The notes below the pieces were generated by a model. The model was not told the DNA's origin, made no database searches, and saw nothing but the letters and a program-made list of their open reading frames with translations. Shown piece after piece: positions 1-42,517 of a stretch of 42,517 bases of DNA. The position numbers and the translations under genes are program-made. The stretch covers positions 1 to 42,517 of the forward strand of contig JAFGVM010000025.1 of assembly GCA_016937995.1 (NCBI GenBank), read 5' to 3'. Each line of letters starts with the position of its first letter. Position 1 is the first letter of the stretch. This stretch comes from Candidatus Delongbacteria bacterium (GTDB lineage: Bacteria > UBA4055).

Positions 1-465
1 AAACCTAGAGGAAGGGATGATCATATTATTAATAAGGGCTCATCTATAGAGATAGTTTTTTTCGGGATTTTAATGGGGGGTTTAGCCTTTGCGAACTATG
101 GATACTTTATCAGCAGGATGGGATCTTTCGGTGAAGGTTCACGGTTACATTTCCATGCTACCACTATAAGTTATGTTACTATCGTTGCCTGTCAGTTTAT
201 CAATATTCTTTCCAGACGATATGAAACGATAACGATATTCAATATGACTCTGTTTACGAATAGAAAAATAATCTATTCGATTGTTCTTTCAATTGTGATG
301 TGTGCTGTAGTGATCTATGTGCCGGGAGTAAATACATTCCTGAAATTCGCTCCGTTAAAGGCTTACGACCTGATGACAATATTTGTTTCTGCAATGATAT
401 TCTTATTTGCACATGAAATGTTAAAGGTGTTTAAGAGGAGGAGGGTTAAATCTTCTACTTTGTAA
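1..465 (+). CDS. P-type cation-transporting ATPase, C-terminal fragment
   Basis: The frame is open to the left edge, so this is the last 154 residues of a longer gene; the first in-window ATG at 73 is internal. What is visible is a run of hydrophobic membrane helices. A motif ATTISY is followed by QFINILSRR, then by a segment with IYVPGVNTF and a closing helix ending HEMLKVFKRRR. This pattern fits the C-terminal transmembrane domain (M7-M10) of type II P-type ATPases of the Ca2+ or Na+/K+-like kind, which pump cations using ATP. The phosphorylation (DKTG) and nucleotide-binding domains would lie upstream of the window. Substrate cannot be assigned from this part. The assignment rests on the family-typical helix pattern and is moderately secure. 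Confidence 0.68.
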   Translation, partial: KPRGRDDHIINKGSSIEIVFFGILMGGLAFANYGYFISRMGSFGEGSRLHFHATTISYVTIVACQFINILSRRYETITIFNMTLFTNRKIIYSIVLSIVMCAVVIYVPGVNTFLKFAPLKAYDLMTIFVSAMIFLFAHEMLKVFKRRRVKSSTL

Positions 466-526
466 TAAAATCGATACCAGATAACTATATTGTTTTCTGA
501 TACTTTTGCTTGACCAAAAGTAACCA

Positions 527-541
527 TCCCGAGAATCGGGA
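527..541. repeat. short inverted repeat in the 466-749 gap
   Basis: TCCCGA and TCGGGA flank a 3-base loop. The 466-749 gap between the ATPase and the convergent hydrolase gene holds no ORF I would defend. A similar TCCCG...CGGGA core recurs at 2936-2950, which suggests a small interspersed hairpin element. Confidence 0.45.
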
Positions 542-568
542 CAAGTCTGACATTAAAACTCCAGACAG

Positions 569-608
569 TGTGGGTAGAGACGTAGTACTACTATGTCTTT
601 ACTACACA
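569..608. repeat. imperfect hairpin in convergent intergenic region
   Basis: The left arm (569-587) and right arm (590-608) are nearly complementary around the near-palindrome at 580-598. It lies between two convergent genes. It could work as a weak terminator or be a remnant of an interspersed repeat. No clear T-run follows, so terminator function is uncertain. Confidence 0.35.
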
Positions 609-749
609 CATGCCTCTTATCCCAATGAATCGGGGCAGACCGTCGGTTTCTCAATGGGACTCTGACTTCGTTCGAGTATCGGTCGTAAAATATATGTAAG
701 AGGTGCGCAAAGCTGTTAAGCTTGTGCATTTAAGGTGTGTTTTATAAAA

Positions 750-1736
750 TCAATTATTTTTGATCACTTTCGAATAAGGTGCATTAAACAGCCCCATCTC
801 TTTCAAAACCATATGCAGATCCATTCCCCAAGCTTTCCTAGTTCTGAACCCTGAATCAGAGATTTCAACAGCTCTATAATGATAAGTATTAACATTCTGC
901 TGTATTAAAATTTTAGGTTTAGTATCAAATTCTACAATATCATTCCACTGTATCTCACCGTCCATGACAAGCATATCAAGATTATATTTCAAAGGTTCTC
1001 CTTCAATGAAAATATTCTCTTTAAAAAGTGTCAGCATAGCTATCGCAGGAGCCATATTAGAATAATCTCTCTGGATAGGTCCACCCTTATGAACATGAGT
1101 ACAGACTGTTCTATAGTTTATAAATGTAGAAATATCATCAAAACCTACTTCACCACCGGCAGCTATACCTTCCTGATATCTGAAACTGATCTTTAAAGCC
1201 TCATCAAAGAATATTGAATAGTAGCTGGTAATTTTCATTCCAGCCGGAAGACATTTAATATCAGGCTTAAGGTCTTTTCGTTGGGCAGATGCCAGAAAAT
1301 AAATATCCTTCAAATAGTTAAGTTTTTTATCCCTATATCTTTCCAGTGCTTTCGTAACAAGTTGTGTACCTAAACTGAAACCGACGATAACATACGGAAT
1401 TTTATTTTCTTCCAGTTTTGAAATTATATTAGTGTTGAAATGAGTTGTAGCACTGTCAGCCACATTTTTAGAATTTTCCCATTGTTCTATAGGATTAAGA
1501 AAATCTATTCTCTCTTTTTCCCAGCGGTATGTAAAAACATCGAAATTCAAAGCCGGATGCTCACTGAGAAATTCCAGCATTTTCTCTTTAAAAGGCTCGA
1601 CTTTACGGTATTCCGCAAAACCGTGAACATAAATAAAAACAAGATCCCTACTAAATGAAGAATCAGGTAGTTCAGAAGGGATCTGTGCGAATAGGATTTT
1701 GCTTGATATTAATATACCAATAAATAATTTAATCAT
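750..1736 (-). CDS. secreted alpha/beta hydrolase (DUF900-like)
   Basis: A 328-residue protein with an N-terminal signal peptide (hydrophobic residues 3-17 ending near FAQ), so it is probably exported. After this come a strand-turn FIYVHGFAEY, as in the oxyanion-hole region of alpha/beta hydrolases, and the nucleophile elbow GFSLG with the likely catalytic Ser at residue 121. The arrangement resembles the DUF900 group of uncharacterised hydrolases, which are lipase- or esterase-like. The natural substrate is unknown. The start codon overlaps the stop of the upstream small membrane-protein gene as ATGA (1733-1736), so the two are probably translationally coupled and made from the same operon. 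The acid and the histidine of the triad cannot be placed with confidence. Confidence 0.7.
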   Translation of the reverse strand: MIKLFIGILISSKILFAQIPSELPDSSFSRDLVFIYVHGFAEYRKVEPFKEKMLEFLSEHPALNFDVFTYRWEKERIDFLNPIEQWENSKNVADSATTHFNTNIISKLEENKIPYVIVGFSLGTQLVTKALERYRDKKLNYLKDIYFLASAQRKDLKPDIKCLPAGMKITSYYSIFFDEALKISFRYQEGIAAGGEVGFDDISTFINYRTVCTHVHKGGPIQRDYSNMAPAIAMLTLFKENIFIEGEPLKYNLDMLVMDGEIQWNDIVEFDTKPKILIQQNVNTYHYRAVEISDSGFRTRKAWGMDLHMVLKEMGLFNAPYSKVIKNN

Positions 1737-2065
1737 TGTATATTACTACGCTTTCTTTTTAGTCTATTGACGAGAAATATGATTATACTGGTTAGAAAGC
1801 CTAAAATAGTTAAAATATATATATCCAGTGTGTAGTGGAAATTAGTTTCCGAATATCCCATTATTTTTAGGCATTTAACTATTTCTTTGGGTTCTCCCTG
1901 ATATTCCCACCCAATTGGATCATAAAAGAATAAATCTTCTTCAGGATAAAACCAGGAATATTGTTTTGTAAATCTGTTTACCTCTATCCACTGATGTGTT
2001 GCAAACAAACTAGATTGCATAATAAATATCAGAAAAAATGTTATTAGAATTTTAAGAGATCTCAT
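1733..2065 (-). CDS. small membrane-anchored protein, unknown function
   Basis: I do not recognise the family. The 110-residue protein has an N-terminal signal sequence or anchor (about residues 4-22), a Trp/Tyr-rich middle that would face the periplasm (HQWIEV, QYSWFYPEED), a second membrane helix near residues 82-102, and a basic tail. I chose the ATG at 2065 over the TTG at 2089: it places the signal sequence at the very N-terminus and has a GGAAAAAA tract upstream. From 2065 the gene overlaps the 3' end of the DUF1893 gene by 14 bases, and its stop overlaps the start of the hydrolase gene. It is thus embedded in a tightly packed four-gene operon with a transporter-like protein. Confidence 0.6.
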   Translation of the reverse strand: MRSLKILITFFLIFIMQSSLFATHQWIEVNRFTKQYSWFYPEEDLFFYDPIGWEYQGEPKEIVKCLKIMGYSETNFHYTLDIYILTILGFLTSIIIFLVNRLKRKRSNIQ

Positions 2066-2450
2066 AACCAAAAATTTTTTCCGCTTCAATTAGAAATTCT
2101 TTTTCACTGAGAGATAATGCCTTCTTTTCCATCATACAAACTTCTTTTCTGTCTTCAGTGAGGATATTAGGCACGACTAGATCAGCTTCAACTTCGATCT
2201 TGTTTTCTCTGAGAAATTCTAAAGCTGATTCAGAGATAGTTCCGGTGACAAGTTTAGTAATAATTCCTCTGTGAACGATCATTTTTGCTGCTGCTAATCC
2301 AAATAACTTGTCAAATAGAATATATTTACCTGTTCGAAATTTATTTAAGCAGTTGATAAGAGGTCTGAGACCTTTTCCGGTTTCGCTGTGTACAATAGTA
2401 TCATTTTGCACCAGTGCCAGGTCATATTTTGTAAAATCAGGCTTCAGCAT
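2052..2450 (-). CDS. DUF1893 (TM1506-like) protein
   Basis: A 132-residue soluble protein. The N-terminal part (DLALVQNDTIVHSETGKGL followed by RPLI) and the middle (DKLFGLAAAKMIV, VTGTISESALEFL) match the DUF1893 family. The Thermotoga member of that family, TM1506, has a cytidine-deaminase-like fold but no proven enzyme activity. A Cys-Met-Met stretch lies near the C-terminus (EVCMMEKKA). The gene begins one base after the stop codon of the S-component gene (TAG then ATG), which implies coupled expression and possibly a shared substrate. I can name the family with fair confidence, but not the reaction. Confidence 0.72.
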   Translation of the reverse strand: MLKPDFTKYDLALVQNDTIVHSETGKGLRPLINCLNKFRTGKYILFDKLFGLAAAKMIVHRGIITKLVTGTISESALEFLRENKIEVEADLVVPNILTEDRKEVCMMEKKALSLSEKEFLIEAEKIFGYEIS

Positions 2451-2912
2451 CTATAGCATCTCTTTGGTCTTCTTTGCTCCGAAAACCCAGATAAAGTCAG
2501 TAACAAGCAAACCAATTACAAGATAGGTTAAAACTTTTACAGGCATACCAATGATGAAATAGTCGATCAAAATAATTAAAGGCAGCTGAACTGCTAGAGT
2601 TTTTGCAAGTGCACTGAATTCATTTCCTTTATAGAATTTACCGAATAAAAATCCTAGAAGAGCATTAAACAGAACTATATAAGGATTACTCATTGCAATA
2701 GCTGAATAGAGCGAACCTATTCCACCGGCAAGAAGTCCACCTGTTGAACCGTACATCATAGCAGCCAGAAAGATTGCATACTGGAAAAAATGCAGTTTAA
2801 AACCGATCAAGTTAATGTTTATTAATCCAAGAACATTAGGTAATGCCATTAGAATTACCATAATTGAAATGTTCTTTGCATCAAGTTTAAGTTCGAAATT
2901 TGCTGTTTTCAT
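2451..2912 (-). CDS. ECF transporter S component-like membrane protein
   Basis: A 153-residue, strongly hydrophobic protein with about five membrane helices. The N-terminal cytosolic stretch (residues 1-13) is followed by ISIMVILMALPNVLGL, then a Gly-rich helix pair GSTGGLLAGGIGSLYSA. Size and topology resemble substrate-binding S components of energy-coupling-factor vitamin transporters. Such proteins need EcfA/EcfT partners, which are not in this window. Its first-in-operon position, directly before the DUF1893 gene, suggests that the deaminase-fold protein handles the imported molecule. A different small membrane-protein family cannot be excluded. Confidence 0.55.
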   Translation of the reverse strand: MKTANFELKLDAKNISIMVILMALPNVLGLININLIGFKLHFFQYAIFLAAMMYGSTGGLLAGGIGSLYSAIAMSNPYIVLFNALLGFLFGKFYKGNEFSALAKTLAVQLPLIILIDYFIIGMPVKVLTYLVIGLLVTDFIWVFGAKKTKEML

Positions 2913-2927
2913 TTTTACTCCTGTGTC

Positions 2928-2959
2928 ATTGCGAGTCCCGTAATTCGGGATGTGGCAAT
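2928..2959. repeat. interspersed hairpin element
   Basis: A stem ATTGC...GCAAT encloses a second stem TCCCG...CGGGA (2936-2950). This looks like the short dyad repeats scattered between genes in many bacterial genomes. It sits in the 124-base gap between the aldo/keto reductase and the S-component gene and may stabilise or end transcripts. The rest of that gap (2960-3036) is T-rich with a GTGTCT-type simple repeat and no ORF. Confidence 0.5.
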
Positions 2960-3036
2960 CTTGTTTTGTTTATACGATATGCCCATGTAGGTCGTCTTTA
3001 CTGTTTTTCTTTGTGTCTCTGTGTCTTTGTGAGAGA

Positions 3037-4185
3037 CTATTTTTCTTCCCAGTCAGGTCGTGAATCAAATTCCGCTACGACCTTTTTCAATTCTTCGGGA
3101 ATGTTTATTCCATGCGGACATCTTGGTACACATTCTCCACATTCAACACAATTTGATGCTTTCCCTCTGTCCCCGACGAACATTTTGTAGAATTTGTAAT
3201 ATTTGTCGTCATTGTATAAGAATTTGCTGTTCAGATGTTCAAAGCATGAAGGAATACTTACTCCGTAAGGGCATGGAAGGCAGTACATGCAACCGGTACA
3301 ACCAACCTGCTGTAAATTTTTATAAGTATCAGCTACTTTTTTGATAGTTGATAGATCATCTACAGTCAGTGAATTTATTTCAGCGTTATCGGCAATTCTT
3401 AGATTTTCATACAAATGTTCATCTTCGGTCATTCCGGAAAGTAGAGTAAATATCCCAGGGAAATTCCAGACCCATCTTAAAGCCCATTCAACCGGAGTCC
3501 AATCTTTTCCAGTATCTTTATATAATTTTTTCACAGATTCAGGTGGTTCAACAGCTAACTTTCCTCCTCTGAGAGGTTCCATTGCTATAACTGAGATATT
3601 CCTGTCAACTGCATAATGATAACCTTCTATACCGGCCTGATATTTTTCGTCCAGTATATTGAACTGTATCTGACAGAACTTCCAGTCGTATGCATCAATT
3701 ATCTCTTTGAAAACTTCAATATTACCGTGGAAAGAAAATCCTGCATTTTTTATTTTCCCTTCAGCTAAAAGTTTATCAAGAAATTCCAGAACACCGAAGC
3801 TTTTCATTTTATCCCAGCTGTTCCTGCTCAAAGCATGAACAAGATAATAATCTATGTAATCTGTCTGAAGTTCCTTAAGTTGCTGGTCAAAATGATCCTG
3901 CATACTATAATCTTCTTTAATGTACCATGAAGATAGTTTTGTCGCTAGAAACACCTTGTCTCTAAGGTTGTTTTCCTTAAGAAATTTTCCTACGAAAGGT
4001 TCACTTTTGCCACCATGATAAGGTTTTGCAGTATCAAGGTAATTTACTCCATTATCAATAGCGTGTTTTAGTTGCTTGGCTGCTTTTTCTTCATCGATCT
4101 GTCCGTCTTTTTGAGGGAATCTCATACATCCAAATCCGAGAATTGAAATTTCCTCTCCTGTTTTTATTATTTTTCTATATTTCAT
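3037..4185 (-). CDS. aldo/keto reductase with C-terminal 4Fe-4S ferredoxin domain
   Basis: A 382-residue protein. Residues 1-285 form an aldo/keto reductase barrel with the catalytic set visible: Asp51, Tyr56 (in AKPYHGG), Lys83 and His117 (LVHAL). The C-terminal part carries two iron-sulfur cysteine clusters, C296-x2-C299-x2-C302-x2-C305 and C346-x2-C349-x2-C352-x3-C356, each followed by Pro as in bacterial ferredoxins. This fusion is common in anaerobes and probably lets the enzyme exchange electrons with ferredoxin-like carriers as well as NAD(P)H. The substrate is unknown. The gene stands alone between two hairpin-bearing gaps, downstream of hutI on the same strand. Confidence 0.87.
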   Translation of the reverse strand: MKYRKIIKTGEEISILGFGCMRFPQKDGQIDEEKAAKQLKHAIDNGVNYLDTAKPYHGGKSEPFVGKFLKENNLRDKVFLATKLSSWYIKEDYSMQDHFDQQLKELQTDYIDYYLVHALSRNSWDKMKSFGVLEFLDKLLAEGKIKNAGFSFHGNIEVFKEIIDAYDWKFCQIQFNILDEKYQAGIEGYHYAVDRNISVIAMEPLRGGKLAVEPPESVKKLYKDTGKDWTPVEWALRWVWNFPGIFTLLSGMTEDEHLYENLRIADNAEINSLTVDDLSTIKKVADTYKNLQQVGCTGCMYCLPCPYGVSIPSCFEHLNSKFLYNDDKYYKFYKMFVGDRGKASNCVECGECVPRCPHGINIPEELKKVVAEFDSRPDWEEK

Positions 4186-4202
4186 ATATGCTCCTCATCG
4201 TC

Positions 4203-4223
4203 ATCCTGAACTTGATTCAGGAT
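4203..4223. repeat. interspersed hairpin (ATCCTGAA...TTCAGGAT)
   Basis: A perfect 8-base inverted repeat around a 5-base loop in the gap between hutI and the reductase gene. The same kind of element (GTCATCCTGAACTTGATTC-like) is widespread as an intergenic repeat in bacterial genomes. It is directly followed by another hairpin at 4231-4251. Confidence 0.55.
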
Positions 4224-4230
4224 CTTTTCC

Positions 4231-4251
4231 CCACAGGTTGAAAACCTGTGG
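4231..4251. repeat. hairpin CCACAGGTT...AACCTGTGG
   Basis: A perfect 9-base inverted repeat around GAA. On the minus strand it lies downstream of the hutI stop codon. It may attenuate hutI transcripts, but the T-run expected for an intrinsic terminator is missing on that side. Confidence 0.5.
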
Positions 4252-4290
4252 TTATAGGTTTTATATACCGTTAGGATAATTACAATACCA

Positions 4291-5523
4291 TTAATTATTA
4301 ATAATCAATTTTCCATTCTTAATTACTTTCTTTACCAGGTTCATACCCATACTATAAGGAATTTCACTTATATTTTTTATGTCCATTATCAGAAGGTCAG
4401 CTTTTTTTCTTTTTTCAATTGATCCGATCTCATTTTCCTTACCAAGTGCTTTTGCCCCTCCTATCGTTGCTCCCCAGAGTAATTCTTCAGCTGTCATCTT
4501 TAAATATACCGCAGAAATGGTCATTATCAAAGGAAGGGACATACAATAGCAGGTTCCCGGATTAAAGTCAGTTGATAATGCGATTTTGCCACCTTTATCA
4601 ATGATCTTTCTTGCCGGTGGATAATCTGACATTCCAATAAAAAATGATGATCCGGGCATAAGATTAAATACTACATCGTTTTTTATCATTTCATCGATAG
4701 CTTTGTCAGAGATATATTCAAGATGATCGGAACTTAATGCTCCCAGTTCAGCTGCAAGTTCGCTTCCACCGTTACAGGTCAACTGATCTGCATGGATCTT
4801 TACTTTAAGGCCATTGCCCTTCGCAGCTGTTAATATTCTTCTGCCTTCTTCAACAGTATAATAGTTTTTCTCAATGAAAATATCACAAGCTTCAGCAAGT
4901 TTCTCTTTTGCAACAAACGGAATTGTCTTATTAATTAATGTATAAATATATTCTTCTCTGTTGTCTTTGAATTCCTCAGGTATGTCATGAGCTCCAAGAA
5001 AAGTTGGAACAAGATCAATATCACTTTCTTTATTTATTCTTTTGATTACTTTCAGCATTTTTATCTCATCATCATGAGTTAAACCATAGCCTGATTTGGC
5101 TTCAAGAGTAGTAGTTCCGTACTGAATAAATTCATTAATTCTTTTCAGAGAAATACTATAGAGCTCCTCTTCGGACAACTTTCTAAGTTTCCTCACACTA
5201 TTCTTTATTCCACCACCGGACTCTGCGATCTCCAGGTAAGATTTGCCAGCATTTCTCATCTCAAATTCATTATCTCTAAGTTCTGCAAAGATAGGATGAG
5301 CATGAGAATCTACAAATCCTGGTATAACAGTTTTTCCTTCAGCGTCCAATATACCATAGTTTTCCAGGCGTATTGCGTTTATCTCAATTTCATCAGCACA
5401 AATTTCTTGAATGATACCATTAGTTATAATCAAAGAGCAATTTTCCCTGATCTCAAAAATTCCTACTTTATTTTGAATAGGATTATATAGCTTGCCAATA
5501 TTTTTTATTATTATATTGTTCAT
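4291..5523 (-). CDS. hutI: imidazolonepropionase
   Basis: A 410-residue metal-dependent amidohydrolase that opens the ring of 4-imidazolone-5-propionate to N-formimino-L-glutamate, the third step of histidine degradation. Visible marks are the metal-binding DSHAH (His74, His76), the family-typical GKSYLEIAESGGGI, GAHDIPEEF, KIHADQLT and the late STDFNPGTCYCMS loop. Length matches the family. The start ATG at 5523 has GGAG (CTGGAGATCGA) just upstream. No other hut gene lies near, so the pathway genes are scattered or the enzyme is expressed alone. No clear regulator site is seen. Confidence 0.93.
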   Translation of the reverse strand: MNNIIIKNIGKLYNPIQNKVGIFEIRENCSLIITNGIIQEICADEIEINAIRLENYGILDAEGKTVIPGFVDSHAHPIFAELRDNEFEMRNAGKSYLEIAESGGGIKNSVRKLRKLSEEELYSISLKRINEFIQYGTTTLEAKSGYGLTHDDEIKMLKVIKRINKESDIDLVPTFLGAHDIPEEFKDNREEYIYTLINKTIPFVAKEKLAEACDIFIEKNYYTVEEGRRILTAAKGNGLKVKIHADQLTCNGGSELAAELGALSSDHLEYISDKAIDEMIKNDVVFNLMPGSSFFIGMSDYPPARKIIDKGGKIALSTDFNPGTCYCMSLPLIMTISAVYLKMTAEELLWGATIGGAKALGKENEIGSIEKRKKADLLIMDIKNISEIPYSMGMNLVKKVIKNGKLIINN

Positions 5524-5783
5524 TCGATCTCCAGTTATAACTTATTATCTTCAAAATCTATAAATAATTAACTGCTAAATCAACTATTATTTAAATGTGT
5601 AGATATGTAAAGGGTATTTGTTCCCAGTTCGTTGTTATATATAAAATTGCACATCACACTGATTTTAGTCGAAGAATTTATTACAAATAAGTTTCACTAA
5701 TTTTTAAAATATTATTCAAAATAAGATAAATATCATAATTATTGTGTTGGATTATGCTTAAAATACCTATGTGCAAAAAAAGC

Positions 5784-5814
5784 TTGACATTGAAAAATAA
5801 ATTACGTAGATTTG
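5784..5814 (+). promoter_or_regulatory. promoter of the thioredoxin operon
   Basis: TTGACA at 5784-5789 and TAGATTTG at 5807-5814 are separated by 17 bases. The downstream element fits both a -10-like hexamer and the Bacteroidota -7 element TAnnTTTG. Transcription would start near 5820, giving a leader of about 40 bases before the ATG at 5864. The rest of the 340-base gap 5524-5863 is AT-rich, with nothing else I can support. Confidence 0.6.
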
Positions 5815-5863
5815 TATATAGCGACGAAACTAACTAACAACAAATCTACAGTGGAGAAATAAA

Positions 5864-6190
5864 ATGGCAGCACTACACGTAACAGACGAAACATTTGAGC
5901 AAGAAGTAATTAAATCCGACATTCCAGTATTAATAGACTGTTGGGCGGAATGGTGTGCACCTTGTCGAATGGTTGGTCCGACAATTGAAAAATTAGCAGA
6001 TGAATTTGCCGGAAAATTCAAAATTGCAAAACTGGATGTTGACAGTAACAGAGAAACTTCAATGAAATACAGTATTACATCGATACCGACAATGTTAATA
6101 TTTGTAAACGGTGAAGTTGTTGACGGGTTGATAGGAGCTCATCCAGAAGGAAACATTAGAGCCAAGATCGAGCAATATTTGGGGAAATAG
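5864..6190 (+). CDS. trxA: thioredoxin (cytosolic)
   Basis: A 108-residue single-domain thioredoxin that reduces protein disulfides in the cytosol. The active site is WCAPC (Cys31, Cys34) in place of the usual WCGPC, an atypical Ala at the first X that would be expected to shift redox potential. An additional Cys26 precedes it. The cis-Pro loop SIPTMLIF is present, and there is no signal peptide. GGAG at 5853-5856 gives a good ribosome site for the ATG at 5864. It is the first gene of a redox operon behind the promoter at 5784-5814. The next gene follows after 73 bases. Confidence 0.93.
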   Translation: MAALHVTDETFEQEVIKSDIPVLIDCWAEWCAPCRMVGPTIEKLADEFAGKFKIAKLDVDSNRETSMKYSITSIPTMLIFVNGEVVDGLIGAHPEGNIRAKIEQYLGK

Positions 6191-6263
6191 GTATTATAGT
6201 TACAGTCAGTCAATGCTTTTGATATGGCTGTAACACATCTTAAATTTAAAATGAGAGTAGATC

Positions 6264-6695
6264 ATGTATAAACAAACAACATTGATATTATTATTCGGTT
6301 TAATTTTACCACTTATAGCTGCCAACAAGAATCTAACAATACTAAGTGATGATAATTTCAAAAAGGAAGTTTTAGAATCTGAACAGATAGTCCTTGTGGA
6401 TTTTTGGGCACCATGGTGTGGTCCCTGTAAAAAATTGGGACCTATAATTGAAGAACTGGCGAATGAAAATAATAATATAAAATTTACGAAGCTAAATGTA
6501 GATAACAGTAAAAAAGTTGCTGGTAGTTATGGAATTAGATCTATACCAACTGTAGCAATTTTTAAAGATGGAAAACCGATTGATGGATTTGTTGGTCTTA
6601 AATCAAAATCCGAGATAGAGACAATTTTAAAAAAATATTCACAAAAAGCAGAAACTAAAAGTACAGAAAAGTCTATGCCGAAAAAAAATAATTAG
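6264..6695 (+). CDS. exported thioredoxin-like protein
   Basis: A 143-residue thioredoxin with an N-terminal hydrophobic signal (residues 6-19, LILLFGLILPLIAA), so it is probably periplasmic or membrane-anchored. The canonical active site WCGPC lies at Cys52/Cys55 and the cis-Pro loop SIPTVAIF is intact. A Lys/Ser-rich tail of about 20 residues follows the fold (KAETKSTEKSMPKK). It pairs with the cytosolic thioredoxin upstream and ends two bases from the start of the DUF6132-like gene. An extracytoplasmic disulfide reduction role is inferred. No membrane electron donor (DsbD/CcdA type) is visible unless the small membrane protein downstream contributes. Confidence 0.85.
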   Translation: MYKQTTLILLFGLILPLIAANKNLTILSDDNFKKEVLESEQIVLVDFWAPWCGPCKKLGPIIEELANENNNIKFTKLNVDNSKKVAGSYGIRSIPTVAIFKDGKPIDGFVGLKSKSEIETILKKYSQKAETKSTEKSMPKKNN

Positions 6696-6696
6696 T

Positions 6697-6888
6697 ATGA
6701 AATTTGTTTTTTTTAAATTTTTTGTTATATTGTTATCAGGGGGATTAGGATACGCATATTATTATTTTATTGGATGTAATACTTCAGGCTGATCGATAAC
6801 GTCTAGCCCGTGGGGTTCAATATTATATGGGTTGATGTTCGGCTATCTATTCTCTTCTTATGTTAAAGAAAACAAAAGTAACGAGTGA
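6697..6888 (+). CDS. DUF6132-like small membrane protein with in-frame TGA (candidate selenoprotein)
   Basis: Reading from the ATG at 6697 to the TGA at 6886 gives 63 residues with one internal TGA at 6790-6792 (codon 32). The N-terminal half is a membrane helix ending GGLGYAYYYFIGCNTSG. After the TGA the frame continues SITSSPWGSILYGLMFG with a second helix. From memory, DUF6132 proteins have the pattern GC-x-SG-x-C-PITSNP-x-x-S-x-LYG, so the TGA falls on the second conserved Cys and Cys27 is the first. Both halves are conserved, which argues for read-through as selenocysteine and against random decay. The gene starts one base after the upstream thioredoxin stop. Alternatives are a sequencing error (TGC or TGT to TGA) or a nonsense mutation. 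Function in the family is unknown; redox context is clear. Confidence 0.7.
6805..6817 (+). promoter_or_regulatory. possible bacterial SECIS hairpin
   Basis: AGCCC (6805-6809) pairs with GGGUU (6813-6817, one G-U pair) around a GUG loop. The first loop base is G, and the loop begins 17 bases after the in-frame TGA at 6790-6792. As I recall the bacterial SECIS rules (loop G near the 5' side, 16-37 bases from UGA), this fits, although the stem is short. An alternative fold pairs 6787-6793 with 6801-6808, with one bulged U, and includes the UGA in the stem. Confidence 0.4.
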
Positions 6889-6890
6889 AG

Positions 6891-7337
6891 ATGAAAGTAA
6901 TTGGAACGCAAAATGGTTATATGTCTCTGGATATAGTTCAGGATGGTTTTCATATAGTCGTTGATGCAGATAAGAAAGTTGGTGGAGAGAATAAAGGTCC
7001 TACTCCTAAAGGTTTGCTGCTTAGCGGACTTGTTGGATGTACCGGAATGGATGTGGCCTCGATTTTAAGAAAAATGAAAATAGAGTATTCTAAATTGGAA
7101 TTATCAGCAGAAACAGAATTAACGGAAGAGCATCCAAAAGTATTTAAAGAAATAACTATAACATATTATTTGGAAGGAGATACAGGTTTAGATAGGGCTA
7201 AAATTAGAAGAGCTGTAGAATTGTCTATGACCAAGTATTGTGGTGTTACTGAAATGTTAAAAAAGAATAGCGACATAAATTACTCAATCTATTTAAACGG
7301 GGAGGAAATCAATGGCAAAGAAAGTGTATCAAAATGA
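6891..7337 (+). CDS. OsmC/Ohr-family peroxide-reducing protein
   Basis: A 148-residue OsmC-like protein. Family members reduce organic hydroperoxides with two cysteines: here Cys50 (in SGLVGCTGMD) and Cys117 (KYCGVTEM) occupy the expected positions. I prefer the ATG at 6891, two bases after the stop of the preceding small gene, to a GTG at 6885 that adds only two residues. The 3' end overlaps the ArsR-type regulator gene by 26 bases. Co-transcription with two thioredoxins suggests these supply reducing power. This clade (YhfA-like, generic OsmC) is not proven to be a peroxidase. Confidence 0.85.
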   Translation: MKVIGTQNGYMSLDIVQDGFHIVVDADKKVGGENKGPTPKGLLLSGLVGCTGMDVASILRKMKIEYSKLELSAETELTEEHPKVFKEITITYYLEGDTGLDRAKIRRAVELSMTKYCGVTEMLKKNSDINYSIYLNGEEINGKESVSK

Positions 7338-7641
7338 TCATGTGGAAATCGCAAAAGCTTTTAAAGTTTTAGCTAATCCAAAAAGGATCAATCTTTTACT
7401 GGCTCTTAGAACTGAGTCTTGTAGAGTTGGAAATCTGCAGGAATGCATCAATGAACCATTTCCGATCATTTCTCAGCAACTTGCAATTCTGAGGAAGAAA
7501 GGTGTCGTTTCTAAGACAAAGAACAAGAAGAATGAAGCTTATTATTCAATTGATGATGAGTTCACAAACAAGCTTCTTGATCTTATTTTAAAGCATGATA
7601 AAGAGAACGAAGGTAAGAAAAAGACAAAGAAAAAGAAGTAA
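7312..7641 (+). CDS. ArsR/SmtB-type winged-helix transcriptional regulator
   Basis: A 109-residue DNA-binding protein. The winged-helix core is plain: KAFKVLANPKRINLLLAL, the recognition helix ISQQLAILRKKGVV, and a wing KNKKNEAYYSI. Two cysteines (Cys37 and Cys45) flank the helix-3 region, near where ArsR members place metal or redox-sensing thiols (ELCVCDL position), so it may sense metals, reactive sulfur or oxidation. The tail is Lys-rich. GGGGAGG (about 7299-7305) gives a strong ribosome site although it lies within the OsmC gene. It probably autoregulates the thioredoxin operon. The operator was not identified. Confidence 0.85.
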   Translation: MAKKVYQNDHVEIAKAFKVLANPKRINLLLALRTESCRVGNLQECINEPFPIISQQLAILRKKGVVSKTKNKKNEAYYSIDDEFTNKLLDLILKHDKENEGKKKTKKKK

Positions 7642-7694
7642 TATTTATCTTTTTTTACCGTTATATAAGGCCCGGTATTAGAGTATGTTTACCT

Positions 7695-7715
7695 AATAAA
7701 GGGTCTTTATTTTTT
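7695..7715 (+). terminator. intrinsic terminator of the redox operon
   Basis: AATAAAG and CTTTATT form a 7-base stem with a GGT loop, followed by a run of six Ts (7710-7715). It lies 54 bases after the ArsR-type gene and overlaps the stop codon of the convergent mnmH gene. Confidence 0.6.
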
Positions 7716-8891
7716 AAATTGGTGTATGATAGAAATTATATCTTCTATGGTGTCATCAGTGTTTCTATTGTCAATTTCTGCGACAATATTCTTATATTTA
7801 CCGGCATATCTTTTGTCGTAATATTCAACCAGTATCCATTTTATAAATTCTTCATACCTGCCTGAATTTAATAATTCTAAAAGTTCTGACACTTTTTTAC
7901 TTCCAAGTAATTTTTTGAAAAATGCCGATCTTTCGACAGTTGAATAAACCGATTCAACTCCATTGCCTGAGAAATATTCATTCCGTATTCTTTCTATTCT
8001 GAGTTCAATAAGTGAATTTATCTTTATTGTTGGAGAGAGCAGCATTTGCTGATAAAAAGGATCAGGAATGTTAAATTTACTGATCTTCTTGCTTTCTCCC
8101 TCAGATAAAAATGGATACGGAGATTTATTAGAAGAAATTATCTGAGTAAATAAATTATTTTCGAATTGTGATTGTGATAACGGGATCGAATTACTCTTAA
8201 GTTCATAACGGATATGGCCGAATAAGCTGGAAGCATGTCCAGCTGCTTTCTCAATATCAAGAACAGGATAATCGGAACTGATCTTTTCTAGGATCTCTGT
8301 TTTACCGCATCCAGTGAGTCCTGTAAGAATAATAAGTCCGTTCTTTATTTTTGAATTACTCTGTAAATATAGTTGTTCAAATATTTTACTTCGGTAAGCT
8401 TTGTAACCCCCTTCTATTTTAACAACATCAGCACCGTATTTTTTCAGATATGAATAACCTGCAGTGCTTCTTCCTCCGCCTCTCCAGCAATATACGAAAA
8501 TGGTATTACCATGATAATTGTCAACTATATTTTTAAGTTCTTTTTCTTTTTTATCCGCGTATTTTAATGCTAAAAATAAAGCAGCTTTTGGTGAGAATTG
8601 TTTATATAAAAAACCTACTTCATCTCTTTCATCATTATTCAGAATTGGAAAATTAATTGCATTAGGAAGTTTATCATCGAGAAATTCACTTTCAGATCTT
8701 AGGTCCAAAGTAATTAATTTATGGTTTAAACGATAAAGTTCGATCCATTCATCAATAGTGATAGTATTGATACTACTTTCATTAAAATGATCTTTGAAAG
8801 AGTTTGGTAATTTATCAATATCAGTTGAGTTATTTCTAACAAATTCGACCAGTGCTGAACGGTCTTTTTTTTTCATTGAATTAATATTCAT
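7707..8891 (-). CDS. mnmH: tRNA 2-selenouridine synthase
   Basis: A 394-residue two-domain protein (also called SelU/YbbB). The N-terminal rhodanese domain (about residues 45-170) carries the catalytic Cys135 in VYCWRGGGRS. The C-terminal part begins with a P-loop GLTGCGKT (about 190-198). The enzyme replaces sulfur by selenium in the wobble 2-thiouridine of Lys, Glu and Gln tRNAs, via a geranylated intermediate, with selenophosphate as donor. Its presence implies a selD gene elsewhere and hence selenium metabolism in this organism. The start overlaps the upstream membrane-protein gene by 11 bases. Length and motif order match the family. Confidence 0.9.
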   Translation of the reverse strand: MNINSMKKKDRSALVEFVRNNSTDIDKLPNSFKDHFNESSINTITIDEWIELYRLNHKLITLDLRSESEFLDDKLPNAINFPILNNDERDEVGFLYKQFSPKAALFLALKYADKKEKELKNIVDNYHGNTIFVYCWRGGGRSTAGYSYLKKYGADVVKIEGGYKAYRSKIFEQLYLQSNSKIKNGLIILTGLTGCGKTEILEKISSDYPVLDIEKAAGHASSLFGHIRYELKSNSIPLSQSQFENNLFTQIISSNKSPYPFLSEGESKKISKFNIPDPFYQQMLLSPTIKINSLIELRIERIRNEYFSGNGVESVYSTVERSAFFKKLLGSKKVSELLELLNSGRYEEFIKWILVEYYDKRYAGKYKNIVAEIDNRNTDDTIEDIISIIHQFKK

Positions 8892-9270
8892 TATCCTTTT
8901 GTAGATTATTCAATTTTATTGCTGCTATCAAAGAAAGAAATGACATGGGTAATAGAAAAAATGAGCTGTTAAAAACGATCTGCAGACCTGTAATATCTAC
9001 ACCGGAATTTCTTTTGATTATTTCAGGGAAATAAATGTAAAAAACAGCCAGTTTTGCTAATGGAAATGCAATTCCAAAAACCGATAAAAAACAATTCCAA
9101 GTTTTATCTTTTATCCATCTCTTGTTTTTTATTAACGAGCCGCCCTTTGCGATAAAAATAAAAGTAATAACTACATCCAGTACAATATTAACTCTGGCAA
9201 TTAAATTTAAAAGTCCTGCAAATACTAAAAATTGTCCGAAAGTTGTATATGGATGTTTTTTATCCAGCAT
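8881..9270 (-). CDS. four-helix membrane protein, unknown function
   Basis: I do not recognise the family. The 129-residue protein has about four hydrophobic segments (near residues 11-25, 27-42, 60-81 and 99-119) with a basic loop KGGSLIKNKRWIKDK between the second and third. It resembles small uncharacterised integral membrane proteins. Its ATG at 9270 shares one base with the serpin stop codon (TAATG), and its 3' end overlaps mnmH by 11 bases. It is therefore translated from the same message, but no functional link is evident. Confidence 0.6.
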   Translation of the reverse strand: MLDKKHPYTTFGQFLVFAGLLNLIARVNIVLDVVITFIFIAKGGSLIKNKRWIKDKTWNCFLSVFGIAFPLAKLAVFYIYFPEIIKRNSGVDITGLQIVFNSSFFLLPMSFLSLIAAIKLNNLQKDNEY

Positions 9271-10490
9271 TATTTTATACTTGGGTCGTTCAGTCTTCCT
9301 GTAAACAGGATGGTACCGGTCTCATTTTCTCTGATAAAGTAAAAGAAAGGATGATCACATTTAAATTCAGGACATGGTTGAGGCATAGCTCCTTTCATTC
9401 TCATAACTACAGCAGTGGCTGCAGCGGCTTCAGTTCCTTTTTCATCAACCTCGATAAAGGTCTTATGAATTATAGCTGAAATATAAAGTTCTTTATTACC
9501 TGTCATTTTTGAAAAATCCGCTGCTTTAGTGAAAGCATCATTCATTCCAAGATCTTTCATCAGACTGCTTAATTCATAAGATAAATTTAATTTAAACTTA
9601 GGAAAATATACTTTCACTTCTTTTCCTTTTATATTATCTATTGCCGAATCAATAGTGCTCATGTTCAGCTCAGACTCAATTTTGCCCAATCCCTGAGTCT
9701 CTTTTGGTAAAAGTACTAACATAGAGACATCGTTACCCTTATATGGCATCTCCAGGAATTGAAATTTATCGTTTTCATAATACCCATACATTGCTTTATT
9801 ATACATCATTTCTGATGCTACGTCATTACCTTTGGCATTATGGAAAGTGGTTGTTTTAGTTGCGTTTTTTTGGAATTGTTCTTTCCATTCTCCTTTAAAA
9901 TATACAGCATTTGTTAATACCAACCGGGTAAGAGCATCTAAAATTCCCTGTTGAATAAGTTCTTTGATCTTATCATTTGTTTTTTCTTCCACCCACTGAT
10001 TAATTATCTGTCTAGATTTTTCATCTTCGGCAAAATTCAGGTTTTCTATCTGGGCATTGTAGTATTTTTTTCCGATATTTTTGAATGCATCGAGAAAAGT
10101 GTATCCCTCCTGCATCCAAAGACTATTAGCTACACTCAGCTTCACTATTCCTTTTTTACCGATCTCATTTATTTTATCAGTTATCTTTGAGAAATCCTGA
10201 TGGAATGCATCTGTATTTTTAGTAAACTCCAGTGCTTTTGCCATCTCAACTTCAGTATTCCCATTCGATCCCGCAAATGTCATAGCGAGTGCTGAAGATA
10301 TGCTATATGGTGAAAAAAAGATATTGTCGTTCTTTTCATCTGCTGAAAGTTTGCTATATGCTTTCAGCATGAATTCATTATTCCCCTTAGATGCATCGTA
10401 AGGTTGATCCGTTTTCGGTTCAAGATCAGTAAATGACATTGCATTTCCTGCCAGATACATAAAAGCAACTAATACTAATAATTTCTTCAT
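9270..10490 (-). CDS. secreted serpin (serine protease inhibitor)
   Basis: A 406-residue protein with an N-terminal signal peptide (hydrophobic core LLVLVAFMYLAG) and a full serpin fold. Marks are FFSPYSISSALAMTFAG, LTNAVYFKGEWKEQF, the breach-region MLVLLPKE, and the C-terminal HPFFYFIRENETGTILFTGRL. The reactive-loop hinge EKGTEAAAATAVV (about 350-362) has small residues at P12-P9, as in inhibitory serpins. P1 falls near Lys366 or a neighbouring Met/Arg, which suggests a trypsin-like or cysteine protease target. The ATG at 10490 has AGAGGT just upstream and is preferred to a GTG at 10496. It may protect the cell from its own or foreign proteases. Confidence 0.93.
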   Translation of the reverse strand: MKKLLVLVAFMYLAGNAMSFTDLEPKTDQPYDASKGNNEFMLKAYSKLSADEKNDNIFFSPYSISSALAMTFAGSNGNTEVEMAKALEFTKNTDAFHQDFSKITDKINEIGKKGIVKLSVANSLWMQEGYTFLDAFKNIGKKYYNAQIENLNFAEDEKSRQIINQWVEEKTNDKIKELIQQGILDALTRLVLTNAVYFKGEWKEQFQKNATKTTTFHNAKGNDVASEMMYNKAMYGYYENDKFQFLEMPYKGNDVSMLVLLPKETQGLGKIESELNMSTIDSAIDNIKGKEVKVYFPKFKLNLSYELSSLMKDLGMNDAFTKAADFSKMTGNKELYISAIIHKTFIEVDEKGTEAAAATAVVMRMKGAMPQPCPEFKCDHPFFYFIRENETGTILFTGRLNDPSIK

Positions 10491-10520
10491 GAGCACCTCT
10501 TTGTTTCTTATGTAACAATT

Positions 10521-11330
10521 TTATTGCTTGTATAGTTCATTCTCTTTTAAGTTAACTCTTTCGATATAAGTGCTTTTACCCGACTCACTGTCAACAGTAA
10601 TAAAAACACCATTGAGCCTAAGGTCATCTGATGCCACTTCATATCTGAATGGTGTCTGATATTTGAAACGGTTAAGTGCAACTTCAGTTTTCATTCCCAA
10701 GACGGAATCGAATGGTCCTGTCATTCCGGCATCAGAGATAAATGCAGTTCCCTTTGGAAATATTTCCTCATCAGCTGTCTGCACATGTGTATGAGTGCCT
10801 ACAACTGCACTGACCTGTCCATCAAGGAATCTTCCCATTGCAATTTTCTCAGCGGTTGCTTCCGCATGAAAATCTACAAAAATAATACTGGCTTGAGATT
10901 TAAGCCTACTAATGAAATCTTTAATTTTTGAGAAAGGACAGTCTATTGGCTGCATAAATGTTCTGCCCTGTAAATTAATTACAGCGATCTTTTGTCCTAA
11001 GCTACTCTCTTTTATACAATGTCCTCTTCCGGGTACTCCTTCTGGGTAGTTCATCGGCCTGAGAATATTAGAATATCTTGGATTTGCCATAGTATTATGA
11101 AAATTTGCATAATCCCAGATGTGATTTCCTGATGTGATAACATCAACACCCATGCTGAAATATTTATTTGCCAAACCTTCGCTTAACCCCTTTCCATTTC
11201 TGGTATTTTCACCATTTACAATAATGAATTCAGGTGAATACTTCAGCTTTAAATAGGGTAAAGCTTTTTCAAAGATCCTCATTCCGGGTTCACCAATAAC
11301 ATCCGCTATGAATAAAATTTTTACTTCCAT
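10521..11330 (-). CDS. ymdB: YmdB-family metallophosphoesterase
   Basis: A 269-residue member of the TIGR00282 family. Metal-site motifs are visible in order: ADVIGEPG, VNGENTRNGKG, TSGNHIWDY, DFHAEATAEK, VVGTHTHVQTAD and SDAGMTGP. In Bacillus, YmdB hydrolyses 2',3'- and 3',5'-cyclic nucleotides and controls a switch between motility and biofilm. It is commonly encoded next to rny, as here (37 bases downstream). I chose the ATG at 11330, which has GTGGGA upstream, over an in-frame GTG at 11339. A cytosolic protein without a signal sequence. Confidence 0.9.
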   Translation of the reverse strand: MEVKILFIADVIGEPGMRIFEKALPYLKLKYSPEFIIVNGENTRNGKGLSEGLANKYFSMGVDVITSGNHIWDYANFHNTMANPRYSNILRPMNYPEGVPGRGHCIKESSLGQKIAVINLQGRTFMQPIDCPFSKIKDFISRLKSQASIIFVDFHAEATAEKIAMGRFLDGQVSAVVGTHTHVQTADEEIFPKGTAFISDAGMTGPFDSVLGMKTEVALNRFKYQTPFRYEVASDDLRLNGVFITVDSESGKSTYIERVNLKENELYKQ

Positions 11331-11367
11331 TGATCCCACTTTCTAATTATTAGCACTGAAGTATGGT

Positions 11368-12942
11368 CTATTTTGCTACTCCACTTGCTCTATATTCTCT
11401 AATAACAGTAACTTTAATATGTCCAGGATACTTCATTTCATCCTGAATTTTTTGAGCAATATCAGTTGCCAGCATATCAGCTCTTGCATCATCAACTTCC
11501 TCGTTTTCAACAAGAACCCTGATCTCTCTTCCTGCTTGAATAGCATAAGATTTTGTAACACCTTCATATTCTAATGCCACTGCCTCAAGTTTTTCAAGTC
11601 TCTGTAAATAATTACCAAGAGTTTCTCTTCTTGCTCCCGGTCTTGAAGAGGAAATGGCATCTGCAGCAGCAACTAATGAACTTATCGGATGCATAGCAGG
11701 AACATCTTCATGATGTGAAGCGATAGCATTTATTATAATTTTATGCTCTTTGTATTTTCTCGCAATTTCAATACCAAGTTCAACATGAGTACCTTCCTGA
11801 TACTGATCTACCGCTTTACCGATATCATGTAAAAGACCTGCTCTGACAGCTAATTTTGTATCATATCCCATTTCAGTTGCCATCAGACCGCAAAGTTTAG
11901 CACATTCAATGGAATGAAGCAGAACATTTTGACCGTAACTGGTTCTGTATTCCAATCTTCCCAGCAGTTTAACAATTTCTGGATGAAGGTTATGAACTCC
12001 AAGGTCAATGACCGTATCATTTCCGATTTCTTTGATCAGAGCTTCCATTTCTTTTTTAGATTTTTCAACCACTTCTTCTATCTTACCAGGATGAACTCTA
12101 CCGTCCTGAATAAGTTTTTCAAGTGCATTCTTTGCAATTGCTCTTCTGTACGGGTCAAATCCTGAAAGAACCACTGCTCCCGGAGTATCATCAACGATCA
12201 CCTCAATTCCAGTAGCCTGCTCGAAAGATCTTATGTTCCTTCCTTCTCTACCGATTATCCTTCCTTTTATCTCATCGTTAGGAAGGTTAACAACAGATAA
12301 AGTAGTATCAGCACTATGATCGGCCGCTGTTCTCTGGATGGCTGAAACAACTATTTCCTTAGCTTCTCTATCAGCAGTTTCCTTAGCTTCATCTTTAATA
12401 TCTTTGATAAGCTTTGCAACACTATTCTTAGCATCCGTGATCAAATGTGCTTTCAATTCCTCCAGAACTTCCTCTTTGGTTAAACCGGATATTTTCTCAA
12501 GTTTATCGATAGCTTCCTGGTATTTTATATCAACTTGTTCTTGTTTTTCAGCCAAGAATCTTTTCTTGTCCTCTATGGACTGTTCCTTACTTTTAAGCTC
12601 TTTTTCCTTTTTGAGCATCTCTTCGTTTTTTACTTTAATATCATTTTGAATATCTTTTAATTTCAACTCTTCTTTATGTATTTCATTTTCTTTTTTTCTG
12701 ATCTCGTCTTCATGTATTTGTTTATCCTTTGAGATCTGATCTCTGATCTTTATTTCTTCCTTAAGTATACTTGCCTGTGATTCTTTTAATTGTAATTCAG
12801 CTTCTCTTTCGGCTTTGGCAATTATTTTTTCAGCTTGAGCCTTAGAGCTTCCGATTTTACTTTCAATTAACCATTTTGCTACGATATATCCAACTAAAAA
12901 TGCAATTGGGATTGATATCAATAAATATAGTTCCTGCGTCAT
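11368..12942 (-). CDS. rny: ribonuclease Y
   Basis: A 524-residue membrane-tethered endoribonuclease that starts mRNA decay. Order of parts: one N-terminal membrane helix (about 4-22), a long charged coiled coil (about 30-160), a KH RNA-binding domain with [12 protein letters not shown] (about 228-239), and an HD phosphohydrolase domain with the metal-binding His372-Asp373 in LLHDIGKA. Length is typical. The ATG at 12942 follows GGAG (CATGGAGATAAT). It lies downstream of the 6S RNA and upstream of ymdB in the same orientation. Confidence 0.95.
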
Positions 12943-13014
12943 ATTATCTCCATGTTGATTAAAATCATTTATTTCATTATTATATTAAAAGCGTCAGATA
13001 GATAAAATTTATTT

Positions 13015-13188
13015 ACAACCCCTAACGTAGTAAGTCGATTATTTGGTACGTTGGGTGCCGTTCTTACTGATCCATAGTCCACTACCCTGAAAAGAGCCGC
13101 ATTTTTTCGTGCGGAGGAGGCTTTATGTCACTATAAGTTAACTAACTCCCTGTTTGTAGCTTTTGAAACTACTACATAAAGGGGTTGT
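13015..13188 (-). ncRNA. ssrS: probable 6S RNA
   Basis: A 174-base segment between zapA and rny is closed by a long, nearly perfect stem: ACAACCCCT (13015-13023) pairs with AGGGGTTGT (13180-13188), and the pairing continues through GTAGTA and TACTAC. Inside lie an apical hairpin CCGCA...TGCGG and further short pairings (AUAGU with ACUAU on the minus-strand transcript). Overall size, closing stem, large irregular centre and position directly after zapA are those of 6S RNA, which mimics an open promoter and sequesters housekeeping RNA polymerase. No ORF explains the segment. The strand is inferred from the zapA orientation, because the structure alone is nearly symmetrical. Confidence 0.68.
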
Positions 13189-13191
13189 AAT

Positions 13192-13461
13192 TTATTCTAG
13201 AGAAACATCGAGTTCATTCATGATCTTATCAATACTATTCATATTTTCTCTATAGGTTTTATCATTTTTCAGGAATTCCGCTGTAATGTTCAATGCTGCT
13301 AGTACAGCAATTCTCTTAGTCGAATGCTCATTGGATGTTTTTCGGGTCTCTTCCATCTTTTTAATTACATATTCGACAACTTCCTTGATGTATTCCTTCT
13401 GGTCAGTGTTAACCCTTACAGGAAATTCTTCTCCGAGGATATTTACTTTAATTGATTCCAT
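13192..13461 (-). CDS. zapA: cell division protein ZapA
   Basis: An 89-residue protein matching ZapA, which binds FtsZ and bundles its filaments at the division ring. The N-terminal strand-pair region (IKVNILGEEFPVRV) is followed by the dimerisation helix with RIAVLAALNITAEFL. The C-terminal half is a coiled coil. Position before 6S RNA and after the phenylalanyl-tRNA synthetase genes is a known bacterial neighbourhood. It starts 19 bases after the coiled-coil gene. Confidence 0.88.
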   Translation of the reverse strand: MESIKVNILGEEFPVRVNTDQKEYIKEVVEYVIKKMEETRKTSNEHSTKRIAVLAALNITAEFLKNDKTYRENMNSIDKIMNELDVSLE

Positions 13462-13480
13462 CCTACGCTCGGATTAATTA

Positions 13481-13867
13481 TTACAATAATGTATCTAATT
13501 GTTCCAGTTCTGATTCTACTTCTTTTTCTTCCTCATCTTCGGTTTTTTCTTCGACCTTGTCAGCAGTTTTATTTTTTACCGTTTTCTTTTCCTGCTTTTC
13601 TTCTACATCATCAGAGAACAAAGACTCCAATTCAGATAGTTTTTCTTCGATTTCTTTTACTGCTTCTTCATTCTGGCTTGAAATTTTATTTTTCTCACCA
13701 AGTACTTTATCCAATTCAGCTTTCAGATCTTTGTTCTTTTTCTTTATTTCTTCAAGTTCTGAATTGATATTTTCAATTTCTTTATTCTTTGCGTCAAGCT
13801 CACTTTGCTGAGATTTAATTTTATCAGCTGCTTGAACTATCTTTTCTTTGATCTTGTTAAAATCCAT
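13481..13867 (-). CDS. coiled-coil protein, possible ZapB-like division partner
   Basis: A 128-residue, highly charged protein. Residues 1-90 are an almost uninterrupted coiled coil (repeated Glu/Lys heptads such as ELDAKNKEIENINSELEEI), and the last 35 residues are acidic and low-complexity, ending EQLDTLL. No enzyme motif. It lies between pheT (11 bases away) and zapA (19 bases away). Small coiled-coil proteins in this position are often treated as ZapB-like, but the sequence is too simple to prove homology. Confidence 0.7.
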   Translation of the reverse strand: MDFNKIKEKIVQAADKIKSQQSELDAKNKEIENINSELEEIKKKNKDLKAELDKVLGEKNKISSQNEEAVKEIEEKLSELESLFSDDVEEKQEKKTVKNKTADKVEEKTEDEEEKEVESELEQLDTLL

Positions 13868-13878
13868 ATTTGATCCTT

Positions 13879-16260
13879 TTATCTAATTTCAACGTTCAGG
13901 TCTTTTTTTAGCCCGTTAATTATCTTATTAAATATTTTGTCAATTTCCTTATCTGTTAAGGTTTTATCCATTGATTGGAACTCCATTCTAAAAGTATATG
14001 ACTTCTTGTCAGGATCGATCTGTTCACCTTTATAATGGTCTGTCGTTAAAATATTTATTAGCTCTTTACCTCCGTATTTTTTAATAACATTTGCTATTGT
14101 CAATGATTCTTCATCATCATTCATAAGAACGGACAGATCCTTTTTTACTTTAGGATATTTAGACAGTTCTTTAATGGTACATTCACCTTTGAGCTCCATA
14201 CAGTCTTCAACAAGCATTTCAAAGCAGAATATATCACTTTTAATTTCAAAAATTCGGGTTGTATCCGTGGATAATTTCCCAAAAGTGGCAATTTTATTTC
14301 CATTCCTGAATACTGACAGAGATTGTGATCTGTTGAAATAATCCGGAATATCCTTATTTTCATATTTGACGTCGTTAACTTTCTTTAATTCAAAAAATCG
14401 TTCAACGATTCCTTTTATATCATAAAAATCATACTCGAGTTCGCTTTCATTCCACTGCTGTTTTCTGTTTATTCCGGATAAAAGTACAGCAAAGGAGTTT
14501 TTTTCTTCTAATTTACCATTTATCTCGTAGAATATTTTACCAACTTCAAAAATATTTATACTATCGTATTTCCTCCGGATGTTCTTATCAGCAATATTGG
14601 CTAAAGAGGTAAGAATAGAGTTTCTTAAATGGTTCATTTCCTCGTTTAGAGGGTGCTGAATCCTGATAGGTTTCTTTTCAAAAGGTAAACAATATTTGAG
14701 ATCGACCATACTTTTCGCAGATATTTCGATCAATCCCATATTTACAAGTTGCTCTCTGATATTATCAATTTCGAGCTCTTCTGGATCTTCATTGATCTTT
14801 AAGTCAACATTGGATTTTGTTTGATCAGGGATCTTATCATAACCGTATAATCTTACAACCTCTTCGATAAGATCTATCTCTCTTGTAATATCAGGTCTGA
14901 AAGTCGGGACCTGAACAGAAAGTACATCTTCTGATTTTACCTCAGTCCTCAGATCAATAGAATTTAATGAATGTATTATATCTTCTTTATCAATTTTGAA
15001 CCCGAGAAGCTTTTCAGTTCGGCTCAGTCTTAGTTCAATAGTAAGTTCCTTGATCTTTTTAGGATATACATCAAATATACCTTTTGTGGTTTCTCCACCG
15101 GCCAGTTCATTTATCAAAGCGGCAGCTCTATCAACAACAAATTCAGCGTTATTAGGATCAACACCCCTCTCAAATCTTTTTGATGAGTCAGATAAGATGT
15201 TGGTATGCTTAACAGTATGTCTAATATCTGCAAGATTGAAGTATGCTACCTCAAGCAGTACATCTGTAGTTTTTTCAGTTACACCACTGTTTAATCCACC
15301 CATTACACCTGCTAAAGCTACAGGTTTTTCTACATCACATATAAGTAGGATGTCATCATTTAATTTTAACTTGTTATCATCTAATGTAGTGAATTCTTCT
15401 CCATTTTTTGCTTTTCTTACAATGATCTTTTTCCCTGCTATATCATTGAAGTCAAAAGCATGCAAGGGATGTCCAGTTTCCATTAAAACAAAATTCGTAA
15501 TATCCACGACATTATTTATTGGTCGTAACCCAACTGCAATTAATTTTTCCTGCAGCCATTTAGGTGAGTCTTTAACAGTGATATCTTTTATCAAACGTGC
15601 AGAATATCTTGGACAAGCATCAGTATCTTGGATCTCAATATTAATGTTATCTTCGATCTTAACATTACTTTCTTTAAGTTCAAATTCAGGAATTTGAAGC
15701 TTCTTTCCTGTTAAAAAAGCAAATTCACGTCCAAATCCCAAATACCCTAAAGCATCTGCGCGATTTGCAGTAACTTCAAGATCAAAAACATGATCTTCAA
15801 AACCAAATAGATCTTTCAATGGAGTTCCCGGATTGTATTTGTCATCCAATACCATGATCCCGTCATGATTATCAGATAGACCCAGTTCATCCTCAGCACA
15901 GATCATCCCGTTTGATTCAATACCTCTCATCTTAGCTTTCTTGATCTTAAAATCAGGGAATTGTGCACCAACCAGCGCAACAGGAACAGTTTGTCCTTCT
16001 TTTACGTTAGGAGCTCCACATACTATTTGAAGATCTTCATCACCAACATTTACCTTGCACACTGTTAGGCGGTCAGCATCAGGATGCTTTGAGCATTCAA
16101 GTACTTTTCCAACAACGAAATTCTCATAATTCTTGTTTACATATTCAACTGCTTCAGATTCAAATCCTAAAATTGCTAATCTATGGGCTATTTCATTCGC
16201 GTTCGATGCATCTATATCAAAATCGATGTAATCTTTTAACCATTTTGCTGATATTTTCAT
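13879..16260 (-). CDS. pheT: phenylalanine-tRNA ligase beta subunit
   Basis: A 793-residue subunit of the (alpha-beta)2 enzyme that charges tRNA-Phe. The order is standard: N-terminal tRNA-binding OB fold (about 40-150, VVGKVLECSKHPDADRL), B3/B4 editing region, B5 domain, the catalytic-like core, and a C-terminal ferredoxin-fold anticodon-binding domain (about 700-793, KYPKVKKDLSVLMNDD). Full family length. It follows pheS after 20 bases on the same strand, and the two subunits are certainly co-expressed. Confidence 0.96.
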   Translation of the reverse strand: MKISAKWLKDYIDFDIDASNANEIAHRLAILGFESEAVEYVNKNYENFVVGKVLECSKHPDADRLTVCKVNVGDEDLQIVCGAPNVKEGQTVPVALVGAQFPDFKIKKAKMRGIESNGMICAEDELGLSDNHDGIMVLDDKYNPGTPLKDLFGFEDHVFDLEVTANRADALGYLGFGREFAFLTGKKLQIPEFELKESNVKIEDNINIEIQDTDACPRYSARLIKDITVKDSPKWLQEKLIAVGLRPINNVVDITNFVLMETGHPLHAFDFNDIAGKKIIVRKAKNGEEFTTLDDNKLKLNDDILLICDVEKPVALAGVMGGLNSGVTEKTTDVLLEVAYFNLADIRHTVKHTNILSDSSKRFERGVDPNNAEFVVDRAAALINELAGGETTKGIFDVYPKKIKELTIELRLSRTEKLLGFKIDKEDIIHSLNSIDLRTEVKSEDVLSVQVPTFRPDITREIDLIEEVVRLYGYDKIPDQTKSNVDLKINEDPEELEIDNIREQLVNMGLIEISAKSMVDLKYCLPFEKKPIRIQHPLNEEMNHLRNSILTSLANIADKNIRRKYDSINIFEVGKIFYEINGKLEEKNSFAVLLSGINRKQQWNESELEYDFYDIKGIVERFFELKKVNDVKYENKDIPDYFNRSQSLSVFRNGNKIATFGKLSTDTTRIFEIKSDIFCFEMLVEDCMELKGECTIKELSKYPKVKKDLSVLMNDDEESLTIANVIKKYGGKELINILTTDHYKGEQIDPDKKSYTFRMEFQSMDKTLTDKEIDKIFNKIINGLKKDLNVEIR

Positions 16261-16280
16261 TATCTATTCCAAAGTTTGTT

Positions 16281-17291
16281 TTAAAATTGCTCAAGAAATC
16301 TCAGATCATTCTCATAAATATCCCTGATATCGTTGAGTCCGTATTTCAACATCGTTAATCTTTCAATTCCCAGGCCGAATGCAAATCCGGTATACTTTTC
16401 ACTGTCAACACCAACATTTTCAAGAAGTTTAGGATGGACCATACCACAACCTCCAAGTTCTATCCAACCACTGTTCTTGCATAAAGAACATCCATCACCA
16501 CCACATTTAAAACAGGTTACATCGACTTCTGCTGAAGGTTCTGTAAAAGGGAAATAATGAGGTCTGAACCGTACATTTGTTTCTTGACCGTATAAGTGTT
16601 TGAAGAATGCAAGAAGAGTTCCTTTTAGTTCGGCAAAAGAAACATTTTCATCTACATACAATCCTTCCAGCTGCATGAACATGGCTGTATGTGTTGAGTT
16701 TTCTTTCTCGTTACGATATACTCTTCCAGGACAGATAATTCTATACGGAGGATCAGATTTTTCCATAGTTCTGATCTGGACCGAAGATGTTTCAGTTCTC
16801 AATAGAAGTTGAGAATCTTTATCAACGTACAATGAGTCTGTTACTTTTCTTGCTGGATGCCATTCAGGCATATTTAATGCGTCAAAAATATAATGTTCAG
16901 TTTCTATTTCCGGACCTATTGCCACAGAAAAACCCATCTGTCTAAATATCTGCTTTATCTCATCTCTCATTTTGTAAAGAGGGTGATATTTACCGACTGG
17001 TAACTTTCTTCCGGGTAATGTAAGATCTATTTTATTATCCTCGTTATTGCTGAATCCCGCTTTTAATCTGTTTATCAGTTCGTATGCTTCTTCCCTGAGA
17101 CTGTTAAGTATCTGACCAAACTCTTTCTTATCTTGATTTTGAACTTCTTTTATCTTGGAGAACAATTCAGGGATCATTCCTTTTTTACTCAGATATTTTA
17201 TTCTTTTTTCTTCAACGATCTCATATGTGCTAGAATTTCCGATCTCACTTAAAATTTCATTCTTTAGTTGTTTTAATTCATCAATTTTCAT
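16281..17291 (-). CDS. pheS: phenylalanine-tRNA ligase alpha subunit
   Basis: A 336-residue class II synthetase subunit. Visible are the N-terminal helical arm, motif 2 region with FRPHYFPFTEPSAEVDV, and motif 3 FGLGIERLTML near the C-terminus. An insert CFKCGGDGCSLC carries a CxxC-x4-CxxC pattern that could bind zinc; a similar Cys-rich insert is known in many bacterial PheS proteins. I chose the ATG at 17291 because it gives the usual family N-terminus (MKIDELKQLKNEI). An in-frame ATG at 17348 would add 19 poorly conserved-looking residues. Neither has a strong ribosome site. Confidence 0.93.
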   Translation of the reverse strand: MKIDELKQLKNEILSEIGNSSTYEIVEEKRIKYLSKKGMIPELFSKIKEVQNQDKKEFGQILNSLREEAYELINRLKAGFSNNEDNKIDLTLPGRKLPVGKYHPLYKMRDEIKQIFRQMGFSVAIGPEIETEHYIFDALNMPEWHPARKVTDSLYVDKDSQLLLRTETSSVQIRTMEKSDPPYRIICPGRVYRNEKENSTHTAMFMQLEGLYVDENVSFAELKGTLLAFFKHLYGQETNVRFRPHYFPFTEPSAEVDVTCFKCGGDGCSLCKNSGWIELGGCGMVHPKLLENVGVDSEKYTGFAFGLGIERLTMLKYGLNDIRDIYENDLRFLEQF

Positions 17292-17467
17292 CAAGTTATC
17301 CGTTTTATCTTCTTTCATGTCAATTTGACAGTATTCTTCTATCATCAATTAAGCTATTGTTATTAATTGATTATGCCTACTATTAACTATAACTAAATTA
17401 TTAGGTAAAAATAAAATTTTAGTGCTTAAAAGTCAATCATTATAATTTTAAACTTACAGGGAAATAA

Positions 17468-17494
17468 AAAAGGGAGTCAACTTGACTCCCTTTT
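17468..17494 (-). terminator. intrinsic terminator of the tRNA cluster
   Basis: AGGGAGTCA and TGACTCCCT (17471-17491) form a perfect 9-base stem with a 3-base loop. On the minus strand it is followed by TTTTTATTTC. It lies just past the 3' end of tRNA-Leu and has A/T runs on both sides, so it may also stop plus-strand transcription. Confidence 0.8.
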
Positions 17495-17496
17495 CG

Positions 17497-17580
17497 TACT
17501 GAAGACCGGACTTGAACCGGTACACTCCGAAGAGCGAGGGATTTTAAGTCCCTTGTGTCTACCAATTCCACCACTCCAGC
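17497..17580 (-). tRNA. tRNA-Leu (anticodon UAA)
   Basis: An 84-base class II tRNA. The 7-base acceptor stem is GCTGGAG/CTTCAGT with A73. The anticodon stem AGGGA/TCCCT has loop CTTAAAA, giving anticodon TAA. A long variable arm is built around TTCG, and the T-arm carries TTCAAGT. The 3' CCA is not encoded. Confidence 0.95.
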
Positions 17581-17599
17581 AAACACTATGTTTTTCCAG

Positions 17600-17671
17600 A
17601 GGCGACGACCAGATTTGAACTGGTGAATGGAAGTTTTGCAGACTTCTGCCTTACCACTTGGCTACGTCGCC
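17600..17671 (-). tRNA. tRNA-Cys (anticodon GCA)
   Basis: A 72-base cloverleaf. The acceptor stem is GGCGACG/CGTCGCC with U73, the known Cys identity base. The anticodon stem GAAGT/ACTTC has loop CTGCAAA, giving anticodon GCA. The T-arm is ACCAG/CTGGT. CCA is not encoded. Confidence 0.95.
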
Positions 17672-17681
17672 AATAAAAAAG

Positions 17682-17753
<72 letters not shown>

Positions 17754-17766
17754 TTTTAGGGGGGTA

Positions 17767-17795
17767 AATATAATTAATAAAATTTTTGAATGCAA
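17767..17795 (-). promoter_or_regulatory. probable promoter of the tRNA cluster
   Basis: On the minus strand TTGCAT (17795-17790) and TATATT (17772-17767) are separated by exactly 17 bases. The -10 ends 14 bases before the 5' end of tRNA-Gly. The fit is to the general sigma-70-type consensus and no TTTG element is present. Confidence 0.5.
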
Positions 17796-17944
17796 GTGAA
17801 ATTTGAATATTTTAAGTGAAAAATTTGTAAGAACTTAAAAATACTTCATAGATCGGTTAATAATGATACAATTTTTAGTTGCTTTTTTCACATAAATTAT
17901 GGATTTTCCTTAATCTATAATATAACTAGAATCAGCATCAAATT

Positions 17945-20900
17945 ATGACGATAATAAATCAAAGGTATGAGACTGTAAAACTGCTTGGGGAGGGAGGTTT
18001 TGGCAGTGTATACAGTGTTAAAGATACTTTTGAGCATGATAAACTTCTGGCATTAAAAAAAATCAAGACCGGTGTTATCTCCAGTAAGGCTGTAAATGTT
18101 TTTAAGCTGGAATTCAAATTTTTAACCAGTTTGATCCATCCGAATCTGGTTAAAGTTCATAATTTTGATATAGACAAAGATACCGATGAGTTATTTTTTA
18201 CAATGGAGCATATTAAAGGAAAATCGCTCAATAAATCGCTTAAAGAGAGTTTTTCCTGGGAAAAAGTGGAAAATAATCTTATTCAGTCATCCCGAGCCCT
18301 GTCATATATTCATTCAAAAGAAATTATCCATTACGATATAAAACCGGATAATATTTTTATTGATGATTACGGAAGATTAAAGTTAATGGATTTTGGTTTT
18401 GCCGGGTCAAAAAATACTACAGAAGTTAGAGGTACGATGCAGTTCATTGCACCTGAACTTATACTTAAAAAAGATGTGACCCACCAAATAGATTTCTTTT
18501 CACTTGGAGTGACTTTTTACTATAGTATATCTGGAAAGTTACCTTTCAGTGGAAAGGATAAGCAGGAAATCATAGGGAATGCAATACGTGGGAATTTCAC
18601 ACCTATAAAAAAGTTAAAACCAGACACACCGGATAAGTTGGTCAGGGTTATTAATAAATTGATGGAACCTGATCCAAAAAACAGGTATGACAATGCTGAT
18701 GAGATAATTCTTGATCTTGTTGATGATCCAAGAAAAAGATCATCAGTTCTATTTTTGTTCACCGGTCAGGGAATTAGATCATATATTTCTTCCGGAAAGC
18801 TAATCGGTAGAAAAAGTGAACTTAAGCTCTTAATGTCTAACTCTGCGAAAGTATTTCAGGAGCAGGTATTTTTTGACAATAAGCCAATATTTCTGATCGG
18901 AAGATATGGTAATGGTAAATCCTCAATTCTCAGAGAGTATAAATATTTAATTCAATTGAATGAGAATATAGATTATTTTAATGCCAATTTTGTAAGAGGA
19001 GATGAAACTAAATATCAGGCTTTCGAGATCATTATAGCTGAGATGTTCAGAGTCTATGAATTGAAAAAAGAAGATTATCCGGATCTTTCATTTATTTTTG
19101 AAAATAAGAAAGGTATTGAGGACTTCGACGACTCTTCTCAAGCAAGAATACAGAAGATAAGAGAAATTGATGCTATAACAGAATTCTTTGCGGAACTTTC
19201 TAAGCAATATAAATTTGTTCTCGAAGTAAAGGACTTCGGGAATGCAAATTCTTCATCCATTAATCTTTTCGAGAACTTGACCAGGATAATGAGAAAATAT
19301 CCTGAGCATGAAATGTCCTTTATGATAGTGACAACTGTTCAGACAGAGAATTTGAAATCATACCACAAAATTACAATAAAACGGTTAAAGCCCAATATTC
19401 ACCAATTAAGTATAGATCCTCTAAAAGCGGATGAGACTAGAGAATATATTCAAAATCTACTTCTTTCCAGGGGTTATAATAAATTTCCTGAAGAACTTCT
19501 CAGTTTTGTGCATCGTTTTACAGGAGGTGTTCCTTTTTACATTAACGAGTTATTTATATATTTGTTCTCGGAAAATTACCTATCAAGGTATAAATCAAAA
19601 TGGGTAATAAACCCGGCTTTCATGACAGAATTAAACATTGGTCTAAGAGATATAACTTACAAAAATTTTAAAAAATTCTCAAATATTGAGCAGGCAATAA
19701 TTAAGGAGCTCATGGTATTGGGAAGACCTACCCCTTATAAATACATGGATATTGTTTCAAAAGTATCAATGGTCGATAAGAAGATCATGATAAAATTTCT
19801 TCATAAATTATCAGACAGTGAAGTAATAGAGAAAATAAAATATCATGATGGTTTTAGGTACTATATAACCAGAAAATTATTTCTAAATTCTGTTGTAAAG
19901 GATTTCCCTAAAGACCAATACGCAAGATGGAACAACAGAACGGCAGAAATTTTGGAAAAAGAGTACGGTATAAGCAATGAAACTATTTATGCCCTTACTG
20001 ATTACTATTACAGAAGTCCACAAAAGGACAAAGCTATTGAAATGCTTAAACTGGCTATAAACAAATCTTCTGAAGAGAACAACCTGGAGTTTGCAGTAAC
20101 CAACCTGAAGAGGCTTCTTGCAATTGAAACTGACCCGAAGAACAAGATCAATATTTTCATATCGATGATCCAGAATCTATCAATAATCGGAAATTATTCC
20201 AATGTTCTGGATATGATAAATAAATTTGAAGGTGAAGACCATATTCTTACAGCTGTAAATAAATTGAATATTGATCTTATTAAATTTGACTCTTCATTTA
20301 AAGCAGGAAGGTATGATCTGCTTGAGAAAACAAGATCTTCCTTAAGTGATGTAAAGCTTAAAGGAAGAATCCCTAAAGAAATAAAAGCTTCCTATTTAAC
20401 CTGGCTTGGTGATTATCATAAAAATGATGGAAGCCTGGGTAAAGCATTAAGGTATTACAATAAAGCATATAAACTTCATAAGTCAGCAAAACGTGAACTG
20501 CTGAAATCGAAAGTGATGCTCAAGATATCAAAGATAAAAATAATTCAAGGCGAAACGAAACTATTACTTGATCAGATAAAAGAGATCCTGGAGATTTTCA
20601 AAAGATATAATGAAATTGACCTTATACTTGAGACCTACTACACTCTTGGAGATTTATACAAACAAATAAATGAGTATGACAAATCTCTGAATTCCTATAA
20701 CGATTGTAATATTTTAGCCAAAGAGCAGAACAATATAGTTCATGAGGTCAAATCTTCTCATAAATTGGCAGATTTCAAGATCGAATCTCTGCAATATAAT
20801 GATGCTTTATCACTTATAAACTGCGGTGTTGAAAAACCTGAAGATATAAACATTGTAGATCTTTCAGGAGATATATACTTTTACCGTTCAATGGTCAATT

Positions 20901-21640
20901 ATCAAATCGGTAATCTGGAAGAAGCACTGGAGAATATCAATAAATGTATAAACCTGAGAACTCTGCTGAAAAGAAATGCGAAACTGTATGATGCCATGAT
21001 CCATAAAGGTAAAATTCATATCCGTCAATGCAGATACAGTGATGCAAAAATAATACTGGACCTTCTGAGCAATAAAATTTCAAGAGAAAATAAGAGATTT
21101 ATGGTCAAATATTTTACTCTTGAATCTTTAATACTTATCGGTGAAAAAAAATATAAGAAAGCTGTTAATTTAATAGTTCGTGCAGAGAAAATTATTGAAA
21201 AGATAGGAAATCTGACAGAAAAAATTTCACTAAAGATCATACTTGCTTCAACTTATGATAAGATGGGAGATTTTAACAATACTCTGGGCACAATAGGAAC
21301 CGCATACGCTTTATTTATTCAGAACAAAGATGCATTGCTGCCAAACAGGATACTGAATCTTAAACTGATGATCTTTTATAACAAGGTAAAAGCATACGCG
21401 GGAGCTCATGAAGATGGTATTCGTGAAATGTCAGGAATTATTCAGATGATCGGAAATTATAAGATCCCGTTCTACAAAGCAGTTGTGAACTATAACCTTG
21501 GTAATATCTATTATGATACGAACGAAACTTATAGAGCAATCGCATGTTATAAAGTGGCAGTAAGAGAATATGAGAAACTTTCTAAAAATTATCCGGAATT
21601 AAAAAAAATGAACGATATTATTAAGAAAGAAGAAGGATAA
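17945..21640 (+). CDS. Ser/Thr protein kinase with P-loop ATPase and TPR-like repeats
   Basis: A 1231-residue cytosolic signalling protein. Residues 1-265 form a Hanks-type kinase: Gly loop GEGGFG (15-20), Lys38, catalytic HYDIKPDN (Asp131), DFG (149-151) and APE (FIAPEL). The residue before the catalytic Asp is Tyr, not Arg, so it is a non-RD kinase, probably not controlled by activation-loop phosphorylation. A second module follows with Walker A GRYGNGKS (319-326), as in AAA_16/STAND ATPases. From about residue 690 to the end are helical TPR-like repeats (for example LGKALRYYNKAYKLHKSA). The layout is that of large kinase-sensor proteins such as the PknK type. A TATAAT at 17916-17921 could be its -10, without a clear -35. 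No ribosome site is evident. Confidence 0.88.
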   Translation: MTIINQRYETVKLLGEGGFGSVYSVKDTFEHDKLLALKKIKTGVISSKAVNVFKLEFKFLTSLIHPNLVKVHNFDIDKDTDELFFTMEHIKGKSLNKSLKESFSWEKVENNLIQSSRALSYIHSKEIIHYDIKPDNIFIDDYGRLKLMDFGFAGSKNTTEVRGTMQFIAPELILKKDVTHQIDFFSLGVTFYYSISGKLPFSGKDKQEIIGNAIRGNFTPIKKLKPDTPDKLVRVINKLMEPDPKNRYDNADEIILDLVDDPRKRSSVLFLFTGQGIRSYISSGKLIGRKSELKLLMSNSAKVFQEQVFFDNKPIFLIGRYGNGKSSILREYKYLIQLNENIDYFNANFVRGDETKYQAFEIIIAEMFRVYELKKEDYPDLSFIFENKKGIEDFDDSSQARIQKIREIDAITEFFAELSKQYKFVLEVKDFGNANSSSINLFENLTRIMRKYPEHEMSFMIVTTVQTENLKSYHKITIKRLKPNIHQLSIDPLKADETREYIQNLLLSRGYNKFPEELLSFVHRFTGGVPFYINELFIYLFSENYLSRYKSKWVINPAFMTELNIGLRDITYKNFKKFSNIEQAIIKELMVLGRPTPYKYMDIVSKVSMVDKKIMIKFLHKLSDSEVIEKIKYHDGFRYYITRKLFLNSVVKDFPKDQYARWNNRTAEILEKEYGISNETIYALTDYYYRSPQKDKAIEMLKLAINKSSEENNLEFAVTNLKRLLAIETDPKNKINIFISMIQNLSIIGNYSNVLDMINKFEGEDHILTAVNKLNIDLIKFDSSFKAGRYDLLEKTRSSLSDVKLKGRIPKEIKASYLTWLGDYHKNDGSLGKALRYYNKAYKLHKSAKRELLKSKVMLKISKIKIIQGETKLLLDQIKEILEIFKRYNEIDLILETYYTLGDLYKQINEYDKSLNSYNDCNILAKEQNNIVHEVKSSHKLADFKIESLQYNDALSLINCGVEKPEDINIVDLSGDIYFYRSMVNYQIGNLEEALENINKCINLRTLLKRNAKLYDAMIHKGKIHIRQCRYSDAKIILDLLSNKISRENKRFMVKYFTLESLILIGEKKYKKAVNLIVRAEKIIEKIGNLTEKISLKIILASTYDKMGDFNNTLGTIGTAYALFIQNKDALLPNRILNLKLMIFYNKVKAYAGAHEDGIREMSGIIQMIGNYKIPFYKAVVNYNLGNIYYDTNETYRAIACYKVAVREYEKLSKNYPELKKMNDIIKKEEG

Positions 21641-21698
21641 ACAGCTTCAATATCAATAATTAATGTTCACAATAGCGAAGTAAAACCAACTTAATTTT

Positions 21699-24600
21699 AT
21701 GAAATTTGAAAAAATATTTACACAAAGAATAAAACGGCTTTCATTACTGATAGTATCAAAGGATATCGTAGATAAAGCTGTCAGATCTTTTTTAATAATA
21801 ACATTATCAATTTTTGTCATTTCTCTAATAGAATTGTTCTATAACATGAACAGTTCATACAGAACTATCATAGTAATAATCACAATAGCGTTATTGTTAT
21901 TGCAATTTCTGCTTATATTTGTAGAAATTTTTAGAAAGAGTGTTCCCTTGATCTCTAATGATAGAGAAAAATACATAAAACTGGACAGTATGTTCCCGGA
22001 TTGTAATTATCTTTTTTTGTTCGATCTTCTCCAACTTAGAAAGGAAAATAAGAATAATGATTACTCCCTTATTGAAAATGCGATCTCATATCATGAGATT
22101 AAGTATAATTCTGTTATAACACCGAAAATATTCGATAAGAATTTTATAATCCGGCATTTATTTATTCCGATACTGATCATAGTGTCATTAACTTCGATTT
22201 TCAGGATCGAACCAATTAATAACTCTATAACAAGATTGATGAATTTTAAAACCGAATTCAAAAACCCATCATCTCATTTTTTACACCTCTTTGAAAAGAA
22301 TACTAAAATTGTACAGGGGGATGAATTATTATTATCCTGTCAAGTCTCAGGGAAATTACCTGATCAGCTTAAGATCCATAAAAGACCCTTAAATTCAAAA
22401 GATTTTACTTCACTGAATATATACCTTTCGGATACTACAGCAACTTTCAGAGAAAGATCTTCACAAAGTTTTTACTATTTCTTCTCTTCCGAGGAAACCA
22501 CTTCTGACACAGGATTCGTTCAGGTATTAAAAAGACCTGAATTGACCAATGTTAAGATGGTCGTTGATTTCCCATCGTATACGAAATTAAAAAGTGAAGA
22601 ATATCAAAATTTTATTGGTCCGGTCACGGTAATGAAAGGAAGTGATATAACTTTTTTCCTGGAACCTTCGTTTGAAGTTGATTCATTGAAAATTTTTGCA
22701 AATGTAGAAAATAAAGTATTTTCAAAAAAAATGAATCATACCGAAATTGGTTATACTACTATTGAACAAAAATTATTTTCTGATACAGAATTTTACTTTA
22801 AACTATACTACTCTTCTGATTCATTGTTGATAGAGAATGTTAACCCTATAATTTACCGTATAAACATACTGAATGATACATATCCAACAGTGAATTTAAT
22901 ACTTCCTGAAGATAATTTTAAACTGGATGAAAATTTAAAATTTCCTGTTTTTGCGACAGCATTTGATGATTTTTCTGTTAGATCAGTATACCTATACTAC
23001 AGAAAAATACCGTTTTTTGAAGATAACTTGAAAAATAATTTCACATTCAGCTATGAAAAAATTACGTATGATCAAAAATCGGATGGTGTTTGTGTTGTTA
23101 ATACAGTTAGATCAATAAATGACTTGAATTTATTACCTGAGGATAAGGTAGAAATTTTCTTGAGGGTTTACGATAATGATATGGTATCAGGTCCTAAGTT
23201 CAGTGATTCCAGACACATTTTTCTTTTACTGCCATCGTTAGAACAACTTTTTGAAGAAACAGCAAATAATTATGAACAGCAAAGTAAAAATATAGAGAAA
23301 GAGAAATTAAGAGATGAAAAGATAAGAGAAACTATTGAACAGTTAACACAAAAATTAAGAAAAGAAAATACTGTTGAGTGGAAAGATCAAAAAGAATTAA
23401 AAAAAATAGCTGAAGAACAGAATTTAATGATGGAGAATATCAAAGACATAGAAAAACAAATAGAGCAGAATATTGAACTTCTGGATAATAATACAATTCT
23501 GAGCACAGAAACACTGAAAAAATATAAACAATTAAAGACTATGGTTAGTGAATTATTCACAAAGGATATGAAAGATAAACTGGAAAAATTATCTGAGCTT
23601 TCACAAAAAACAGATCTGGATCAAAGTGAAATGAATGAACTGTTAAATAATTTTGAAAAACAGCAGGAAGAATTTAAAAATGGATTAGATAAAACACTTG
23701 AAATATTAAAACAGATAAAACAGGAATATCAGCTAGACAGGTTAATAAAATTAGCTGAAGAAATGATCAAAGACCAGATCTCTGTAAATGAAAAAATAGA
23801 AGAAATGAGTATCCATAAAGATCAAATAATCCATGATGAATCTAAGATACAGAGCTCTTTCGAATTATTGAGAAATGAAATAAGCTCTTTTCAGAAAGAT
23901 ATGGAGTCCGAATTTCCGGTTAAAGATCTAAAAGAACTGGCAGATAAAGTGAATTCTGATACAATACCGCAAGAATTTTCAGAATTAAATAAAGGTATTA
24001 ACCAGGGTAAAAAACAAGAAGCCGGAGATCATGGAGAGAAGTTAAGAGATAACTTTCTTGAAATTAAAAACATGCTAACTTCTGTAAAAGACAAGATGGT
24101 CGAAAAGAAAAAGGATGATATAAGCAATGTATTAGACCAGATAATCGATGAACTACTGTTCATTTCCGGAGAGATAGAAGAAATTAAGAATTACTCCAGA
24201 CATTTGGCTTATAATTCAACACATGCAGTAGAACTGATCAGAAGAAATGCGGAAATTGAAAATCTATTCAAGCAGGTAAATAAAAATATATTTAACATTG
24301 CAAAACAAACATTTTTTATAGATAATACTATTATAGCAAATATTGGAAGGATACTTGAGCAGTTTGAAACTATTTCAAGGATCCTAGAAAATCGACATTT
24401 TTCCCTGTCCACAGACAGTCATAAATATATAATGGGTAATGTAAATAAGCTGATAGTACTCCTTGCCAAAGCAAAAGAAAATGTTAACAATTCTAAGTCT
24501 GCTTCAGGATTGGAAGAGATGTTGAAAAAAATGGAAGAGCTTGCTGCAATGCAGTCAAGTTTAAATTCCGATAGTCAGAATACTATGCAGATGGGAAAAT

Positions 24601-25199
24601 CTGGAGAAAGTTCATTGTCCAAAATGCAGGAAATGATGAATAAATTAGCTCAACAACAGATGCAATTATCTGAGTTATTATCAAAAATGAAATCCGATAT
24701 GGGTATGCCTCAAAGCGGTGAGAATGGTAAGCCCGGCTCAGAAGGAAGTCCCGGGAATTCCGGGATGCCTAGTATACCTGGAGATCAAGGTATGCCGGGA
24801 CAGGGAAATTCGGGGAAAAACGGAAAAGGTTCCAATCCTGATCCAAATGGTAACGGTGATCCAGTGAATTCAGCACTTGGAAAGAAACTCGGTGGTATTG
24901 GCAAATCAATGAATGACGTAGCGAATGAATTGAAAAATAGAAAGCTGGATGAATCAGTATTGAACAAACAGAAGCAGATACTAAATAAGTTATTAGATGC
25001 TATTGAATCGACCAGAAGAGAAAAATACTCAAATAAAAGAGAAAGTAAAGGCAGCGATAAATACGCGATCGATCCGGGAGAGCTTGAATTGAACTTCAAG
25101 AACACATTACGCGAAAATCTTATCAGGTCCTTAAAAGATGATTACAGGAATGATTACAAGGTTAAAATAAAAAAATACTTCAAGGAATTGGAATACTAG
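21699..25199 (+). CDS. DUF4175-like membrane protein with long coiled coil
   Basis: A 1166-residue protein. Three membrane helices lie near the N-terminus (about residues 29-49, 54-78 and 150-168). A beta-rich, probably periplasmic, part follows to about residue 510. A very long charged coiled coil runs to about 1010, then a Gly/Pro/Asn/Ser-rich low-complexity linker (about 1005-1060, with GENGKPGSEG and PGDQGMPGQG), and a helical basic C-terminus. The architecture resembles DUF4175-family proteins (TIGR02302-like) of uncertain function. It follows the large kinase gene after 58 bases and precedes the nucleotidase-like lipoprotein by 23 bases, so the three are probably co-transcribed. A cell-envelope role is inferred from topology only. 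Confidence 0.65.
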   Translation: MKFEKIFTQRIKRLSLLIVSKDIVDKAVRSFLIITLSIFVISLIELFYNMNSSYRTIIVIITIALLLLQFLLIFVEIFRKSVPLISNDREKYIKLDSMFPDCNYLFLFDLLQLRKENKNNDYSLIENAISYHEIKYNSVITPKIFDKNFIIRHLFIPILIIVSLTSIFRIEPINNSITRLMNFKTEFKNPSSHFLHLFEKNTKIVQGDELLLSCQVSGKLPDQLKIHKRPLNSKDFTSLNIYLSDTTATFRERSSQSFYYFFSSEETTSDTGFVQVLKRPELTNVKMVVDFPSYTKLKSEEYQNFIGPVTVMKGSDITFFLEPSFEVDSLKIFANVENKVFSKKMNHTEIGYTTIEQKLFSDTEFYFKLYYSSDSLLIENVNPIIYRINILNDTYPTVNLILPEDNFKLDENLKFPVFATAFDDFSVRSVYLYYRKIPFFEDNLKNNFTFSYEKITYDQKSDGVCVVNTVRSINDLNLLPEDKVEIFLRVYDNDMVSGPKFSDSRHIFLLLPSLEQLFEETANNYEQQSKNIEKEKLRDEKIRETIEQLTQKLRKENTVEWKDQKELKKIAEEQNLMMENIKDIEKQIEQNIELLDNNTILSTETLKKYKQLKTMVSELFTKDMKDKLEKLSELSQKTDLDQSEMNELLNNFEKQQEEFKNGLDKTLEILKQIKQEYQLDRLIKLAEEMIKDQISVNEKIEEMSIHKDQIIHDESKIQSSFELLRNEISSFQKDMESEFPVKDLKELADKVNSDTIPQEFSELNKGINQGKKQEAGDHGEKLRDNFLEIKNMLTSVKDKMVEKKKDDISNVLDQIIDELLFISGEIEEIKNYSRHLAYNSTHAVELIRRNAEIENLFKQVNKNIFNIAKQTFFIDNTIIANIGRILEQFETISRILENRHFSLSTDSHKYIMGNVNKLIVLLAKAKENVNNSKSASGLEEMLKKMEELAAMQSSLNSDSQNTMQMGKSGESSLSKMQEMMNKLAQQQMQLSELLSKMKSDMGMPQSGENGKPGSEGSPGNSGMPSIPGDQGMPGQGNSGKNGKGSNPDPNGNGDPVNSALGKKLGGIGKSMNDVANELKNRKLDESVLNKQKQILNKLLDAIESTRREKYSNKRESKGSDKYAIDPGELELNFKNTLRENLIRSLKDDYRNDYKVKIKKYFKELEY

Positions 25200-25222
25200 C
25201 CTATAATTTTTGGAGGTAAATT

Positions 25223-26767
25223 ATGAAAAAATTTATTTTTTTATTGATCGTCACACTTATTTTTCTTTCATGCTCAAAAGCAGGATCAGAAAAGTATACT
25301 TTACTAACTGTTAATTCAATGAACGGACAGATTTTTCCAAAGGTAAAAAATAATATAAAATTCGGTGGGTTCAGTCTGTTATCCTCAAATGTAAAAAAGA
25401 TCAGGAGCGATAAAATAAATGGAGAGGTAATTTTATTGGGAAATTCAAACTTCATTTACGGGGAAGTTGAAACTTATTTTACTTCTGGAAAAGCTGTTAT
25501 CGATCTTATGAATGAAATCGGGTTTAACTGTATGGTCATCGGACACAGAGAATTTTATTTTGGTTTTGATGTATTGGAATCACTATCAAAAAGAGCTAAA
25601 TTCCCGTTTATTTCTGCAAATATTGTGAAAAAGGACAGCAGTAGATTCGATTTTATCAAACCTTATTATATCATGCCTGACAATAAAACTGCTATCATTG
25701 GTATCAGCTCATTAAAAGTTATAAAAGCTAATTTAGAAAAAGATATTAGTGAAATATTATTGCTCGATCCTTCAGAATCTTTAGCCAAGTATAGCAAGTT
25801 GCTGAGGAAGAAGGGTATCAATAAAATAATAGCAGTGGGTGATTTTATGTGTGTTGCCGAAGGTGATAAATCCTTAAAGAATTATCAATTTTCTGAAATA
25901 ATAGAGAATAGTGACATTGACGTACTTATAGGTACTTCAAATGAAAAAGACAGAATGGATACTAACTGCATTTGTAATACGATTAAGTCCATTAAATTAC
26001 TCTCATCAGACATAGATGGTAATGAAATGCTGCTCTACAGTTATAACTTGAAAACAGGAATTGAAGAGTCTCAAATTTTCAAGATAAATTCAAATAACAG
26101 TGAACCGGACAAAGAATTATCCCGGACATTACATGAGCTAAATGAGCTTGTTAAAGAAACAGCTGGTCAGGTTCTAGGAATTTCAGAGGATGAGATATCA
26201 CATTTGGAAGGGAACTTGTTTAACAGAGAGTCATACTTGGGTGATCTGATCAGTGATATTATTCGTGAATATACGAATACTGATATTATGCTGCTCAACA
26301 GCGGAAAAGTAAGGAACGGATTTAGTAAAGGTCCGATCACTCTAATGGATCTTTATAACATACTTCCGTATGAAGGAACGGTAGTAAAAGTATCGATGAC
26401 AGGGAAGCAACTATTACGGGTTCTAGAAAGCAGCTGTGCTTTAAAAATGAGTAAAAGTTTCTTGCAAGTATCAGGTATAAAGTTTAAATTCGATCTTAGC
26501 AAAAATATTTACAAAAGAGTACTTGCAGAAAGTGTTATTATCGGTGGTGAGAAATTGCAACCTGAAAAAAAATATTCAGTATCCTTAACCAAGTATATAT
26601 TTGACGGTGGAGATCAATATTCAGAATTTTCAGATATGGGTATAGAACTTGAAATGGTATTTCAAAAACAGATGAGAGAAATAATTAAGCAATACATCCA
26701 ATCAAACAAGACCATAAGGATACATGAAAATAGCAGGATAACAGAAATAAATGATTATAAATTATAG
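25223..26767 (+). CDS. 5'-nucleotidase-family lipoprotein with degenerate metal site
   Basis: A 514-residue protein with a lipoprotein signal peptide (lipobox FLSC, Cys17). The N-terminal half follows the calcineurin-like phosphoesterase domain of UshA/5'-nucleotidases, but its metal-binding motifs are lost: the first DxHG-type motif reads NSMNG (31-35), the GNHE motif reads GHRE (107-110), and the GHTH-type motif reads GTSN. The C-terminal 5'-nucleotidase domain is better kept: LNSGKVRNGF, LMDLYNILPYEGTVV, and DGGDQYSEF, which resembles the substrate-stacking region. It probably binds a nucleotide-like ligand on the membrane surface without hydrolysing it. GGAGG lies upstream of the ATG. It sits between the DUF4175-like gene and a sensor kinase gene, so a ligand-sensing role is conceivable. 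Confidence 0.75.
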   Translation: MKKFIFLLIVTLIFLSCSKAGSEKYTLLTVNSMNGQIFPKVKNNIKFGGFSLLSSNVKKIRSDKINGEVILLGNSNFIYGEVETYFTSGKAVIDLMNEIGFNCMVIGHREFYFGFDVLESLSKRAKFPFISANIVKKDSSRFDFIKPYYIMPDNKTAIIGISSLKVIKANLEKDISEILLLDPSESLAKYSKLLRKKGINKIIAVGDFMCVAEGDKSLKNYQFSEIIENSDIDVLIGTSNEKDRMDTNCICNTIKSIKLLSSDIDGNEMLLYSYNLKTGIEESQIFKINSNNSEPDKELSRTLHELNELVKETAGQVLGISEDEISHLEGNLFNRESYLGDLISDIIREYTNTDIMLLNSGKVRNGFSKGPITLMDLYNILPYEGTVVKVSMTGKQLLRVLESSCALKMSKSFLQVSGIKFKFDLSKNIYKRVLAESVIIGGEKLQPEKKYSVSLTKYIFDGGDQYSEFSDMGIELEMVFQKQMREIIKQYIQSNKTIRIHENSRITEINDYKL

Positions 26768-26784
26768 CGACTGAGTTTTTTAAT

Positions 26785-29394
26785 ATGATAAGATTGTTCA
26801 GAGATAAATTACTATTCAAGCTGATATTAATTTTTTTTGTAGCTATTATTTTACCTATCGGTATAGCTGCTCTGTTGATTAATGATCACATTGAGGATAA
26901 ATATTGCGAAAATATTGAATCCTCTCTTGGATGGGGAAAGAATTATGTTATATCAAATTTTTCAAATGAGATAAAATTACTCAATGCAAGTATACTGAAA
27001 GTGCAGAACGATTCAAAATTTATTTCTTCGATTAAATACCACTTAGGTGATAAGGATGATTATCTGATACAGGTATCTCTTTCTCAAATTCTAACTGAAA
27101 ATAATCTGGATTTCATTTACGTGTACTGTAATAATACAGATATTGTTCACAGGTCGGGTAAATTCATACAAATTTCAGAGGAGTTATTAAAAAGAAAAAA
27201 TATTGAACCTGAAATAAGCTATTACAATTCAAAATTTATTACACAGGCTAAGATCAACATTGAAATAAATGATGTTGAAACCGGTAACATTACTATATTT
27301 TTAGGCAAAATTCTTTCAGAACAGATGCTTTATGACCTAAGCAGTATTATGGATCTTGATTTTATTCTGTTGAAAGAAAATAATGGTAGAATGATCAGTA
27401 CATATTCTACATTATTCGATACATACGGGCAAAATTACAATAAAGGTGAGATCGAACTGGAAAATGTAAGTATGCAAGAAAAAATGGAGAATGTCGAGAT
27501 ACTGGGTAAAAAATATTATTTGTTATCATTCCCACTAACATTTTTAGATGAAAAATACACTGGAGTAATACTTGCAGAGAATAATCCATCATATCTAGAC
27601 AATATTAAAAAATACCTCTATATCTTTTTTTTCGGATTGTTATTTTTTATTCTCGTAAGTCTTGTATTTATTCATAAAACCCTCTTCAAACCGATTTCAA
27701 AGCTATTATCAAGTATAAATGAGATATCAGATCAAATCGAAAAAGAAAAGCCAATTGAGAAGATCATTGTAAAAACTTCTGATGAAATATTTCTATTATC
27801 TGAAGCTTATAACAGTATGGCTTCAACACTTGGACAGAGTTTTTCAAAAGTTAAGTACCTTCAAAATTACTTATTGAATATTATCGAATCAATGCCTTCA
27901 TCTCTGATGGCACTTGATAAGAACGGGAGAGTAACTCAATGGAATCATGCTGCTGAGGATTTTACAGGTGTTTTGAAGAATGATGCTAAAGGCAAGGTTA
28001 TTTGGAATTTAGTTCCGGATCTAGGAATTGAAACAGAAGTTCTAAATTCTGTACATGATGAAAAACGCCAAAGAGAGTTCTATAAAGAATCAGTATGGAA
28101 TGGAGAAAAAAGAAATCTCAATATTCATATATTTCCATTGATAGCGAACGGAGTTCAGGGGAATGTAATCAGGATAGATGATATTACAGAGATGAAAAAT
28201 AAGGAAGAACAACTTCTTCAGGCTCAAAAAATGGAGACAATAGGTACTTTGGCTGGTGGTATTGCACATGATTTCAATAATATTTTAAGCGGAATAGTCG
28301 GAGTGATCTCAATACTCACGTTCAAGATGGATAAAGATGAGGATATACCGAAATCTCTGTTGAAAGAATATCTGGAAATAATGGAAGAATCGGGCAAACG
28401 AGCAGGTGAGATAGTACAAAGATTGCTTACACTGTCAAAGAAACAAAACACACATCTTGAAGCTGTTAATCTCTCAGATGTAGTTAAGCATGTAGAAAAA
28501 ATTTGTTTGAACAGTTTTGATAAGCGTATTGAGATAAAAAAGATCGGTACGGAAAATAATACTTTGATAAATGCGGATTTTACTCAGATAGAACAGCTGC
28601 TGTTGAATTTAAGTATCAATTCCGCCCATGCGATGACAATAATGAGAGACTCGGATGAAAAACAGGGAGGTATATTAACCTTTGAGATAGTTGAAAGTGC
28701 TGATCCTTCTGAAATAAGAAAATTTTTAAATGATGACTTAAAAAAAGAATATATTAAGTTAATGGTACATGATACAGGTGTTGGAATGACCAGAGATATC
28801 ATTAAACAGATCTATGAGCCTTTCTTTTCAACTAAAGAACTGGATTCAGGTACCGGTCTGGGATTGACAATGGTATACAATATTGTAACGCAGTTCAATG
28901 GTTTTATTGATGTTGAATCAGTACCTAATATAGGATCTGTTTTCAGTATTTATTTCCCAAAGTACAGTTTTGATGCTAAAGTTATTAATACAGAGAAAGA
29001 TCCTGTTTTAAAGAGAGGAGAAGGAAAAATATTGGTAATTGATGATGAACTGGTTTTAAGAGAACTCGCAAATTCAATGCTGACACAATGTGGATATGAA
29101 GTTTTGACAGCAAAAGACGGAGTTGAAGGTTTAGAAGTCTATAAACAGGAGTTTGCAAACATTACCGCCGTAATGCTTGACATGGTAATGCCTAAAATGA
29201 ACGGGAAAGATACGTATATTGAACTAAAAAAAATAAATCCGGATGTTAAAGTATTGTTAGCGTCAGGATTCACAAAAGACGACAGGGTTGAAGAAGTACT
29301 GAGTTTGGGTGTAAAAGATTTTATACAAAAACCGTATACTATCTATGAACTGTCAGATATAATAAGTAAGATAATCAATGGAGACCTGAACTGA
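26785..29394 (+). CDS. hybrid sensor histidine kinase with receiver domain
   Basis: An 869-residue membrane kinase. Parts in order: membrane helix 1 (about 12-33), a periplasmic sensor region of about 240 residues, helix 2 (about 278-297), a HAMP-like linker, a PAS domain (about 370-470), HisKA with phospho-acceptor His495 (AGGIAHDFNNILSG), an HATPase domain with DTGVGM and GTGLGL, and a C-terminal receiver with acidic Asp753/Asp754 and phospho-acceptor Asp799 (MLDMVMPKMNG). No output domain follows, so the signal passes to a phosphotransfer partner outside the window. The gene starts 17 bases after the nucleotidase-like lipoprotein, which could be its ligand-binding partner. Its stop overlaps the proposed lipA start. 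Confidence 0.93.
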   Translation: MIRLFRDKLLFKLILIFFVAIILPIGIAALLINDHIEDKYCENIESSLGWGKNYVISNFSNEIKLLNASILKVQNDSKFISSIKYHLGDKDDYLIQVSLSQILTENNLDFIYVYCNNTDIVHRSGKFIQISEELLKRKNIEPEISYYNSKFITQAKINIEINDVETGNITIFLGKILSEQMLYDLSSIMDLDFILLKENNGRMISTYSTLFDTYGQNYNKGEIELENVSMQEKMENVEILGKKYYLLSFPLTFLDEKYTGVILAENNPSYLDNIKKYLYIFFFGLLFFILVSLVFIHKTLFKPISKLLSSINEISDQIEKEKPIEKIIVKTSDEIFLLSEAYNSMASTLGQSFSKVKYLQNYLLNIIESMPSSLMALDKNGRVTQWNHAAEDFTGVLKNDAKGKVIWNLVPDLGIETEVLNSVHDEKRQREFYKESVWNGEKRNLNIHIFPLIANGVQGNVIRIDDITEMKNKEEQLLQAQKMETIGTLAGGIAHDFNNILSGIVGVISILTFKMDKDEDIPKSLLKEYLEIMEESGKRAGEIVQRLLTLSKKQNTHLEAVNLSDVVKHVEKICLNSFDKRIEIKKIGTENNTLINADFTQIEQLLLNLSINSAHAMTIMRDSDEKQGGILTFEIVESADPSEIRKFLNDDLKKEYIKLMVHDTGVGMTRDIIKQIYEPFFSTKELDSGTGLGLTMVYNIVTQFNGFIDVESVPNIGSVFSIYFPKYSFDAKVINTEKDPVLKRGEGKILVIDDELVLRELANSMLTQCGYEVLTAKDGVEGLEVYKQEFANITAVMLDMVMPKMNGKDTYIELKKINPDVKVLLASGFTKDDRVEEVLSLGVKDFIQKPYTIYELSDIISKIINGDLN

Positions 29395-30266
29395 AAAGAG
29401 AAAGATTACCTGACTGGATAAAAATTGATTTTAAGCATGATTCTTCAGTATTAAAATTAAAAAAAGACTTAAAATCCAGAAAATTATATACTGTATGTGA
29501 AGAGGCAAGATGCCCCAATCTGTCTGAATGTTTCGGAGAAAAAAAGACTGCTACATTTATGATACTTGGTAAAAATTGTACAAGAAATTGTGCTTTTTGC
29601 AGTATTGCGAATGCTGATCCAAGCCGGATAGATCCGGATGAGCCTGAGAATATTGCACGGATGACCATGGAGCTGGAATTAAGCCATGTTGTAATTACGT
29701 CTGTAACAAGAGATGATCTTACAGATGGAGGTTCAGAACAATTTGTTAATGTCATAAATTCAATTCGTAATTTGACAAACGCTACAATTGAAGTACTTAC
29801 TCCTGATTTTGGGGGTAATGAAAAAGATAGAAAAAGAATATCAAATGTCAAACCGGACATTTATAATCATAACCTGGAGACAGTTCCTGATTTGTATGAC
29901 ATTATCAGACCACAGGCCATATACAGCAGATCTTTGGAATTTTTAAAAGGTATCAAAAGAGACGACAGAACCATATTGACTAAATCAGGGATAATGGTGG
30001 GTTTGGGTGAAACCGAGGAACAATTGAAAAGGTTATTAGATGATGTAGCTTCTTCAGAGGTTGATATCTTTACCTGTGGTCAATATCTTAGACCGTCAAA
30101 AAATAATTATAAAGTCCAGGAATACAGGTCGGAAGAATGGTTCCAAAAGTTCAGAGAAACAGCGTTAAAAGCAGGAATTAAAAATGTATACAGCTCACCT
30201 TTTACCAGAAGCTCATATAATGCAAGTGATATTATCAATAAGATCAAAAAAGGAACAAAAAGTTAA
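29391..30266 (+). CDS. lipA: lipoyl synthase, apparently starting at CTG
   Basis: A radical-SAM enzyme that inserts two sulfurs into protein-bound octanoate to make lipoate. The family pattern starts well upstream of the first ATG (29559): in the same frame I read the conserved cluster C-x4-C-x5-C in VCEEARCPNLSECFGE, then the SAM-cluster CTRNCAFC. A serine near the C-terminus (SSPFTRSSY) fits the auxiliary-cluster ligand. Going 5' from the conserved part there is no ATG, GTG or TTG before the preceding stop region. The best start is CTG at 29391, 7 bases after GGAG, overlapping the kinase stop as CTGA. That gives 291 residues, the usual family length. If translation began at 29559, the protein would lack its auxiliary cluster. 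Confidence 0.9.
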   Translation: MKRERLPDWIKIDFKHDSSVLKLKKDLKSRKLYTVCEEARCPNLSECFGEKKTATFMILGKNCTRNCAFCSIANADPSRIDPDEPENIARMTMELELSHVVITSVTRDDLTDGGSEQFVNVINSIRNLTNATIEVLTPDFGGNEKDRKRISNVKPDIYNHNLETVPDLYDIIRPQAIYSRSLEFLKGIKRDDRTILTKSGIMVGLGETEEQLKRLLDDVASSEVDIFTCGQYLRPSKNNYKVQEYRSEEWFQKFRETALKAGIKNVYSSPFTRSSYNASDIINKIKKGTKS

Positions 30267-30278
30267 GAACGGGTAAAA

Positions 30279-31274
30279 ATGGAAATCAATGAAAAATTTA
30301 TACCTTACTGGATGAAAGGGACTGATAATTCAGTAGCTTTATATTCTTCTATTAAATGTGTCAGGAACTATAAAGATCGTAATTTTCCTGCCGGAAAGAA
30401 ACAGTTCAATAACAGTGATTCCGTAAAACTCACTGATGACATTCTTTCTGAAAAAATATCGGATGGAACCGTTAAAAAGATAGATCTTGAACAGCTTTCG
30501 ATAAATGAGCTGGTAATGATGCAAAAAGTCAGGATATTGCCAAATTTGAGAATATCAGAGTTAAAAAAATTAACGATATATACCTACGATAACGGCCAGG
30601 TCTTTTTATTGCTTAATTACATGGATCATCTGACTTTTTACTCTTATGGTCAGGGAGGTATGATAAAAAAAGCTTATTCGAATCTAAAAAAATTTCTTAA
30701 ACTATTTGATATAAAATACTTTGCTGTGGATGAAAAAAAACGATTTTTAACATCCTCTATTGAATATTTCGGAACAGGAATGAAATGTTTTTCTGTTCTA
30801 ACTTTAGCAGGATTAAGAGTAAAGAACAAATTCCCTGAGATCATTTCTTATTTATCCCAGAACAGCTATTCAAATAAAAAATATTTCGGGTTCGGAAGTA
30901 GTCTTGATGATCTTATAATAATAATGAACAAGGATTCTTTGACCCTTACCGAGAATAAAATTGTAGAAAATCATTACAATTTTCTTAAGCTATTATCAGA
31001 GGAAACAAAATTAAATTCTTTGACAAATAATGAATTAAATGACATATACATAAAAACAAAAAGAATTATGAGTGCGGAATTATTATCATTTAAAAGCTTT
31101 ATGGAAGCTTATAATTTGATTACATTATTAGTGGGTTATAATAAAATTAAAAAAATTAGAATTTCAGAGTTGAATAAAACACTTTCTATTCTTATAATTA
31201 ACCTACCCAGAGTGATTCATTCTGCTAGAGTTAAGAGGAAATTAATAGAAAATCTTATCCGCAAACTCGATTAA
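30279..31274 (+). CDS. McsB-like guanido kinase relative, probably inactive
   Basis: A 331-residue protein that I align by eye to protein-arginine kinase McsB along its length. YSSIKCVRN (22-30) matches the SSRIRLARN region. LLNYMDHLTF matches the NEEDHLRI region. KYFAVDEKKRFLTSS followed by GTGMK (165-169) matches the AFDEKLGYLTSC/GTG region. The C-terminal helical region also follows the family. Key residues are changed: the phosphagen-binding Cys is Ser160, the Glu-Glu of NEEDH are Tyr114-Met115, and the Arg residues of SSRIR are lost. It therefore looks catalytically dead, perhaps a binding or scaffold protein. The usual neighbours (ctsR, mcsA, clpC) are absent. It lies between lipA and a CvpA-like gene. 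Confidence 0.68.
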   Translation: MEINEKFIPYWMKGTDNSVALYSSIKCVRNYKDRNFPAGKKQFNNSDSVKLTDDILSEKISDGTVKKIDLEQLSINELVMMQKVRILPNLRISELKKLTIYTYDNGQVFLLLNYMDHLTFYSYGQGGMIKKAYSNLKKFLKLFDIKYFAVDEKKRFLTSSIEYFGTGMKCFSVLTLAGLRVKNKFPEIISYLSQNSYSNKKYFGFGSSLDDLIIIMNKDSLTLTENKIVENHYNFLKLLSEETKLNSLTNNELNDIYIKTKRIMSAELLSFKSFMEAYNLITLLVGYNKIKKIRISELNKTLSILIINLPRVIHSARVKRKLIENLIRKLD

Positions 31275-31328
31275 AATATGTTTTCGTTATCATGTTTAGA
31301 TCGGGATAAATAATATGGAGGTGGAAAA

Positions 31329-32024
31329 GTGAGTATAATGTCGATAGTGATACTCGTTGTAATGTTTTTTCTAGCAATGGTAGGAAAAGGAAAAGGAGTT
31401 GTAAATTATAAATTTCCGCTCGAAAAGGTAATATTTACTCTATTGTTTTTACCGGTATTTGCTAATTTTGCGAAAGGACATCTAGTTTCATTTGTTCCTG
31501 AGATGGCGGCTGCAATAATTGCTGCAGTATTAGGATTGATTATTGTGTTTATAATTGTGGGATATTTGTTGAATCTTATTACAAAAGTACCAAAATATGA
31601 AGATACCGGTTCTGACAGGTTTATGGGATTCATAGCAGGATTGATCAAAGGATATGTTTTATTTGCAATGATAATATTGATATATGCCGGAGCTTTTGCG
31701 GATATTGCTGCACCTTCAATGATAACTCATCAGATAAAGTATAATTTCATAAATAATAAAATTGAAAATGCGGTTGAATATTACCGACAAACAATATACA
31801 GTGTTTACAGGTCTGCTAAATCACAGGATGTTACAAATTTGACTTCAAAATCAGACGACTATTATAAAGGTAGAACAAAGATAGATATCAAAGGTAAAGG
31901 TGCAGAGGAGAATAACCTTAAAGGAAAAGTATTAGTGGATACTTCTGTTGCAGGCTATGTTCCCTGGGTAAGGAGTTCTATTGAATTTACAAATGATAAA
32001 GACGAAAAAGATACTAAGAAATAA
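31329..32024 (+). CDS. CvpA-like integral membrane protein
   Basis: A 231-residue protein with four hydrophobic segments in the first 130 residues (near 2-18, 33-50, 58-83 and 105-128). The loop TGSDRFMGFIAGLIKGYVLF resembles the signature of CvpA-family proteins, which are linked to colicin V export and envelope integrity. The C-terminal 100 residues are hydrophilic and charged. The GTG at 31329 is favoured by GGAGGTG at 31316-31322; the ATG at 31338 is too far from it. The gene is followed by enolase after 18 bases. Exact function is unknown. Confidence 0.6.
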   Translation: MSIMSIVILVVMFFLAMVGKGKGVVNYKFPLEKVIFTLLFLPVFANFAKGHLVSFVPEMAAAIIAAVLGLIIVFIIVGYLLNLITKVPKYEDTGSDRFMGFIAGLIKGYVLFAMIILIYAGAFADIAAPSMITHQIKYNFINNKIENAVEYYRQTIYSVYRSAKSQDVTNLTSKSDDYYKGRTKIDIKGKGAEENNLKGKVLVDTSVAGYVPWVRSSIEFTNDKDEKDTKK

Positions 32025-32030
32025 ATATAA

Positions 32031-33329
<1,299 letters not shown>

Positions 33330-33365
33330 AAATTAACAGATAAAACTTAAATTAGAGGGTGCAAA

Positions 33366-33605
33366 ATGGCTGAACTAAAATATGAGATCAAGAAAAATCT
33401 TGGTGTTCTGGGTGGAGAGATCAACGGATGGAGCAAGAAAGTAAATCTTATAAGCTGGAATGACAGAAAAGCTAAAGCTGATATAAGAGACTGGGACGGT
33501 TCGAACGAAAAAATGAGAAAAGGTATTACTCTTACTAAAGCTGAACTGATCGATCTTAAAAAGATACTTGAAGGTCTTGATCTTGAAAACCTTGACATGG
33601 CTTAA
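33366..33605 (+). CDS. PC4/YdbC-like single-stranded nucleic-acid-binding protein
   Basis: A 79-residue protein resembling YdbC, the bacterial PC4 (p15) coactivator-fold family. These proteins form dimers that bind single-stranded DNA or RNA. The family pattern is plain: FEIKK/YEIKKNLGVL, GWSKKVNLISWN, the DIRDWD motif, and KMRKGITLTKAEL before the C-terminal helix. AGAGGG lies upstream of the ATG. A strong terminator at 33604-33640 ends the transcript. Confidence 0.85.
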   Translation: MAELKYEIKKNLGVLGGEINGWSKKVNLISWNDRKAKADIRDWDGSNEKMRKGITLTKAELIDLKKILEGLDLENLDMA

Positions 33606-33640
33606 AAAAAAAGGAGTGATCTTAAATCACTCCTTTTTTT
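33604..33640. terminator. bidirectional intrinsic terminator
   Basis: GGAGTGAT (33613-33620) and ATCACTCC (33626-33633) form an 8-base stem around CTTAA, with an A-run on the left and a T-run on the right. It can terminate both the plus-strand PC4-like gene and the convergent minus-strand rsmB gene, whose stop is at 33639. Confidence 0.88.
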
Positions 33641-34934
33641 ATTTAATTCTTTTTAATCTGGCAGCGAATGATCCTTCAAAATGATGAACTCCCGGATTAA
33701 CAGAATACATTCCTTCCGAGATCTTAAATGCATCTAAATTATCTACATTTTCTAAGATAAAGTCCGGGTCGAATTCTAAAAACTGCTCAATTATCTTACC
33801 GTTCTCATCGTCAAAGATAGAACATGTCGAATATACTATTATTCCACCGGTCTTTACATATTTTGAAGCTCTTTTTAAAATATCAAGCTGCAGTTTTTTT
33901 AGTAACTCTAACTGCTCCTCGTCCTTATTCCATCTGCTTTCAGGATGTCTTCTGAAATTTCCGCTCCCTGAGCATGGTGCATCTATCAGTATTCTATCGA
34001 ATTCATCAAATGACTGGAATTTTTCCGCTTCCTGAAAAGTAAGTTTAAAATAATCCAGACCTAATCTTAAAAAATTATTTTTGATCAACAGTTTTTTCTT
34101 TTGGGAAATATCATTTAAGTAAAGCTTTGTCTTGTTATTTGTTAATTCCTGTATATAGGTGGATTTCCCTCCAGGAGCGGAACAAAGATCAAGTACCTTT
34201 TCATTTTTCTTTGGTTGTAAAACTAGAACCGGCAAAGAGTGCGAAGGGTCCTGGATGTAGAACAAACCTTCTTCAAAAGATCTGGAATGGATCGGATTAC
34301 CTTCAGTTATCATCAGGAAATCAGAAAAATGATCGACCTTTTTCACATAGATATTTTCTTTCTCAAGTTCCACTGTAAGGTCTGTTGCAGAAGTTTTAAA
34401 ATTATTTACTCTGATATAAAGGCTGGGTATACTCTGATTGAATCTGATGATATTTTCAGCTGTTTCTTTTGAATAATAGCTGAATATCTTATTTCTTATC
34501 CATTCAGGATGAGAAAGTAATATATTATTATAAGAATTTAATTCATCCAAACTTATTTCAGTTGCCGTCATTTTTCTCAGGATAGCATTGATATACTTTG
34601 ACCTATGAATTCCAAGCTCTTTCTTAGCAATATTAACGTAATCATTTACTACCGCGTAATCTTTTGAACTGTTAAGATAAAAATACTCCACACCTGCACA
34701 AAGAAGAAGCATAGAAACATTAAATTTCTGCTTATCAATATTTTTATCGATCTTAGTTATCAGGATATTTTCAACGATAGGAAAATTTCTAAAGAACTGA
34801 TTTACCAGGTTTATCAGCTGTCTTTTATCCCTCTCATCCAGATCATTCATCAACTCAGGATACAAAGACTCGAACATCATTCGGCCGTTGAATATCTTTA
34901 TCACAGTTCTGTAAAATATATTACGAAGATTCAA
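33639..34934 (-). CDS. rsmB: 16S rRNA (cytosine-C5) methyltransferase, RsmB/Sun family
   Basis: A 431-residue protein. The N-terminal 140 residues form a NusB-like RNA-binding domain. The C-terminal half is a SAM-dependent methyltransferase with DLCSAPGGKST (SAM binding), DAPCSGSGNFRRHPE (catalytic Cys) and IVYSTCSIFDDENG (second active-site Cys). The family methylates C967 of 16S rRNA in E. coli numbering. The gene ends the six-gene folK operon, starts 4 bases after the upstream lipoprotein, and stops at the bidirectional terminator. The combination of both domains supports RsmB over other NOL1/NOP2 proteins. Confidence 0.9.
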   Translation of the reverse strand: MNLRNIFYRTVIKIFNGRMMFESLYPELMNDLDERDKRQLINLVNQFFRNFPIVENILITKIDKNIDKQKFNVSMLLLCAGVEYFYLNSSKDYAVVNDYVNIAKKELGIHRSKYINAILRKMTATEISLDELNSYNNILLSHPEWIRNKIFSYYSKETAENIIRFNQSIPSLYIRVNNFKTSATDLTVELEKENIYVKKVDHFSDFLMITEGNPIHSRSFEEGLFYIQDPSHSLPVLVLQPKKNEKVLDLCSAPGGKSTYIQELTNNKTKLYLNDISQKKKLLIKNNFLRLGLDYFKLTFQEAEKFQSFDEFDRILIDAPCSGSGNFRRHPESRWNKDEEQLELLKKLQLDILKRASKYVKTGGIIVYSTCSIFDDENGKIIEQFLEFDPDFILENVDNLDAFKISEGMYSVNPGVHHFEGSFAARLKRIK

Positions 34935-34938
34935 ACTA

Positions 34939-35430
34939 TTACTTCCTTTCCAGGTATAATGTCAATGAGTTACGACGGAATTGTTTTTTTAGAAAATACA
35001 AGTTCATCTGAGTATATAAATATTCATTCTTTAAAATGATTTCTTTATCCAGCATTATAGAAAAGTCAAAACTTCTTTCCTCTAAGGGTAGAAGGCTGAA
35101 AGACCTGTTTTTTATAACATCACTGGAATTAATTATCAGTTTCGTTCTATTTTTGTGCTCAGCCAGTATCGTGCAGATCAAAAATTTGTCGTCTGTTGTT
35201 TCAAAATCTTTTTTAGATTCGGTTAAGTTCTTTAATGTTAATAAAAAGGACGTTGGTCCGTCAATGGAATACTGGTTGTTTTCTGAGGTTAAAGTATATT
35301 GTACATCATCAATCATGACTGAGGCGAACATAGGTTTTTTTGACCATGATCTTTTTCCCTGGTTGATCATACTTGATGTACAGCTGATAAAAATAAGAAG
35401 TATGAAATTCAAAGTTAGAAATTTATTCAT
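34939..35430 (-). CDS. lipoprotein with Ig-like domain, unknown function
   Basis: A 163-residue protein with a lipoprotein signal peptide (lipobox FISC, Cys17), hence probably attached to a membrane. The mature part is beta-rich: FLLTLKNLTES, a KFLICTILAEHKN hairpin and a Leu-Pro-Leu-Glu turn. This pattern faintly recalls the BsuPI-like (intracellular proteinase inhibitor) Ig fold, but I cannot confirm homology. The ATG overlaps the stop of the HD-GYP gene by one base (TAATG), and the stop lies 4 bases from rsmB. Co-transcription does not show a common function. Confidence 0.55.
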   Translation of the reverse strand: MNKFLTLNFILLIFISCTSSMINQGKRSWSKKPMFASVMIDDVQYTLTSENNQYSIDGPTSFLLTLKNLTESKKDFETTDDKFLICTILAEHKNRTKLIINSSDVIKNRSFSLLPLEERSFDFSIMLDKEIILKNEYLYTQMNLYFLKKQFRRNSLTLYLERK

Positions 35431-36923
35431 TATACAATGATCCTGTCATTATCACGGGCATCTAAATAAATTTCATAAAGTTTATCATCAAGGAACATTT
35501 GCACGATATCTTTGTCAAGTTCACCATCTTTAGCCATAAATTCGAGTATTTTTATAGACCTGTCCAAAGGAACTGCTTTTTTATAGGGTCTGTCAGCTGC
35601 AGTAAGTGCTTCAAAAACATCTGCTACAGCAAGAATTCTTGACTGAAGCATAATATTCTCATGTCCGAGGTGGTATGGATATCCGCTTCCATCCAGCATT
35701 TCATGATGTGCCCCGGCTATTTTAGGGATATCTTTCAATTCCTCAGTAAATGGTACTTCTTTCAATATGTCAAGTGTACTTGAAACATGTTTTTTCATTT
35801 TTTCCCATTCATCAGGAGAGAAATTACCTTTGACAAAATCTGTTAACATAAAAATTTCTTTTTCAGTGAGATAACTGTGTTGGGTTCCATCAAATTCAGT
35901 GTAAAATTTAGCACCTATCTCTTTTACTTTGATCTTGTCCTCATCACTTATAAATCCAGGTAAATTCTTGGATATTATAAAATTCAACTCATTGTCAACA
36001 CCGTCGATAGCTTTCTTTATTTCATCCATGTCAGACATATTGAGGGTTATTGAGAATTTTATTGTCTCAAATCTGTTCGTTATCACTTCCATTTCGTCAT
36101 CAGAAAGCTTATTCTGTTTTTCCAGTACATTCTCAGGTACAGCAACTTTTCCCACATCATGTAATAAAGCTGCATACTTTAATTCTTCCAGCTTTTCATA
36201 GGTGAAAAAGATATTGGAATATACACCTTCTGTTTTGTTGTTGATGTGTTTAGCGATCATTTCAGATATAAAGGCAACTCTTTTAGAGTGACCGGCAGTA
36301 TGAGGACTTCTTTCTTCAATTGCCTGTGAAAATGATTTTACCAAAGCTTTATATAAATTTTTATTGGCTTCAAGCAATCTTACATTTGATAAAGCCACTG
36401 CAGCCTGACTTGCCAATGATAATATTATCTGTTCAAATTCAGCAGAGAAAGGAACAATATTTCCATTTTTATCAATTTTATTTATTAGCTGGATAACTCC
36501 TAGAATATCACCGTCAGTAGATCTCATAGGTACTGAGAGCATTGAAACTGTTCTGTAACCTGTCTTTTTGTCGTAAGATTTGTCAAAATCATACTCCTTA
36601 TCTTCTCCGATCTTATAACAATCACAGATATTTACTGTTTCTCCGGTTATTGCTGTATATCCTGAAATTGATTTTCTTGTCAGTGGAACAGAAAATGATT
36701 TAAATACACTTGATTCATCTTTTTTTAAAAGTGAGACTGTCTTGGTGGCTTCAAAAATAAGTTCGTGCTTATCAAGGTTCTTAATGTATAAAGAACATGC
36801 ATCACAGTCAGCAAATTCTATGATCTCATCAACAATTAAATTGAAGAGCTTATTCATTTTGGTCTCAGAACTTAAAGCTATTCCTATACGGTTGAATGCA
36901 AAAACCAATTCTTTATAATTCAT
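35430..36923 (-). CDS. GAF domain-HD-GYP phosphodiesterase
   Basis: A 497-residue signalling protein. Residues 20-185 form a GAF domain (sensor, ligand unknown). The HD-GYP domain begins with AGHSKRVAFIS, then His255-Asp256 in LLHDVGKVAVP, and ends with AHHEMLDGSGYP (Tyr415-Pro416). HD-GYP enzymes usually hydrolyse cyclic di-GMP. The space between the HD and GYP motifs is about 150 residues, much longer than the usual 60 or so, and an insert of about 85 residues (290-375) begins after the helix DDEMEVI. A GAGGTG ribosome site lies before the ATG. Activity is likely, as the motifs are intact. Confidence 0.9.
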   Translation of the reverse strand: MNYKELVFAFNRIGIALSSETKMNKLFNLIVDEIIEFADCDACSLYIKNLDKHELIFEATKTVSLLKKDESSVFKSFSVPLTRKSISGYTAITGETVNICDCYKIGEDKEYDFDKSYDKKTGYRTVSMLSVPMRSTDGDILGVIQLINKIDKNGNIVPFSAEFEQIILSLASQAAVALSNVRLLEANKNLYKALVKSFSQAIEERSPHTAGHSKRVAFISEMIAKHINNKTEGVYSNIFFTYEKLEELKYAALLHDVGKVAVPENVLEKQNKLSDDEMEVITNRFETIKFSITLNMSDMDEIKKAIDGVDNELNFIISKNLPGFISDEDKIKVKEIGAKFYTEFDGTQHSYLTEKEIFMLTDFVKGNFSPDEWEKMKKHVSSTLDILKEVPFTEELKDIPKIAGAHHEMLDGSGYPYHLGHENIMLQSRILAVADVFEALTAADRPYKKAVPLDRSIKILEFMAKDGELDKDIVQMFLDDKLYEIYLDARDNDRIIV

Positions 36924-36931
36924 TATTCACC

Positions 36932-37102
36932 TCACTTAACCTCTTCATAATCCGCTTCTTCGATCCCGGTCGTACTGTTTTTCTTTGATTTTTCTTTTGG
37001 TTCCGGTTTTTTGAAAAATGATTCAGCTCTTCCAACCATTTTTCCAATATTGAAAGTTATGTATATTATCAATAGAAACATAAATACCCAAAATATGTTC
37101 AT
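36932..37102 (-). CDS. small single-pass membrane protein (56 residues)
   Basis: A short gene between the kinase gene and the HD-GYP gene, with a consistent reading frame. Residues 2-19 are a membrane helix (NIFWVFMFLLIIYITFNI). The remainder is charged and disordered, ending EEADYEEVK. Its stop TGA at 36932-36934 lies 8 bases before the HD-GYP start, and its start is 18 bases after the deoxynucleoside-kinase stop. I do not recognise the family. It resembles DUF4834-type short anchors in general shape only. Confidence 0.6.
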   Translation of the reverse strand: MNIFWVFMFLLIIYITFNIGKMVGRAESFFKKPEPKEKSKKNSTTGIEEADYEEVK

Positions 37103-37120
37103 AAATTATTTACCCTTTTT

Positions 37121-37765
37121 TTAGATCTTTAAATATTTACTTTCATCAACACCTTCTTCTATCTCTTTAAAGATAGTGCTGATGTGCTCATTGTTCTCAA
37201 GGTTCAGTCCTTCAATATTAATGATAAGCAATGGACAATCCCTGAACCTTTCAAAAAAATAATGATAACCCTTATTCAAACCTTCAATATATTCCTCATT
37301 TACATCTTTTTCTACTGCACGGTTTCTCTTTTTTATGTTCTTATAAAGCAAGTTTGCATGAGGTGAGTGAAGATATATTACCAGATCAGGTAATTTTATC
37401 TTTGGGTTCATTACTTTTAATATCTGGTTATATAATGATAAATTTCTGTCGTCCAGATTGTATGAAGCATAGATCTGGTCTTTGTTGAAGATATAATTTG
37501 TAACAAGATTCTGCTGGAAAAGGTCACCGTAAGGTAGGTCCATCTGCTGTTGGTATCTTCTGGTCAGGTAGAATAATTGTAACGGTAAGGCCTGGGTTTC
37601 AGGATCATGGTAAAAATCTTTCAAAAATGAATTTGAATAATACACATCCTCTATCAATTTTGCATTCAACCATTTTGATAATTTTTTTGCCAGCAGATTC
37701 TTTCCGCTTCCGGGTACACCTTCTACTGCTATATATATCTGGTCTAAATTAAATTTCATCGTCAA
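37121..37765 (-). CDS. deoxynucleoside kinase
   Basis: A 214-residue kinase of the deoxyadenosine/deoxyguanosine kinase family. It phosphorylates deoxynucleosides with ATP in the salvage pathway. The P-loop is GVPGSGKN (Asn replaces the usual Thr/Ser after the Lys). An RRYQQQ motif follows, near residues 68-73, and the basic LID-like stretch KKRNRAVE lies towards the C-terminus. The start overlaps folK by 17 bases. The family is paired with folK in many FCB-type genomes. Substrate specificity is not determinable here. Confidence 0.85.
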   Translation of the reverse strand: MTMKFNLDQIYIAVEGVPGSGKNLLAKKLSKWLNAKLIEDVYYSNSFLKDFYHDPETQALPLQLFYLTRRYQQQMDLPYGDLFQQNLVTNYIFNKDQIYASYNLDDRNLSLYNQILKVMNPKIKLPDLVIYLHSPHANLLYKNIKKRNRAVEKDVNEEYIEGLNKGYHYFFERFRDCPLLIINIEGLNLENNEHISTIFKEIEEGVDESKYLKI

Positions 37766-38276
37766 GCCTGAATAATTTCTTTACTAAAGTGTTATCTTTG
37801 CACTCGTCCAGTGTCTCTCTTACAGTTCTGTTATCCCTGAACATGAAGTCCGGTTCTATCTCTGCTAAAGGGATAAGTACGAATTTTCTGTTCATATATT
37901 CCTTATGTGGAATAATTAAACTTTCATTGTCTATCTTTTGATCGTTGAAAGTTACGATATCTATGTCGATAGTTCGAGGAGAATTTTTAAATTCTCTCAC
38001 TCTTCCCAGTTCTGTTTCTATTTTATGTATCTCTGATAGTAGCTTATAAGGTTCTTTGGAATATTCTGTTGTTAGAATAATGTTGTAGAAATTATCCTGA
38101 TCTTTAAAACCGACCGGTTCTGTTTCATAGATAGATGATATCTTTAATATTTCAAGACCTGCAGAATTTAAACCTATTATTGCTTTTCTTAGATTTTCCT
38201 GCCTGTTCCCGATATTACTTCCCAAAGATAGAACAACCACATTCAACTTCTTACTTCTTGAATTAAGTTTGATCAA
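37749..38276 (-). CDS. folK: 2-amino-4-hydroxy-6-hydroxymethyldihydropteridine diphosphokinase
   Basis: A 175-residue HPPK that transfers diphosphate from ATP to the pterin in folate synthesis. Visible are SLGSNIGNRQENL (start of the pterin site), SSIYETEPVGFKDQ, the ETELGRVR loop, the signature PRTIDIDIVTF with metal-binding Asp residues, and the PHKEYMNRKFVLIPLAEI region. Family length is normal. It is the first gene of a six-gene minus-strand operon (folK, kinase, small membrane protein, HD-GYP, lipoprotein, rsmB). Confidence 0.95.
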   Translation of the reverse strand: MIKLNSRSKKLNVVVLSLGSNIGNRQENLRKAIIGLNSAGLEILKISSIYETEPVGFKDQDNFYNIILTTEYSKEPYKLLSEIHKIETELGRVREFKNSPRTIDIDIVTFNDQKIDNESLIIPHKEYMNRKFVLIPLAEIEPDFMFRDNRTVRETLDECKDNTLVKKLFRLDDEI

Positions 38277-38347
38277 CTGCTTATTTTACCTAAGTTCAAT
38301 ATATATTTTTAATAGTGTAAAGGCAAGATTATTAGGAGGGAAAATCA

Positions 38348-38470
38348 ATGAAATGTAATATGTGGAAATGGAATGTTAAAGCATTCGGACCCATAGATGA
38401 TAAAGTCAGTGCTTTTTTGCCAATGTTGTGGAAGTATGCACAACGGTCATGGAAAAAAGCAGTGGGGTAA
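38348..38470 (+). CDS. possible 40-residue ORF with strong ribosome site
   Basis: An ATG at 38348 follows AGGAGGG at 38334-38340, a near-perfect ribosome site at normal spacing. The frame gives 40 residues rich in Trp and Lys (MKCNMWKWNVKAFGP, ending RSWKKAVG) with no known motif. The Trp-rich, mixed hydrophobic-basic makeup could fit a small peptide, but I do not recognise it. The gene is isolated, so it may be spurious. The inverted repeat TGGGGTA (38463-38469)/TACCCCA (38493-38499) begins at its 3' end. Confidence 0.35.
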   Translation: MKCNMWKWNVKAFGPIDDKVSAFLPMLWKYAQRSWKKAVG

Positions 38471-38518
38471 ATAGCGATATGAATTCACCAAGTACCCCAT
38501 CGATATTTTGCCAATGTT
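38415..38518 (+). repeat. 13-base direct repeat pair
   Basis: TTTTGCCAATGTT occurs at 38415-38427 and again at 38506-38518. The first copy is inside the small ORF at 38348-38470. Nothing further is evident about its origin. Confidence 0.45.
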
Positions 38519-38926
38519 AGCCCTTGTTTATTTTTCTTTTTCTTAATAGTTTGCTCTTCAATCCCTATGTGTCAATTTACAATTATCTGCATTTAAAGTA
38601 AAGTAATTGTTTAGTAGTTAATTTAATTCTTCGATCTTCAATCAATAAACTGATGTTGCAATTATTACTTTAATTCAAAAAGTAATTAATTATTTTCTTG
38701 CTATTTGATTTTTTTTTCTTTATATATGTAATGATGCAATTAGGGTTACTCTATTTTTTTTAAGATGTAAATATTGATGAAGTGAATGTGAAGACTTAAT
38801 AAGTCGTTGATGATAGCTGAAAGTAAAAGATTAATGTAGGGAATGTAAAAAATTATACTCCCCAAACATATAGAAAATTCTAAATTATCGAAGTTAGATA
38901 GAATAATATTATAATTGAGGTTAACA
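38519..38926. other. AT-rich intergenic region without a supported gene
   Basis: About 400 bases before the VCBS-repeat gene. The sequence is very AT-rich. I see no tRNA, ncRNA signature or coding pattern. The only ORF, on the minus strand, is low-complexity Ile/Leu-rich and looks like an artefact of composition. The region probably holds the promoter of the secreted-protein gene, but no clear element could be chosen. Confidence 0.5.
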
Positions 38927-40366
38927 TTGAAAATTTTCAAGAAAATGTGTATAATTCTAATTATTATTAGTGCTTGCTACTCTGATGAATATATTGTGCC
39001 TATGAAGCCAGCATCTGTAGATGTCGCAGATATTGATTTTGATGGTGATCTAGATATTGTGATTGGACATCATTATAGTAATGATTGGTCAGGAATAACA
39101 ACTTTATCTAATAATGGTAAGGGTATATTTTCTGTTATAGATTCTTTTTATTTTGGGGGTAGCCATGGTTCCTTACATCTGTTAGACTTAGACAAAGACA
39201 ATAACTACGACATTATAACTGAATATTATGATGATGTTGAAAATGTTGGCATAGGTATTCTATTTGATTTTTACAATAATCTACATGAAAGTCATTATTT
39301 TTTAGACAATGGTGCAAGTAATTTTAAATTATGTGATATAGATGATGACAGCAATATAGATGTTACTTTTTGTAGTAATCCATATTTTTTTTGGGGATAT
39401 ATTAAAAATGACGGTGATGGAATATTTACCTCTCCAGTCTATTACAATTTAGATTATCCACCTCAAGATTTGGAAATTGGTGATTTGAATAATGATGGAA
39501 GGGAGGATATACTTATAGGGGGACAACTGGATTCGTGGTTGAACTATGATACTGGACTAGAGTATCATGAAATACCTGATTCAATTCATGCTAATACAAT
39601 AAAAGTGGCTGATATTGACAATGACCTTGATAACGATATTATCGGTTCTGTATGGTATATGCCTGGAACTTCTAAAAAGTTGGTAATTTACACTAATGAT
39701 GGAAGTGGGAACTTTGAATTAACATATTCTAAATGGATAGATGAAGCACTTACAGAAATGTTTATTTCAGACCTTAACAAAGATGATTATCCAGAAATAA
39801 TTTACAATGTGTCTTATTCGTATCCTAACTCAGATTATGAATTATTTCATACTTATATTTTATTTAACAACCAAGATGGCACCTTCCGAGATCCTATTGA
39901 CTATTATACAGGTATCTGTTCTCATAAATCTTTTGTTGCTGACTTAGATGGCAATGGAAGAAATGATATTATTACTCTAAATTATGACTTTTATAATCCA
40001 CCACCGTCAAGAGGTACTATACATATACTGTTTCAAGATAGTCTTGGTGGTTTTGTCGAAGAATCTCAAACATCAATTGACAATGGACAATTGATAATGG
40101 ACAATTATGAACTGTCTCAAAATTACCCTAATCCGTTTAATAATCAGACAAATATTCAATATCAACTTAAGAGTGTTTCTAAAATTGAAATAAACATCTT
40201 TAATCCAAATGGACAATTTGTTCGAAGTTTGGTAAATGAAAAAATGGGAAAGGGAAATCATTCAGTGATGTTTGATGCTAATAATTTAAATTCGGGAATC
40301 TATTATTATCAACTGAAGATTGATGGGAAGGTTATGAAAACGAAAAAGATGTTGTATCTAAGATAA
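38927..40366 (+). CDS. secreted VCBS/FG-GAP repeat protein with T9SS sorting domain
   Basis: A 479-residue protein. The start is TTG at 38927: GAGG at 38917-38920 lies 6 bases upstream and no ATG precedes the signal sequence. The N-terminal signal IILIIISAC could be lipoprotein-type. At least seven repeats with acidic Ca-binding loops follow (for example DIDFDGDLDIVIG, DLNNDGREDILIG, DLDGNGRNDIITLN), as in VCBS/FG-GAP beta-propellers. The last 80 residues are a T9SS type A sorting domain (LSQNYPNPFNNQTNIQYQL, then SGIYYYQLKIDG and a closing KKMLYLR). It is probably secreted and anchored or released at the surface. Function of the propeller is unknown. Confidence 0.85.
   Translation: MKIFKKMCIILIIISACYSDEYIVPMKPASVDVADIDFDGDLDIVIGHHYSNDWSGITTLSNNGKGIFSVIDSFYFGGSHGSLHLLDLDKDNNYDIITEYYDDVENVGIGILFDFYNNLHESHYFLDNGASNFKLCDIDDDSNIDVTFCSNPYFFWGYIKNDGDGIFTSPVYYNLDYPPQDLEIGDLNNDGREDILIGGQLDSWLNYDTGLEYHEIPDSIHANTIKVADIDNDLDNDIIGSVWYMPGTSKKLVIYTNDGSGNFELTYSKWIDEALTEMFISDLNKDDYPEIIYNVSYSYPNSDYELFHTYILFNNQDGTFRDPIDYYTGICSHKSFVADLDGNGRNDIITLNYDFYNPPPSRGTIHILFQDSLGGFVEESQTSIDNGQLIMDNYELSQNYPNPFNNQTNIQYQLKSVSKIEINIFNPNGQFVRSLVNEKMGKGNHSVMFDANNLNSGIYYYQLKIDGKVMKTKKMLYLR
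40075..40112 (+). repeat. 14-base tandem repeat in coding sequence
   Basis: AATTGACAATGGAC (40075-40088) and AATTGATAATGGAC (40089-40102) are adjacent copies, followed by a partial third AATTATGAAC (40103-40112). The repeat lies exactly at the junction of propeller and sorting domain of the secreted protein and encodes IDNGQLIMDNYE. The same kind of repeat is seen in intergenic DNA of related genomes as far as I recall. Confidence 0.65.
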
Positions 40367-40403
40367 CAGATCTATTGAAAAGCAGAATTTAAAATGTTCC
40401 GGA

Positions 40404-40425
40404 AATGAAAATGAAAATGAAAATA
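40404..40425 (+). repeat. GAAAAT-type hexamer repeat
   Basis: A short run of GAAAAT units (ATGAAAATGAAAATGAAAAT-like) in the 105-base gap before the protease gene. No gene is present in this gap. Confidence 0.4.
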
Positions 40426-40471
40426 TTACTCTTAGACACACGTGACGAATAAAAATAAATTGGAGGTTGAA

Positions 40472-42517
40472 ATGGGATTAAACAAAGCAAAAGTAATGTT
40501 ATTAGTGTTGATGGTAAGTTCCCTTACGGCTATGCTATACGCGGGAGTAACAGGAGAAGATGCTAAAAATATGATATTAAACCAAATACTAGCAGAAGAA
40601 ATTGGGAGTGTAAATGTATTTAGTTTTAATGATGTAAAAACTAAACAAGATTATATAGAAATATCTGACAGACAATTATCGTGTCCCTATCAGCTTAATT
40701 GGGTGTTTTTCGTTGATGATGATATCTATGCCAATTGGGGACACCCTTGTAGATATATATTTATCAATAAAGAAAATGGGGATTACCAAATTATTAATGA
40801 GACATTACCACCTCTAAATACACGTAGCTTTGAAAATATATCTAAAGTTAATTTTACAAGAGAAAATAAACTTAAGACAGATTATGACGTGACTATACCT
40901 ACAGGAAAAGCTCCTGATGATCACAAATTTGCTGTGATCATCAATGGAGGATATAATAACTATTGGAATAGGATTCGTTACTGGAATGATACGTCCGCTA
41001 TCTATTGTACTCTCACACAGGTTTATGGTTACAAACCTGACAATATACATGTACACTCAACAAATGGCACAGTTGATTCAAACTATGGATCTTTAGATTT
41101 AGATGGTCCCGATGTAAGACCAAATTCAGTTGATATTCGTTATCCAGCTTTCAAGTCAAATATAAGAGATACTTTTGAATCATTAGCACATGAAATAGGA
41201 CCAGATGATCAACTATTTGTGTATGTAACTGATCATGGAGATATTCAGAATCGGATAGTATTATGGGGTACCGAAACAATATCAGCTCCAGAACTAGATG
41301 ATATGTTAGACCCAATAAAGGCATCTGAGATTATTGTTGTAATGGAGCAATGTTATGGAGGAGGATTTATAACCAATAATGATAATATAACTGATCCACA
41401 TAGAGTTATTCATACTGCTACAAGTGCTACTAAACTTTCATGGGTTGAAGGATGGATTACAGGTTTTGAATATGATGAGTTTGTATTTTATTGGACATCC
41501 GCTGCAAGAGGTTTTTATCCGGGTAATCATCCTTATTCCCCAGGCTATTATACAGTAGGTAATTTCCCATTCAGAGATATTGGAATAGTTGAATTTAATG
41601 ATCATCCACTTGATTACGATCCTGATGATCAACTCTATGGTGGTAATGGAGATGGATTTGTTCAAATGGAAGAGGCATTTGCATATGCTGATAATTTTGA
41701 TACTTGGTCAGGATTAGAGAATCCTGACGACAACTATTATAAACCAATTAGTGATGACCTCAGACATGAAATTCCAGTATCGTTTAATGATATTGGTTTT
41801 AATGAGGATTTACTAAGTCTAAACGGGTTGTGTGGCAATGTTACGAAATCAAATACTATTTCGGGTAATTATCTTATAAATCCAGATTTGGCATTAAGTA
41901 GCTATGTTTCTTTAACAGTGGGTCAGAATTCGTTACTATACAATAATGGTATTTTCACACTGGCAGCAAATTCTACTTTGTACCATGAAAGTAATTCAGA
42001 ATTAATATTGTTAGATGAATCAGTGTTGATTATAGATTTTGAATCGGAACTAATTTTTGCAGAAGATTCTAAGATTCTGGTTGAAGGAAATGCAAAAATT
42101 ATTGGGGATATTCAAATGGCAGATGGAGTAAATATTGTTATCCAGGAAAATTCTACTTTAAATCTACAACTTAGTAACCTAGCAATACTGCCAAATTCTA
42201 CATTAAAACTAGCAAAAAATTCAAAACTTGTTATAGGTAACGGTACTGAATTAATTGTCAATGATGGAGCGATAATAGAACTAGCAGAAGGTGCAGAGAT
42301 AATTGTGATGAATAAAGGAAAGCTCGAAGCCGACGGAACTACATTTTCTTATGTTGACGGTTCTGGAAATTGGCAAGGTATTATCGCTGAAGTTGGTAGT
42401 AGTGTCATTTTATCAAATACAAATATCAGCAATGCAGTTTGTGGTTTAAATGCATCAGCTTCAAATGTGAATGTTACAAGTTCATCTTTTACTGACTGTG
42501 AGAATGGAGTATCTCTA
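40472..42517 (+). CDS. legumain-like (C13) cysteine protease with C-terminal repeat region, 3' end outside the window
   Basis: The frame is open from the ATG at 40472 to the right edge (682 codons, no stop). GGAGG at 40462-40466 gives the ribosome site. Residues 1-25 are a signal peptide (KVMLLVLMVSSLTAMLYA). The protease region resembles the C13 (legumain) family: KFAVIINGGYNNYWNR, then VYVTDHGD with His255, and EIIVVMEQCYGGGF with Cys294. The His-to-Cys spacing of 39 residues fits clan CD. The last 200 or so residues are Asn/Gly-rich short repeats of the beta-solenoid kind (such as NSTLKLAKNSKLVIGNGTEL). It is probably exported; a sorting domain may lie beyond the edge. Fold and dyad are well supported, substrate unknown. 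Confidence 0.78.
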   Translation, partial: MGLNKAKVMLLVLMVSSLTAMLYAGVTGEDAKNMILNQILAEEIGSVNVFSFNDVKTKQDYIEISDRQLSCPYQLNWVFFVDDDIYANWGHPCRYIFINKENGDYQIINETLPPLNTRSFENISKVNFTRENKLKTDYDVTIPTGKAPDDHKFAVIINGGYNNYWNRIRYWNDTSAIYCTLTQVYGYKPDNIHVHSTNGTVDSNYGSLDLDGPDVRPNSVDIRYPAFKSNIRDTFESLAHEIGPDDQLFVYVTDHGDIQNRIVLWGTETISAPELDDMLDPIKASEIIVVMEQCYGGGFITNNDNITDPHRVIHTATSATKLSWVEGWITGFEYDEFVFYWTSAARGFYPGNHPYSPGYYTVGNFPFRDIGIVEFNDHPLDYDPDDQLYGGNGDGFVQMEEAFAYADNFDTWSGLENPDDNYYKPISDDLRHEIPVSFNDIGFNEDLLSLNGLCGNVTKSNTISGNYLINPDLALSSYVSLTVGQNSLLYNNGIFTLAANSTLYHESNSELILLDESVLIIDFESELIFAEDSKILVEGNAKIIGDIQMADGVNIVIQENSTLNLQLSNLAILPNSTLKLAKNSKLVIGNGTELIVNDGAIIELAEGAEIIVMNKGKLEADGTTFSYVDGSGNWQGIIAEVGSSVILSNTNISNAVCGLNASASNVNVTSSSFTDCENGVSL

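Follow-up and report, generated by a model that had tools for sequence, protein, structure and literature searches.

The 42,517-nucleotide stretch analysed here (the window) corresponds to contig C68 in the 99-contig, 2.75 Mb assembly of a Candidatus Delongbacteria genome (G000), and the forward strand of the window carries a redox operon that opens with two thioredoxin genes. The first of these (5864..6190; 108 aa) bears a WCAPC motif and matches PF00085 at 1.1e-29 and TIGR01068 at 115 bits against a cut-off of 96.8, and the second (6264..6695; 143 aa; WCGPC) matches the same models at 3.3e-31 and 121 bits and has an N-terminal hydrophobic, signal-like segment (MYKQTTLILLFGLILPLIAANK). A DUF6132-family gene (6697..6888) starts one base past the stop of the second thioredoxin gene, and the ATG of an OsmC-family gene (6891..7337; PF02566, 2.4e-20; conserved Cys in GCTGMDV and KYCGV) lies two bases past the DUF6132 stop. 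The OsmC gene in turn overlaps that of an ArsR/SmtB-family regulator (7312..7641), which matches NF033788 at 58 bits (cut-off 55) and scores 43 bits with the BigR model, below its cut-off of 155. The regulator contains the motif SCRVGNLQEC, with two Cys residues where the classical ArsR metal/thiol sensor motif sits, and this feature is conserved in relatives. The convergent neighbour on the reverse strand (7707..8891) is mnmH, encoding tRNA 2-selenouridine synthase (NF008750, 277 bits; cut-off 241). These coordinates and matches agree with the first-pass annotation, which had placed the gene one base after a thioredoxin and before OsmC, with mnmH nearby. Since mnmH adjoins the operon in more than one Delongbacteria genus (also L024:2695-3873 and L016:113-718), selenium users cluster at this site.

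Under a standard-code reading the DUF6132 product ends after 31 residues, and gene finders therefore miss genes of this kind. Translated over its whole length, the frame gives MKFVFFKFFVILLSGGLGYAYYYFIGCNTSG-U-SITSSPWGSILYGLMFGYLFSSYVKENKSNE-stop, in which the TGA at 6790-6792 is the sole internal stop, as had been claimed at first pass, and a second TGA (6886-6888) terminates the gene. With U read as C, the protein matches Pfam PF19628 (DUF6132) at E 3.6e-6 and 27.0 bits, against a gathering cut-off of 23.2, and the match (residues 10-53; profile positions 11-54 of 60) runs across the TGA, in keeping with the earlier proposal that the residues on both sides belong to one small-protein family. 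The TGA falls on the second Cys of GC-x4-C-x-IT, likewise as proposed, and the homologous codon of Cys-containing members is TGT or TGC. The family motif in the alignment of homologues, G-C-x3/4-[C/U]-x-[I/L]-[T/S]-x-x-P, lies between two hydrophobic helices. The 63-residue product is predicted to form a two-helix membrane hairpin with a short connecting loop bearing Cys27-x4-Sec32. The AlphaFold model, of mediocre confidence (pLDDT 69.6), is a plain two-helix hairpin (helices 2-26 and 38-61), for which a Foldseek search of the PDB returned no match at E<=0.001.

A search using an alignment of both Sec and Cys forms located the DUF6132 protein in 11 of the 13 Delongbacteria genomes searched. 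The homologous codon is TGA in nine of the 13 (G000, G011, G012, G001, G003, G004, G005, G007 and G008), and two carry Cys forms, encoded by TGT in G009 (L015; GCSSGSCPITSNP) and by TGC in G002 (L037; GCTNGCPISSNP), such that Cys and TGA do alternate at this codon, the pattern for which the first-pass annotation had advised looking. G005 holds two near-identical TGA copies (C71:1050-1241 and C165:56-247), a pair that may reflect duplication or strain variation in a metagenome-assembled genome (MAG). The same codon is also TGA in two Lachnospiraceae, Extibacter muris DSM 28560 and CE91-St61, the latter a complete genome, which brings the total to eleven genomes in two phyla. Such recurrence, both within the phylum and beyond it, marks the TGA of the window as more than chance. 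Neither TAA nor TAG was found at the codon among the homologues inspected. The spacing is C-x4-U in the window and most Sec forms and C-x3-U in two others (L036 and L038); the shorter x3 spacing is shared by the Cys relatives L037 and L073.

Scanning 84,980 species with a pattern limited to the C-x4-U spacing gave nine matches, five of which are true further DUF6132 forms. Three of the five have the same sequence as G011, G008 and G007 (under the names Candidatus Delongbacteria GLR157, UBP11 UBA4055 and uncultured bacterium), and the other two are the Bacillota forms of Extibacter muris DSM 28560 and Lachnospiraceae CE91-St61. The remaining four (L020, L021, L022 and L025) were rejected as chance matches, the family sequence being absent around them. 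A search of 392 Lachnospirales genomes recovered eight full-length Cys homologues and a single TGA form, that of Extibacter. Of 396 Bacteroidota genomes, 107 have a DUF6132 homologue, with Cys in every one inspected; six Bacteroidota matches contain a TGA, and inspection of all six showed this codon to be the terminal stop and not a Sec codon. Plasmids yielded Cys homologues only, in Riemerella, a phage search yielded one unannotated faecal contig, and a scan of viral contigs with a three-sequence alignment yielded no relative.

Conservation extends beyond the TGA, as the first-pass annotation had expected. Over the 24 codons that follow it, pN/pS is 0.07-0.45 in pairs of Delongbacteria and 0.13 between the two Lachnospiraceae, values low enough to rule out a decaying tail; upstream pN/pS was left out for pairs involving L036, in which a one-residue deletion puts the sequence out of register. 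Synonymous divergence in the same Delongbacteria and Lachnospiraceae pairs tends to be lower past the TGA than before it, as structure in the coding RNA would predict, although this is only suggestive.

The genome from which the window derives encodes the complete set of genes, selA, selB, selC and selD, for which a search had been recommended. The gathering cut-off of 47 is exceeded by its tRNA-Sec at 58.4 bits, and SelB (334 bits; cut-off 242), SelA (549 bits; cut-off 268) and SelD (354 bits; cut-off 125) each score above threshold. The selD gene (G000:C37:2048-2968, reverse strand; locus L059) itself has an in-frame TGA at the expected place (FVKAAGUAGK) and therefore serves as an internal positive control for Sec use; a search of this locus against Rfam gave no match. 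Across the phylum, selB lies above the cut-off in 11 of 13 genomes, and both Bacillota genomes carry a tRNA-Sec of 63 bits. Above the respective cut-offs, selB was not found in G005, nor tRNA-Sec in the GLR157 genome of L024, both of which are fragmented MAGs.

The RNA downstream of the TGA contains a candidate bacterial SECIS hairpin, AGCCC-GUG-GGGUU (6805..6817), with its apical loop 17 nt after the UGA. The bSECIS model calls for a hairpin 16-37 nt past the UGA with G in the first two loop positions (PMC13188914), and the window element fits its loop size, spacing and G[G/U] loop rule. It is a weak hairpin (-3.8 kcal/mol; p=0.10 against synonymous recodings), the minimum-energy fold at this place in the window is a different stem from it, and the minimum free energy of the 45-nt region of the window is not significant against synonymous recoding (z -0.6). 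The Lachnospiraceae have GCCCC-GUC-GGGGC at 18 nt, with energies of -7.9 and -9.5 kcal/mol. A hairpin obeying the bSECIS rule occurs in the window and most relatives; none meeting the strict loop rule was detected in L024, L026 and L027, and no bSECIS hairpin was detected in the Cys homologues L015 and L037. Covariation analysis returned a single compensatory column, not above shuffles. A longer consensus stem past the UGA (columns 19-25 with 35-41) was set aside, its variable pairs showing no covariation within Delongbacteria. The SECIS support is accordingly soft, and the hairpin in the window is a candidate.

Taken together, the gene at 6697-6888 very probably encodes a DUF6132-family selenoprotein, which is the best explanation of the locus, and it is extremely probable that SelB, together with Sec-tRNA(Sec), would read the UGA at 6790-6792 as selenocysteine. 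Only one base separates TGA from TGT or TGC and the window comes from a fragmented assembly, circumstances in which a sequencing or assembly error, or a pseudogene that died at the TGA, might be suspected. The same codon is TGA, however, in ten other independently assembled genomes of two phyla; since these represent other species, among them one named isolate and one genome that is complete, a miscalled base is very unlikely. Purifying selection also continues past the TGA and neither of the other stop codons ever takes its place, so that error and decay together retain a very low probability. Reassignment of UGA to another amino acid (Trp or Gly, as in codes 4 or 25) is known for some candidate phyla, and is here the least probable reading of all: three of the 30 genes in the window, and DUF6132 itself, end in TGA, long open reading frames are complete under table 11, aligned homologues have Cys and never Trp or Gly, the Sec machinery is present, and the same TGA occurs in Lachnospiraceae.

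A third proposal, that the UGA is a genuine, regulated stop, draws on the tight packing of the operon. The usual product would then be a 31-residue peptide, and readthrough or selenium-dependent decoding would tune translation of osmC and arsR, a scheme to which the 2-nt gap between the DUF6132 stop and the OsmC start, and the overlap of OsmC with ArsR, lend some plausibility because ribosomes that stop at the UGA could reduce expression of the genes that follow. At the protein level, nonetheless, the residues past the UGA are conserved, among them the ITxxP motif and a second helix that the Cys homologues share, and full-length DUF6132 is thus the selected product. Regulation as the whole explanation is very improbable, if slightly less so than error or reassignment, and a coupling effect of this sort could coexist with Sec insertion.

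Phylogenetic analysis of 34 homologues (61 columns) gave a poorly resolved tree that requires at least two Cys/Sec changes. One of these falls within the pair made up of the Sec form L038 and the Cys form L037 (97/94), which stands outside the main Sec group. Those Sec forms that come from Lachnospiraceae (L019 and L023) fall inside the Delongbacteria Sec group beside L016 (97/88), and this nesting suggests that the gene was transferred horizontally between the two phyla, although its neighbourhood differs in Extibacter, where a 4Fe-4S membrane protein precedes the Sec form and an Rrf2 regulator follows it.

The function is proposed from genomic context. The order thioredoxin, (thioredoxin), DUF6132, OsmC, ArsR is kept in nearly all Delongbacteria genera examined, for Sec and Cys forms alike, and the Cys-form genomes G009 and G002 retain the OsmC-ArsR operon. 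Elsewhere, DUF6132 neighbours include a thioredoxin and a thioredoxin-reductase-like flavoprotein (L052), a CoA-disulfide-reductase-like protein (L049), rhodanese with thioredoxin (L060 and L061), a two-domain metallo-beta-lactamase/rhodanese protein (L062) and a protein disulfide oxidoreductase (L068). In one member of the Lachnospirales (L054:1132-1662, reverse strand) a Cys-form DUF6132 is fused to a rhodanese domain, which points to sulfane-sulfur chemistry. At several Bacteroidota loci (L063, L064, L065, L067 and L068) the protein encoded after DUF6132 is small, bears a CLRCGEPIWGTLE-type motif and looks by eye like DUF1858, a family listed as containing selenoproteins; the L068 protein had no Pfam match at 1e-4.

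The recurrence of thiol redox and sulfane sulfur among these neighbours is the basis for proposing a relay built on the two-helix Cys/Sec hairpin. The Cys/Sec pair would form a reversible selenenylsulfide at the membrane face, which the thioredoxins of the operon would reduce, and the pair would exchange electrons, or sulfane sulfur as persulfide, with partners such as OsmC and rhodanese-type proteins, with the ArsR-type repressor controlling the system. Such a role in membrane thiol/persulfide exchange is put forward tentatively, with a likelihood approaching even. A serious rival, rather less probable, accepts the selenoprotein and assigns it to metal(loid) handling: it would be a transporter subunit resembling MerT/MerF, small and with two helices, in which Cys and Sec form a metal site, and an ArsR/SmtB-type regulator would control it. 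The presence of such a regulator in the operon, a heavy-metal-associated-domain gene adjoining DUF6132 on a Riemerella plasmid, and the listing of a MerT-type protein among selenoproteins (PMC13188914) are all consistent with metal handling. The Delongbacteria operon, on the other hand, has no metal transporter, reductase or MerP-like gene, the genes beside DUF6132 in three phyla encode thioredoxin, rhodanese, OsmC and CoA-disulfide-reductase-type proteins, and no MerT/MerF match emerged from the Pfam search of the DUF6132 protein.

A broader and more speculative synthesis, judged unlikely as a whole, would assign the Sec form of DUF6132 to a selenium-dependent persulfide/thiol relay not described before, in which this two-helix Cys/Sec hairpin would be the membrane component and would act with thioredoxin, OsmC and an ArsR sensor. 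In the same scheme, UGA decoding would couple selenium supply to expression of the downstream OsmC and its regulator, gain or reversion of the Sec form would have occurred on two or more occasions, and the gene may have been transferred between Delongbacteria and Lachnospiraceae. The selenoprotein reading, for its part, would add a family to the prokaryotic selenoproteome and offer a way into the function of DUF6132, a membrane protein that is widespread but functionally uncharacterised. In some species a more reactive selenol replaces the second Cys of the family, and that residue is therefore likely to be an active site for redox or sulfur-transfer chemistry. Because Extibacter muris, which has the Sec form, is a named isolate, this reading is open to test.

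From the sequence comparisons, DUF6132 is almost certainly a new, predicted selenoprotein family. The 119 prokaryotic selenoprotein families tabulated in a May 2026 review do not include DUF6132/PF19628 (PMC13188914); nor is a DUF6132 selenoprotein family listed in the portion of the deep-Sep study consulted (PMC12013277). NCBIfam, which models many selenoproteins, gave no match to the DUF6132 protein at E<=1. Within the open-licence literature searched, PF19628 is unmentioned and the term DUF6132 occurs only in an unrelated paper on a plant transporter. The statement made at first pass that no selenoprotein had been described in this family therefore holds for the literature searched and for the 119-family table.

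The closest counterparts of the window protein are the Cys-containing PF19628 members common in Bacteroidota, which have the same length, helices and motif; those inspected have Cys, whereas the window protein is predicted to have Sec in place of the second Cys. Among known selenoproteins, the YeeE/YedE thiosulfate transporters (GUxSG; PF04143) share with DUF6132 a membrane location, a G[C/U]xSG-type motif and a link to sulfur chemistry, but the likeness is one of motif only: they are larger, multi-helix transporters in which Sec follows the Gly, whereas in DUF6132 it takes the place of the later Cys, and the Pfam search of the DUF6132 protein gave no PF04143 match. The putative mercuric transport selenoprotein MerT (PF02411; C/SxxU) is also a small membrane protein with a Cys/Sec pair, yet it differs in spacing and gene neighbourhood and shows no sequence match. 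The TsoA/B/C/X/Y proteins (NCBIfam; PMC13188914) are likewise selenoproteins of thiol redox; thioredoxin-like and rhodanese/DsbD-like proteins are among them, and a model of an ArsR-type regulator, TsoR, accompanies them. None of the Tso models matches the DUF6132 protein, and the ArsR-type regulator of the window scores 18.8 with TsoR against a cut-off of 115.
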